From positions 1 to 64,000 of the forward strand of contig JAVTVY010010595.1 in assembly GCA_036873755.1 (NCBI GenBank): a stretch of 64,000 nt of DNA. Direction: 5' to 3'. Both the position numbers and the translations under genes were made by a program. Shown here one piece after another: positions 1 through 64,000 of the stretch. Position 1 is the first letter of the stretch. The number at the start of each line of letters is the position of its first letter. The stretch is from Hanleya hanleyi. Its lineage: Eukaryota > Mollusca > Polyplacophora > Lepidopleurida > Hanleyidae. Below the pieces are notes generated by a model, which worked only from the letters and a program-made list of their open reading frames with translations, was not told where the DNA came from and did not search any database.

Positions 1-21
1 GACTTACGCTGGAGAAATATT

Positions 22-549
22 TTGTGTTTCTTTTCCAATTTTAAACCGGTGTCATTTTGCAATAAATGCGAGTGCACGTATAAAATTTATTTCAAGTTGA
101 ACTGGGGGCAACTGATCGTGTAGCATTGAAAAATTTAGAAGGGTAGCGGTAGACTAAGCCACTATTTTAATGATTTTATCGATTTTTAGACCCGTAACGT
201 TATGGTTAGGGTAGTGTAGAAAACCCGGTACACTGGAAATAAATCGGTTTTCCTGGGTAAAAATACGTCAAGTATGTTCCTCACAGCCTTATAATGTCAC
301 CCTGAAAATTGTAGCCAGTTTATCGAAAGAAAACTAGGAAATTTTATAGTATCACACGGGCTACGGTAACACAGCACTATACAGTGTGCAGGCAAATGTG
401 AGTAGAGCTATGGGTGTCAAATGGACTGTGTTACCGTAGCCCAAGGATAAAATTTCCTACTTTTTTTCTTTTCGATAAAACATGCTGCAGTGAACTCACA
501 TTTATTGCAAAAATGAGACCGGTTTTAAAGTTGGGAAAATAAAACACAA
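22..549. repeat. Nested imperfect palindrome at left edge of the CARD/RING unit
   Basis: Three nested pairs of inverted arms can be read. The outer arms are 22-73 and 494-549 (both contain the AAACCGGT/ACCGGTTT core and TTTATTGC). The middle arms are 319-347 and 447-479 (TTTATCGAAAG and its complement). The apical arms are 357-374 and 425-441, with GGGCTACGGTAACACAG perfectly complementary. The left side carries about 235 bp (78-310) with no partner. This could be a fold-back MITE or the hairpin end of a linear replicon. It lies immediately before the first 26-bp array. The pairing is seen directly; the role is inference. Confidence 0.75.
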
Positions 550-566
550 TTTTTTTTTAGCAGGTA

Positions 567-724
567 CCGCCATCTTGGACCCAATCCCACAGCCGCCATT
601 TTGGTCCCACTCCCACAGCCGCCAGTTTGGTCCCACTCCCACAGCCGCCATTTTGGTCCCACTCCCACAGCCGCCATTTTGGTCCCACCACCCACAGCCG
701 CCATTTTGGTCCCACCACCCACAG
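567..724. repeat. 26-bp tandem array, 6 units, upstream of RING gene
   Basis: Six head-to-tail units of 26-27 bp. Each typical unit has GCCGCCATTTTGG followed by TCCCACTCCCACA. The first and third units each carry a substitution in the CCATTTT part, and the last two units have CCACCACCCACA. GCCGCCATTTT is the reverse complement of AAAATGGCGGC, which matches the published YY1 consensus AANATGGCGGC. The array ends 11 bp before a TATA box, where upstream activating elements would sit. A longer copy of the same unit lies upstream of the opposing gene. Confidence 0.9.
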
Positions 725-735
725 AACGCCTAGAC

Positions 736-743
736 TATAAATA
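736..743 (+). promoter_or_regulatory. TATA box of the RING gene
   Basis: TATAAATA lies between the end of the 26-bp array and the first ATG at 781. That leaves room for a start site near 765-770 and a very short 5' leader. The mirror-image gene has the same array/TATA/ATG layout, which supports a real RNA polymerase II core promoter. Confidence 0.75.
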
Positions 744-780
744 ACGCGTAGTATGTTGCCATTTATTCACAACTACAATC

Positions 781-1134
781 ATGGGTACAAGACGAAGGCT
801 ATTCAACGATCCTAGAGAACACAGAGAGGTGATTACGAGTGAAGAACATAACGATGGAGTGACAATAATTACAAGCTTTGAGCGGGTTATTGCCGACGAA
901 ACGATGATACGGCGAAGTGAAGAACAACTCGAAGAGCTCAGGAGGGTGGCAATGGAAGAAGATGCGAGGTTGATGAGACGGCGAAGTGAAGAACAAGACG
1001 AGGAGATGAGGAGGGTGGCAATGGAAGAAGATGAGGATGTACCTACGGACGATGAAGAACTCCCCGACCTCCCCGTCTGTCCCCGAGTAACAGACCTCCA
1101 GCAAATACAACGGCTACCCAAACACCAATTATAA
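781..1134 (+). CDS. Acidic, Arg/Glu-rich repeat protein, probable N-terminal part of the RING gene
   Basis: A 117-codon frame that starts 38 bp after the TATA box, with an A at -3 (context CAATCATGG). Residues about 44-84 hold two imperfect copies of a 23-residue charged helical repeat (RRSEEQ...LRRVAMEED), encoded by a 69-bp tandem DNA repeat at about 910-1032. It is predicted to form a coiled coil. An acidic tail (DEDVPTDDEELPD) follows. No known family was recognised. The frame closes shortly before the RING frame opens (+1 relative), and the next frame is already open and Asn/Thr-rich from about 1090. The two may therefore be one protein separated by a frameshift (error, programmed shift or pseudogenisation) or by a very short intron (GT at 1039, AG at 1092-1093, 55 nt). 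Separate translation is also possible. Confidence 0.6.
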   Translation: MGTRRRLFNDPREHREVITSEEHNDGVTIITSFERVIADETMIRRSEEQLEELRRVAMEEDARLMRRRSEEQDEEMRRVAMEEDEDVPTDDEELPDLPVCPRVTDLQQIQRLPKHQL

Positions 1135-1246
1135 CAACGCCGGCTACAGAAACACGAACGCCACCTACAACAACAACAACAACAACAACAACACACCACC
1201 ATGCTCTTGGGCCGAGGTAACCCGCCTCAACGAGCAGATTAATCAC

Positions 1247-1528
1247 ATGAGACAAGACATGGATCAAATGGACGCTGTGAATTTAAAACAACAACAAGAC
1301 CTAGATAAGGAAGAAAGTAAATCAAGCTGCAGCGTGTGTACAGACGACGAAAGCCTGTACGCCCTATTTCCGTGCGGGCATTTATGCCTATGTGAAGAAT
1401 GCTGGGTGACGCTAACATGTATAGGGGACACGTGCCACTGCGCTGAAACGGACGAACAGCATTTAAAGATCAAGTGTCCCGTGTGTAGGAAGCAGGTGGC
1501 CGGGGTAAAGAGAATCTACCGCTCCTAA
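1247..1528 (+). CDS. IAP-like C3HC4 RING-finger protein (putative E3 ubiquitin ligase)
   Basis: A 93-codon frame whose upstream codons are open back to about 1090 through a poly-Asn (AAC)n run, so the true N-terminus may lie earlier. A short heptad-like helix (about residues 1-25) is followed by a RING with spacing C-x2-C-x11-C-x-H-x3-C-x2-C-x24-C-x2-C. The pieces CSVC, FPCGHLCLCEEC and CPVCRK are all visible. The PCGH and CPVCR signatures resemble RINGs of IAP/BIRC-type E3 ligases. The 24-residue loop before the last CxxC pair is longer than usual. By family knowledge it should recruit an E2 and ubiquitinate substrates. The stop lies 26 nt before a histone-type 3' stem-loop. The opposing gene encodes a CARD protein, and CARD plus RING are the two signalling modules of cellular IAPs. 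Confidence 0.8.
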   Translation: MRQDMDQMDAVNLKQQQDLDKEESKSSCSVCTDDESLYALFPCGHLCLCEECWVTLTCIGDTCHCAETDEQHLKIKCPVCRKQVAGVKRIYRS

Positions 1529-1549
1529 AACAAGTGTCGTAACACTTTT

Positions 1550-1593
1550 CCAAAGGCCCTTTTCAGGGCCAACCAATGTTTTCGAAAGAGAAC
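1550..1593 (+). terminator. Histone-type mRNA 3' end: stem-loop plus histone downstream element
   Basis: CCAAA, then the 16-nt stem-loop GGCCCTTTTCAGGGCC (1555-1570; 6-bp stem, TTTC loop), then AACCA. This matches the metazoan replication-dependent histone consensus GGCYCTTYTCAGRGCC and its flanks. Fourteen nucleotides downstream, GAAAGAG (1584-1590) matches the purine-rich histone downstream element that pairs with U7 snRNA. By established knowledge SLBP and U7 snRNP cleave between the two and leave a non-polyadenylated, S-phase-restricted mRNA. There is no histone gene here: the reading frame that ends 26 nt upstream is the RING ORF. Confidence 0.88.
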
Positions 1594-1665
1594 TTCTAAA
1601 CTCAAAGCACAAAAAACACCAGCTCCCATCACCCCTATGAAAAAACCTAAGGTCTTCACCACAAT

Positions 1666-2146
1666 AGACTCTTAATGTTGAATTTTTTTAATACAATTAT
1701 CTTTTGCAAAAGAATGAACACTAACAGCCATTTTTTGAATTTTCTACTATTTTTTATTAACACAAATAGAATGAACGTGTTCACCAGACTCTGGGTATTG
1801 AATTTTTAATACAATTATACGCTATGAAGGCGCTTCAATGCACATAGAATGAACATAAAATGAACATAGTGTAGGAATACGTCAGGAGAGAAGCCGTATT
1901 TTCAGCTTGAGCAAGACTGGCAGATGATAATGTCTGAATGTTCCAATGCAATAAGACTTGAAAATGTTCAATATTTATACAACAAGACAATAGAATGAAC
2001 GTCTTCAGTAAAACTCTGAGTATTGAATTTTAATACAATTAACAGTAAAACTCTGAGTATTGAATTTTTAATACAATTATACGCTATGAAGGCGCTTCAA
2101 TGAACGTGTAGGAATACGGTAAATGTTTTCAACACAAGACTTGAAA
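1666..2146. repeat. Intergenic direct repeats between the two convergent genes
   Basis: An AT-rich spacer with several copies of TATTGAATTTTTAATACAAT (about 1796, 2017, 2058; a degenerate copy at about 1677). Two of these are followed by ACGCTATGAAGGCGCTTCAA, which contains the palindrome TGAAGGCGCTTCA (1825-1837 and 2087-2099). AGAATGAACGT also recurs. Each copy carries ATTAAA on the minus strand, a variant poly(A) signal that could serve the minus-strand gene. No reading frame of note. Confidence 0.65.
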
Positions 2147-2149
2147 TGT

Positions 2150-3508
2150 TCAATAGTTATGCAACAAGACTTGTTTGAACTCATCATCGTCTTTCCGCCC
2201 CTGGTGCACGTAGATGTAGGTAGCAATCTGTTCACGTGGAATTCTGGGAGCGCAGGCAGCTTCCAATGCCAGGGCAATTTGCTCCTCGGTGACGGTCTGT
2301 AGTGCCTCAGTGATGAGCGCGTATGAGGGTATTATATTCTCCACACACGTATGCATGTTTATCGGACTGTTGTTCACACAGCCTGCACATGCTTCGATAC
2401 GCAAGTGTCGAATGCGAGGTCTGACATGATCCAGGAATGTGTCGATGTACTTCTTACAAATATACTGAGTCACCTGGTCAGACAGGGCTTCATGAATTAT
2501 AGCTGTGAGACTCTGCAACTTCCGCCACGCCGTTATTTTCAAGGTGACACCCTGAGGACAAGGAACACGCTCTTGCGTATCTAACCTCATTTTCCATTTC
2601 CGTATATGCACCAGGAGCTGGTCGTTGAAATAGGCACAGCTGACAAAGATGTCGTCACCCACATAAAATTTCGCTTCGTCACTCCCCTGGTCGCGAATAA
2701 CCGCATCGACGGCGTAATCAAGGGTCTGTAGTTTTAGCCAGGTGTCGAAGGTCAAGGCGATATGCCTAGCTGGTCTGTCGTTAAAGGCCGGTGCGTTAAA
2801 ATGCACTTCTTCGTCTTTGACACTCACAGTTAAATAGGCTGAGAGCTCCCAAATGTTCGTGTGGGCTGCCTGGAAGGCCTGCTGGATAATGTTATTGATC
2901 TCCTGCACAGACATAGGAAGTTGCACCTCTTCTTCTTTCACTGGCTCAGGCACTTGCTGGGGCACTGGCTGAAGCACTTGCTCAGGTATTTCTAAATGTG
3001 TTAGTCGGGGCCGTTTGGGTCGTGCAGCGCGTTTGGCAGGTACACCAGACTCTGGGTGCGTACGTTTGCTAACTGTACGCTCTTCGGTGGTGTCCATGAC
3101 TAAGATATCATCATCTTGTACAACGTGGGCTTGAAGTAGATCTGCTAGTTCTTCATTTCCCGTCTTCTTCAACCCCTCCACGAAGGCTAGAAATGCATAG
3201 GGGGTAGAGCGCAGTAGACCGTCGATGAGGGCTCTGTTTTGTGATGAAGTGGTTTTCTCAGCCATGATATCTTCGACACGCTGTTTCAGGAGTATGTTTT
3301 CCTCCATAAGCAGATCACATAATTCGGCCACATGCTGCATCTCATCAATGAGGCGAACACGGTACTTTCGAAGCTTCACTAAAAAGTATGACTCCATGAC
3401 TGTGGGCTCAGGCTGGTGAGTAACTGCTACGGTGTAATAGTCTGGTGAATTTGCACTGGTAAAATGAAAAAAAGTAAAAGGTTCTCCACAGCTCATACAA
3501 GCAGGCAA
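2150..3508 (-). CDS. CARD / PC4-like domain protein (452 aa)
   Basis: Intact single-exon frame. Residues about 40-127 read as a CARD: a basic first helix (LRKYRVRLIDEM), then LCDLLMEENIL, IMAEKTTSSQNRALIDGLL, and the diagnostic last helices YAFLAFVEGLKKTGNEELADLL. A basic stretch at 147-169 (AKRAARPKRPRL) looks like a bipartite nuclear signal. A Pro/Gln/Glu linker follows. Residues about 284-342 match a PC4/p15 ssDNA-binding fold (DDIFVSCAYFNDQLLVHIRKW, then GVTLKITAWRKLQ, then an amphipathic helix). Residues 223-272 look like a diverged second copy. The tail has CAGC and a free Cys. Start: M1 follows a microsatellite leader; M38 starts exactly at the CARD and is an equal alternative. Family knowledge: CARDs assemble death-fold signalling complexes; PC4 binds ssDNA and acts as a transcription coactivator. 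The combination is unfamiliar to me. CARD call strong, PC4 moderate. Confidence 0.8.
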   Translation of the reverse strand: MPACMSCGEPFTFFHFTSANSPDYYTVAVTHQPEPTVMESYFLVKLRKYRVRLIDEMQHVAELCDLLMEENILLKQRVEDIMAEKTTSSQNRALIDGLLRSTPYAFLAFVEGLKKTGNEELADLLQAHVVQDDDILVMDTTEERTVSKRTHPESGVPAKRAARPKRPRLTHLEIPEQVLQPVPQQVPEPVKEEEVQLPMSVQEINNIIQQAFQAAHTNIWELSAYLTVSVKDEEVHFNAPAFNDRPARHIALTFDTWLKLQTLDYAVDAVIRDQGSDEAKFYVGDDIFVSCAYFNDQLLVHIRKWKMRLDTQERVPCPQGVTLKITAWRKLQSLTAIIHEALSDQVTQYICKKYIDTFLDHVRPRIRHLRIEACAGCVNNSPINMHTCVENIIPSYALITEALQTVTEEQIALALEAACAPRIPREQIATYIYVHQGRKDDDEFKQVLLHNY

Positions 3509-3607
3509 GCAGGCTGGCTAGAGGTGAGGCAGGCAGGCAGGCAGGCAGGCTAGAGGTGAGGCAGGCAGGCAGGCAGGCAGGCAGGCTGGTCAGGTCAGTC
3601 AGGCAGG
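3484..3607. repeat. (AGGC)n microsatellite in the leader of the CARD/PC4 gene
   Basis: Runs of GCAGGCAGGC interrupted twice by TAGAGGTGAGG. It lies between the TATA box and the M38 codon and supplies the first residues of the longest frame (M1-C7), which makes the upstream start less certain. Confidence 0.9.
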
Positions 3608-3644
3608 TAGTGCAATGAATACACCCACCCCTAAAAATCACCTC

Positions 3645-3652
3645 CTTTTATA
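3645..3652 (-). promoter_or_regulatory. TATA box of the CARD/PC4 gene
   Basis: On the minus strand the sequence reads TATAAAAG, 14 bp inside the second 26-bp array and about 140 nt before the first ATG. The spacing mirrors the TATA box of the RING gene. Confidence 0.72.
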
Positions 3653-3666
3653 CGTTTTTCTACAGT

Positions 3667-3926
3667 CCGCCATTTTGGTCCCACTCCCACAGCCGCCATT
3701 TTGGTCCCACTCCCACAGCCGCCATTTTGGTCCCACTCCCACAGCCGCCATTTTGGTCCCACTCCCACAGCCGCCATTTTGGTCCCACTCCCACAGCCGC
3801 CATTTTGGTCCCACTCCCACAGCCGCCATTTTGGTCCCACTCCCACAGCCGCCATTTTGGTCCCACTCCCACAGCCGCCATTTTGGTCCCACTCCCACAG
3901 CCGCCATTTTGGTCCCACTCCCACAC
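3667..3926. repeat. 26-bp tandem array, 10 units, upstream of CARD/PC4 gene
   Basis: Ten almost identical 26-bp units (GCCGCCATTTTGG + TCCCACTCCCACA) in the same genomic orientation as the 6-unit array at 567-724. They are therefore inverted relative to the transcription of this gene. Each unit carries one YY1-type site. The near-absence of divergence suggests recent expansion or homogenisation. Long open frames across it on both strands are artefacts of the 26-codon/78-nt periodicity. Confidence 0.93.
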
Positions 3927-3945
3927 TTGCACTCAGTGACCCCTG

Positions 3946-3953
3946 TGACGTCA
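3946..3953. promoter_or_regulatory. Consensus CRE palindrome
   Basis: TGACGTCA, the full CREB/ATF palindrome, 20 bp outside the 10-unit array on the distal side from the gene. An 8-bp match may be chance; its position next to a promoter array is the only support. Confidence 0.35.
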
Positions 3954-3973
3954 TAGTTACATCCGGGTGAAAT

Positions 3974-4481
3974 GTGGCTCAGATCACGCTTACCCTACTA
4001 CTGATACAGACGACAAATTGTCACGGGGGTGCAAAAACTGCCTCTAAGGGGATAGCTATCCTTAATACTCGGAAGCGTATCAAATTTAATGTGCGAAGGG
4101 AGATGTTCAGTGATCCTATAACGGAGGAATATGGTGAAGATATTCAAGAGAGAAGGCAGTACTGTTTGAATCAAGACTATGACTATATTGTGGCGAAGGA
4201 AAAGAGATTGTGTCAACAGTTTTACAATGAGGTAACTTATTGTCATGATATCAAATGATTTATACTCACAATGAAATTTTGAAAACGCCAGTCATCTTCA
4301 AAACGAACACAAGATTGTCTATGCATGGGGAAGCTACCGAATGGAATATTGGGCAGGAAACAAAGAACCTATTCAAGAATTAGTAACTGGTAAATATGTG
4401 TTGGGCATTGACGATTCGGAAAATGAGAATGGTTTACATTGGAATGAATCAACGACTTCTGTGAACATGGTTCATCGTTAA
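3974..4481 (+). pseudogene. Coding-like remnants of unknown origin
   Basis: A 94-codon frame (3974-4258; protein-like in its second half, e.g. SDPITEEYGEDIQERRQYC) is followed by a second frame open at 4275-4481. The second frame reads IVYAWGSYRMEYWAG and YVLGIDDSENENGLHW and ends in TAA at 4479-4481. Both have ordinary amino-acid composition but no start or splice sites that I can defend. They may be part of the neighbouring CARD/RING unit or an unrelated TE. No family recognised. Confidence 0.3.
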
Positions 4482-5270
4482 AATAGGTTTTCGTTCTGTG
4501 GTTAATATCCTATGATGTTGAATCTCCGTAGAAGAGGACTTTTCTTCCTGATCTTTTACGAGACGATTCTGCCAAGCGATGCAAGTTGGAGGGATTCCTC
4601 TAAAAATTCCCTCATATGGTTTCAGTCGACACAAATCCTATGGCTAATTTCGAGGGAATTTCAATTTGAAACATATTATCCCAAAACATGACTGGATAGA
4701 TGATTCGAAGTACTGTAAACTGGGGTGAATAGGGACGATCTGGGTGGTTGGGACAGTGCAACCATTCTCCTGTATGGCCGGGCACCAATATTCTGGTGCT
4801 ATTTTATGTCCACTCATGGTGTCTGTGCACTGTTAAAACTCCAATATCGACAGTGGCTTTTTTTTTCAAAGTGACTACCCATTTACCCCAATGTTGGGGT
4901 GGATAGGGACAGTCACTGTTTTTTTTTTAGTTTATACCCATGAATGAGTTGAATAGGGAATATGACTTAGTTTATAAAATACCACAATATTTCAGGGTCA
5001 TTTTAAATCACAGAAAGTGTTTGAGTTTAATTATTTTTCAAAATTTACAATGTTGAGTCAGGTAGTCGCTTTATCTTGAGACCACAAAATGGGTTTCTTG
5101 ATTTTTAGGTTTAAACAACTTATACAAAATACCAGAACTGACGAACAACAAGGAAATCATTCAAAAATGTAAAAACAAAATTGATGTTATTAAGCTAATT
5201 ACAAGCGTCTGGTCCGTCATTCATAATTCAGCCGTTGTCCATTAAAAAATATCCGCGTCCATAATCCAAA
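4482..5270. other. AT-rich non-coding stretch containing a transposon terminus
   Basis: No credible gene. At 4715-4736 the motif GTAAACTGGGGTGAATAGGG begins a block that repeats GGGGT(G/A)ATAGGGAC-like words (about 4908, 4950). The same 22-bp terminus occurs inverted at 24276-24297. The rest is AT-rich. Confidence 0.6.
4715..4736 (+). repeat. Terminal motif of a DNA-transposon family (copy 1)
   Basis: GTAAACTGGGGTGAATAGGG + AC, with the outer end to the left. It is the exact reverse complement of the terminus at 24276-24297. Flanking bases differ between the two sites, which favours two separate copies. Confidence 0.6.
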
Positions 5271-5271
5271 G

Positions 5272-5545
5272 AACTTACCTCACTTCCACTTTTTGCACTC
5301 TTGTGTCCTCACGGAGTCTACTACTGAAAGAATCTAATATAATATATCCCAACCTGCAGGTCACGCGCATGCTCACACCCAAACTTCCTTCTTGTTCCGA
5401 GTTACACAGTTCAAGTCGTGTTTCAGAGAGGAAGGCGGGTGGGCACCACTGGCAGTGAGGCAACTTTTAGCTTAACATGAAATTGACTTGTAAACTTTTC
5501 AAGTTATTTGCCCAGTAACACTTACCTCACTTCCACTTATCGCAT
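5272..5545 (-). repeat. Dispersed repeat, diverged copy
   Basis: Shares TTACCTCACTTCCACTT, TGTCCTCAC(G/T)GAGTC, AAAGAATCTA and GGTCACG(C/T)GCATGCTCAC with 11440-11640 and, inverted, with 14890-15110. A short partial copy of its start lies at 5522-5545. It is one end of an interspersed element; there is no coding capacity. Confidence 0.7.
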
Positions 5546-5814
5546 ACAAGAATGCCACAAAAAGGATGGTTGGCAAACAACGCAACGTGGAAAGCGACGG
5601 AGCAGTGTGACCTGTCAGATTAGAAATCATAGATCTTCTACCTCATTGAGGATCAATAAAATCATACGACAGTAGTAACATATATGTTAATCCCTTTGTG
5701 GTTTATAAGAACACCTGTCACTGCTCTGATTTTGAGATGAGTAGCATACACCCCCCCCCCTCCCCCTTTTCCGAACGGAAACTAGAGGAAATGCCACTCA
5801 CCGTTAAAAGCAAG

Positions 5815-7256
5815 TTAAAACCTGTCGTCTTGCTGGCCTTGGTCCCATGGATACTCGCTGTGCTGTAATTAGGAGTCGGATGGAGTAGAGGTTGTCACAT
5901 GCCAGCGTCATGTCACGGAGGTAGGAGGATTTCTTGTTTAGCTTTAGTATCGAAAGGGATAAACAATCGCCTCCTGCTCTCCCTCAGATCTTTAGTACGA
6001 TTTATATAACACGCAAGTGCACGAATCGGACACATAAATATGTTAGATTCCAGACCGGACGAAAGGAAATCAGATAAGGCAGGAATTGTGAACTCTCGAC
6101 ACATGGTGTCGTAGATAGCTTGATTCTTGGCAGCAAAATCAGGAACGGTGGATAGTACTGCATATCTCCAGTTCCTGGACTGTCTGATGTTCCTATAATC
6201 GAGCACATGGAGCTCCGACACACGAGCTGCTGACGCAAGTGCCATCGAAAACAACGAGGTTCTGTACGAAAGCATCTTCAGATCAACTGTATTGATCGGC
6301 TCAAAAGGCGCCTCCCCCAAATTACAAAGTACAAGGGCTAGGTTCCACTTCGGTAACTTGGAAGTGACCGACTGATTCGTAATTTTGAACGATTCAATAA
6401 TCACCATCAAATTCGAATCAGTCAAAGGATTGATCCCAATGCAAAGAAGAATAGACTGAGCTATTGCTGCTCTGTAACCTTCTACTGTTGATGGTACCAA
6501 GCCCCTATCCCTGAATAGGTAGAGTATGAGATCTGCTAGTTGGGGAATAGTGGCTCTGGATGGATTGATATCTCTCTTGCCATACCAAACAACGAAGACT
6601 GCCCACTTTGATTGGTAAACTGCGGAGGAGGGCCGGATTGATTGTACCATTCGGCGCTCAACTTCCGCAGTAAATCCCGCCTGAGTCATGTGTCCTTTGA
6701 GCACCCGTGGTAGTGTTACAGCCCCAGTTGACTGTGGAATGTCGACGACCCGGGTTGACGCAATAGGTTGTGCCAAAGCGGAAGCCGTCTTGGTACGTCC
6801 ACCAGAAGATCCAGAAGGTCCGGGAACCACGGCCTTGCTGGCCACCACGGAACTATTAGATATATGACACAACTGTGTTCGTGGATCTTCTGTGGTACCC
6901 TCACAAGGATTGCTGGGGGTGGAAATGCATATGCTATCATGCCCGACCAGTCCTGCGATAGAGCGTCCACTGCATATGCCGTCGGATCCGGGATCGGAGA
7001 CATGAACATTGGCAATTGGATGTTGCACCGTCTGGCAAACAAATCCATGTGTGGCATCTTTCAGATATAAGCTATCTGTTTCTATATTATGTCTGGGTGA
7101 ATTCCCGGGATGTGCCTGGCCAACACTGTTATGTTGTTGGCCCAACACAGACCAGAAAAGATCTCCGTTTGGGTTTGTAATTATGTTGATATAGGACACG
7201 ACTGAATGTTGTCCGCTGCTATCAGCAGGTTCTTGTCGATCAATATGCTCACCCAC
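5815..7256 (-). pseudogene. DIRS methyltransferase-like region and tyrosine recombinase, core deleted
   Basis: The methyltransferase-like part is in a shifted frame at 6716-7057 (MDLFARRCN, YAVDALSQDW, VPWWPARPWFP). The recombinase is open at 5913-6760: N-terminal core-binding part (VYQSKWAVFVVWYG, STVEGYRAAIAQ), then the first catalytic block (ALASAARVSELHVL). After AKQEI the frame jumps to YLRDMTLAC (near 5910-5880, other frame). The roughly 60-65 residues that in the second copy hold the HxxR motif are gone, while the YLRDM segment with the likely catalytic Tyr survives. Confidence 0.78.
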
Positions 7257-7303
7257 GTGCGGATAGCAGGTGTCACTGCTATAAACTCAAACACATTTAT
7301 ATG

Positions 7304-8524
7304 TTAAGAGCGTTCCTCGATTGTCCAAATCCCGGATGTCGACTTGGACTCGAAGTGGGCTACCCAACCTTCATAGATGCGCCTGTGTACAGATGATGTG
7401 TCGGACGAAACGGAAGTAGGGACACGCCTGGCATAACGTTTAAGTGGATCCAGCCACCATTGGAGGCATTGGTTGACAAGATGCGTGACTGGTATCCATG
7501 GGTTCAACTGCCTTTCAACCCATTGATGATTGAAGTAAATCATTAAGGGAGGAATCTGCAGACGACCTCTTGGTATTACGTCCTGTGTAGACATCAAGAG
7601 GCTGACTATCGCAGCAAAGTGTAGATCCCTGGCTTGAGATAACTTGAGAAACTGAGGTATCTGTTTTGTTATCTTTTGCCAACGATCTTCTGGGGGTTTG
7701 GTGAGAGCTAGTAGCGTATCGTAGTCCACCCCAAGAAATTTGCACCTTTGCGACGGAGTCAGTTCTGATTTCTCTTCGTGTGGGAGGTGACACAGAGATA
7801 TCAGTATCCTTCAGACAAACTGCGTGTCCCGGATTAACTGCTCTTTGCAGGTATTCCTTAGGATAAAGTCATACTTTATATTACCTAGACTGTGCAGGAA
7901 TAGTGTCACTGGTGTAAACAGTCGCGTGAACCCCCAGGGGGAAGTTGAAAGGCCGAACGGAAGTGCTTGAATTTGGAAGCGTCGTTTGCCGACCATGAAG
8001 CTCAAGTACTTTCTGTCCGGTGGATATATATGCATATGTAGGTATGCCTCCCTTAAATCCAGGGAGGTCAGTCATTCCCCCTGCTTGAGGACCGACCAGA
8101 TGGACCGGAAGGACTCCATGTGGAAGTATGGCAGTGGAGTAAGGTAGTGCTTGTTGAGCCGATTGAGGTTGCTAAACACATGCATCTCGGACGGGTCTTT
8201 CTTGGGGACCAGCAAGACTGGTGAATAGAACCCTGGAGTTTTGTCACAAACCGTAAGTTCTATGACGGCCACTTTCTCTATCAGCTTGTCCACAGAGGAT
8301 TGTATTGCTGATAGATGACCCGCTCGCAAAGGGATGCGAGATGAATCGCAGTCAATGGCGGAATCGTGTCGAACGATAGGCAGTAGCCATATCTTATTGT
8401 TCGGATGACGCATGATTCCGCCCCGATTATTGTCCAGTTCCCCCAAAACAACTGATGTCTTCACCCTACCAGAGGATCTTGTTGTGGCGGGACCGGAAAC
8501 CTGATATGCCAGTCTTTCCACCAT
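7304..8524 (-). pseudogene. DIRS reverse transcriptase / RNase H, frameshifted
   Basis: Fragments read in order: FYSPVLLVPKKD and LNRLNKHYL (fingers/palm); LTSLDLREAYLH (motif A, Asp retained, after an in-frame stop near 8072); FQIQALPFGLSTSPW (motif B). The position of the YxDD box reads KYDFIL, so catalytic Asp residues are lost. Thumb/connection follows (DYDTLLALTKPPEDRW), then the start of RNase H (SSDTSSV...GWVAHFESKS...GIWTIEER). At least three frame breaks. Non-functional. Confidence 0.8.
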
Positions 8525-8554
8525 ACTGGAAGCCAGCCGGTATGAACCGAAACA

Positions 8555-8761
8555 TCACTTATTCTGCTTTGACTGCTTGCCTTTCCCCTTGCCTCTCTTC
8601 TTCCTACCCCAGCCCGATAACTTGGGGTCGTCCGAAGGAGGTGCTTGCCCTTGCCGTTGCCCATGTTCACCCTTAGGGTGCACTCCACACTTGCCACGGT
8701 TTCGCAAAAGTGGCCCCTCCCTAATTTTATAATAAGGAAGGTCGCCCGATTTTGACAGCAT
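8555..8761 (-). pseudogene. DIRS gag (ORF1) C-terminal remnant
   Basis: A 68-codon fragment ending in a Lys/Gly-rich tail (GRKKRGKGKGKQSKQNK) just upstream of and overlapping the RT frame. It corresponds to the RGG/Lys-rich gag tail of the second DIRS copy. The rest of gag is missing. Confidence 0.55.
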
Positions 8762-8770
8762 GGTAATTCT

Positions 8771-9400
8771 TCTTACCTTTCTACTAACTGATATCTATAG
8801 TATCATCCTGCTGGACGTAACCATTTCTCCAAACGAGGCTATACCAATTGCTTGTTGATCGCACCCACTCGCCACTACAGAGTTGATCATGTCCGGAATT
8901 GAATATCCGGTCCTTATCACGAATTGTTAGATTCTTGGTATGTGCTTTAGAATAGGTTAACCAGAGGACTATTCTGTGAAGTCATGTGACGCAGTCAGTA
9001 TGTCGGCACCTCTTCCCACTTCCCTTATATGTGTTGTAATTAGGACCGGAAGTCAAAGCTGCTGGTCACTTAGATAAAGCGCCGGAAGCCACTGATCTGT
9101 CATGCTCTATTCGAGACATCTCAGGTCTGACTTCAAAACCAAACAGTAAAGAAGGAGCTGTTGAAGTCTGTAACAGTCTCCTCTTTACTGCTTCCAGTGT
9201 GTACTCGTGTACTAATGGAATGCAGGCCTTTCTTCTTAAGTACACAATTGTTCTTGACTCTGTGCCCCCGCCAATGAATACAATCCATCCTGAATGGCTT
9301 TAAGAAATCAGTCCAAAGGTCTGAATCGCTACTCCTTGGTGGGCAGTTTCCTCAAGCGTGGCAGCCTGCTTGTTCGGAAACGGAACAGTGATATTAGATA
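8771..9400. other. No recognisable gene
   Basis: Mixed-composition sequence between the DIRS remnant and the 156-bp array. It may hold the DIRS 5' non-coding part, but I could not match it to anything else in the window. Confidence 0.5.
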
Positions 9401-9404
9401 TTAG

Positions 9405-10345
9405 CCACGAGGCGGCCATCTTGGATTTCCCCATGCAACCTTGTTATCGCGATTTCTCAGGAACTACTGCATGGATCTTTCTCAAATTTGGTACACAGGT
9501 TCCCCTTGGGGTCTAGTTGTGCAAGATATCTTTTCTGGTCCGATTCGAAAACCAATATGGCCACCAGGCAGCCATCTTGGATTTCCCCCATGAAACTTTG
9601 TTATTGTCATTTCTCCGGAAGTATTGCATGGATCTTTCTCAAATTTGGTACACAGGTTCCCCTTGGGGTCTAGTTGTGCAAGATACCTTTTCTGATTCGA
9701 TTCGAAAATTCAATACGGTCACCAGGCAGCCATCTTGGATTTCCCCATGAAACTTGTTATCGCGATTTCCCAGGAACTACTGCATGGATCTTTCTCAAAT
9801 TCGGTACACAGGTTCCCCTTGGGGTCTAGTTGTGCAAGATACCTTTTTCTGGTCCGATTCGAAAATCCAATATGGCCACAAGGCAGCCATCTTGGATTTC
9901 CCCATGAAACCTTGTTATCGCGATTTCTCAGGAACTACTGCATGGATCTTTCTTAAATTTGGTTCACAGCTTTCCCTTGGGGTCTATTTGTGCAAGATAC
10001 CTTTTTTGGTCCGATTCGAAAATCCAATATGGCCACCAGGCAGCCATCTTGGATTTCCCCATGAAACCGTGTTATCGCGATTTCTCAGGAATTACTGCAT
10101 GGATCTTTCTCAAATTTGGTACACAGGTTCCCATTTGGGTCTTAGTTGTGCAAGATACCTTTTTGGTCCGATTCGAAAATCCAATATGACAGCCAGCCGG
10201 CCATTTTGAATTTCCCCTTGAAACATTTATCGTGAATTCTCAGGAACTAATTCATGGATCTTTCTGAAATTTGGTACACCAGTCCCACATTGGGCCTAGT
10301 TGTGCAAGATATCTTTTTGTGGTCCAATTCAAAAATCAAAGTTAC
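9405..10345. repeat. Tandem array of a ~156-bp unit (about 6 copies)
   Basis: Each unit runs through GGCAGCCATCTTGGATTTCC, TTGTTATCGCGATTTCTCAG, TACTGCATGGATCTTTCTCA, GGTACACAGGTTCCC and GTGCAAGATA(C/T)CTTTT. CAGCCATCTTGGATTTCC recurs at about 9413, 9567, 9726, 9885 and 10043, a spacing of 154-159. The sixth copy (about 10196) is diverged. Long plus-strand frames across it are by-products of the repeat. Confidence 0.9.
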
Positions 10346-11254
10346 GCTTCAAATTAATAAGGTATTCCCGAGTTGTGACGTTGCATCACAAGAGTCGGCG
10401 GATCAAACGGTGGGGCATATTCTATATATTGAGTATAGAGAATATCCATACTTCCACCATCTATATCAAGGAGTTCAAATGATTCCGAATTAAAATGTAT
10501 TTCTTCAAATTTTAAATCAGTTTCCTTTAGTCCATGCCGTTGCAAGTGAACTGCCCCACCGTTTCCTCTGCCGATGGGTCGGCTACATGAGGGATGTCAC
10601 TCTTGTCACTCAACGTCACAACTCGACAACTGTAGACTATCGGTACTGCATGTTTCGATCCAACGGAGATAATCAGGATTCACACACTTTCAACATAACT
10701 GTAGGGACCGTATCCCTTCAATATTAAGTTGTGTATCGGTACCACCTTGCTATTTTAGAGGATGGTATCTCAAAACAGATATCTTAAAGTAACCCAGTAA
10801 GCAGAACAGAATTAGCATTCGTTCCTAATTATAAAATCTTCGGTAGGCCTACATATGTTTCATAGCTCATGCCAAATTGTCAAAAAGATTTGTCTTCGCT
10901 TACAATACACAATGATGACACGTGCAAAAAAATATATACTAGAAAACGAAGATGAAGGATCCTCCCGACATTCAGTTTCAGACTTATCTAACTTTGCTCA
11001 TTTCACTTGTACTATAACAACCGACATGTCAAGTACAGTTTCTAGAAATCTTGAAACTCCTGAAACTTATAAAGATATCTTGGTGTTTTCCTGTATCCCT
11101 TTTTCAATCTTTTTCGCTCAAAATAAATTCAAAATTCTGCAAACAAAATTACCAATCAATTGTTTGTTCTTAGTAACAATGGACAAAAAGATCCTCTTTT
11201 CATTAGCTTACAATTATCAGACAATGGTGGGCGCCAAGATCCTTGAGGATCTCT
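10346..11254. other. AT-rich stretch with one unassigned frame
   Basis: A 166-codon plus frame (10855-11355) runs into the inverted repeat. Its composition (Phe/Ile/Lys/Thr mixture, no motif) and lack of flanking signals make it more likely chance than gene. Nothing else seen. Confidence 0.4.
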
Positions 11255-12952
11255 CGTTCAATATAAGATGTGATATATATGTTACATTCTTAGAAGCACA
11301 AAACCGTAGACCTTTCTCTGGATTGCTAGCTACCAATTGGGATCAAGGCCATTAAACAACTTGGAAATCTGGACCAGTGTAATTCCAGATGTACGGGTGT
11401 ATATTGAAGCCCCTTGGACTCTTGTTTTTAAATTGGAATGTTATTCGCGCAGTAAAACTTATCTCGCTTCCACTTATTGCACTCTGTGTCCTCACTGAGT
11501 CGACTACTTAAAGAATCTAAAAATAATACAGATCCCAGCCTGCGCAGGTCACGTGCATGCTCACACCCAAACCAAAATATTGTTCCTTCAACTGAAAGTC
11601 CCAAGTCCCCATTACTGTTCAGCTCTGTGAAAATCAAAGTTTTTCGATGAAATCACTACTGTCATGACTGTTGGATTACCTTACAATGACTGATATTCTA
11701 CAAGAAGTCCTTTGGGAAGTATTCTTTACAATTATCAAGCGATATATGGCCTCTCACATGTCGCAAATGTCTTGCATCTCGTGTGGTAAAGCAAAACCTT
11801 TGTTTTTGGGCACCGGGTTTATTCAAAACCTATCTAAACGGGACACTGGCAGGCGTAGAAAGCCCGCAAGTGTCTCAAACTATCGCTGGCCAGGCGATGT
11901 GTGTAGCTGCATCTCCCCATTCTAATGTAGAAAATAAGGAGGTTAAGTAACGAGGCATGCTGATTCGGCAGTCGGGGGGAATATGCTAGGATTTATTGAC
12001 GTACAAAAAGATAAACCATCCCCCCCCGACCCAGTTTCTTTCTTTTCAGACTCCACAAAAGTTCTTACAGGTAAGAGACTGACTAAAATGGTTCTAGTGT
12101 AAGGAACTCTTGAAGACATCAGTTCCGGCAACACATTATGAAGGTGGACGTCAAACTTCCGCTCTCCAAGACTCCTATGGATGATAACGGAGAATCGGAG
12201 ACAGGACCAGGCGTGGTGTCGGAGAGCCAGTTAACTTATGATGCATCGACGGCTAAGTTTTCATTTTGTCCTGGGCCCATGATATGCCTTCCTCAACCTG
12301 GTTGAGGTCTGTATTTTCGATCCTTGCTAACACCTACTAATGTAGGGACCACTGGTCAGTCTAATATTCTACGGGCGACTTCCGGTTTCTCTGGTGGCCC
12401 TACTCGTCCCCCTGCCGATGACTATGAGCCTTCTGAGCCACCAGAGATTGAGGTTCCCACACCACCAGGCAGATATGTATGCTAGTACCGTAAATATGCC
12501 AAGACCTACACCAAGCCCTGTAACGCAGTATCAAGACTCTTTACAACTAGGCCAAGTCTATCGGCATCCGGTTGTGAGAACGTATCAGCCCTTGCACGGC
12601 TTGGCACAAGTGTTGACTTCCGGTGGTGTAGGTGGTTCTGGTCCGGGTCTGCTACGTGCGATGCTCCCCTCCTGTCCGTGCTTCTGGTTTCCACTTATGC
12701 CAGTTCACCGACCTTTACAATGGCCGTGTGCGGCCAAGCGTGTGGTCATTGAACCACACCCCATCAGGCCTTGCTTCCAGTTCACTCTCAAGTTTCCAAT
12801 CCTGTCCTGGCTGCTATCCTCGCGGGGATGAAACACACAGGAAATGAAGGAACTGAGAGAGGCTATGGCCAGTCGATTCCCGGGCGGTACTACACTGCAT
12901 CCAGTATCAACTGACCAGCCGGAAACTAATTTGATGGGGTCTATCCCCTCCA
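11255..12952 (+). repeat. Left arm of a 1.7-kb inverted repeat
   Basis: From TTCAATATAAGATGTGATAT (11255) to GGGGTCTATCCCCTCC (about 12952) this arm is the reverse complement of 13523-15291 with only scattered substitutions. It starts with the dispersed repeat also seen at 5272 and 63480, then carries a gag-like region (MKVDVKLPLSKTPMDDNGES at about 12138; a Pro-rich DYEPSEPPEIEVPTPP stretch; LLPVHSQVS...LAAILAGMK). Confidence 0.93.
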
Positions 12953-13420
12953 AGAGTCTCTACTGGCAGGAAGCCTGGGAGGATATGGAGGAGGATAGGG
13001 ATCAATACAGAGATTCAGAATATAACGAACCTACCAATGTTCTCCCGGATGCAGTACACTTCCTGCCTCAACTTCTATCCATTCTGTATGCGACTTGTCA
13101 GAACGTTAGCTCAACTCACTTCACAGAAGGAACGTGCTATCATATACATTTACCTGTATATGGCGAGATTCTGCTGGTGGACGTTTCGTCCCCGAGGTCC
13201 GCCCCCTGTAAAGACCTTTTGGTCTTTGATATATGTTGGCATTGTGGGAAGTTGAAGCTGGGTCGACATCGGGCCTAAGTACAGACATGACAGACTAGTC
13301 TTTTGTGTTAAATGCCGTCATTTTCATCTGACGACGATACAGCTCACCAATCCCCAGTGTACGAGTTGTCACAGCGACACAGCTCACCAATTACCAATAT
13401 ACGCTCTCTAGATTTGTATC
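12844..13420 (+). pseudogene. Degenerate gag-like zinc-finger ORF spanning the inverted-repeat spacer
   Basis: An open frame at 12844-13278 (MKELREAMASRFPGG start, amphipathic helix; DVSSPRSAP; ends CWHCGKLKLGRHRA, stop). After a frame change it continues as KYRHDRLVFCVKCRHFHL...NPQCTSCH until about 13410. Together these give four Cys pairs or half-pairs, like the N-terminal zinc finger of DIRS-type ORF1. The Ala-rich LLPVHSQVS...LAAILAGMK helix lies just upstream. Likely a broken structural protein of a retroelement; assignment tentative. Confidence 0.4.
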
Positions 13421-13522
13421 TAATACCATTTATGCCGGTGCTAGGGGCCATGTGGTCATGTCATCCAAGTTGCCACATGAACAGCTACAATAAAAGCGTA
13501 CCCGAGATACAACACATCTTCG

Positions 13523-15291
13523 AGGGGATAGACCCCATCAAATTAGTTTCCGGCTGGTTAGGCTGGTCAGTTGATACTGGATGCAGTGTAGTACCGCCCG
13601 GGAATCGACTGGCCATAGCCTCTCTCAGTTCCTTCATTTCCTGTCTCTGCTGTTTCATCCCCGCGAGGATAGCAGCCAGGACCGGATCGGAAACTTGAGA
13701 GTGAACTGGAAGCAAGGCCTGATGAGGTGTGGTTCAATGACCACACGCTTGGCCGCACACGGCCATTGTAAAGGTCGGTGAACTGGCATAAGTGGAAACC
13801 AGAAGCACGGACAGGAGGGAAGCATCGCACGTAGCAGACCCGGACCAGAACCACCTACACCACCGGAAGTCAATACTTGTGCCAAGCCGTGCAAGGGCTG
13901 GTACTTTCTCACAACCGGATGCCGATAGACTTGGCCTAGTTGTAAAGAGTCTTGATACTGCGTTACAGGGCTTGGTGTAGGTCTTGGCATATTTACGGTA
14001 CTAGCATACATATCTGCCTGGTGTTGTGGGAACCTCAATCTCTGGTGGCTCAGAAGGCTCATAGTCATCGGCAGGGGGACGAGTAGGGCCACCAGAGAAA
14101 CCGGAAGTCGCCCGTAGAATATTAGACTGACCAGTGGTCCCTACATTAGTAGGTGTTAGCAAGGATCGAAAATCCAGACCTCAACCAGGTTGAGGAAGGC
14201 ATACTCACAGGCCCAGGACCAAATGAAAACTTAGCCATCGATGCATCATAAGTTAACTGGCTCTCCGACACCACGCCTGGTCCTGTCTCCGATTCCCCGT
14301 TATCATCCATAGGAGTCTTGGAGAGCGGAAGTTTGACGTCCACCTTCATTGTGTTGCCGGAACTGATGTCTACAAGAGTTCCTTACACTAGAACCATTTT
14401 AGTCAGTCTCTTACCTGTAAGAACTTTTGTGGAGTCTGAAAAGAAAGAAACTGGGTCGGGGGGATGGTTTGTCTTTATCTACGTCAATAAATCCTAGCAT
14501 ATTCCCCCCGACTGCCGAATCAGCATGCCTCATTACTTAACCTCCTTATTTTCTACATTAGAATCGGGAGATGTAGACACATCTCCTGGCCAGCGACAGT
14601 TTGAGGCACTTGCAGGCTTTCTACGCCTGCCAGTGTCCCGTTTAGATAGGTTTTGAATAAACCCGGAGCCCATTTTATGCATTCCTCACACACACTATCC
14701 CAGGTGCACACGACCCCATGTTAGTAGCTTGGGCAAGTAGAATGGAGGTCAAACAAAGATTTTGCTTTACCACACGAGATGCAAGACATTTAAGACATGT
14801 GAGAGGCCATATCGCTTGATAATTGTAAAGAATACTTCCCAAAGGACTTCTTGTAGAATATCAGTCATTGTAAGGTAATCCAACAGTAGTGATTTCATCG
14901 AAAAACTTTGATTTCACAGAGCTGAACAGTAATGGGGACTTGGGACTTTCAGTTGAAGGAACAATATTTTGGTTTGGGTGTGAGCATGCACGTGACCTGC
15001 GCAGGCTGGGATCTGTATTATTTTTAGATTCTTTAAGTAGTCGACTCAGTGAGGACACAGAGTGCAATAAGTGGAAGCGAGGTAAGTTTTACTGCGCAAA
15101 TAACATTCCAATTTAAAAACAAGAGTCCAAGGGGCTTCAATATACACCCGTACATCTGGAATTACACTGGTCCAGATTTCCAAGTTGTTTAATGGCCTTG
15201 ATCCCAATTGGTAGCTAGCAATCCAGAGAAAGGTCTACGGTTTTGTGCTTCTAAGAATGTAACATATATATCACATCTTATATTGAATGAT
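13523..15291 (-). repeat. Right arm of the 1.7-kb inverted repeat
   Basis: Near-identical reverse complement of 11255-12952. The clearest structural difference is an extra ~80 bp (about 14673-14752, containing CATTCCTCACACACAC) that is absent from the left arm. Small differences (ACCGGATCGG against AATCCTGTCC near the centre) show the arms have begun to diverge. Confidence 0.93.
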
Positions 15292-15769
15292 AAACTAAAA
15301 TGGGCTTAACTCTTGGTAACTAGGTGACAAGAGCTTAGCTTTCACATCCTACACTTAAATCGCCAATAGTCAGACACAAGAAAATAGTTTCCTTCAAATA
15401 TATCTCTTTCAGGCAAGAAAATTTTTTCATGAAGGAAAATGTGAAGAAAATGATGAATTAAACCTTTGTTCTTGAGTTAATAAACAAGTATAAGTTCATA
15501 AAGGACCCCTCTCACAGTTAAATTAGTAAATGTATGGTCTTTATTTCAAAACAGTTTAACTAAATGTAGCTCTGGTATAGCCTTGTTCTATAGTACGTAC
15601 GTGAGAACAACGCTATGGCTGCAAACCAATCACCAGATCGAGTTGTTGGGAAAGTGCTGTACGGGCAATATTTACCGAACCAATTGACCATAACCAATAA
15701 AATAATTCGATTCTATGTCCACTTACCTTTCATAAAACACCTTGTTTATGAGTGAATGTCCCTTCTTAG

Positions 15770-15942
15770 CTTGGCAAGAGATCTAAACTCGGACGAGGGG
15801 AGTAAAACTGTCCACATCGCCGCCATCTTTACATCGGAACAGAACGCTGATTACGCGCCACAACAACTCGCGATAAACACTACATGCACAATGGCGATGT
15901 GGACAGTTTTAATCCCCTCGTCCGAGTTTAGACGTCTTGCAA
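15770..15942. repeat. Nested palindromic MITE
   Basis: Arms of about 50 bp (15770-15822 and 15893-15942) match through AAACTCGGACGAGGGGA and CTGTCCACATCGCC with few mismatches around a ~70-bp loop. It lies just inside the left TIR of the larger element, so it inserted there or forms part of its subterminal region. Confidence 0.85.
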
Positions 15943-15951
15943 AACTAACAT

Positions 15952-15990
15952 GAGGCAGCACCTAAAAGGTGCAACAACCCCTCAGCCAGA
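15952..15990. repeat. Short hairpin repeat shared with 63749-63791
   Basis: ACATGAGGC(A/T)GCACCTAAAAGGTGC, then ACCCCTCAGC. The inner GCACCTAAAAGGTGC is a perfect hairpin. The closing motif CCCTCAGC, inverted (GCTGAGGGG), also ends the block at 18461-18480. Probably the terminus of a dispersed family. Confidence 0.6.
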
Positions 15991-16639
15991 CAGTTTTAGT
16001 CAGTGTATATTGGTACACAATGAATGAAAAATGCATATGTAAAAGCCTGAAAGATTTGGTTGAATGCAGAAGATGCTTTAGCAGTGGCTTAAAAAAGATT
16101 AAAATATGATAAATTCAGTGTGGGATGTTGGATGCATTGAAGGATTATAATAAATATTTTGACATAGCGCGTGCGAAAAATATGGCGGAAGAACAGAAAT
16201 ATTCTGAACAAAAACAAAAGGCTTCAAGCCATTTTGGCTTTGAACCCTAATAATAATCTAAACAATAATAAAAGTCTTTGATAGCAATAACTGTATGAAT
16301 CCCTGTGACTGTGTACCTGTTGATTGTCTGTCTCTTTCCATCTGTGATCAAGCAGAGGATGAGGATGGGTGGATGGCAATCCAAACAGCCTTGTGATATG
16401 AATAATATGTTTCATGGACACCAAATTGTATATCTGTGAGTTTGAAATTGGTGAAAATCTTGTCAATGGTTGTCGTAAGATCTGTGGTTGCATGGGGTGT
16501 GGATTAAGGGAAAGAGCCCATGCTCTTGGAAGAAGTCGTTTATCTTGGTTGTTTCAGCCGAGTCGACAGCAAAGTCATTGTTGAAGTCTCCAAGTATGAC
16601 AACATTAGTCGCTGAACAGTGGCTCCTTAGTGATGTAGA

Positions 16640-18290
16640 AAGTCCGCCCAATCAGAGAAACCAGTTCTGTCATTCATCGCAAGTTTCTTGATGCACTGAT
16701 GATGTATATCAAATTTTACATCGAACACTTGAACGGTATCAGAGAGAGATCATTAATGATTTTGCATAAATTAAAGATGGCCGCCTATCCTTCCGGTCAT
16801 TCAGAGGAACTGATCTTCATTGCGAGTGTCTTGATACATCGATGCTGTATACCAAGTTTCATATAGAACACTTAAATGGTATCCGAGATATATATCATTA
16901 AAGATTTTGCATAAATTAAAGATGGCCACCAAGATTTCCACCCAATCAGAGAAACCAGTTCTGTCAATCATCACAAGTCTCTTGCTGCATTGATGATGTT
17001 TACCAAATTTTATATCGAGCACTTAAACGGTATCAGAGAAACCAGTTCTGTCATTCATCGTAAGTTTCTTGATGCACTGATGATGTATATCAAATTTTAC
17101 ATCGAGCACTTGAACGGTATCAGAATGATTTTGCATAAAGTAAAGATGGCCGCCTATCCTTCCGGTCATTCAGAGGAACTGATCTTCATTGCGAGTGTCT
17201 TGATACATCGATGCTGTAAACCAAGTTTCATATAGAACACTTAAATGGTATCCGAGATATATATCATTAAAGATTTTGCATAACTTAAAGATGGCCACCA
17301 AGATTTCCACCCAATCAGAGAAACCAGTTCTGTCATTCATCATAAGTCTCTTGCTGCATCGATGATGTTTACCAAATTTTATATCGAGCACTTAAACGGT
17401 ATCAGAGATAGAGATCATTAATGATTTTGCATAAATTAAAAATGGCCGGCCATCCTTCCCGCCTCTCAGAAGAATTGATGTGGTTATTCAGTGCAAGTCA
17501 AGTCTCTTGATACATCGATGCTGTATACCAAGTTTCGTATAGAACACTTCAATGGTATCAAAGAAATACATCATTAAAGATTCTGCATAAATTAAAGATG
17601 GCCGCCAAGGCTTTCACCTAATCAGGAAAACTGGTTTGGTCATTCCTTCAAAGTTTCTTGATGTATCGATAATCTCTACAAAGTTTCACACTGAACAGCA
17701 AAATGGTTTCCGAGATACACAAGATTCATGGTTTCGCATATATTAAAGATGGCCGTCAAAGTTTCCACCCAATCGGGTCCAGATTCAATAGGGTTCTGGG
17801 TAATGAGCATATGGATGTGCACGGCAAGTTTGGTGTGCCTGGGGTAAGTCGTTCTAAAGAAAGCTTGGTAACGAGAAGTTTCGTATAGAACACTTCAATG
17901 GTATCAAAGAAATACATCATTAAAGATTCTGCATAAATTAAAGATGGCCACCAAGGCTTTCACCTAATCAGGAAAACTGGTTTGGTCATTCTTTCAAAGT
18001 TTCTTGATGTATCGATAATCTCTACAAAGTTTCACACTGAACAGCAAAATGGTTTCCGAGATACACAAGATTCATGGTTTCGCATAAATTAAAGATGGCC
18101 GCCAAAGTTTCCACCCAATCGGGTCCAGATTCAATAGGGTTCTGGGTCATGAGCATATGGATGTGCACGGCAAGTTTGGTGTGCCTAGGGTAAGTCGTTC
18201 TAAAGAAAGCTTGATAACGAGAAAGCTGTGATGGTTTCGCATAAATTGAAGATGGCCGCCAAAGTTTCCAACCAATCGGGTCCAGATTCA
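16640..18290. repeat. Tandem array of ~160-180-bp units with dimeric higher order
   Basis: Units carry GCATAAATTAAAGATGGCCG, TCAGAGAAACCAGTTCTGTC and a TTTCTTGATGCA...ATCAAATTTTACATCGA core. Alternate units recur at about 360-370 bp (16680 with 17045; 17528 with 17888), so the array has a two-unit repeat structure. Open frames across it are not genes. Confidence 0.85.
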
Positions 18291-18385
18291 ATAGGCTTGT
18301 GGTTGACCACCCAACAATTCTGTATACCAAATTTGAAGTCTCTAGAAGGAACGGTTCGGTTTCTAGATCGATCACAAGAATTGTT

Positions 18386-18440
18386 GACGACCGGACGACC
18401 GGACGACCGTACGACCGGATGACCGGACGACCGGACGTAC
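18386..18440. repeat. (GACGACCG)n-like microsatellite
   Basis: About six imperfect copies of GACGACCG next to the internal end of the right TIR, followed by the CAGCCTAATAGGCTGAGGGG hairpin. Confidence 0.8.
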
Positions 18441-18690
18441 ATGCCAACGACAAGACCCCGCAGCCTAATAGGCTGAGGGGTAAAAATGGACAGTCGCTGA
18501 TAAACAAGGTGTTTTATGAAAGGTAAGTGGACATAGAATCGAATTATTTTATTGGTTATTGTCAATTGGTTCGGCAAATATTGCCCGTATGGCACTTTTC
18601 CAACAACTCGATCTGGTGATTGGTTTGCAGCCATAGCATTGTTCTCACGTAGTATAGAACAAGGCTATACCAGAGCTAAACTAACTGTAG

Positions 18691-18968
18691 CTGTTTCTTT
18701 CATGTATCAAACACGGGAGACAACTTCACAGGACAAATACCATATACATGTAGGGGAGACAACTCTGAATATTCCAACCTAACACATATAGTCAGCTAAA
18801 CTGGATTCAGTTTTGTGCGACCGTGACCTCGGACAAATTGATCTCAAAATAAATATGGCTCCTCTTTGCCATGCGAGTAAGGTATACCCAATGATTGGTA
18901 CAATCCATACCTTGAAGCTAGAGATATCGCACGGACACAACGCATGTTAATGGATGAATAGATGGACA
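18691..18968. other. Spacer between two TIR elements
   Basis: No gene or repeat recognised. Confidence 0.5.
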
Positions 18969-19379
18969 CCCTTACTGTCCAGAAGTGTCACACTTCATGT
19001 GAAGTGTGCCTAGAAGTGCCTCTGAAGAGTACACTTGAAAGGCACTTCAACGACAGAGAAAAATATTGGCACACTTCAAAGGTACTTCATTAGAAAAAGG
19101 CAGTAGTCAAGGGACTCCTCAAAGACACTTCATGGACTTTGTCAATTTCATAACAAAAAATGAGGGACTTCAGAGACACTTCTGAGACTTTGTTTTTGTT
19201 CGGCATAATCCAAGGTACTCCTCAAAGACACTTCTTGGACTTTGTCAGTTCTTCAGCAAAACTTAGGGGACTTCAGAGACACTTCTGAGACTTTGTTTTT
19301 GTTCTGCATAATCTAAGGTACTCCTCAAAGACACTTCTTGGACTTTGTCAGTTATATAAAAAAAATTAAAAAAAAATAT

Positions 19380-19545
19380 CTTCTAGCATCCTATAAGATT
19401 TTGAAAAATCCTAAAGATTCTAAAAAATCATATGAGCTTCTAAAATATAAGAGTCTGAAAAATCCTATAAGACTCTGAAAAAATCCTATTATAATAGATT
19501 CTGAAAAATCCTATAAGATTCAATCCAATAGGATTTCTAGATTAT
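19380..19545. repeat. AT-rich TCCTATAAGATTCTGAAAAA repeat
   Basis: Imperfect short repeats of AATCCTATAAGA(T/C)TCTGAAA inside the TIR transposon. Similar CCTATAGGA words recur at 35610-35785 in an intron of the phosphatase gene. Confidence 0.6.
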
Positions 19546-21303
19546 TGGAATTTTCTCACAAACTGTTACAGTAACATAACATTATAAATTAGAACTACAT
19601 GTTTACAAGTTTCAGTTATATTAATTAGCTCTGGGAATAACCCAGCTTAAAGTTGGCTGATTTGATTTCACTCAGTGACATCAAATCTCATTTCAATGAA
19701 ACCACCAAACATCAGATTTGTACTTCACATTTCAAAATAGCTACAACTGTGTAAAATATTCACATGTGGTTACTGACATATTACTCAGAAATGTGAACAT
19801 ATTTTTTGATATTTCAAAGTGATCAGTACTATGGGTTTCTATTTGAATAGAATACAGACATTAATAACACCAGTCTCTCACATATTAGATAAGAAATCTT
19901 GTTGAATTCAGATTTTATAGTCATTCCAAATCCATGATTTTATAGCAAAATTGGACAAAATGGCAAAATATTTTTAGAAGAATCAGTTCTAACATAATGT
20001 CAGCAACAAAAAAATACCCATTAAAGAATACTTTATATTATCCTCTTCATCATTATCACTAAGTATAATATATATAATTTCTGTTTCAAAAAATCTTTAT
20101 ATTCTGAACTGTCTTTGCCAAAATGAGTGGAGTTATCTGCCCTTGAAAATTTAATTGAACACTGGGGGCGCCACCAGACGATAACAATCAAAATGGCTGA
20201 CCTCTCCAACTACAGAAATCAGATGGATTTATTCCTGTTAAGCTAGAACTATGGAGGTTTGAAGAACTGTATTGCAGATGGTGATGATAGCAGCTAGTGA
20301 TATGGTAAGTAACTTATAAATATAACTAAAATTTTTCTGTTTTTCATAACTTAATAAGCAAAGAACTGGGCTGAACAGTGATGTAGACCTGAGAGTCTCA
20401 GCTATTTATGTTATCAACAAGTTTCCCTTGACATATTAAAAAATTGATATTGGCCTCAATAAATATTTTGCTATATGGACTGCAGGTTATTATAATGTAC
20501 TCCACCTTATAATTGCAGTCAAATTTAATGGGTCATGTAACATGGCGAAATATCCATATCTCTGTCCCAATATCACTTTCAGATCTATCCAGGTTGATCA
20601 AGGCAGTGTGGATTAAATGCCATTGTTATGATTGTGTGACTTGTCAGCTTGGAAACACCAGGCTTGGGGACCTCATATGAAGATTGGCATGCACCCCTGG
20701 AGGAAATCCCCTGAGGGTGAGATATTTTTATCACAAAACTGTTCAGTTCATGTCAAAACAGGTGGATTTAACTGGTTGGGGGATGGTAGCTCTAAATAAA
20801 TTATCTTGTTGTTTTGATTTTTTATTGATTCATAAATTGTATTGATTTTTTTCCTTGCAGAATGTAGAATATTCCCATACCAGATTTTTGACAAAATGGT
20901 AAAGAAATAAGTTTTAGAATATATTGATAATAAAATGTTAGCATTACCTGTTTTAGCTGCAATCAGAAAAAGTATAATCAATTATGATTAGACTTAATTT
21001 TTATCATTATAACAGGCTATATTTTCCTTGTCTATTGATTGCACTGCTCATATACCAAAGCTAAGGATCTTCACACTTCAATTGTACATTTTTACCCACA
21101 TCTTGAGAAATGAGAATATTTCATTTCATACATTTATTTCATTTAAAAAATTTAAGAATACAATTTGAAGTTAATAAGCATTTATTTGTTATTTGAAGTC
21201 TTGCATGAAGATTTAGTTGAACCAGGAATTAAAAAAAGACAAATTATCAAAATCCACATGATTGTTTCTAATGGCTTCTTTGTCAATACTTTCATAATTC
21301 CAG

Positions 21304-21759
21304 AATACAGCTGCAACAAGGAACTCGGCTCACTTCAAGCAGCCACTCGACTGATGGGAAATTTAATGAGCACACCTACATGCAGGTATGGTTGATTTCT
21401 TCATAGTGTATATTAATTGGCTAGAACATCACACAAACTGTTTATCTCCATTGTTGTATATCATGGAGTACTAAAGAAAGGATAATAGACATCTTCATCA
21501 ATCTTTTGTAAATCGTAGGGATGTGTTCCATTCTTTATCCTTTATGGTAGTCAACCTATTCAATCATCCTGAGTGTATTAAAAAAACAAAAAACAAACTG
21601 GATTGCATGTCATATGGAACCATATATACAACTGATCAGGTTTTAATTATATGCATGTATTTATCGCCACAGGCCAAGAAGTTCACAATTCAGACTGGTG
21701 GGTTTCAGCATTGGGCATGTTGGGTTACGTCCGAGTGGACCTCAGGGCAACTGAAGTAA
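21304..21759 (+). pseudogene. Two exon-like blocks inside the TIR transposon
   Basis: Block 1 (21304-21385) follows ATAATTCCAG and ends ATGCAG|GTATGG. Block 2 starts after CGCCACAG at 21673 and is open to 21759 (KKFTIQTGGFQHWACWV in one frame). AATAAA follows at about 21834 and again at 21980. The sites fit a spliced, polyadenylated transcript, either a transposon gene or a captured host fragment. No family recognised and the frame joining the blocks is ambiguous. Confidence 0.25.
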
Positions 21760-22489
21760 ACTATCCTTCGAAAGATCTGCTGCTTCAAGTTCAAGTTGGA
21801 AAAGAACACGGTCACCCTTGAATAATAATACTGCAATAAATTCTCATACCAAAGACTGCATGTAAATGCATACAAAAAAAAAAGAACTGTGCTGTATTTT
21901 GTCTCAAGGATTTGTGCTAGCGGTTTATTGTAAATATTTTATGATGTACTGTTCTGTCTCACTCTGTATTTTCTCTGAATAAAACTTTCTGTGCTCAAAT
22001 ATATATTTGTGTATTCTTTTCTGGGAAAGTAAATATCTCGTGGCTTTACATACCTTTTCATCACACGGATTTGCTATTATACTAATAAGGTACTTCAAGA
22101 GCACTTCAGAAGTGCATATGAAAGGTATCCTTCTGTAGAAGAGTGGATGAAGTGACTTGCCATATAAGGACATTGAAGTGCCTCAAATATTCTAATTAGG
22201 TACTTCAAGAGCACTTCAGAAGTGCCTATGAAGGTTACCCTTCTGTGGAAGTGTCAATGAAGTGCCTTTGCAGTACCTAATTAAAATATTTGAGGCACAC
22301 TTCTAAGTGACTTCATTGTGACTTCATTGTGACTTCAATGCCCTTATATGGCATTGCTACAAAACAATACCCACACTGCAAGCACACTTCTGACTCTGAG
22401 CCTTGCACTTCAAGGTTGAAATATGGCCACACTTCAAAGTTACTTCAAAGTTACTTCAAAGACACTTCTGGACAGTAAGGGCAGAACTC

Positions 22490-23865
22490 ACCATCGCATC
22501 ACACAACCTCACCTTCAACAGGCATATGAAAATGTGACTTTTAATGACCTTTGACCTTGACATAGATTTTTGTACATGACACATCGACTCCCTTAATGTA
22601 TCAATGGACACAAAAATCATGATTTTTAACCATTTCATGATTTCGGGGTCACAGTGACCTTGACCGTTGACCCATATTTTAGTATGTAACACATCGTGTC
22701 CCCCTAATGTATCGACAGGCACAAAAAAGTTATTTTTAATGATTTCTGGATTTTGGGGTCACAGTGGCCTTGACCTTTGACCTTGAGCTAAATTTTGGTA
22801 CACGACACATCACCCCTCAATGGACACAAAAAATCAAAATTTTTAACAATTTCATGATTTTGGGGTTACAGTGACCTTGATCTACATTTTGGTACATGAC
22901 ACATCATATCCCCCTAATGTATCTACTGACACAAAAAAAAAGTAATTTTTAATGATTTCTTGATTCTGGGGTCACAGTGACCTTGACCTAAATTTTGGTA
23001 CATGACCCATCGTCTTCCCTTAATATATCAATTGACACAAAAAATCAAGATTTTTAACAATTTCATGATTTTGGGGTTACAGTGACCTTGATTTTGGCAC
23101 ATGACAAATCATGTCCCCCTAATGTATCTACTGACAAACAAATATTTTTTAACAATTTCATGGTTTTTTGGTCACAGTGACCTTGACCTTTGACTTACAT
23201 TTTGGTATGTGACACATCATGTCCCCCTAATGTATCTACGGACACAAAAAAGGTTATTTTTAATAATTTCCTGATTTTGGGGTCACAGTGACCTTTGACC
23301 TTGACCTACTTCTTGGTATGCAACGTACACTCCTATTGAATCCACTCACAAAAAATTAGAATTTTTTTATAATTTCCTGATTTTTCGGTCACACTGACCT
23401 TCGACCTCCACCTACATTTGGTATGGAAGTTGAATCCGCTCTGATCAATGATTTCCTGATTTTTAGGCCAGAGTGACCTATGGCCTCCGATCTCGACCTC
23501 AATTTTGGTGTGCGACACATCGTCTCTACCTAGTATATCCACTCACAAAAAAATTGCAACTGTGGATAGAAAAAATTCACAGATATAGACCGGACATGAA
23601 CATTTCAGTGATTTCCTGTTTTTAGGCCAGTGACCTTTGACCTCTGACCTCGACCTTCATTTTGGTACGCAACACATGGTCTTCCCGTAGGGTATCCACT
23701 CACCAGAAATTGGAACTGTAGATAGAAAACTGTCCCAGATATAGACCGGACATGAGGGACGGATCGACAGACAGATGGACGACGGACGAACACACGGCGA
23801 AAACTGCTATCACTTAATACACCCGCCTTTTTTGCGGGCGTATAAAAATGAATTTTATTTAACAT
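22490..23865. repeat. Minisatellite with TGACCTTGACC cores (about 115-120-bp unit)
   Basis: About ten units, each with ATGATTT(C)(T)TGATTTTGGGGTCACAGTGACCTTGACC(TTTGACC), a GTACATGACACATC(A/G)T block, CCCCCTAATGTATC and GACACAAAAAA. Units decay towards the right. The block ends with a GACGGACGAACAC tract and the hairpin CCCGCCTTTTTTGCGGGCG at about 23822-23840. A second array of the same family lies inverted at 62095-63420. Each unit contains one or more AGGTCA direct repeats on the minus strand (TCAAGGTCA). Confidence 0.92.
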
Positions 23866-26153
23866 GGTGAGCAATTAGTCCCTAATGACCCAGGATTATA
23901 ATCTAATTTTTGAAAAAAAATGGAAAAAAAACTATATATATTTAATTTTTTTGTCTAGAAACTGAATTGTCTTTCAAACCATGCATGTAGGCATTATGGG
24001 CTAGGTCCTGATGCACAGCCAGATCATTTCCTTCAGCAGTTCCAGTGGTAGAAGCAAAGTACCAACCACACTATCTTTTTGGAGTGTTTGGAGGAGGTCC
24101 TAATTTTCTTAATCCAGGGTACCCTATTTGTTGTTTCACATCTGTAGAACTATCTGTTAAACAATGGATGTTTGCTCTTTCAAGTAGATAGAAAATAAAA
24201 CATACGCTGTTTAGAGTTTTTTGAGAATCAAGTTTCGAATAACTTTATAATTTTTTGTCCCTATTCACCTCACATGTCCCTATTCACCCCAGTTTACGGC
24301 ACCTTTTTCCCACCTGTTTTTGTAAAAATGGATACCCGAGCAGAAACATATTGCAGCTTTTTTCTACAAGTGGATAATTGGTATTAGCTTTCCCGTGTTC
24401 CAAGCATTATTCCAGGTGTCAGAGGTTTTTCAAACTTACAAAATATCTTCCAGCACAATTTTGTAAGAGGTGTTGTCTACAGAAGACATGCAAGCGAAAG
24501 ATGTCCATGTCCTATACATTTGTAATACCTTTGTGCACATGATCCAACTAGTGCCTACTAAGTAGGAATATGTCCTGCATAAATTCTCCCTTAAATCTGA
24601 TATATAGACTAGTTTGTAAGTTGTGCACTTGTGGGCTTGTAATTGTATCATTGTCATTCATCTCTCCCCTATCCATGTATCCATAGTCCGGCCCTTGTTC
24701 TGACTTTTGAGTCAAATTTCTTTAGCATCATTTCTGAATTCCAGTAAGTGAAAATACTTTGTCAATGTCCAGCACATATTTCTGACAATGGTCCAATTGT
24801 TTTCAATTCAGGTCAAAGTTATGGATGCATATATTTAAATGGTAAATGTTTATATATGAAATGCAACATAGTACACGATGATGGTTCACCAATTGATGCA
24901 TTAAAGAAAGACGTTGCCTTGGTCAACCTGTTGTGACACACCTTATGGCTGCAGATATACCTTCCATTGCAGGGTTGTCATTTTGATTGGTACAAATGCC
25001 ATGTACATAATTTAAATGTGACCAATCAAATTGTCTACTTCAGGAATATCACAATGTAAATTATGCAAATTAGTTCACTGAAACAGTGTGAGACATTAAA
25101 TACACTGACTGGAAAATCAGATATGAAAAACAATTAAAAACAGCCACTTGCCAATTAAGGTATATTTTTCAATTTGTGTACTGCAGTCTAGATTACATTT
25201 AATACTGGTTCATGGTTTTCACATACCTTGGTCATGAATCTACAAGTAGGCAACACAGGAATCAAGAATTGGAGGTTAAAACAAGTTAATTACTCATGCT
25301 TCATACAAACAGTAGATATAGTCTCCGGAATATTGTACATATAGGTATAACCAAGAGGTCGACTGACAGTGAGATTTAACTCAACCCCATTTTTTCCCAA
25401 AATAACTATTTTTGCATAATCGTACAGCCAATAACTTGACCCCTCTACCCCCTCCCAGTACACAAATATTTAAACATGTTCATTGCTTCAAATATAGTAC
25501 ATGCACTCGGAGTTTAATGGTACATAAGCTCTACTTCAAGGACAATAATGAAAGTTTGAGAAAAACTTAAATCAAAGATAACAGTATAAATTGAATATAG
25601 CTTTCATACACATCCTTGCATTCCAACTTTACGAGGAAATTCTTGTATTCTTTCTAAAATATACCAATGAATAAATACAACTATTTACATGTCTGTGTGT
25701 AAATACACAACATATATCCAATGAGGTAATCACAGTACATAAATATAGATAATGATAAAATTTGATATAAATTATGACTTAATAAATAAAAGTTGGCAAT
25801 CACACACATCTTCCTGTATAAATAGATCACACAAAGCATAAAATAGGTGTAGTATCATAAAGCATCAACGTTTCATTTTAACAGAAAGATTCTCATCCAA
25901 TTCATACTAATAATTGGAAGAATACATGAATAATATTACATGATATAAACAGGGCCACTCTAATATAAAACTGTGTATAACTTACTTTCCTTGGCCATCA
26001 ATAGACTCCTCTGAGAAAGAGAATAGTTTGAACGCTCAGTATTGCTTTCTTTATCACTCATATACAAAACCTTTGTGAATTAAAATATAAACTATCATCT
26101 TAATTTACTTTTCCAAATGAAGAATTTGACAATAACATGAATCTTAAACTAAC
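23866..26153. other. AT-rich non-coding stretch with a transposon terminus
   Basis: No gene recognised. The 22-bp terminus GTCCCTATTCACCCCAGTTT + AC at 24276-24297 closes a TE fragment that probably begins near 23930. A 62-codon plus frame at 24748-24936 has no motif. The rest is AT-rich. Confidence 0.55.
24276..24297 (-). repeat. Terminal motif of a DNA-transposon family (copy 2)
   Basis: Exact inverted copy of 4715-4736, outer end to the right. A second partial copy (GTCCCTATTCACC) sits 18 bp further in. Confidence 0.6.
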
Positions 26154-26414
26154 CTTTTTCCTGAAACAACTAGAACTCGTGGACTTCGAAAACCCCATCC
26201 TATTTTGTAATTGGTAAAAAATAGATCTGGGATTTGTTCCTCACATGTGTATGCCGAAATAGTACCTTGGACATCATTGGACATGCTCTCAGAGTGGCAG
26301 ACTAAATGGCATGGTTTGCATAGAATTTGTTGCGAATGGATCATGGACCGAATGAAGACAGTGCAATTGTCAACAGTGCACAGCATAGAAAAATTAATAA
26401 TCAAGCTACATTTC
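26154..26414 (-). CDS. Possible exon of an unrecognised gene
   Basis: On the minus strand an 87-codon open block is bounded by a plausible acceptor (GTTGCGCAG) and a plausible donor (GGAAAAAG|GTTAG). It reads with ordinary composition, several Cys residues (LCTVDNCTVF, LCKPCHLVCH, YTCEEQ) and a conserved-looking end (YKIGWGFRSPRVLVV). No neighbouring exon was found, so it may be an orphan exon, a retrocopy fragment or chance. Confidence 0.25.
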
Positions 26415-26429
26415 CTGCGCAACAGAACG

Positions 26430-29400
26430 GAATTTAAATAGCATTTCCCTGAACATTTTCAGTAAATTTCTTGATCACTAAGTGATAACTGTAACCAAAA
26501 AAAAATATGTCTGTTTTCAAATACAGTCTAGGAAAAATTTGAGTATATGTAGGTAAGGTCAAAAATTTTGTTTTGGGGGAAATACATTTTATTCTGATGT
26601 CCAGTGCCCCTGCCCCATGTCCAGTGTTGCTCAAGTGTAGTCCTGATTGTCCCTCTATTCGACACAGTAAAATTTCTTTAGGCGGGGAAATGTGCCAAAA
26701 TTAGCAAAAATATTCAAATTCCACGAATTCTGGCAAAATAGGTAGGCTTTTGAATCAAAAATCATACTTACTCATTGAGGAATCAACATAACTGAACATT
26801 GATTATCATAAAAACAAATTAAGAAAAAAACTTTTATTAATATTTTTTATTTATTTATTTTTTTGCTCTCTAATTTGGGAACCTCCTAACTTGAGCACAA
26901 CGTTTAATCCCTCTGATTTGAGCTGTTTGATACAAGAAAAAAGAAGCCTTTGAACACGCGATTTGTCGAAGAACAAAACATTTACCTCATAATTTTATAA
27001 ATAAGTTTGCTTGAATCTTCGGGGTTCATTTCAACTCCTTATTTCAATGTAATCATAATAATACAAAATCGGCAAACTGATATTTTCTAGCGGAGAAATG
27101 GTGTAGATTTTGACTGTCAGTTGCCGACTTCGTTCATGGAAAAATAGGAGTTCACTTGCCGTGTCTGCCGACGCACTTCGGCTTGTGCCATTTTCAAGCC
27201 AAAAACTCCGTATCTTTCTTCCAAAGTTGATGGAAAATATGTTTAATGTTGCCCTGGTAAAAATTATCAGGTAAACTAAAGCGTAAACGTTGGTGAGTTT
27301 TCCATTCTGATCTGGAACGTTTTTGTCGGGTTTACCAAGGGTAAACCCTACATTAGTATCACTCTTCGGTTTTTCTTTTTTCTTCTGCACATGTGTAGTT
27401 TTGATCTCCTGCCCGGAGACTGTTCTCATTTGATGCCCCTTACAGCATTCATGCCCCTAACAGCATTCATATACACATTTGCAATGCACGGTAGCTTGTG
27501 CATTGAATGTGATAATTGGGACATTATCCCAGTAAATTTTATCTTTCCAATTTCTATTGAATTTGCCTTTCCAATTTATTTTATCCGGTATCATATTCGT
27601 TACGGCGGCAAGGGTAGTCATTCGGCACGGAATCCATGGAAGTTTTGTTGTAAGATCACAGAGCCAACGTGGTGTTCACTTTAGATAGGGAATTGTCCTC
27701 AACACGTTTTTGATACACACAGCTGGTGGGGCTAATTTTTGTCTGAAAAGCGCCAAGTTGACTATTTCTTTTAGTCTACATACTTGGTGATAATAATCTA
27801 ATAGTGTAAAGAATCGATCAGATAAAGAATAAATCGAGGCCCACAGATAAACACGACGAGACTTACAGTGGTTCAGACCTGCCGCATTGGCTTATTTAGC
27901 ATTTTTCGGTGCATTTGCAGTCGACATTTTCTCTTGTTGCAAATTTATGACACCTTCAACCAAAATCATATTTAGACTGACTATTTCAGAATTATTTGTT
28001 GTTTAAAATAGCTAAAATTGGTTTTGGTTAAAGGTGTCCTATTTTTGTAACAAAAGAAAATCTGCATCGAATAAGCTTTAATAGTGCATAAAAATAAGAA
28101 AATAAGCCAATGTACCAACTTTGGTGCGCCATAAATCCGTTTTCGTGCATCTGCAGCCCTTCATTATTTCGTGTCTTATAATTCAGCATGTAGGCTGAAC
28201 AAAATGATCCATTTCATATCCTTTTGATAAAAGTGAAAGGTTGGCCCTACAAACCGAACAGCTTGAGGACGATTTTCTCCCTTAAATGATCACAAATATG
28301 GGACTAATAAACCCTTCTGATGCAAGTAAACCCGACATCAGTACTTTTAAGTACTTTGATTTTTATTTCTCATCGCCATGCTGGAATAACGGCACACTTT
28401 ACGGTTGTCGCAAAAACAGGCAATCTCCTGCTCAAGAGATGCGAGTATAGCTAACACTTTGATTACCATCGTCACCTCTGTGCAGAGACTGAGCGCACCG
28501 CAAATACCCGGGGTATATCTGTACAGTAGGAACATCCGGGTTAATCCATCAATCTCTTAACGTGCAACAACAACAACAGCCACGTTCCGTGTAAAAATTA
28601 CCCTTTAAATTTCGATCATTTCTTGGCAAAAAAACGTATCAATTCTCATCTGCCATCGCCCAAAAACTATACAGACTCACAACATTACAATTGTGACCAA
28701 CTAGGCAAGTTTCACAGCCTAACTCTTTCTAGTTTTCCCGCTTCTGATGTACAAAGCTTTCTGAGGTCCCCATAGCCAAGGACGATTCCAATAACCCCCT
28801 CCTCCTCCGGAGGATGGGGTTAATAAGCTAGCAGGTAAACTATTCAAACTTGACAGTACATCCATATTTCAGAGCCCATACATTAATATGATTGCTAGGC
28901 ATTACCACTATCTAATTTACATGTAAATAACAGTTACCAAATGCTTACATGTTAGTAGATAAGCCCAAAAGCTACCAATGTCTAGTAAATATGGATCAAT
29001 AGCTATAGGCCTACCAATATAATTTAGCCTCTTCTTCATCATGTTCATTCAGTAGTTATGTCTCATCAGGTAAGAAAATCTTATACTAGTTCAGCTCTAC
29101 GGTTACATTGTACCAGTTCATTAAGCTACCAATATACAGTTGATCAGTATCAAAGGTTATCAGTTTGGTAGTTTTGTCTCAACATTTATCAAGCAGCTTT
29201 AGTAACTTTTATACCTCATAATTTAACAATATCTAGTGGTTGTGCCTCAAAGTTACCATTTTAGTAGGAATGATCCACACACTTCCATTAACCTTAAGTT
29301 TTGTATTAATGCTCCATAGGTCATCTATGTCCAAAAGTTATGACTCAACAGCTATCAGCATAGCATGTAGTAGCTATGCCCCATGGGTTACCACTCTTTG

Positions 29401-32124
29401 TGCCTCAATGTCAGCCATTTGGTAGCTACATGCCATAATATTTAACTTATTACACCTGATCACTAAGTAACTAACTAATTAACAGTCTCATAAATGCTGA
29501 TTAAGAAAATATCCCAATAGGACCACACCCCTCAACTGTTGGTATTCCAGTGCATGTGTGGTAAAATTTAGTGAAGTATGGTTGTAGTCCATTTATTGAT
29601 ATATACATGTATGTACCATGTATACATGTATGTTCTTGGACAACTTGGCTATGGTTCAATCAATATGTGATAACATCATTGGTGAACAGACAAACTTACT
29701 TTGACCTAAATAAAATAGGTCAAGGTCAGTCAACTTCAATAGGGCTTGTTCGATAAGCTTCAGTGGTGTAAATCTGAATAAAGTTAGCTCTAAAGCTTCA
29801 AGATCTTGAGATATGCTAGGATTGAATCTACATTTAACATTATGATCTGGAGAAAATAGGTCAAGGTCAGTTATCTTAGATAGGTTAATGGTGCACTGCC
29901 AGCTGCATAAAGTCGTATGAATTTGGGAACTGAAAGTTGGATATAATCCTCCAAGAGGTAACATTGTGCTAACAACATGAAATATACATTTAACATATTT
30001 GACCTTGAAAAATAGGTCAATTAACCAAATACATCAATGACCTGTGGTATGCATTTTGAAAGCCTACACTTTTTCCAGAGTTGTCATTCTAACAAGTCTG
30101 ATGGACATATGGATGATACAGATGGACCATGACAATACCCTTCAGCCAAATATGGCCGAGGGGTAAAAACAACAGTACGTAAATAGTCGAGTATAGAACC
30201 CGTAGAATAAGATGGAGTATTGCTGCTTTGCCTTACATTGGCTGCATAAAGCAGGGTTGAGCACAATCACAGATGATATATATATTACAAATATGGTTAA
30301 GTATTGAGCACTAATTACATATACAAGCAAAACTCTCCCACCAATGTCAATCTCTGAAAGTGTCAAGGATTCTCATTGGCTTACCAGATATACTGCATCA
30401 TCATCTTTTCCTAAATTTGGAAGCTATCAGTCATAAATTGTTCCCAGAAACAGGAGGCATTATTCTCCACATATAGCAAAACTTGAAAACAATACCTGCT
30501 TCACAAGGTACTGCTAGACTTTGTTCAAAGTATTGGTACCCCACAACAATTGGAAATAGTGTTGCTTATTCCCCATATATAAATGTTCCTCTGTTGTATT
30601 CCAGTAATACTTGATTATCTATATCACAGACAAATGAGTCTAGCTATTCTACATGTATTTCAATATAATTACTGTAGATAATATTGTCTCCAAGAGGAAG
30701 AAGAACAAGATGCCAATGGTCTGACATGAATACCTCATGAAATATATCCCACATTATGTACAGGCTATGTACGGTAAGAAATTTCCCTAGAATATGTCAA
30801 GTTATACTTTTCAAGGATGGTACGTAAAGGGTGAAAATGCATTGCATAATAGCACACCAGGGGGATCTGTTACATCTGGGTATTTATGGCGCCAACTTCT
30901 AAGGGGCTGTAATAGCAGGATCCTATCTATTACAACAAAAATACAAGTGTGGTCCCTAATCCATCATTTCCTAAAATGAAATGTTTCTGTGTACAAGGAC
31001 ATGTGATGCCCGAGTCCTAGCTAATTTGGCACAGTTTAATTCGACCGTCGTACTCATACTTATAAACAGGTTCATTGATATACGACATGAAGGTTTTCTC
31101 TTGTTACTATAAGACTTTGATTCGATGCATGTGGTACATTTAGAAACAGAACAAAATCTATTATTAAATTCTAATATACATTATGTGAACGTGATGGGGC
31201 GAAGCCAGACTGGGATACGAACACTGAACGTACCTCTCGCTTAAGAATCTAGTGCTCTACCAAAATGAGCGAAAAGGGAATTTCATCTAGTTACCAGCTA
31301 GTACATCAGAGCACCAGATGAATGTCTCCCATTATACCACTCCCCACCTCAAAGAATAATTGACTGCTTCTCTAACCTCGAGCACAAATCATACATTTCC
31401 GGGTGGCAAGCTCAGGTTTTTGCCACGGTACCAACGTTAACGTCAAGGACGTGGAGAAGCCTGACCAGAAATGATCACTTATCCCCGAGTTTATGAATGC
31501 AGTGCTCTACTGAATGAGCTAAAGGTAAATTCCCACTTGTTACAAGCCAGTAAAAGCAAATCAGATAAAGTAATGGTTACATATTTGAGAATTATACGCT
31601 ACAATAGTACTGCACAAACAGCGCTCCATCCTACATAGTTAGACAATCACTGATAAACAAGTTGGTACTGTGTCTTTCGACACTAACCCTTCATAGTCAC
31701 TGTGTCTGTCCTTTAACTGCCATCCTGTGATAATATCCTGAGACCAGGTTAGTTTATCTCTTAGGCCATTCGGGAGATCGTGGTTAAATCTCTCATTGTC
31801 TAACTGCTCCAGAGGTCATTAAACATGATGGCGGAACGATCGCTTTCTTTGCAAAGCATTTTGCCTCTAATTCCAAAAAGAGCATGCAGCATATGTGAAA
31901 TCTTTTGTTAAATGATACATCTCTCATTCCCACATTGTTATCGCAAAAGCACAAGTTCCAGCCATCTAATTGCTGTTTTACAGAACTCAGAGACTGCGAT
32001 TCAAGGAAAGCACCCTTCAAGGTGATATCCATGTACATAAAGTCACCACTAGAAGAGTACAGATGATCATCTAGGTTGAATTTCCTGGAAATGTCTCACG
32101 AGAAACATTTAGAGAAAATTCAGA
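26430..32124. other. Long stretch without a recognised gene
   Basis: A 132-codon minus frame (27031-27429) has no motif. CCCCTTACAGCATTCATG recurs twice near 27436-27470. A GC-rich palindrome (ACCCCCTCCTCCTCCGGAGG with partner) lies at about 28793-28823. A dispersed repeat occupies 29690-30170. The last 1-2 kb presumably includes the 3' UTR and downstream region of the phosphatase gene. Confidence 0.5.
29690..30170. repeat. Dispersed AAATAGGTCAAGGTCAGT repeat
   Basis: Three internal units centred on AAATAGGTCAAGGTCAGT and CTTCAATAGG (about 29712, 29857, 30010). The block ends with ACCCTTCAGCCAAATATGGC CGAGGGGTAAAAA. The same unit recurs at 46130-46385 and a related end (TTGGCCACAATTGGCTGAGG) at 47955, so it is a dispersed family with tandem internal units. 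Confidence 0.7.
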
Positions 32125-32531
32125 CTAATGGTCACTCCCTTCTGCATTATTTCCATCAGAATGAACAGATTTTGTACTGATACTTGATGACTGCTTTACA
32201 TTTTTGTGTGGTGAAGACTTTCCAACAGGAGAATCAGGTGACTTTACACCTGACTGTAAGTTCGAAACATCCTTGTTTTCATTTGGGGGAAGATCATACT
32301 GGGATAGCGTGGAGTCCATTTTGATTGGAGAATCGCCCAATACTTTAATATCCTTCCCCTCCATATCAACCAAACGAAAAGCTTCAAGGAATTCGTTGAA
32401 GTCAATCTGTCCATCCTTGTTCTGGTCAATACTGTGAGCGAGGTCCGCCACATCTTCAGGTTTGATAGGCAGTCCAATGTGACGACTGAGAATACTACAT
32501 GCTTCAGAGAACTCATCCATGCTAATGTAAC
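32125..32531 (-). CDS. ppef: PPEF last exon (EF-hand 1 C-part, EF-hand 2, tail, stop)
   Basis: The acceptor is TTTTTTTTTTATTTTTTAG. It completes the Gly of the first EF loop, then YISMDEF; the second loop is [12 protein letters not shown], followed by [14 protein letters not shown] Ser/Lys-rich tail of about 85 residues ends in TAG at 32125-32127. Confidence 0.93.
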
Positions 32532-35500
32532 CTAAAAAATAAAAAAAAAAATGCAAATGAGTTGTTTCAATATGTAATGTGGAGTCATTTTAATATGGAA
32601 TGTGGAGTCATTTTCATATGGAATGTGAAGTCATATTTTAATATGGAATTTGGAGACGTTATTTTAATATGGCATGTGGAGTCATTTTAATATGGAATGT
32701 GGAGTCATTTTCATATGCATGTTTACAGTACAGTGTCAAAGAGATTGGAATTCTTCTGTGTGGGGAGATTAATTTAGTCCATTCACAGTGGTTATGACAG
32801 GGCCAGAGTGCCAGTCACAGATATCAACATATATATGATCTTGTATTACTGATATCAATTTTGCGACAATAATGTACTGGATTTGGCCCAGTTTGCATGT
32901 CTCTTTGTTTATAAACTTAAATCAGCGTACTAGTTTCATATATAATTATGAACAATGGGAAAGTTTTTTCATCACATCTTATAGGCAGACTGGCTCTACG
33001 ATAGGTCATGTCAGACAGCTTCATATATATGGAGAGTTCCACTGTTCTCACCATCTCAAAAGTGGAGTATTGCCTTTGATGCCTTAACTAACAGAGTTTA
33101 ACCGGCAGCATAAGCACAATAAATCATCACTGACTTATACCCCACATCTTTACCACTTGTCTGCCTGGTGAATACAAGAAAATTTGAAGAATAAAAATGT
33201 AAAATCGACCATAGAGGTCCATGTCCCCCGCTAGCAGCACCAGTTATGGTGGATTACATCCACCATAACTGGCACTGCTGCTGCGGGGGCCATGGACCTC
33301 TATGGTCGATTTTTTTTTGTCGATGATATCTCATATCATGATAAGAGTGAGATTTGAAAATTGAGATATCGCTGATGAGCTTAACATAATCTAATACAGC
33401 GGATGGCACCCATATTGGATTATGCACATTCATAAAACATAATACATGACTGTCCTCTCACTAAGGTCAAGGGACTCCCCAAGTTTGAAATAGATCAGTT
33501 GAATCGTACTCCAGCTATTGTCCGGACAAGATCAAACTGCTTAAAATCCAATGAAATCCAGTATGGCCGATGGTGGCCATATTGGATTAAGCACGTCCTT
33601 GAAAAACAATCCTAATCCTCCTCTCAACAATGTCAAGGCACTCCCCAGGTATGAAGTAGATCGGTTGAATCGTTCTCGAGTTATTGTCCAGACAAGATCC
33701 AACTGCTTATAATCCAATATGGCTGACGGCGGCCATATTAGATTATGCACATTGCTGAAAAACAATCCCAACCGTCCTCTCAACAATGTCAAGGCACACC
33801 CCAAATTTGAAGTTGATCGATTAAATCGTTCACGAGTTATTGTCCGGACAAGAAAATCTAAGATCCAACTGCTTATAATCAAATATGGCTGACAGCGGCC
33901 ATATTGGATTATGCACATTGCTGAAAAAAAATCCCAACCGTCCTCTCACCGATGTCAAGGCACTCCCCAAGTTTGAAGTTGATCGGTTAAATCGTTCACA
34001 AGTTATTGTCCGGACAAGAAAATCTAAGATCCAACTGCTTATAATCAAATATGGCTGACAGCGGCCATATTGGATTATGCACATTGCTGAAAAAAAATCC
34101 CAACCGTCCTCTCACCGATGTCAAGGCACTCCCCAAGTTTGAAGTAGATCAGTTGAATCGTACTCCAGTTATTGTCCGGACAAGATCAAACTGCTTAAAA
34201 TCCAATGAAATCCAGTATGGCTGATGGTGGCCATATTGGATCAAGCACGTCCTTGAAAAACAATCCTAATCCTCCTCTCAACAATGTCAAGGCACTCCCC
34301 ACATATGAAGTAGATCGGTTGAATCGTTCTCGAGTTATTGTCCGGATGAGATCCAACTGCTTATAATCCAATATGGCTGACGGCGGCCATATTAGATTAC
34401 GCACATTGCTGAAAAACAATCCCAACCGTCCTCTCACCAATGTCAAGGCACACCCAAAGTTTGAAGTTGATCGGTTAAATCGTTCACGAGTTATTGTCCG
34501 GACAAGAAAATCTAAGATCCAATTGCTTATAATCCAATATGGCTGACAGCGGCCATATTAGATTACGCACATTGCTGAAAAACAATCCCAACCGTCCTCT
34601 CACCAATGTCAAGGCATATACCCCAAGTTTAAAGTTGATCGGTTAAATCGTTCACGAGTTATTGTCCGGACAACAAAATCTAAGATCCAACTGCATATAA
34701 TCCAAAATGGCTGACGGCGGCCATATTTGATTACGCACATTGCTGAAAAACAATCCCAACCGCCCTCTCACCAATGTCAAGGCACACCCCAAGTTTGAAG
34801 TTGATCGGTTAAATCGTTCACGAGTTATTGCCCGGACAAGAAAATCTAAGATCGAACTGCTTATAATCCAAAATGGCTGACGGCGGCCATATTGGATTAC
34901 GCACATTGCTGAAAAACAATCCCAACCGTCCTCTCGCCGATGTCAAGGCACACCCCAAGTTTGAAGTTGATCGGTTGAATCATTCACGAGTTATTGTCCG
35001 GACAAGAAAATCTTACGGAATTACGGAATCACGGAATTACGGAATTACGGAATCACGGAATTACGGAATTACGGACACCGGTGTTTCTAAGTCCCCCCCC
35101 TACTAAGTAGCGGGGGACAAAAATTTACTGTTATATGTGACAGGATCACACTGCAAATTTCAAACAAAGGCATACCATTTTATTAATTGGAGTACCACTC
35201 ATTTCTTGCTATGTACTTTGGAGAAAGGTGGGAATGCTTTTTGGTCTAATATAAACATAAATTGATACAAACCTGAATTATCTTTGTCAATTAACCTGAA
35301 GATGGTTTCCAGACTGTCTTTATTCTTGTAGAGCGTCTCTGTGACAGTGGGACCATTCTACAACAGAATCAGAATGCTGCAGAATATATCATCAAACCAT
35401 GCAACAATAACACATGCCATACATATATTATGCATCTCCTCCCTATTCACCTTGGTCTGCATTGAAAGGAGTGTGTTCTGGATTAGGTTACATATTACTC

Positions 35501-38500
35501 AAGCTTATGGTGGGAAGCGATAGAGGCCGTAAATTTCCCATCTGGTACAAGATCCCGATGAATTTGTGAATAGAAGATGACATGATGAAAATTCCATCAG
35601 AAAATCTTTGCTATAGAATCCAATAGGACAGGATTGTCTGTCCTAAAGAATCATATATGACAGAACTTTCTGACCAATGGGATCCTATAGGACAAAATAA
35701 AATTTCCTACAGGATCGTAAAGAACACATAATTTGTCCTATTGTATCCTATAGGAAATTTCAAAATCCTATAGGAATTCTTGGTAAGGCATATGATATGT
35801 TATGAATATTCAGCTTCATATTCTTCATGGTCAGACAGACAGTGAAGGTCAGAATAACACCTGCACCCATGACCGAGACAACCTGTAATTGGCGCCGAGT
35901 CTTGTTGCCCCTTCATCTGTCTGCAGGCAAGCTCATTTTCCACAGAAGCAAACATTATCTAATGAGAGACAAGCTGAAAGTTGTACTGGCACCTTTAACA
36001 AATCTCTTACCTGAAGAAATATCTAACTACCCAATTATTTCAACCCATGAACAGATTCCTCAATGGCATCGGAGTCCTACATTTCTGAGCATTTTATCCC
36101 TGGGCTTGATAAATGAGTATTCCAGAATATTTTAGCTGGCAATTTCCATTAAATGAGTATTCAGTGGTAATTTACTAATGCGTATTTATGCAGTAATATA
36201 CCTCTGAGTATTTATGTTGAATCTTGAACTGTTCAAACGTGGTATCGTACAGCACCATGCCATCATCAACATTCTTCACAAGCTTGGGCTTCAGTGTTCT
36301 CCATGGCAGATCCATCTCTATCACCCTCTCCAAGCAGGTACACCAATCACTGCCCTTTATTCTACCTACAATACAATACCGACACAAGATTCTACAACCT
36401 GATTTCTGATTCCAAACATATACACCTGCTTTTGTATCAGTCTTGGGGTTGGTGCCTGGAACCCCGATCCCTCACTCCCGCTGTTGTAATACAAGGTAGC
36501 TTTTAGAATGTTTGGGGTTAAGTACTGTAATGAAATTCACTGTGCAGGGCATGATGGAGGGGTCTGAGTGTCAGAATCATGTTGATGTTAAAAAATTAAA
36601 CATTTATAAACAATGTTTCTATTTGTTACCAAATCAAACCTGCTTTAATTAATGCCTTAATCTCCATTACGCAGGACAATTCAAACCGTAGAAAACGGAA
36701 GTTAAAACTAAAAGTTATCTCCCCTAGAGGAGAGTTGTCCGCCCCTAGGGGAGCTCTCCCACTCATCCCAGTGGAGTTACTATAAAAGGCACTGCTCACA
36801 TCATTCTTATCCTCTTTCTCATTGTAACCAACCGAGACCTGTAGTGAGCAAGGCCGTGGAGTGAGGGGAAGGAAGGGAGGGACAATTAAATTAAAGCAGG
36901 TTTGATTTGGTAACAAATAGAAACATTGTTTATAAATGTTTAATATTTGATTCCCAAATCGTAAACCTGCTTTAATTAATGCCTCAGTACCAACATAAGG
37001 AGGTGGGAACCTCGGCCTTGTTGTAGCTCCAAAAGCAGGCTAAGTAACCGTTGGGATGACACAGACATGGGCATAAACATGAGACATCAACACTCAACAA
37101 GTGGAACCCTGGTCAGAGACGTAAAAGGGTAATTCATGGATTTGATACAGTTGTACTTATCTTGAGTGTCTCCATCCATGTAGCTGTGCTCGTGGTGTGG
37201 TACGCAAACTCTACCAAGTTGAAGGATTCCTCGGCCCCTTAGGCTACTAGGTCTTCTTGGTAGGCACTGTATGTCCTGGGTGGGGCAATAGCCAGCAGTC
37301 CGTGCATACAGGAAGATACTTGGCTGGACCTTAAGAACGGGGAGAGCGTATACTGCCCGGAGCTTAGAGGGCGCCAAGCCACACCACTCTCAGTCCACAA
37401 GCCGTCTTATGTCAACTCTCCATACTTGGTCCTTGAAAGTTGAACAGGTCTTGTAGGATGCGTTGGAGTTGACTGCGTTTGCTCCCTGAGTCAACTCTAC
37501 GCAATCGTCAACTCTCTGTACTTTATTCGACTGTGGAGACACTGGCAAAGTGTCAATACTTCGTCTTGTGAGTTGAGCGTAGGTGACCCAGCTGAGATCA
37601 TCTAGAAGGAAGTCAGTTTCAACCTGAAATGACACAAGCAAATCTGCAGTTAAGGTAAAGATTAAACTCACCATAGTGTCAGGCCTCTTAGATTGATGAT
37701 TTGAGAGTCCATGGCCGGCCATCTGACTTATTTCTTCCTTCTTAGGTGATCATGTTGTATGTGGACAAATGTTATGATTGAGAGATGAGATGATACAGCA
37801 AGTTGGCTGACTTGCTGCGATGATACAAAATGCCGCCCCCCCCTTTTTTGAAAATTTACTTGACCACGTGCTGGGCAGCTACCAGCGGTCCAAGCGTGGT
37901 CACCCTATCTGACTGCACTGACATATCTCTCAGATAGAAATTGGTGAACGTGGAGTTTGCCGTCCAGGCACAAGACTGGACAATGTCATGGAGGGACAAG
38001 TTCTTCCATAAAGGCCATGACGTAGCGATGGCACGAATCTCATGAGAAGAAGCAGCAGACAATAGAGGGGGAGCGTCAATGGCCAATTGATAAGACCATC
38101 TAATGGGCTTCTTCAACCATGCGGCAATGGTATTTTTAGTAATGTCACGCATTGCAGACGGGCGAAGGTACAGAAATAACAGGCGCTGAGAGCCGCAAGC
38201 GGAATCGGTACGAGTGAGATAGTGGCGAATGGCTCGAACAGGGCATAACAAAAGGTCGTCTTCGAGGCCATGCACGAAGTCTGATAACGCAGGGATGGAG
38301 TACGAACGTTGAGCGCACGGACCTAAGCGAACAGACTCATTTTTGGCGATAAACTCCGGAATGGGTCGAAAAGAAATGCGAGACCAATCCGCCGTCCAGG
38401 TCATAGAAGATCTTTGAAGAGCATGAAGTTCAGACACTCTAGACGCCAAAGCAAAAGCCGCCAAAAAAGCAGCCTTGTAAGAAACAGCTTTTAGAGAGGC

Positions 38501-41500
38501 GGAATGTAAGGGTTCAAAGGGCGGACGAATCAGAGCACACAGAACCACACCGATATCCCATTTCGGTAACAGCTGGCGAGTACGGCGAGACTGTAACGCG
38601 AAAGCGCGAATGAGCGCAGAGATATTATCGTTTAGGCTAATGTCGGTACCGGAGGTAAGACGTAACACCCTAGCCAGAGCAGATCGATACCCTTCAATGG
38701 TGCTGATTTGAAACTTCTTATCACGGTGAAGGTGAAGGAGGAAGTCAGCTACTAGGGAAACAGAGGCAGAGTCGGGATCGGCATCATGTTCTCGGCACCA
38801 GGAGACGAAATAGGCCCATTTCGCCTGATAGAGCTGCGATGTGGAAGATCGATTGGCTGAAACCATCGTCCGTGCAACCTCTGCTGAAAATCCTTGGACT
38901 GAGAGTGCATTCTGGATAGTCTGCAGACGTGTAGGTTGAGCCACCGTGGGTTGTGATGGAGAATCCCGTGCGGTTGACGTAACAGGCTGGGCCAAACTGG
39001 CAGACAACGTGGCGGGGCAGTGAGAAGCGGGACCAGAACCGGGAACCACTGAAGACGAGGCCACCACGGCACTACGAGCAGAATGATGCAGTCGTGTCGA
39101 GAAATCTTTTGAAGCACTTCCAGAATCAGGGCCATCGGTGGGTAGGCATAAGCTAGGAAGTTGTCCCAGTTGATTGACAGAGCGTCGATGGCGAAGGCTT
39201 GAGGATCCAGAATCGGACTGACGAAAAGGGCTAACTGGGCGTTGTTCCTCGTCGCAAACAGATCGATCAAGGGTGAATCCCAGACGTTGGAGATCTGCTG
39301 GAACACCTCCGGATGAAGTTGCCACTCGGTCTGAAGAACGGTGTCTGGACGAGACAGGCTGTCCGCTAAGACATTGAGCCGACCCGGAACATGGCGAGCA
39401 TGGAGATGACAATGATGAATGAGAGCCCAGTCGTACAGATCCCACACCAGACGAAACGTTGATAGCGATCGGGTGGTACCCATCTTGTTGATGTGGGCAA
39501 TGACCGTTGAGTTGTCCGTCGCGATGAGAAGAGACGAATTCATGAGACGCTGACTCCAATGTTGAACCGCCAGGATGACTGCCTTCATCTCCAGAAGGTT
39601 GATGTGAAGTCTGGCATCCAACGTTGACCATCTGCCGGACACCTCCAAATCGTCCAGAAGCCGGTCTCGGAAGCATCGGTGTAGAAATGCCATGACCGGT
39701 GAGGTGATACGGGTAAACAACCAGGGGGCGATGTTGACTCCGAATGGGAGGACCTGCCACTCGAAGCGACGTTCGTTGATAGTGAAGCGGAGGTAACAGC
39801 GATGACGTGGATGAATTGGAATATGAAGATACGCGTCCTGAAGATCGACTGAGGCCAACCAATCCCGATGATGTATGCGGGCCCGAATCGATGAAACAGT
39901 AGGCATCTTGAAATGAGGGGGAGTGATGAGATGAAACTTGTTTAATACCTTGAGGTCGATCACCATCCGCATCTGGTCCGAATCTTTCTTTGGTACCAGA
40001 AACACGTGGCTGTAAAAACCTACGCTGACTTCGGTCCGTGGTAACTCCCTGACGGCTCCCTTGTCGATGAGCGTGGTGACCGATGACAGAAGTGTCTGTA
40101 AGTGACCTGCGGAAACTGGCAGACGGGAGGGACGAGGCCAAGCGATGAGTTTGGGCAGCGACTGAAAATTGAATAGGAAGCCCTCCTTCAAATCTCTTAT
40201 AATCCAGGCGTCGTCCGTGATGAGCCGCCAATTTTCGAAGAAATATTGTAGACGGCCGCCCACGACATGATGACTGAATGACCGGAAAGCGGGTAGATGA
40301 AAATCTTCGGCTTGATCGGACACGGAAATCGGATAGTCATTTGTTGGAATGTCCACCTCGTTTGGAAGATTTCCCACGAAAGGAACGGCGACCACGGCCT
40401 CGTGGAGGTTTGTCGATGCCACGAAAATTACCCCGAGGACCCCCATCCTGTTGGGTGGTATTGGAAGTACGACCCTGTCTCTGTCTACGATCCGTGGCGA
40501 CGCCCGGACGACGAGCAACAGCAGCAATCAAACGAGAGGTCCGTTCTTCACGAACCGCGGGCATGACGGACTCAATAGCATTGTTGAAAATGAACTTGGA
40601 TGATAATGGCTGATGAAGCAATTGATCCTTAACCACATATGGAACCTCCGGCTTGATCACCTTAAGTAAGGCATTGCGTTGCGCTTGGAGAAGCGAAACA
40701 TAAGAAAAAGAACCGGCCTCAATGACTTGACGGTTAGCCTGAACGAGGGTGTCAATAAAACCACGCAAATAAGCCACGCGACCTGGAGACAAAGAAGTCG
40801 ATCCATTGTCTAGGCGTAATTCAGGATCCAAGGCAATCCGAGAAGTAGCCAACAAAAAGCAATCCGCGACAGATGAAGCACGTTGCACTACTTGCAACAT
40901 CTCTAGAACATTCTCCACCACTTTGGAATAGATCCCGAGAGGAGTTGACTTAGATGTCTTAGAAATCTGACTCAAATCCCGGTCACGTTTGGGTGGTTTC
41001 TCGGGCAACACGTTATCATGAATGTCATAATGATATCGAAAACGAGGCTTCTTAAATTTATTGTCGTCCTCTAATTGACGATCAAACTTCTCTAAATTAT
41101 CCACCCAAGCTGGTGATGGAGCGCAAGAAAGAGGAGTTACAGGCGCCGGAGACGCGAACGCAGAAGCCGCCGCTGTCTGACATTTAATACGAGACGGAAC
41201 AACGTTCGAAGCAGCAGGCATATTCGGAACCAGCGCTACAAGCGCCTGCATTTTAACCGAAAAATCCAGCATTGACGTATCCTCCGAACTTTTCACTGAA
41301 GAAGAGGAATCATCAGACGAACTCGACGAAACCGGCGAAGGCGAACGAGTGATATGACGTCGACAGGAGGATGATAAACGTGAACGGTATTGCGGTGTAC
41401 GTGTGCGTCGTGTAGAAGTATGGGAACGACGATGTGATGAATCAACAAACGCAGTAACCGGAGCTCGTAAGTCTGCAACTTGAACACTCAATGGCAGGTC

Positions 41501-44500
41501 CGAACGACCCTCCATAAAACGAGAAACGGATTTAGATAAACCATGTTTAGATTTAACCCGCAACGGAGAAATTGACACACGACGATGTTTATTTGCTTTC
41601 TTCTCTTTAGAAGAAACGTGTGGTAAACCGATAGACAAAGGCGAAATAACATGTGGCAAAGTATTCTTTTGTCTGACGGAGACAATGGAACGCTCCGGCA
41701 AAACCGACTTGGCCTTTGTTGAGCCGGACAATGGAACGGGTTTGGTAGGGACCCCAGACAATGCAGCACCGGTACAGGACAAGCTGTCTAACAGCTGAGA
41801 ATTATCTTCCTGCAGAATAGTGCCACTCGGAGGAATATATACCGACGCGGGGGAAACTGGACCTTGAAAACTATGAGACAAATCCAAGCCAACCCGGTCG
41901 AGATCCTCGTTACATTTCATATCATTGACCAGGGAAATTTCCAATACCCGTCTGTCGACCTCCGAAATAGACGGGTCTTCACACGCATGTAAAAGATAAG
42001 CACGTCGAGCCTGGGCATAATTCCTCCAAGTCGACGAGTTCCATAACACACATTCGGCGCATGTGGTCCGCCGATAACACAACTCTTTACAACAAAAACA
42101 AGCCGTGTGGGCGTCCAAAGGGGACAAAACTCGCCCACACGTACGACAAGGAATAGAAGTCGGAACCTCAGACATACTAATGTAAGAAGAAATTCCGAAA
42201 ATAAACAACACAAGTCAAACTTGGTAAAGGATATAAACCGGCGAAACAACAACAACAGCTGTATTGAATCAAACACTTCCAAAGATGTGCACTGTCGAGT
42301 ACAAACAGGAGAAAGAGGATAAGAATGATGTGAACAGTGCCTTTTATAGTAACTCCACTGGGATGAGTGGGAGAGCTCCCCTAGGGGCGGACAACTCTCC
42401 TCTAGGGGAGATAACTTTTAGTTTTAACTTCGGTTTTCTACGGTTTGAATTGTGCTGCCTAATGGACATTAAGGCATTAATTAAAGCAGGTTTACGATTT
42501 GGGAATCAAATATAGAAGATTACGGTTGATAAAAAATAATCTTGAGAAACATATGAAAATCACTATCTGCAGAGGAAAAGGGGGGAGGGGGAGAGGTTGA
42601 CCAATAAAGCATCAAATCAAAGAGATGGTACAAACCAGTATTCTTTGGGTCAAATGTCTTGAATTCCACGTTCAGTTCCGTCTTTGATGAAATTATCTTC
42701 TCCCGAAGGTCTCTCAATGCAGAGGCCTCAACCATGCTAATTCTACAAACATATTAAAACCATAGTATAGCGCATGTTCAAATCATGTAATTTGATTGAT
42801 GGCCACAGGCATATGAGAAGATAGGACCTGATGCCAGGAAAATTAACTCATCAGGAGATAACAACTCTTTGCTGGCCTCAAGGTATAACCTCCAGAGGAA
42901 AATATGAAGAGACACAATCCACCAGGAACAGGCAATAATTGATAATAATCATAGTGGAAAAAATAACCTCAGATCAAAGGGTTTCTATGTGAATACAAAA
43001 TAACAGGCTTAATTAAAAAACAAACTGAGATGATAATTTTTTTTCCTCTGTAATGTTTCAACTCGTCTGCTTTCACTTCATCTACACTATAAAAAGGAAT
43101 GAGATCACAGCAAATAGCCTGATGGGAACTCAGTCATTGAATATTAGAGCCTAACAGAGTTTGACCTTGGAAAGGAGCAACTAAGGAGATACTTCAAATA
43201 CTATGAGTCAATAGTCTAATGGTCCATTTGCAGCTTCATATGTGGTATGAAGTTGGAAGCCTGGCTATAATTCTCCCACTTATTGTGTTAGGGTTATCCT
43301 TATCACTTTTCGCTCAATTAAATTGCAATATACATATACTCACCAAAATGAATTATATATTTTCTGAGTCAACTGAATGGATGGATAAATTTGAAATGGG
43401 GGCAAAAATGGGGCAAACTTAATTAGTTCTACATGTACAGGCAGCAGGAGTCTAAATTTCATGACTTTTCACTCAATAGCATAGGATTTATAAGAAATCT
43501 AATCTGAAAGGAATGGTAAACAATTTAATGGAGAAAACAGTGGGGGCATACAAATCGGAGAGTGAAAAATGCATAGAAGCTAACAGGATTAATATCAAAG
43601 ACTTTATCTACACAACAGAAGGAGCTATGCCTGCATCTGTGCCACAGGGTAATGATGCATGTAGAATGCCCTGTGGCTGTGGTGAGCTTGGAGTGGGGGG
43701 GGGGAAGAGGGAGGAGTTGAGAAAGGCATAGTGAGAAGACACTATCACTCTTCTGTGCTACTTGTCATATAAAGGGGCTGAAATGAGATAAAAGTAATGT
43801 TTACCTTTGGTTCAGAGTTATCTTCCTTTTCTCAGTGCTCCTGCCAGCCATGTATTGGACAATGTGTGGTTCTAGGTCTGGATCATTCAGTTTGATATAA
43901 GCACCTTTATTGCTGCCAATCTCATAGTAATTTGAAGCAGAAAATACTGTCAAAACCTACAAAACAAAGAATATACAAGCGATTTTGTAAAATATATGAG
44001 AAAACAACATTACAATGTGGAAAGAGACAGTACATGACACAGTACAACTTGGATTGGGGAGAATTTCTCTTAAGTGAGCATGGCATATGGCAACTCCTTG
44101 TAATTCAATCCCATTATTTAAATTCAATCACCTTCAATTTTGAGGGCAAAATTCAATCAACTGTTTTTATAAATTTGATCACCCTCAAAAAATCATTAAA
44201 ATAACAAAGAAATAATGGATTATCTGCATGATTTCAGTTCATTTTGTCAACTTGCTGTTCTAATAAATTTGATCATCTGTTATAGCAGAATTTCACTTCC
44301 TGTGATTGAATTATTAGAGGAAATCCCCATTAATGTATGGGGATGTAACAAAAATTCAGATAATCAGGGAGAAAAATGTACTTGAATTTCCATCCAGATA
44401 AGCTACTTGTTCGTTCTTGGTATTTCTCAAAGAATCTAATCCCTTTCATTTGAATTATTAGAATAAATGCTGCTGAATAAAAAATGTTCTGCACAAATTT

Positions 44501-47500
44501 TTCGCTCAATCCAGTTTCCCCCAAATTATTACAGTGAAACATGTTAGTGAACAATGTTATTGATTTCATAGAGTTATAACCAGCTGAGCCTGTGAATACT
44601 GAGATTATCCTAATATGACCTAATGCATTGTATTATTTCACTGCCAAACTGGTGAGGGCAAAGCTACAGTAATCCCCCTTATAATTCAATCCACCTATCA
44701 AAATTCAATCACTCCCAATTTTGGAGGCAAAATTCACTCAGTTTTTAAAACCATTGAAACAACAAAGATTACCTGCATGGTTTTGGACTATTTTGTCAAC
44801 TTCTTGTTCTAATAAAGTGATCATCCCCACATTTTATGGTGGGAAATATTAATTCCTGTGAAATTATCAAATTGAATTAAATTATTAAATTAAATTAATA
44901 AATCAATAATTAAATTAATAAATTAATTATTAAATTGAATTATTAGGGGATTACCATAGCTGTAATAATTTGACAGTACTGTTTACCTTGCCATTATGAG
45001 TGAATTCGTATCCATCAGGTTTACACTCGTGTGACCTAATGAGCAGTTTGAGTTTGTGTTTACGCAGGAAAAGCTCAGTGACGTCAGGGCCAAAGTAGCT
45101 GCCTCCTCCTCTGAATGTGTTCGGTTTACAACCTGCCTGGTTCCTCGGATCACTCCACAAAATGTCCAAAATCTGCCACAGAAAATATTGTAACTGATGT
45201 GCATATGAAATATGCTAAGGAGAATACAGGAGTACGAATGAACACCCAGATATCAAATACTATAACAAATTATCGACCAGGCATTGTTTGCTGAATTTGA
45301 CATCTTCATATGTGAAAGGTTGCTAGAATGTGAGACAGATAATCAATCAAAATGTTTATATCAGATGATTTTAAATTGGTTTGATGCACACGATTGTTGA
45401 CCCACGACTCACTGTAAATTGCACTGTAAAGTTTGCCTATTCTGCCTTTTCCTACCACTTGTTGAATCCTTGGTTCAGGTTCATCACCAGGTGGGGGAGC
45501 TCAAGGTTCAAACGATCCCCTTCTGCCCTGTGATGATTAATTACATGAAGATTAATGAATTACTTTGATGGAATTAAACTTTGCCTTTACCTGTCTCCAT
45601 TCTACCAGGTCTATGTCACCTGATTGCTCTTCTCCGTTGTTTTCCTTTATGGGTGGACGCAGTGCTGACAGATACTACAAAGACATAACTTAATACATGT
45701 ACTACAAACACAAAAGAGTTTCAGAATTTGAATATTTAAATAGCTGATTACAAGAACATATATCATAACAGTTGTTCAGAGATGAGCAACTCTGATATCA
45801 CCCTTTTTTACAATCATGGGATTTTCGGTTCAAGAAATTCTGTACGTTTATTTCTCACAAATTACTTTCAAAGACATCTCTTTCATCATGTTGCAAACCC
45901 TCTTACATGATAACATTGTCAGTATACAAGTTGATCAGAGCTCTGGTAAGATGTATAATACGTGACAAATAGCATTCCTCATATCGAAGGTTACTCCAGT
46001 CATACAACAAGAGCCTTATGGGCTTCCATACTGTGCATAACTTCAACGGCAGAAACCAAAACTTAAGATTTGGACCTTAAACTATGGAGAACCTACCTGT
46101 AGGCATGATCCCTTGACATACATGTAATGCAAAAACTAAGATTGAACTTGATAAATAGGTCAAGGTCAGTCCAATTGAAAAGGTTTCTAGCCAATCACCA
46201 GTTGCATATGTAGTACGAGTTTGGAGAGCCCAGATGTAATCCTTCAATAGATATCACCAATACTAGAATTTTCCCTTGATAAAATAGGCCAAGGCCAATC
46301 ATCTTCAATAGACTTCAGGTCCATTGCCAGTTGAATATGTTTGTGATATGAATTTGGAAAACCTGACAATAATCAGGCCTGCAAGTGACTCACAGTGAAA
46401 ATATAGGAGCAAATTTGTCAAACTATAGGAGAAATATAGGAATGTTCTTAATAAAATATAGGAAAATATAGGCAACAAGCGTTCTGAGAACCCCAACATC
46501 TCTCCTTGCGGGGTCTCTTCCTGAAACTGCAGCAGTATTGAAAACATATAGGTAGAGCAAACTTTCCATGTACAGGAAAACATGTAATTTTTTGCCTAAC
46601 AAAAACCTTATCAATGGAAATGTACAAAGTCTAAACTGCGATAATTTGGACAAAAATTCATATTTCATGTCATATTTCTTAAATAGCACGTGCACATCAT
46701 TGAATGACATTAAACTTGTGTAGCAAGTGTCAAACTGATCCAATGAAAGCTGAGAGCTTTAGCAAGCTTTCCCTGTACAGGTGTACATGTATGTACATTA
46801 TCATTGGCAAATTACTAAGACGAAACCATCAAGATTTGAACAAAAATTAATATTTCATTTCATAAATAGCACAGGCACATCCTCTAATCATATGAAATAT
46901 GTGTACCAAATTTCATAATCATCCAACGAAACCTGACAAATTCAGACAACTTTTCAGTACATTTGTTTGTCTAACAAAAAACCTTATAATTGGCAAATTA
47001 CTAAGGCCAAAACCTCATAATTTGGACACAAATTAAGATTTCATCTCATAAATAGCACAGGTGCATTCTTCAATAATAAGAAACATGTGTATCAAGTATC
47101 ATAATCATCCATTGACAGCTGCAGCAAACTTTCTATGTTTGTAGAAGGCCTACAATTTTGCTAAACAAAAAACTCAATCATTTGCCGTAAAATGAACAAA
47201 AATTTATATTTCATCCCCAAAATAGCAAAAGTACATCCTCTAATCATAAAACACATGTGTATCAAGTTTGATAATCATTCAGTGACAGCTCACAACTGCA
47301 ACAAACTTTCCATGTACAGCTGTACATGTGCACTTCAGCTAAACGAAAAACACATAGGAGCAACCATGGAATCTCCTGGGCTAGTGCCAAAACTGAACCC
47401 CTAGGTGGAATAAGCACCCCCTATATTTGTTTTTTTTTTAGATATTTTTTTCTGAATTTTTCTTGATGTTTTTTCGAATTTGCTAAACCAAAGACCTTAT

Positions 47501-48555
47501 CATTTCCAGGCCGGGGACACCGATGACGGCATCCTCTTTCCCCCCTTACAATATCTCCTCTTTGCTTCGTAAGGTGAGATAATAAAGGAGTGTTAAGACA
47601 GGTTACTAATAGATTGTATGTTTCAAAATTGGTAGTTTTCTGGATAATCGAATTATTTCCACTGAATGCAGTCATAGTGGTGGCAATTGAGAAGACCAAT
47701 TCTGCTGCTTGGTTCAATAAAGAGAGATTGAAATGTTTTCATATTTGCCGAGTGAAGCTAGGTGAAAGTTTTCATGAGAAAAAGTCAAAATATGGAAATA
47801 AAGGAGGTTTTGAGTAAAATATAGGAATGACTCGAAAATATAGGAGGTTTTGAGTAAAATATAGGAAAATATAGGAATGACTCGAAAATATAGGAAATAT
47901 AGGAGGTACTTGCAGGAGATATTGTGTTAACAAGGAAGATGGACAGACACCCTTTGGCCACAATTGGCTGAGGTGTTAAAATCATTAGCCTTCTTCCTTG
48001 CCATCACAATCCACATCTTTGAACTGTACTTGTAGCACAAATATAACAATTTTCAATGATTTACTGATTGTCGGCCACAGTGACCTTGACCATTGACCTC
48101 AAAAATGAATAGGGTTCCTATTTGCCCCTTGGGTAACATATACCCCAAGTTTGGACGACAAAAATCATGAATGCAATATACAAGCTTGTCTATTGATGGG
48201 TGTATAAAAAAGTCAAAAGATGGATAGATGGACAGACAGAAATCATGATTGCATTATACATCAGTTATTGATCGGCATATAAAAATTAGCCTAATAGTTT
48301 TCCTTTCTCAAAGAAGCAGAGTGGCTCTATCTAATTACTGCATTCCAAGTATAATATTACCTCATCTCTAATTGGATTCCCCTTCAGACTTCAAAGCAAT
48401 CTTACCTTGTGTCTGTCTATCTTAGACAGGTAATTTAGGTCAATTTTGTCAGAAATTCCACCATGGGCCACCAGAACCTTGTGGTCGACAACCGTTGCCA
48501 ATGGCAACCAGCTGAATACATCCTCAAACAGCTTTATGACTTTTGTTGCATGGTT
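32125..48555 (-). CDS. ppef: PPEF/rdgC-type serine/threonine protein phosphatase with EF-hands (3' half, 8 exons)
   Basis: Eight minus-strand exons (48406-48555, 45591-45674, 44987-45172, 43805-43956, 42636-42736, 36202-36365, 35273-35357, 32125-32531) have AG/GT borders and mutually consistent phases. They give about 440 residues. The order is second half of a PPP-family catalytic domain ([54 protein letters not shown]), then a linker, then two canonical EF-hands, then a Ser-rich tail. Known for the family: calcium- and calmodulin-regulated phosphatase; Drosophila rdgC dephosphorylates rhodopsin. The N-terminal IQ region and the first metal-binding motifs (GDxHG, GDxVDRG, GNHE) should lie upstream and were not found to 64 kb, so the gene leaves the window or the intron is over 15 kb. 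Introns hold several TEs; the DIRS copy is in the same orientation. Confidence 0.93.
33201..33313. repeat. Near-perfect 55-bp-arm hairpin in a PPEF intron
   Basis: Arms 33201-33254 and 33258-33313 pair with about four mismatches around a 3-nt loop (TAC). They run from AAAATCGACCATAGAGGTCC to CCAGTTATGGTGGAT. A transcribed copy (the intron is transcribed on minus) would form a hairpin of the size of a long pre-miRNA. It carries GTCCCCCGCTA, which recurs inverted at about 35101-35112. Confidence 0.9.
33390..35030. repeat. Tandem array of ~150-165-bp units
   Basis: Roughly ten units with ATCCAACTGCTTATAATCCA, ATGGCTGACGGCGGCCATAT, CACATTGCTGAAAAACAATC, CCTCTCACCAATGTCAAGGC, GAAGTTGATCGGTTAAATCG and GAGTTATTGTCCGGACAAGA. 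A two-unit subset (33500-33720 with 34160-34370) uses TCCAATGAAATCCAGTATGG instead. It is capped by a (TTACGGAA)n-like tract at 35012-35080. Confidence 0.92.
35273..35357 (-). CDS. ppef: PPEF exon (EF-hand 1 N-part)
   Basis: 85 nt. Reads [20 protein letters not shown] then RLIDKDNS plus the first base of Gly; the first Ca-binding loop (DKDNSG) is therefore split by the next intron. The donor is TTCAG|GTTTG. Confidence 0.93.
35605..35790. repeat. CCTATAGGA-rich AT repeat in PPEF intron
   Basis: Short palindromic words ATCCTATAGGA and GTCCTA(A/T) recur about eight times. Similar to the block at 19380-19545. Confidence 0.6.
36202..36365 (-). CDS. ppef: PPEF exon (linker between phosphatase and EF-hands)
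   Basis: 164 nt. Completes a Gly codon and reads [20 protein letters not shown], then WRTLKPKLV and [14 protein letters not shown]. The donor is CTCAGAG|GTATA. Phases join to both neighbours. Confidence 0.93.
36594..36840. repeat. DIRS 3' inverted terminal repeat
   Basis: Pairs with 42300-42513. The outermost segment ATTAAACATTTATAAACAAT is absent from the other ITR and is matched only by the internal complementary region. Confidence 0.88.
36890..36985. repeat. DIRS internal complementary region (ICR)
   Basis: Two juxtaposed segments complementary to the two extreme ends of the element: 36890-36944 to the left end and about 36943-36985 to the right end, with shared bases at the join. In the DIRS model this region templates end joining of the single-stranded cDNA circle. 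Confidence 0.88.
36986..37855 (-). other. DIRS 3' non-coding region
   Basis: Between the recombinase stop and the ICR. Frames at 37087-37377 and 37390-37722 on minus have no motif. A poly-C/poly-T run lies at 37833-37848 just after the recombinase stop codon region. Confidence 0.55.
37856..39080 (-). CDS. DIRS tyrosine recombinase (YR)
   Basis: The minus frame is open from 40231, but only about the last 405 codons, from [10 protein letters not shown] on, look like YR. The upstream ~385 codons lie over RT/RNase H in another frame and are probably not translated. The core-binding part has [13 protein letters not shown] and [15 protein letters not shown]; the catalytic region has [13 protein letters not shown] (first Arg block), [17 protein letters not shown] (HxxR-type block) and [13 protein letters not shown] (likely nucleophile Tyr). 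It overlaps the 3' end of the RT frame by about 330 nt, as is usual in DIRS. It would integrate the circular intermediate without DDE chemistry. All catalytic blocks appear intact. Confidence 0.85.
38752..40527 (-). CDS. DIRS RT / RNase H / methyltransferase-like polyprotein with in-frame core deletion
   Basis: 591 codons. N-part: [35 protein letters not shown], motif A ([14 protein letters not shown], Asp present), motif B-like [13 protein letters not shown]. Then [13 protein letters not shown] runs straight into EVSGRW...[11 protein letters not shown], which is already RNase H. The YxDD box, thumb/connection and first RNase H Asp (TDAS-type) are absent, about 190 residues by comparison with the older copy at 7.3-8.5 kb. 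The frame survives. The rest of RNase H ([31 protein letters not shown]) and the DIRS methyltransferase-like domain ([40 protein letters not shown]) are present. The start overlaps ORF1 by about 190 nt. Cannot polymerise. Confidence 0.88.
   Translation of the reverse strand: MLLLLVVRASPRIVDRDRVVLPIPPNRMGVLGVIFVASTNLHEAVVAVPFVGNLPNEVDIPTNDYPISVSDQAEDFHLPAFRSFSHHVVGGRLQYFFENWRLITDDAWIIRDLKEGFLFNFQSLPKLIAWPRPSRLPVSAGHLQTLLSSVTTLIDKGAVRELPRTEVSVGFYSHVFLVPKKDSDQMRMVIDLKVLNKFHLITPPHFKMPTVSSIRARIHHRDWLASVDLQDAYLHIPIHPRHRCYLRFTINERRFEWQVLPFGVNIAPWLFTRITSPVMAFLHRCFRDRLLDDLEVSGRWSTLDARLHINLLEMKAVILAVQHWSQRLMNSSLLIATDNSTVIAHINKMGTTRSLSTFRLVWDLYDWALIHHCHLHARHVPGRLNVLADSLSRPDTVLQTEWQLHPEVFQQISNVWDSPLIDLFATRNNAQLALFVSPILDPQAFAIDALSINWDNFLAYAYPPMALILEVLQKISRHDCIILLVVPWWPRLQWFPVLVPLLTAPPRCLPVWPSLLRQPHGILHHNPRWLNLHVCRLSRMHSQSKDFQQRLHGRWFQPIDLPHRSSIRRNGPISSPGAENMMPIPTLPLFP
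40337..42211 (-). CDS. DIRS ORF1 (gag-like)
   Basis: 624 codons from the first Met; Met13 (42175) is a likely start because the zinc-finger begins there ([26 protein letters not shown], with a His between: a Cys/His-rich N-terminal module). A Ser/Arg-rich middle ([20 protein letters not shown] and a Ser run) follows, then a helical capsid-like part and a [20 protein letters not shown] tail for nucleic-acid binding. Forms the presumed particle or RNP. Intact, whereas RT is not. Confidence 0.82.
   Translation of the reverse strand: MLFIFGISSYISMSEVPTSIPCRTCGRVLSPLDAHTACFCCKELCYRRTTCAECVLWNSSTWRNYAQARRAYLLHACEDPSISEVDRRVLEISLVNDMKCNEDLDRVGLDLSHSFQGPVSPASVYIPPSGTILQEDNSQLLDSLSCTGAALSGVPTKPVPLSGSTKAKSVLPERSIVSVRQKNTLPHVISPLSIGLPHVSSKEKKANKHRRVSISPLRVKSKHGLSKSVSRFMEGRSDLPLSVQVADLRAPVTAFVDSSHRRSHTSTRRTRTPQYRSRLSSSCRRHITRSPSPVSSSSSDDSSSSVKSSEDTSMLDFSVKMQALVALVPNMPAASNVVPSRIKCQTAAASAFASPAPVTPLSCAPSPAWVDNLEKFDRQLEDDNKFKKPRFRYHYDIHDNVLPEKPPKRDRDLSQISKTSKSTPLGIYSKVVENVLEMLQVVQRASSVADCFLLATSRIALDPELRLDNGSTSLSPGRVAYLRGFIDTLVQANRQVIEAGSFSYVSLLQAQRNALLKVIKPEVPYVVKDQLLHQPLSSKFIFNNAIESVMPAVREERTSRLIAAVARRPGVATDRRQRQGRTSNTTQQDGGPRGNFRGIDKPPRGRGRRSFRGKSSKRGGHSNK
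42300..42513. repeat. DIRS 5' inverted terminal repeat
   Basis: Inverted partner of 36594-36840. Contains TATAGTAACTCC and, on the coding strand, lies about 90 nt upstream of ORF1, so it may hold the promoter. Two or three point differences from the 3' ITR (GAACAGTGCC/GAGCAGTGCC, ACTTCGG/ACTTCCG). Confidence 0.88.
42636..42736 (-). CDS. ppef: PPEF exon
   Basis: 101 nt: [20 protein letters not shown] after a split Ser codon, ending DPKNT plus the first base of Gly. Phase joins to exons on both sides across the DIRS-bearing intron. Confidence 0.92.
43805..43956 (-). CDS. ppef: PPEF exon (end of phosphatase domain)
   Basis: 152 nt: [20 protein letters not shown], then [23 protein letters not shown] is the terminal signature of PPP-family catalytic domains. 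Confidence 0.95.
44090..44345. repeat. Diverged relative of the MITE at 44669-44954
   Basis: Shares TTCAATC(A/C)CC, TTTTGTCAACTT(G/C)TTGTTCTAATAAA and the end TGAATTATTAGAGGAAATCC. In the same PPEF intron, about 580 bp away and in the same orientation. Confidence 0.65.
44669..44954. mobile_element. MITE with ~20-bp TIRs
   Basis: Starts GTAATCCCCCTTATAATTCA and ends TGAATTATTAGGGGATTAC, near-perfect inverted termini. The interior ends in an (ATTAAATTAATA)n-like run (44870-44940). No coding capacity. Confidence 0.75.
44987..45172 (-). CDS. ppef: PPEF exon (phosphatase core)
   Basis: 186 nt, 62 codons in phase 0: [44 protein letters not shown]. Contains the conserved SDP, RG-x-YFG and RSHE motifs of metallophosphatases; His of RSHE is a predicted metal ligand. 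Confidence 0.95.
45591..45674 (-). CDS. ppef: PPEF exon
   Basis: 84 nt, 28 codons in phase 0: [20 protein letters not shown], then IDLVEWRQ. An acidic insert region before the SDP motif, typical of PPEFs. Confidence 0.88.
45675..48405. other. PPEF intron rich in dispersed and tandem repeats
   Basis: 46130-46385 is a copy of the AAATAGGTCAAGGTCAGT family. 46390-46475 and 47800-47915 hold AAATATAGGA(A/G) short repeats. 46590-47340 is a ~185-bp tandem repeat (TTTCATAAATAGCACAGG, AATCATCCA, CTTATAATTGGCAAATTACT). 48040-48260 is a TGACCTTGACC-bearing TE end. No additional exon seen. Confidence 0.65.
46590..47345. repeat. Tandem array of ~185-bp units (about 4)
   Basis: Repeating words: AAACTTTC(C/T)ATGT, CTAA(C/A)(C/A)AAAAAAC, TTGGCAAATTACTAAG, CAAAAATTAATATTTCAT, AATAGCACAGGCACATCCTC, AATCATCCA. 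Units differ by 15-25%, so it is old. Confidence 0.75.
48406..48555 (-). CDS. ppef: PPEF exon (most upstream one found)
   Basis: 150 nt, 50 codons in phase 0: [48 protein letters not shown] is the PPP-family motif with a metal-ligand His. Acceptor TTTCTAATTTACAG. The upstream intron contains the 2.4-kb minisatellite. Confidence 0.95.
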
Positions 48556-48839
48556 CTGTAAATTAGAAATGTACATGTAAATATATAAAAAAATAATAAT
48601 AATTAACATAAGAAGTCGATCAGGAAAAATAACTCCTGTGACACTGAGAACAAGAAATGTCTTTGATGCACACTTGGTTAACCATCCGTGTATCAGTGAT
48701 TTCTCTACAAAATGGCAGAAATCAGAGTACAACCATAAAGTCTACGTTTGGGCGGGGGGGGGGGGGGTTTACAAAAAACTCAATACTGCCATATTGAGAC
48801 CTCTGGGATTGACCATACTTTGAACAGGATAACATTTGA

Positions 48840-51240
48840 AACTCACCATCCAGAGACCTTTGAGATTGGCTGTACTGAGACATGAGACTGGCTATACTGA
48901 GACCTCAGATTGGTTGTGGGGAGAGTGGCCAATTTGAGACCATTGAGACCATTGAGACTCAGACCTCAAATTGGATGTGAATAGACAGACCATGCTGAGA
49001 TCTCTGACCTTAGACTGGTTGAGAGGAGACGGACCATGATGAGACCATTGTGACTGGCTGAGACCTCTGACTAGTTGTGAAGAGACAGATCATGCGGAAA
49101 CCTCTGACCTCAGACTGGTTGTGAGGAGACAGATCATGCGGAAACCTCTGACCTCAGACTGGTTTTGAGCAGACAAGACCATGCTGAGAGTCTGGCTGAG
49201 ACCTCCGACTGGTTGTGTGGAGACAGACCAGGATGAGACTGACGGAGACCTCTGATCTCAGGTTGTGAGGTGACAGACCATGCGGAGACCTCTGACCTCA
49301 GACTGGTTTTGAGGAGACAAGACCATGCTGAGAGTCTGGCTGAGACCTCTGACTGGTTGTGTGGAGACAGACCAGGCTGAGACTGACTGAGACCTCTGGC
49401 CACAGACTGGTTGTGAGGAGACAGACCATGCGGAGACCTCTGACCTCAGACTGGTTTTGAGGAGACAGACCATGCGGAGACCTCTGACCTCAGACTGGTT
49501 TTGAGGAGACAAGACCATGCTGAGAGTCTGGCTGAGATCTGTGACTGGTTGTGTGGAGACAGGCCAGGCTGAGACTGACTGAGACCTCTGGCCTCAAACT
49601 GGTTGTGAGGAGACAGACCATGCGGAGACCACTGACCGGTTTTGAGGAGACAGACCATGCGGAGACCTCTGGCCTCAGACTGGTTGTGAGGAGACAGATC
49701 ATGCAGAGACCTCTGACCTCAGACTAGTTTTGAGGAGACAGACCATGTGGAGACCTCTGACCTCAGACTGGTTGTAAGGAGACAGACCATGCGGAGACCT
49801 CTGACAGACTGGTTTTGAGGAGACAAGACCATGCAGAGAGTCTGGCTGAGACCTCTGACTGGTTGTGTGGAGACAGACCAGGCTGAGACTGACCGAGACC
49901 TCTGACCTGAGACTGGTTGTGAGGAGACAGACCATGCAGAGACCTCTGACCTCAGACTGGTTTTGAGGAGACAAGACCATGCTGAGCGTCTGGCTGAAAA
50001 CTCTGACTGGTTGTGTGGAGACAAGACCAGGCTGGGACTGACTGAGACCTCTGGTCTCAGACTGGTTGTGAGGAGACAGACCATGTGGAGACCTCTGACC
50101 TCAGACTGGTTTTGAGGAGACAGACCATGCTGAGAGTCTGGCTGAGACCTCTGACTGGTTGTGTGGAGACAGACCAGGATGAGACTGACTGAGACCTCTG
50201 ATCTCAGGTTGTGAGGAGACAGACCATGCGGAGACCTCTGACCTCCGACTGGTTTTGAGGAGACAAGACCATGCTGAGAGTCTGGCTGACACTTCTGACT
50301 GGTTGTGTGGAGACAGACCAGGCTGAGACTGACGGAGACCTCTGGCCACAGACTGGTTGTGAGGAGACAGACCATGCGGAGACCTCTGACCTCAGACTGG
50401 TTTTGAGGAGACAGACCATGTGGAGACCTCTGACCTCAGACTGGTTTTGAGGAGACAAGACCATGCTGAGAGTCTGGCGGAGACCTGTGACTGGTTGTGT
50501 GGAGACAAGACCAGGCTGAGACTGACTGAGACCTCTGGCCTCAGACTGGTTGTGAGGAGACAGACCATGTGGAGACCTCTGACCTCAGACTGGTTTTGAG
50601 GAGACAGACCATGCTGAGAGTCTGGCTGAGACCTCTGACTGGTTGTGTGGAGACAGACCAGGATGAGACTGACTGAGACCTCTGATCTCAGGTTGTGAGG
50701 AGACAGACCATGCGGAGACCTCTGACCTCCGACTGGTTTTGAGGAGACAAGACCATGCTGAGAGTCTGGCTGACACTTCTGACTGGTTGTGTGGAGACAG
50801 ACCAGGCTGAGACTGACGGAGACCTCTGGCCACAGACTGGTTGTGAGGAGACAGACCATGCGGAGACCTCTGACCTCAGACTGGTTTTGAGGAGACAGAC
50901 CATGTGGAGACCTCTGACCTCAGACTGGTTTTGAGGAGACAAGACCATGCTGAGAGTCTGGCGGAGACCTGTGACTGGTTGTGTGGAGACAAGACCAGGC
51001 TGAGACTGACTGAGACCTCTGGCCTCAGACTGGTTGTGAGGAGACAGACCATGTGGAGACCTCTGACCTCAGACTGGTTTTGAGGAGACAGACCATGCTG
51101 AGAGTCTGGCTGAGACCTCTGACTGGTTGTAATGAGATCTTTGAGACTGGCTGTACTGAGACCATTGAGACTGGCTGAACTGTGCCCTTTGAGACTGGCT
51201 GTACTGAGACCATTGGGACTGGCTTAACTAATACCTCAGG
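48840..51240. repeat. GAGACC-rich minisatellite with higher-order structure
   Basis: Sub-units of about 45-60 bp are built from CAGACTGGTTGTGAGGAGAC, AGACCATGCGGAGACCTCTG, CTGAGAGTCTGGCTGAGACC and GTGTGGAGACAGACCAGG. They are strongly periodic and nearly free of A/T runs. Larger units recur; the clearest is 484 bp (see findings). It runs down into looser copies at both ends (48840-49080, 51130-51500). The minus-strand open frames up to 218 codons are artefacts of a periodicity that avoids stops. Confidence 0.95.
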
Positions 51241-52181
51241 CTGGCTGTGAGGAGACTGACCATACTAAAGGCTACTGAAACTGGCCAAAATGAGACTGAC
51301 AATATGAAGACATCCAAGATTGACCATAGTAATATATGATGAACATGATACAGAGACCTCACAGTACTGGTTGAACTGAGACTTACTTGAGAATAAACCA
51401 TACTGATGCTTTTGAGACTGACCATACTAGACCTTTGAGATCATTGACCATACTGTGCGCGAGCCCAATTATACAGAGACCTTTGAGGTGGAAAATAGTG
51501 AGACAAAATAAACTGACCTACTCAGTCATTTGGGATCATTGTCTTAAATGAGGTCAACCTTTGAAAGTTGACTACCATCAATGACCATGCCTGTGAACTG
51601 AGACCATAGTAATGGGATACATTGTTTATTGACCAGTCCTTCTGAACATTGTCTGTTAGCTTCCCTGGGTGCATTCCAATTAAGGCCACTTTACTTTTTG
51701 TACATGAATGCATGCCTGGTATATGATATATAGATCTGGATTATTTCTAAATCAAGTAGGCTAATGAAGCAAGGATAGAATTCTATTTTTGATCAAGATT
51801 GGAATCCGGTCTTGACATTTTAGTCCTGAATGGACTATAATGAGAACAATTACCGCATGTGCTGTTTCTGAAGATAGAAAAATGACCACCTCTATACTTC
51901 ATTTAGTTCAAGCTCATATTACAGGCTTGGTTGGTGTTTACAGTTTCATAAAGAGTTTCATATTTTTGAGTGTTTCAAACAGCCTAAGAAACAAAGAAAA
52001 CAAAAAATCAGCTCTTCATCGATGGGTATTTGTTCGCGGTACAAGACGAGGTTCACCCTCGAGTTTATGGCAAGTTGATTGTGATTGAGCAACGTTTTTC
52101 ACTCATGAATATGTGATAACATTGAGTGCCAATCACCTGTAGACCTACACATACTACTAAAGAACAAGACTGATAGAGTTC
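51241..52181. other. Decayed minisatellite edge and unassigned sequence
   Basis: 51241-51500 has degenerate GAGAC-type copies. Beyond it an 82-codon plus frame (51840-52088) has no motif. Nothing else seen before the LTR. Confidence 0.5.
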
Positions 52182-53034
52182 TATAACCAGGTGGGCTCAC
52201 TGGTTATCACATTAATAAGTAACTCGTAGTCCATGTTAAATATAACACAACCTAGCTTTATTTACCCTATTCTAATTATTTAACCTTGACGTAATATTAA
52301 TTCCAATTTACACAATTATACAGCACTTCCAGTTATTACAGAAACTATATGTTAGTACATATAGCAACCTACATTTACAAGTGTTACCTATATAACTTAC
52401 ATACACGAACTGCCTTGGCGCTGCAAAGTCGCATGCCAAGATGAATTCTAAAAGTGAACTGACTTAAATTCATACTGCCCAATATTTATATCATTGGGGT
52501 TTTAGCGAGATCTCCAGGTAGTGATTCCTAACAATCATAACACACTTTCAACAATTGTTCAAGTAATCCTAACGTCCTGTCATGTCTGCCAGCTATCCTG
52601 TTCATTCAGTATGACATCTCAATTAACAGTAGGGACTCTTACCTAATAACAACAAGGATTATCTGAGACTAAAATGACAGTCTGACTACAATTGACACCT
52701 GGCTCCTGTCTTTGCACCAGCTGGTCAGAAATGGTCTAACAACACTAATTAAATGTCAACTTTCAAGAGCTATGAACTAATAGAACTGTTATCATAAAAT
52801 CTTATTACAAAAGTAAACTCATAGCATTAAATCCTAGTTATAACATGTGTTACATAATATTGAGTGTATACATTTATCAGTAACTAATAACTCCATACTT
52901 ATAATACAAATTCACAATAAACAAACATTAAATAACAATGGAATATAATTGAGGTACATGTTCATTTTACATGTACATGTCTTATGGCTCTGTTATAGTT
53001 ATTTTACATGTACATGTCTTATGGCTCTGTTATA
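52182..53034 (-). repeat. 3' LTR
   Basis: Near-identical to 59388-60240; differs at ACATACACGAACTGCC (59.6 kb copy: ACATTTACTAACTGCC). Internally carries a 43-bp tandem duplication of TTTTACATGTACATGTCTTA at its outer coding-strand start. Confidence 0.95.
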
Positions 53035-54215
53035 GTTCCCTCCGTCCCCGAATAAGTTTCGTCCCGAAACTGTAATAAATTGTCTGTGGTAGTCATTTTA
53101 ATCGATGTTTGGTGGAGTTTTTTAGAAGTTCTTGTGTGATGTTGATTGAAGTTGAAGATTCCTGTGCAATGTTGAACTGTGGGTGAGGTTGCTGATACTT
53201 GTCTGGAATATGGGGAGCTTTTGCTCTTGGCTTTCTTGGGTCACTTCTGTCTGTGGACACCATACAGCTGAAACACTCAGATGTGAAATGCAGAGAGTTA
53301 GCAATGTTTAAGATATATTTGTATAGAAAGAGTTGGCACAAAGATATTCATTATTATTCAAGAGTGATTATTTAGTCAATCTTCATTTTTTTTTTCTTTT
53401 TTATAATTTTGTTACATGTATCACTACATCATTTACATACTTACATACATGGGTTATATTGAGGACTATGTACATATATATTCTTGTTTAGATACAATAT
53501 TGCAAATGCAAAACAAGGACACTGATCACTATGTAAAGAGAGATATAGGTTCTAGTCAAGTCAGTAATACTTATTCTGACACAGTGATCTATTGTAAAGA
53601 ACATAAATGAATGAAATTGAGAAAGAAATCATGTTGGATAATTAATTCCTGAAAATCAAAATGAAAAATGTAATGTTGTGTTTCACTTGAAACCCTGGCT
53701 GAAAAAGTTTGACGGGAAGACTTGCTGCAGACAAGTCTGACCCTAGCACTTGATTTTCAACCGGTGCCTCAGTGAAAGAGCACAACAGAGAAACTATACT
53801 TTATTTTGTCAAGATGAATGACTCACATAATTTTTAAGTGTTATTAAACAATTATTTTCGAGGAAAGAATAAACATACATGTAGGTAGTATTCATGTATC
53901 CATATACATACATACATACATGAGAGTATAAAGTGCAAACCTTACATCCGCAAGATCCTTGGATTTTTCACAACATAAAATAAGTTAGTCATGTTAGTGG
54001 GAATTATAACAAACTACATCAATACATCAACATATAATGCAACAACTTGTAAGTAAAACTAATTATATACATATTCCCTTTTGTACTCGAATATGGTTTG
54101 TCAAGCCATATTAAGAGTATCACAGCATCTGTCAGGGGTGACAAGCCTCTGACCAGTCCTGTGGTTGTCTCAGCAAAGTCATGATCTTTCGGTACATCTT
54201 TTGCCGATATAAAAA
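53035..54215 (-). other. Post-Pol non-coding region of the Ty3/Gypsy element
   Basis: Polypurine tract next to the LTR, then AT-rich sequence. An 82-codon minus frame (53093-53341) lacks motifs; it is too short and in the wrong place for a normal gag, though an accessory ORF cannot be excluded. Confidence 0.55.
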
Positions 54216-57200
54216 CTATGCATATATGCTCTTATCAAATCGAATGTGTGTATTGTGTCCCTCTAAATCATCAAGAAAATCATACACCGCATTCAGATCA
54301 ATATTTTCGACAGGATTCCAATGATGTGGCATATATCTAGATTTGAATAATTGTGTTCCCATCTCAAACTGGTATTTGAAAATCTTGAGGGAGTGTGGCA
54401 CTGAAGTTCGTCGTTGAACTAATTTGCGATCGAAGGGATTTTCCTCATACCATTCTTTTTCTGTCTGATAAGTCATTTGTCGTACATGTACAATTAAGTG
54501 ATGGATTTTGTTTTGGGGTATCCGATTAAGTGGGAACCAGGCTGCGCCCCGCACCTGTTCCTTTGTTTTGTATACTATTTTCACACAATACTTGCCATCA
54601 GCGAACTTGATTTTCTGAATCGCTTCTATTTTTACACTTTTAATATCTATCATGGGTTGCTGTTTGGACATTAACTCACTTCGATCGGAGTTAACAAATG
54701 CCACAGTTTGTTCAGATTTCTTCATGAAAAACTTATTTTGGCCTAAAGGTTTGCGCCTTTTCTTGCCAGACAATGTTTTGTCAGCATGATATTGTCGACG
54801 CAGCTCATCTGGGAGACTCGTATCATGCTCCCAGGTGGAGCCTCTAGTCTTGTCTACCCATTTAATCCTGTAGCACATTCGTCCATTGTAACGTTTTGAT
54901 GCTAGAATTTTGTCAATTTCAGTCACTAGGAATTTGTTTGGTGTTGTTACCAAGTTGGGATCTTGATTTGTATTTGAGCTTGGCATTGTACCGGTACCTT
55001 TAGGATGTTGAATGGTTTTAAGTGTTACTCTTGTTTTTGCCTGTTCATTGTTCTCAAGTGCTACTTTTGTTTTTGGGACATGATGGTCTTTTGTTTCTTT
55101 TGTTACATTGTTCCGTTTGTCATTGGTATTTGTCTTGTTTTCATCATTTTCTGACTCTATTTCTTCTGGATTGAGTTCATCATTTGTTTGTGGTAAATCT
55201 TCAGGCTCATAGTTTGGCCTGTCTGCTGGGTCATGAAACTTTTTGAGACGGTTTGCGTGAATCATTGATTTCACTTCTTTATCATCACTACATTTGCGCA
55301 ATTTGTATGTGTAGTTTTGCCCAACCAATACAACATAATATGGTCCTTGCCACTTTTTTGTTAGTTTGGGAGATCGGCCCACAGTCTTTTTGGTACAATA
55401 TAACCATACCTTTTGTGCTGGCTCGAATGTTGGTTCCTTTGTTCTTCTATCATAATAAGTTTTGTATTTTGTTTGGGCTTTTTTCAAATTTTCATCTGCA
55501 ATTTTTCTATACTCAGCCAGATTGTCTAGAATTTTTGACAAGTATGTTCTATGATCCTTTGACAGTGTTTCTTTTGGAATTAGAGTGGTATCTATTGGTG
55601 TTCTCATCTGTCTACCAAACAGCATTTGATAAGGAGATAAGCCAGTTGATTGAGTGGCTGGGGTCATGCGGTATGCCATCATAATACCTGGTATATGATC
55701 TGGCCAATCAGTTTGATCTTCCTTGATATAGGCTCTTAGACCCTGCTCAATGACGCGATTCATTCTTTCACATGTAGCATTTGTTGCAGGATGATATGAA
55801 CTAGTTTTAGCATGTTTGATGTTGAATAATTCTGTCATGGCTGCTATGAGTTTGGACATGAATTGAGCACCGCGATCGCTGACTAATTTGTCTGGTGACC
55901 CATAACGTGTAAGAATCTCTCTGTATAAAATGGATGCAACTTCAGTGGCCTCCTGGGTTTTCATAGGAAAACATTCTGGCCATTTGCTGTAAGAATCCAC
56001 TACAAGGAGTAGATATTTGGAACCATCCGGAGTTTTTGGAAGTGGGCCGAGTATGTCAATATGAAGCCGCGAGAAAGCACGTTCATATGGCAAGGGTTTA
56101 AGTGGTGCAGGCTTATCATGAACATTTGTTTTGATCTGTTGACATGTCGTGCATGTACGTACATAGGTACACACATCTGTGTACATTTTATCCCAATGAT
56201 ATTTGGATCTTATAGCAGCATACATTCTTTCTTGACCTTGATGGCAACCTCCTAGCACTGAATCATGATAGGCTTGGAGTATATCTTTGCGATTACCTCT
56301 AGGAACAGCTATCTGTTTGGTATAAGAATCGGCAGCCTTTTTATTTTTTGTATTAAAGAAATGATACAGAATTCCGTCCTCAATCACATAATGATATGCT
56401 TCCGCAACTAAGCGACGACTCTGTTTTGGATCATCCGGTAGATCACCATTTTCTTTGTAGGCAAAGATCGGGGCCAAGTCAGGACACTCACGTTGTGTGC
56501 CCTCCAAAAATGGATTTGAAATTACAATTTCAGTATTGACTTGTGCCACAACAATTGTATCTTTTGGACATATAGTTGCTAAATGAGCATGTTTCGGTTC
56601 CCTATATGTTAGAGTTGCCTCAATTGACTCATTTTGATTCTCTGTATTGGATAAATAGGTGGTTTCTATACTACTCACAATGGTTTCTTCTGTACTTTCA
56701 GTTGTAGTTGCTTCATATTCTCTTCTAGACAAACCATCAGCATTTCCGTTTTTAGCTCCTGGCTTGTACTGAATAGTGAAATTGTACTCTTGAAGCTCGA
56801 GGGCCCACCTGCCTAGTCTACCTTTGTTAGCTTTTATGTTGTTTAACCAAGTGAGGGCAATGTGGTCAGTGAAAACACGAAAGTGACCATTTGCGATGTA
56901 TGGACGAAAGGCACGAACTGATTCAACTAATCCAAGACCTTCTTTCTCTGAGATATGCCATGTCTTTTCACTACCGCGCAGGGATCGTCCTCCAAAGGCT
57001 ATAGCATGTTCATTGCCTTTTTCATCTTTTTGTCCTAAAACATATCCTATTGCACTATCAGACGCATCTGTTGAAATAATGAATTCTTTTTGGAAATCTG
57101 GATATGCTAATATAGGGGCTGTGACAAGTGCTTGTTTGAGTGCTTTGAATGAATTTTCAGTGTCATCGGTCCATTTGAATTTAACGTCTTTCTGAAGAAG

Positions 57201-59060
57201 TTGATTCATGGGGGATGCTATTGAAGCATAATTTTGTACAAATTTGCGATAGTAATTGCATAATCCTAGGAAACTTCGAACCTCTTTCTGTGATTTTGGT
57301 CTGGGAAATGACTTAGCAGCATGAACTTTGGCTTCATCCACATGAATACCTTGATCACTTAGCACATGTCCTAGATACGGAACTTGTCGTTGTGCAAATG
57401 CGCATTTTGGCGGTTGTAATTTAAGATTTGCTTCCCGTAAGCGAGAGAAAATTTGTCCAAGATGGACCATATGTTCATCCAATGTGTTTGAATGACATAA
57501 AATATCATCTAAATAGCATAGGGTGTGAAGATAAGTAAGGCCGGCAAGGACCTGTGACATCATGAGACAGAAGCTGGCGGGCGAATTTCTCATTCCAAAC
57601 GGGAGAACTCGGAATTGGAACCTTCCCTGATCCGTCGTAAATGCGGTTTTTGGTTTCGTGTCTTCATGTAGTGGAATTTGCCAAAAACCACTTGCCAGGT
57701 CAAGAACAGAAAATATTTTAGACTTTGCCTGTGCTACAGAGTCGATAGCATCTGATAACAATGGGATGGGAAAAGAAATCGGTTCTGTGATCGCATTCAG
57801 CTTGCGATAGTCTACCGCAAATCTATATTTTCCATTTTTCTTTTTCACAAGCACTACAGGGGATGACCATTCAGATAGTGATGGTTCAACTATGTTATTT
57901 TCTAACATTTCTTTCACTAATTCATCACATCGCTGTTTTGTCTGGGGGCTTTGTCTGTATGGACGTGAATAAATCGGTTTTTCCGTTTTAGTGAAAATTC
58001 TGTGATAATGAGCACTAGCTTTGCCTAATTCACTCATATCTTTGGCAAAAACATCACGGTTACGACCAAGAAATGCTAAAAATGACTCCTTTTGCTTGGG
58101 TGTAAGTATGGAATCGTCTAGTGTTATTCCTAGGTCTCGTGCTAGGTTAGCATAATAAGCATCACTTTTCGTGTCTCCTTCCATGAAATTTACATCAGCG
58201 GAGTTGTTTGATGTATTCTCTTGTTTCATTGTTGTAATCGAGTCTGGTGTAACTACGTGAAATGTGGCAATTGTTGCATGCTTCTCGATATAGACGGGAA
58301 GGTTGGATGGGTTCATTACTTTGTAAATAGCCATTTTGTTTTTAACTTTTGCGACAGTGCGCGCACCTGCAATGCTATATTTTGCTGAAAGTGACTCTAT
58401 TGGTTCCAATAAGATCAAATTTCCATCACCTGCTTCAGGTACATATACAGGAAAATTTATTTCACGCTTTGGTTTAACCAGAATAATGTCTGTTGTTTTG
58501 GCACTCCCAGATTCTTTATGTCCATATGTTTTGTTGTTTGTTTCAGGCGCCATGGAAATGTTAAACTGACCATTGCAAAGCAATAGTTTGTTCCTTTTAA
58601 AATCAATGTTTGCATCATATTTCCTTAGGAAATCCTCTCCTAAAATTACATCTTTGTGTAATGTTTTAAATACATAAAATTCTCCATTGAGCTCTTCAAG
58701 ATCTTCAAATTGAATTGGTAAATTCACTACGCCTAAGACGGAATGAACTTCACCACAAACACCTGTAATGGCTCGTAAATTACATGTATTAACGACAGCA
58801 TTTGGGTAGGCTTTCTGCAAACACCGCTGTGAAATGCAAGAGATGCTTGCCCCTGTGTCGACTAAAGCATGTGTTTTTAACTTGCCAACCTTGATATGCA
58901 CTGAGCTTTTCTCAAGGGGTGTTGTGAGAGAAATGTTAGGTCTCACTTGACAATGTATGCTATTGTAAGCTCTACCAACTTTTTGACAGTTGTGTTTGTT
59001 GCACTTCCAGCTGGCCATTTTACTGTTTAAGGTTAAATCAGTTTTGAATTTCCAAGACAA
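54216..59060 (-). CDS. pol: Ty3/Gypsy Pol polyprotein (PR-RT-RH-IN-chromodomain), intact
   Basis: 1614 codons, no internal stop. Aspartic protease around residues 50-165 (ALVDTGASISCIS, Asp68). RT about 355-570: motif A SVLDLASGFW (Asp454), VLPFGMRNSPASF, YLDD at 516-519. RNase H about 655-780 (STDASDSA, Asp665; TDHIALTWL). Integrase: zinc-binding H932/H940/C970/C973; DDE core D1002 (LHIDILGPLP), D1062 (SDRGAQF), E1098 (NATCERMN). GPY/F module about 1210-1275 (KKWQGPYYVV). Acidic/Lys linker, then a chromodomain about 1377-1425 (VTEIDKILASKRYNG, YRIKWVDKTRGSTWEHD), as in chromoviruses. A further ~190-residue C-terminal part is unassigned. Met1 (or Met15) lies ~330 nt inside the 5' LTR; the N-terminus has Cys residues but no clear CCHC knuckle. 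Confidence 0.95.
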   Translation of the reverse strand: MSWKFKTDLTLNSKMASWKCNKHNCQKVGRAYNSIHCQVRPNISLTTPLEKSSVHIKVGKLKTHALVDTGASISCISQRCLQKAYPNAVVNTCNLRAITGVCGEVHSVLGVVNLPIQFEDLEELNGEFYVFKTLHKDVILGEDFLRKYDANIDFKRNKLLLCNGQFNISMAPETNNKTYGHKESGSAKTTDIILVKPKREINFPVYVPEAGDGNLILLEPIESLSAKYSIAGARTVAKVKNKMAIYKVMNPSNLPVYIEKHATIATFHVVTPDSITTMKQENTSNNSADVNFMEGDTKSDAYYANLARDLGITLDDSILTPKQKESFLAFLGRNRDVFAKDMSELGKASAHYHRIFTKTEKPIYSRPYRQSPQTKQRCDELVKEMLENNIVEPSLSEWSSPVVLVKKKNGKYRFAVDYRKLNAITEPISFPIPLLSDAIDSVAQAKSKIFSVLDLASGFWQIPLHEDTKPKTAFTTDQGRFQFRVLPFGMRNSPASFCLMMSQVLAGLTYLHTLCYLDDILCHSNTLDEHMVHLGQIFSRLREANLKLQPPKCAFAQRQVPYLGHVLSDQGIHVDEAKVHAAKSFPRPKSQKEVRSFLGLCNYYRKFVQNYASIASPMNQLLQKDVKFKWTDDTENSFKALKQALVTAPILAYPDFQKEFIISTDASDSAIGYVLGQKDEKGNEHAIAFGGRSLRGSEKTWHISEKEGLGLVESVRAFRPYIANGHFRVFTDHIALTWLNNIKANKGRLGRWALELQEYNFTIQYKPGAKNGNADGLSRREYEATTTESTEETIVSSIETTYLSNTENQNESIEATLTYREPKHAHLATICPKDTIVVAQVNTEIVISNPFLEGTQRECPDLAPIFAYKENGDLPDDPKQSRRLVAEAYHYVIEDGILYHFFNTKNKKAADSYTKQIAVPRGNRKDILQAYHDSVLGGCHQGQERMYAAIRSKYHWDKMYTDVCTYVRTCTTCQQIKTNVHDKPAPLKPLPYERAFSRLHIDILGPLPKTPDGSKYLLLVVDSYSKWPECFPMKTQEATEVASILYREILTRYGSPDKLVSDRGAQFMSKLIAAMTELFNIKHAKTSSYHPATNATCERMNRVIEQGLRAYIKEDQTDWPDHIPGIMMAYRMTPATQSTGLSPYQMLFGRQMRTPIDTTLIPKETLSKDHRTYLSKILDNLAEYRKIADENLKKAQTKYKTYYDRRTKEPTFEPAQKVWLYCTKKTVGRSPKLTKKWQGPYYVVLVGQNYTYKLRKCSDDKEVKSMIHANRLKKFHDPADRPNYEPEDLPQTNDELNPEEIESENDENKTNTNDKRNNVTKETKDHHVPKTKVALENNEQAKTRVTLKTIQHPKGTGTMPSSNTNQDPNLVTTPNKFLVTEIDKILASKRYNGRMCYRIKWVDKTRGSTWEHDTSLPDELRRQYHADKTLSGKKRRKPLGQNKFFMKKSEQTVAFVNSDRSELMSKQQPMIDIKSVKIEAIQKIKFADGKYCVKIVYKTKEQVRGAAWFPLNRIPQNKIHHLIVHVRQMTYQTEKEWYEENPFDRKLVQRRTSVPHSLKIFKYQFEMGTQLFKSRYMPHHWNPVENIDLNAVYDFLDDLEGHNTHIRFDKSIYA

Positions 59061-59387
59061 GATAGATAAAACAAGCTAGTTAGTAAATCATATGGCGATT
59101 ATACTTACTCTTGGTGTTTGTCACTCTTTCTTGGTACTCAGGCTCTTTAGCTGGTTCTGTCAGTCATCAAAGGTGGCTTGAATTATTTCATCTTCGTCTA
59201 ATCATTCTTGTGTTGTTTTTCTTTGGGTGTTCACCATTCGTTGAAATTCCGATGTCATCATATATATATTCCGATATGAAATCTCTTAGTTTGGGGAGCT
59301 AAGAGCAGTTTGTACTGAGAAAGTCTGTCAATCTTAGAAGATTACAGGCCGGGTATCTCCATCATCTATAACCTAGTTGGCTCACTC
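59061..59387 (-). other. Leader between 5' LTR and Pol
   Basis: No room for gag. A 21-bp imperfect copy of the LTR end (CTATAACCTAGTTGGCTCAC) lies just inside the LTR at about 59366-59386. I could not identify a convincing tRNA primer-binding site. Confidence 0.6.
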
Positions 59388-60240
59388 TATAACCAGGTGG
59401 GCTCACTGGTTATCACATTAATAAGTAACTCGTAGTCCATGTTAAATATAACACAACCTAGCTTTATTTACCCTATTCTAATTATTTAACCTTGACGTAA
59501 TATTAATTCCAATTTACACAATTATACAGCACTTCCAGTTATTACAGAAACTATATGTTAGTACATATAGCAACCTACATTTACAAGTGTTACCTATATA
59601 ACTTACATTTACTAACTGCCTTGGCGCTGCAAAGTCGCATGCCAAGATGAATTCTAAAAGTGAACTGACTTAAATTCATACTGCCCAATATTTATATCAT
59701 TGGGGTTTTAGCGAGATCTCCAGGTAGTGATTCCTAACAATCATAACACACTTTCAACAATTGTTCAAGTAATCCTAACGTCCTGTCATGTCTGCCAGCT
59801 ATCCTGTTCATTCAGTATGACATCTCAATTAACAGTAGGGACTCTTACCTAATAACAACAAGGATTATCTGAGACTAAAATGACAGTCTGACTACAATTG
59901 ACACCTGGCTCCTGTCTTTGCACCAGCTGGTCAGAAATGGTCTAACAACACTAATTAAATGTCAACTTTCAAGAGCTATGAACTAATAGAACTGTTATCA
60001 TAAAATCTTATTACAAAAGTAAACTCATAGCATTAAATCCTAGTTATAACATGTGTTACATAATATTGAGTGTATACATTTATCAGTAACTAATAACTCC
60101 ATACTTATAATACAAATTCACAATAAACAAACATTAAATAACAATGGAATATAATTGAGGTACATGTTCATTTTACATGTACATGTCTTATGGCTCTGTT
60201 ATAGTTATTTTACATGTACATGTCTTATGGCTCTGTTATA
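59388..60240 (-). repeat. 5' LTR
   Basis: Partner of 52182-53034. On the coding strand this LTR is upstream of Pol and should contain the promoter. Confidence 0.95.
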
Positions 60241-60311
60241 GTTCTCCATGGATATGGTGTTGATAACTATATGATTTGAAGAAATAATGATTTGTAATTG
60301 TGTGATGGCCA

Positions 60312-60640
60312 CCACCGAGTGACTGAGTGAGTGAATATGATTTAACGTCGCTTTCAACCATATTTCAGTCATATCACAACATTGGGTCCTATTCCTTTCC
60401 ACATCCGGGAACCACACGGGTGAGTTCCTATTCCTTTTCACACCCGGGAACCCCTTGGGTGCCTCAGTTAGTCGCCTCTTATGACAAGCTGTCTGAGGAG
60501 CTGAGGCCTATTATTACCATGACCTGCGGTGTGCACAACAACATCCCAGGTCAATCCCAGGAAGCCCCAAGGGGCCCGCCACCAAGTGATTCTGAATATG
60601 GAAAGATTTGTGAAAGTGTCACAAAGAATAATTTGGCTAT
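60312..60640. repeat. SINE-like dispersed repeat (mollusc-type)
   Basis: Starts GAGTGACTGAGTGAGTGAAT, then GATTTAACGTCGCTTTCAAC and CATATTTCAGTCATATCAC, then CATCCGGGAACC/CACCCGGGAACC and TAGTCGCCTCTTATGACAAG. The GTGAGTGA head followed by TTTAACG(C/T)CGCTTTCA is, from general knowledge, a common dispersed repeat in molluscan genomes. The 108-codon frame over it is not a gene. Confidence 0.65.
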
Positions 60641-62090
60641 CCAAGATTTATAATATTCAAATTAATATAGTAGGACCAGCTATGTGAAACTTCTCCAATA
60701 TCTAGTTCCAAATCCCTGTCTTTTGTCAGTGAAATTACTTACTCAAGTTACAGTCCATGTCCTAGAAATATGATGATCTCATTATTCATTGGATGAACTT
60801 GAGAAGGATATAAAGCCACAGGTTATATTGGTTGTGTCAAATAAAGGTCTCTGGTAAGATGTTCTTCACCATTATTGATCAGTCATCTGAAGTACTCAAT
60901 TCACAAAGAATAATTGCTTAGCAAGCATGAACCACAGAGATAATTAATGTCTTCCCCTGGAAATGTAACCTGATCCTGGACAATCAGGACATACCAATTC
61001 AATCTTTGTTCCAAAGACAAGTTGTGACCAGTAAGATGATCACATGTGAATAATTGAAGATTCTCCCTCAATACAGGATTTGCCCATTTCCGCCATAGAA
61101 AGGATGAAGGTGCATACTACTGGCAACATTTCACATTGAGCTCAATGTATTTGTATAGACACTCCGATGCAGCAAGGCATAGCTTCCAGCACTCATTTCA
61201 AACTTTCAAAAAGTTTCATTAAATTGGGAGAATAATGCGGGTTAATGGAAGAAAATCTGCATGGCCAATATCACGTACTGTTTCTGGTCCATAGTTGATA
61301 TAATAGCTTAGTTACGAAATACAGGAGAAAGAGTTTCTAGGGGGTAGAATACCGAGTCCAGATGGGACACATGGAAACACCTGAACAACAGAATCTTACA
61401 TGGAATGCTAACCATGTTAGTAAAGGTCCTTTCTCCATGAATTCAATCAGTCTATGACCATCAATACCCTATCATCCCCAAGGGAACAGCTCACAATCTG
61501 ACCACCAGCAGGTACTTTTCCATGGAAATTCGAGAATGCAATTCCCGTCAGCACTCCCGCAAAACAATCAATGGAAAGTCAACAGATTCTTGCTAAATTT
61601 TAGTAACCTGTATATAGATGATAGCTTTGGAATCTCATACAGGGAGATTGTGAGAATGTAATTTGATTTCCATTAATTTGGGAAGTTCGTCATGTAAGGA
61701 TCTTCAAACCGGAACAGTGCAATACAGCTTGTCGGGTAGCTTTTCCAGGTTTAAGATGGTTCCCTACATGTACATGTAGTCACATATTGTGTTTTTCTTA
61801 CATGACAAATAGGCCGTTAATATTGATGAAACGCATGGCCTGACCACCTCCTGGATTTAGGAGAACTCAACATTACATACTGTACTGTATGTACTTATCA
61901 AATTTGGTTTTGTACCCTTTCATCAAGTTTCTGTTCAAATTTGATTGTCTCATTGTTGTGTGGATGAGAAAATGCTCATCCTCTAATTTAATTATTATGG
62001 AATTTACAGCAATTATTGGGAGAAAACAACAGAACTCATAATTTCTATGAAATGAGACGTGAATTTACTATATTTCGAAGATATTCTGAT
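60641..62090. other. No recognised gene
   Basis: Mixed-composition sequence. I looked for the missing upstream PPEF exons (GDxVDRG/GNHE type) here on the minus strand and saw none. Confidence 0.45.
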
Positions 62091-62094
62091 GGTA

Positions 62095-63420
62095 TTATCG
62101 CATACTAAAATGAAGGTCAAGGTCAGAGGTCAAAGGTCACTAGCCTAAAAAACAGGAAATCACTGAAGTGTTTGTGTCCGGTCTACATCTGTGAACGTTT
62201 TCTATCCACAGTTGCAATTTTTCGTGAGTGGATACACTAGGTGGAGACGATGTGTCGCGCACCAAAATTGAGGTCGAGGTCAGAGGTCAAAGGTCACTGT
62301 TGCCTAGAATCAGGAAATCATTGATCATTGACAGTTTTCTAGTACAGTTCTAATTTTTGGTGAGTGGATGCCCTAGGGGGGAACAATGTCTTTCATACCA
62401 AATGTAGGTCGAGGTCAGATGTCAAAGGCCAGTGTGACAGAAAAATCAGGAAATCAGTAAAATTTCTAATTTTTTGCGAGTGGATTCAATAGGGGGGAAA
62501 TGAAGTGTCGCATACCGAAAAATAGGTCCAGGTCGAAGGTCAACGGTCACTGTGACCCCAAAATCAGGAATGTATTAAAAATAACATTTTTTTGTGTCAG
62601 TAGATACATTTGGGGGACATGAAGTGTTACGTAGCAAAATGTAGGTCAAGGTCAAGGTGACCCTAGAATCAAGGTCAAAGGTCAGTGTGGCCTAAAAATC
62701 AGGAAATCATTAAAAATTTCAATTTTTTTGTAAGTGGATTCAATAGGGTGAAATGAAGTGTCGCATACCAAAAATTAGGTCAAGGTCAAAGGTCAAAGAT
62801 CACTGTGACCACAAAATCAGGAAATTATTAAAATAACATGTTTTTGTGTCAGTAGATACATTAGGGGGACACGATCTGTCATACCAAAATGTAGGTCAAG
62901 TGACCTGGTCAAAGGTCAAGGTCACTGTGACCCCGAAATCGAGAAATTGTTAAAAATCATGATTTTTTTGTGTCCATTGAGAAATTACGGGGAGACGATT
63001 TGTCATCTACCAAAATTTAGGTCAAGGTCAATAGTCAAGGTCACTGTGACTCCAGAATCAAGAAATCTTTGAAAATTGCTTTTTTTTGTGTCGGTACATA
63101 CATTAGGGGGACATGATGTAGCACATACCAAAATGTAGGTCAATGCCGAACGTCTAGGTCACCTACCCCCAAAATCATGAAATTCATACAAATCATGATT
63201 TTTTGTGTCCATTGATACATTGAGGGAAGACGATGTGTCGTGTACCAAAATTTTGGTCAAGGTCAAAGGTCAAGTTGACTGATCTCAAAATCATTAAAAT
63301 ATAACTTTTTTTCTGACAGTAGATACATTAGAGGGACATGTGTTACATATCAAAATGTGAGTCAAAGGTCAAGGTCACTGTGACCCCAAAAGCAAGAAAT
63401 CATTAAAAGTCACAGAAGAC
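62095..63420. repeat. Second TGACCTTGACC minisatellite, opposite orientation
   Basis: About ten units of 115-130 bp with ACATTAGGGGGACA, CCAAAATGTAGGTCAAGGTC, AAAGGTCAAGGTCACTGTGA, CCCCAAAATCAGGAAAT and TTTTTTGTGTC. It is the reverse complement of the array at 22490-23865, and the most decayed units sit at the matching ends. Confidence 0.92.
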
Positions 63421-63478
63421 GAAGTCGTGTAATGCGATATTGCGTTCTGTCCATTCATCCATTAACATTACATTCTCA

Positions 63479-63600
63479 GAAGCACAAAATTGTAGGCTAG
63501 CTACCAAGTGGAATCAAGGCTATTAAACAACCTTGAAATTTGGACCAATGTAATTCCAGATACGCGGGCGTATATTGAAGCCCCTTGGGATCTTGTTGTA
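63479..63600. repeat. Fragment of the dispersed repeat that opens the 1.7-kb inverted repeat
   Basis: Matches 11298-11430 (GATCAAGGCCATTAAACAAC, GTGTAATTCCAGAT, GGGTGTATATTGAAGCCCCT). A third, inverted copy is at 15120-15250. Shows that the left arm contains an interspersed element found elsewhere. Confidence 0.8.
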
Positions 63601-63748
63601 TTCTGCAACATCACACATCCTTCAAGAACACAGTCCTATGGTCTGATTCAGTGGGGAGTGAGAGAATAGCATTTAACATCATTTTCAACAACAATTCAGT
63701 TATACGAAAATGGCATACGTACTACATGTGAGAGGTCCCAATGCCACC

Positions 63749-63791
63749 TCAACATGAGGCTGCACCTAAAAGGTGCTTTGACCCCTCAGCA
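63749..63791. repeat. Short hairpin repeat shared with 15952-15990
   Basis: ACATGAGGCTGCACCTAAAA GGTGC, followed by GACCCCTCAGC. Confidence 0.6.
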
Positions 63792-63954
63792 CAATATGTC
63801 CAGCGAATAACAGGTTTTCCGTTTCAATGAGATGAACATGATTTGTAGTCTGTAGTTTTGACATAGCTTTGGTGTTTTATGCTTCTGAACTAAAAAAACA
63901 AATGATTTTTGTAATGCGCACTTAAACACTTTTCGTGAATGCGGAACCCTTTTT

Positions 63955-63981
63955 GACAGCGCAAAAAGGAGCGCTGTGTGT
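63955..63981. repeat. Small hairpin at window end
   Basis: ACAGCGC AAAAAGGA GCGCTGT: perfect 7-bp stem. Possibly part of a repeat that runs out of the window. Confidence 0.45.
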
Positions 63982-64000
63982 GACCGTAAACGGAATAATA

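Follow-up and report, generated by a model that had tools for sequence, protein, structure and literature searches.

A RING-finger gene in the 64-kb window (the whole stretch of DNA analysed here, which is the start of contig C10113 in a genome of 2.48 Gb and 52,793 contigs) ends in a histone-type 3′-end signal. Judging from sequence, it is probable that a Maverick/Polinton-type element equips several of its genes with the host type of histone 3′-processing signal, and that a poly(A) signal lies behind the adjacent CARD-PC4 gene. To our knowledge, histone-type 3′ ends are almost unknown outside the replication-dependent histones. Searches of the open-licence literature yielded no report of a transposon, Polinton, endogenous virus or DNA virus with such ends and, for Mavericks and adintoviruses, no precedent for an accessory cassette bearing them. 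The features of the window that bear on this finding are listed below (HDE, histone downstream element).

1–4002, unstranded: accessory-gene end of the mobile unit; its left side is lost at the contig start (the window begins at base 1 of C10113), and its right terminus, CTACTACT, ends at 4002
19–375, unstranded: repeated module, flanked in other copies by RING1 and RING2 (blastn of L041 and L042)
358–374 and 426–442: inverted repeat with 17-nt arms, overlapping the right edge of the 19–375 module
567–730, forward strand: 26-bp repeats with GCCGCCATTTTGG, upstream of RING1 and followed by TATAAAT at 736
781–1134, forward strand: N-terminal part of RING1, in a frame different from that of the RING part in this copy
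1091–1528, forward strand: RING-finger part of RING1 (Pfam PF13920, 1.1e-8, above cut-off)
1526–1528, forward strand: RING stop codon TAA; the histone-type stem begins 26 nt downstream
1532–1547, forward strand: companion hairpin AAGTGT-CGTA-ACACTT, 7 nt before the stem-loop
1550–1554, forward strand: 5′ flank CCAAA
1555–1570, forward strand: histone-type stem-loop GGCCCT-TTTC-AGGGCC, 6-bp stem and loop UUUC (Rfam RF00032 and pattern match)
1571–1575, forward strand: 3′ flank AACCA
1571–1583, forward strand: 13-nt spacer between stem-loop and HDE; cleavage would be expected 4–5 nt past the stem
1584–1590, forward strand: HDE GAAAGAG; a 6-bp hairpin predicted for this copy has the GAAA as its loop
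1758, reverse strand: AATAAA of CARD-PC4, 391 nt behind its stop
2150–3508, reverse strand: convergent CARD-PC4 gene (Pfam CARD 1.5e-13, above cut-off; PC4 4.5e-5, below cut-off), without a stem-loop
3667–3925, unstranded: second 26-bp GCCGCCATTTTGG array, upstream of CARD-PC4, with TATAAAA at 3652 on the reverse strand
3945–4002, unstranded: conserved unit terminus, GTGACGTCAT...ATCCGGGTGAAAT...CTACTACT

The 6-bp stem and the 4-nt UYUN loop at 1555–1570 were obtained alike by pattern, Rfam and fold, UYUN being the loop rule of histone stem-loops. The Histone3 family (RF00032) scores 34.6 bits here against a gathering score of 34 (E = 2.8e-6), a narrow margin, and it alone exceeds its gathering score among the nine Rfam matches with E ≤ 5 in the window. 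With up to three mismatches allowed, the stem-loop pattern occurs once in the 64 kb (0.22 expected). A purine-rich HDE, expected 10–20 nt downstream of the stem, is present as GAAAGAG after 13 nt. The initial annotation had identified the stem-loop and its CCAAA and AACCA flanks as the histone 3′-end signal, 26 nt behind the RING stop, and the Rfam score, the sole pattern match in the window and the coordinates (TAA at 1526–1528, stem from 1555) bear this out. Its placement of the HDE at 14 nt also agrees, because the spacer is 13 nt long and the HDE starts at the 14th nucleotide. It had further assigned the signal to a RING gene: the RING part does end at 1528, but the gene occupies two frames rather than one in the window copy, unlike the single uninterrupted open frame of RING1 in L041, L042 and L043. 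The earlier description also overlooked the second hairpin at 1532–1547, between the RING stop and the stem-loop. In the predicted fold (−20.9 kcal/mol; z = −3.21, with 1 of 200 shuffles as good), the 72 nt past the RING stop form a row of three hairpins: the companion hairpin at 1532–1547, the histone stem-loop and one whose loop is the GAAA of the HDE. A chance match was ruled out by the Rfam score, the sole match in the window and the genome-wide counts against reversed-pattern controls.

How widely does the signal occur in the genome? The pattern CCAAAGGCCCTTTTCAGGGCC with up to three mismatches has 9,309 matches, versus 29 for the reversed pattern, and the exact stem-loop plus HDE has 3,527, versus none for the reversed-pattern control. 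Among the first 100 complete signals listed, three are no more than 100 nt away from an H3 match in the list (C288 has two of them and C763 one), and a fourth is inside the C288 histone cluster. Since just four of the 100 are at listed histone genes, the bulk of the signals are not histone genes; this overlap was judged among the histone matches listed, from a search in which 150 of 444 candidates were scored. For 52 of these 100, a further complete signal lies no more than 6 kb away. The possibility raised earlier, that the 3′ end of a histone pseudogene was fused here by chance, did not hold up: with 3,527 signals, borne by different gene families, a single fusion is rejected. In a covariance-model search of copies, as the initial annotation had proposed, Histone3 is above gathering (34.5–39 bits) at nine of 13 further element loci (L009, L013, L015, L017, L030, L032, L033, L041 and L042) and below it at four (L020, L027, L029 and L044); the MSTT ends likewise stay below gathering. 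The whole scan, which covered these 13 element loci and three host H3 loci, produced 13 matches in 16 sources. A stem-loop pattern search of viral contigs also returned two IMG/VR contigs (L039 and L040) with exact GGCCCTTTTCAGGGCCAMC.

The unit shares its 3′ signal with the tandem histone genes of the same genome. All 30 host H3 loci fetched have the stem-loop (27 exact, three with one change), and in most CGAAAGRG occupies the same place and is succeeded, as in the unit, by a sequence like CTTCTAA and then by GCACA. Where an HDE is present, stem and GAAAG are 13 nt apart in 21 of 23 unique host and 35 of 48 element signals; two of 25 host stem-loops have no HDE within 40 nt. Histone3 exceeds gathering in two of three host H3 loci (35.0 and 36.2 bits), the third being below. 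The 5′ flank differs, being CTAAC or CCAAC in 20 of 23 unique host H3 ends and CCAAA in the unit. With the metazoan replication-dependent histone 3′ end in general (RF00032; SLBP/U7), the unit shares the stem, the loop, the CCAAA and ACC flanks, the purine-rich element and the 13-nt spacing and, as in metazoan histone mRNAs, none of 22 RING1 copies has AATAAA within 300 nt of the stop. Unlike that 3′ end, the putative processing signal of the unit is located on RING and other mobile-element genes, usually after a companion hairpin. The host SLBP domain (PF15247) has two matches on C17340 (52.7 and 35.8 bits), both above cut-off. No credible U7 gene was found with Rfam (best score 27.1 bits versus 34) or by pattern (45 matches versus 75 in the control, the eight places fetched not being U7 genes by eye).

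Behind which genes does the signal stand? It was found behind at least three accessory gene families of the unit: RING1, RING2 and MSTT. On the sense strand, which the distance survey covered, the stop-to-stem-loop distance is mostly 23–27 nt for RING1, 17–20 nt for RING2 and 46–59 nt for MSTT; L025, at 12 nt, departs from these values, as do the split MSTT rows of L020 and L021. No stem-loop was found in this survey at two ends, with other DNA between gene and signal in L030 and a degenerate sequence in L027. Both strands of L041, L042 and L044 were read, and the eight stem-loops with an immediate HDE are all in sense orientation and lie no more than about 75 nt past a RING1, RING2 or MSTT stop. 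Among matches reaching the protein end with at least 300 nt behind it, the stem-loop is present in 21 of 22 RING1 copies (partly by construction), 13 of 14 RING2 copies and eight of eight MSTT copies, and in none of 25 CARD-PC4 copies. Its presence in L001–L038 is by construction, because L009–L038 were chosen by the exact stem-loop and L001–L008 by DNA containing it; L041–L044 were chosen for one signal each. In the same set of matches, AATAAA lies within 500 nt of the stop in two of 22 RING1 copies and in 24 of 25 CARD-PC4 copies (three of 25 within 300 nt). It also occurs within 300 nt in nine of 14 RING2 and five of eight MSTT copies, in the latter upstream of the stem-loop, and polyadenylation is therefore possible for these two genes. 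The core genes, in 9 kb of L130, have no histone-like stem-loop, the one weak match being without histone features. The signal as a property of all genes of the unit is thus ruled out, by its absence from CARD-PC4 and the core genes.

A companion hairpin of at least 6 bp precedes the stem-loop in 25 of 33 unique element ends, which are related to one another and hence non-independent, and in none of 12 unique host H3 ends, H3 being the only histone type compared; its frequency in mononucleotide shuffles is 5.2%. Seven of these 25 hairpins duplicate the histone stem itself. Examples from RING1 are AAGTGT/ACACTT or AACAGTGT/ACGCTGTT. In RING2, the hairpin is mostly GATGTAA/TTACATC, with the stop codon inside the stem. 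The RING2 covariation is confined to the outermost pair, which is G-C, T-A or C-G, with a G-A mismatch in one of 12, and the inner six pairs are invariant. Covariation in the hairpin around the HDE is weak (a mean of 4.52 of six pairs versus 4.21 in shuffles, 14 of 2000 shuffles reaching the value; 398 of 2000 do so in the same test on host ends).

In order to estimate rates of change, we picked 40 of 176 RING1 matches by hand down the protein-match list, without regard to the stem-loop, all reaching the last residue. A recognisable stem-loop is present in 38 of these 40 ends, a perfect stem with a UYUN loop in 26, GAAAGRG in 35, and a perfect stem-loop together with GAAAGRG in 25. The stem-loop is deleted in the other two, which are identical to each other. 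Within copy groups, 2.6% of letters differ in the stem, 1.9% in the loop, 1.7% upstream, 2.7% in the spacer, 2.0% in the HDE and 1.7% downstream; no constraint on single RING1 copies is visible, the stem changing as fast as its flanks. The four RING1 copy groups have the same stem and differ from one another in the loop at its fourth base only. Loss of the stem at the neutral rate in other copies, named in the initial annotation as evidence against the signal, is therefore found within groups (2.6% versus 1.7–2.7%) and not between the four groups, and because the stem is unchanged between them, we read the losses within groups as the decay of dead insertions. The fourth loop base also varies genome-wide (TTTC, TTTT, TTTG), and the two loop changes that break UYUN occur in one copy each of the 40.

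The fourth stem pair covaries. Among signals with an HDE, it is C-G in 3,527, U-A in 739, U-G in 47 and C-A in 13, giving 739 compensated versus 60 single changes; the 739 are non-independent, because many belong to arrays of tandem units of about 1.59 kb (C2220, C4579, C4830 and others). Compensated and GGCCCT signals occur together on C19, C74, C308, C728, C1020 and C1502. The units of such arrays on C2220, C4579, C4830, C6103 and C9314 have a GGCTCT/AGAGCC stem-loop with an HDE, and are perhaps a histone gene array. At the protein level, median dN/dS by distance class is 0.13–0.26 for RING1, 0.14–0.84 for RING2, 0.13–0.22 for MSTT and 0.44–0.80 for CARD-PC4, in a set that favours intact copies because just stop-free stretches of at least 85% coverage were used (22 RING1, 14 RING2, 7 MSTT and 24 CARD-PC4). 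The pairs are non-independent, and those with saturated dS (10 of 91, 11 of 21) are outside all bins.

The window, L041, L042 and L043 are common up to and including CTACTACT and diverge beyond it, which places the end of the unit at 4002; a terminus was seen at this one end only. The gene order in L041 and L042 is CARD-PC4, RING1, the divergent module of window 19–375, RING2 and MSTT. The module, present once in L041 and three times in L042, between RING1 and RING2, is probably a divergent promoter. The GCCGCCATTTTGG motif, which resembles the YY1 core site, has 13 exact copies, all on the forward strand in the two arrays and nowhere else in the window; E2F-type TTTSSCGC is absent from window 1–4200. 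At E ≤ 1e-3, neither RING1 nor CARD-PC4 has relatives in the protein collection, and RING has none in viral contigs; a search of the genome with RING1 brought up 7,400 candidates at first look, and 150 of them were scored. A further accessory gene, ‘pc4b’, lies at L041:8991–9929 and L042:1–798 (71% identity between copies, no Pfam match). A minisatellite of about 295 bp (L041:6585–8737, L019 and L023), which flanks the MSTT gene of L041 on both sides, has units with a histone-type stem, e.g. CCAAAGACCCTTTTCAGGGCC, without an HDE.

The unit looks like a Maverick/Polinton-like, adintovirus-like DNA element in very many copies, of which the window holds the accessory end; the linkage to core genes is clear in one locus, C5334 (L130 and L044). 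There, MSTT and RING2 follow a Maverick-type core, and integrase, MSTT and RING2 are successive within 5.6 kb. The core features of this copy, which is another copy than that of the window, are the following.

L130:2143–3924: PolB-like open reading frame, with PolB motifs by eye and no Pfam match
L130:4278–4754: adenain-type protease (PF00770, 24.8 bits versus cut-off 21.3)
L130:4758–6068: capsid protein, with 2,197 relatives at E ≤ 1e-3 and no Pfam match of its own
L130:8537–8956: packaging-ATPase-like open reading frame by eye, with no Pfam or PHROGs match
L044:896–2050: integrase rve plus chromodomain (PF00665 3.5e-11, PF00385 8.3e-6, both above cut-off)

The C5334 copy thus shares with Mavericks/Polintons (adintoviruses) the rve-plus-chromodomain integrase, the adenain-type protease, the capsid protein and, by eye, the PolB-like open reading frames. 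The unit differs from them in the accessory cassette of RING1, RING2, MSTT and CARD-PC4, in which all genes but CARD-PC4 have histone-type 3′ ends. The 120 listed of the 2,197 capsid relatives include proteins that carry a name, from molluscs (Littorina, Liolophura, Batillaria) and the sea cucumber Apostichopus, and one with precomputed PF21738; F54H12.2-like is a usual name of Maverick capsid proteins. PHROGs gave no match for five core proteins, and capsid and integrase have no relatives in viral contigs. The earlier suggestion that the RING gene belongs to a mobile or viral unit stands as regards the repeated unit and, in one copy, its Maverick-type genes; the core genes were seen in that other copy and not in the window. 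On C1593 (L032), a 61-residue piece of a PolB C-terminus (88.5% identity) lies 12 nt from the promoter module and may represent a rearranged or nested copy.

How would the signal act on the transcripts of the element? According to PMC5706932, SLBP and the U7 snRNP bring in the factors that cut histone pre-mRNA, and the histone stem-loop and SLBP are required for mRNA decay at the end of S phase. Because their signal resembles that of the host, the RING1, RING2 and MSTT mRNAs should follow the histone pathway. Host SLBP would bind the stem-loop and U7 snRNP would bind GAAAGAG; the histone cleavage complex would then cut 4–5 nt past the stem, leaving an mRNA without a poly(A) tail. Such a tailless mRNA would be made and be stable only during host DNA replication, so that the three genes, if processed as histone mRNAs, would be confined to replicating cells, a state from which the replication of the element itself could profit. 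Histone mRNAs are destroyed by 3′-to-5′ trimming, which the companion hairpin may slow down. The histone-type ends suggest that the element couples the expression of its signal-bearing genes to host DNA replication. A wider picture, which we put forward tentatively and with slightly more doubt than belief, is a Maverick-type virus lineage with a two-class 3′-end code, in which RING1, RING2 and MSTT would use the histone pathway in replicating cells only, the other genes would use poly(A), and the companion hairpin, with the stop in its stem in RING2, would tune the decay of the tailless mRNA after S phase.

Could the hairpins be DNA or RNA landmarks, serving replication, packaging, as a termination barrier or for another RNA-binding protein, rather than histone processing? 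We regard this as quite improbable. It would account for the 36 of 84 unique element stem-loops that have no HDE within 40 nt, among them the units of the 295-bp minisatellite and the first copies of tandem pairs, and for the retention of a companion hairpin of unlike sequence. However, the HDE-bearing stem-loops are in sense orientation just past stops in the three fully read loci, and their spacing is the one most frequent in the host; the fourth loop base is variable, as UYUN allows, with rule-breaking changes in one copy each of 40; and host H3 ends are alike. It is equally doubtful that a captured histone 3′ end hitchhikes without function on transcripts polyadenylated downstream. The neutral-like decay among copies and the AATAAA close behind many RING2 ends would fit, but three gene families bear the signal, even with MSTT protein identity down to about 30%, one pair of the stem shows compensation, MSTT is followed by a duplicated stem-loop, and just two of 22 RING1 copies have AATAAA within 500 nt.

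A somewhat less remote alternative, still unlikely in our estimate, concerns the carrier: the RING/CARD cassette may be a separate non-autonomous element, or another virus, adjoining Mavericks. Clear linkage in C5334 only, together with the possibly rearranged or nested PolB piece of C1593, would suit this alternative. Compared by eye, the PF03175 (PolB) and RING1 matches listed share no contig, and the PolB contigs C738 and C994 (two listed below C1516) are without a complete signal among the matches listed. Against it, C5334 has integrase, MSTT and RING2 within 5.6 kb, and the PF03175 matches test linkage poorly, because the PolB of C5334 is of another kind.

If the 3′ ends of the Maverick/Polinton-type element are processed as those of histone mRNAs, they would provide thousands of natural non-histone substrates for the sufficiency of SLBP/U7 processing and S-phase control, and the idea of a DNA element that reads the host cell cycle through its mRNA 3′ ends becomes testable.

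The window contains further elements. At 54216–59060 on the reverse strand, an open frame of 1,614 residues encodes protease, RT, RNase H and integrase domains and represents a Ty3/gypsy-type retroelement. Open reading frames at 5913–8554, also on the reverse strand, resemble by eye those of a DIRS-like retroelement, the two tested being without a Pfam match. Finally, positions 11254–15290 hold nested inverted repeats, 94–100% complementary, whose innermost arms are 561 nt apart.
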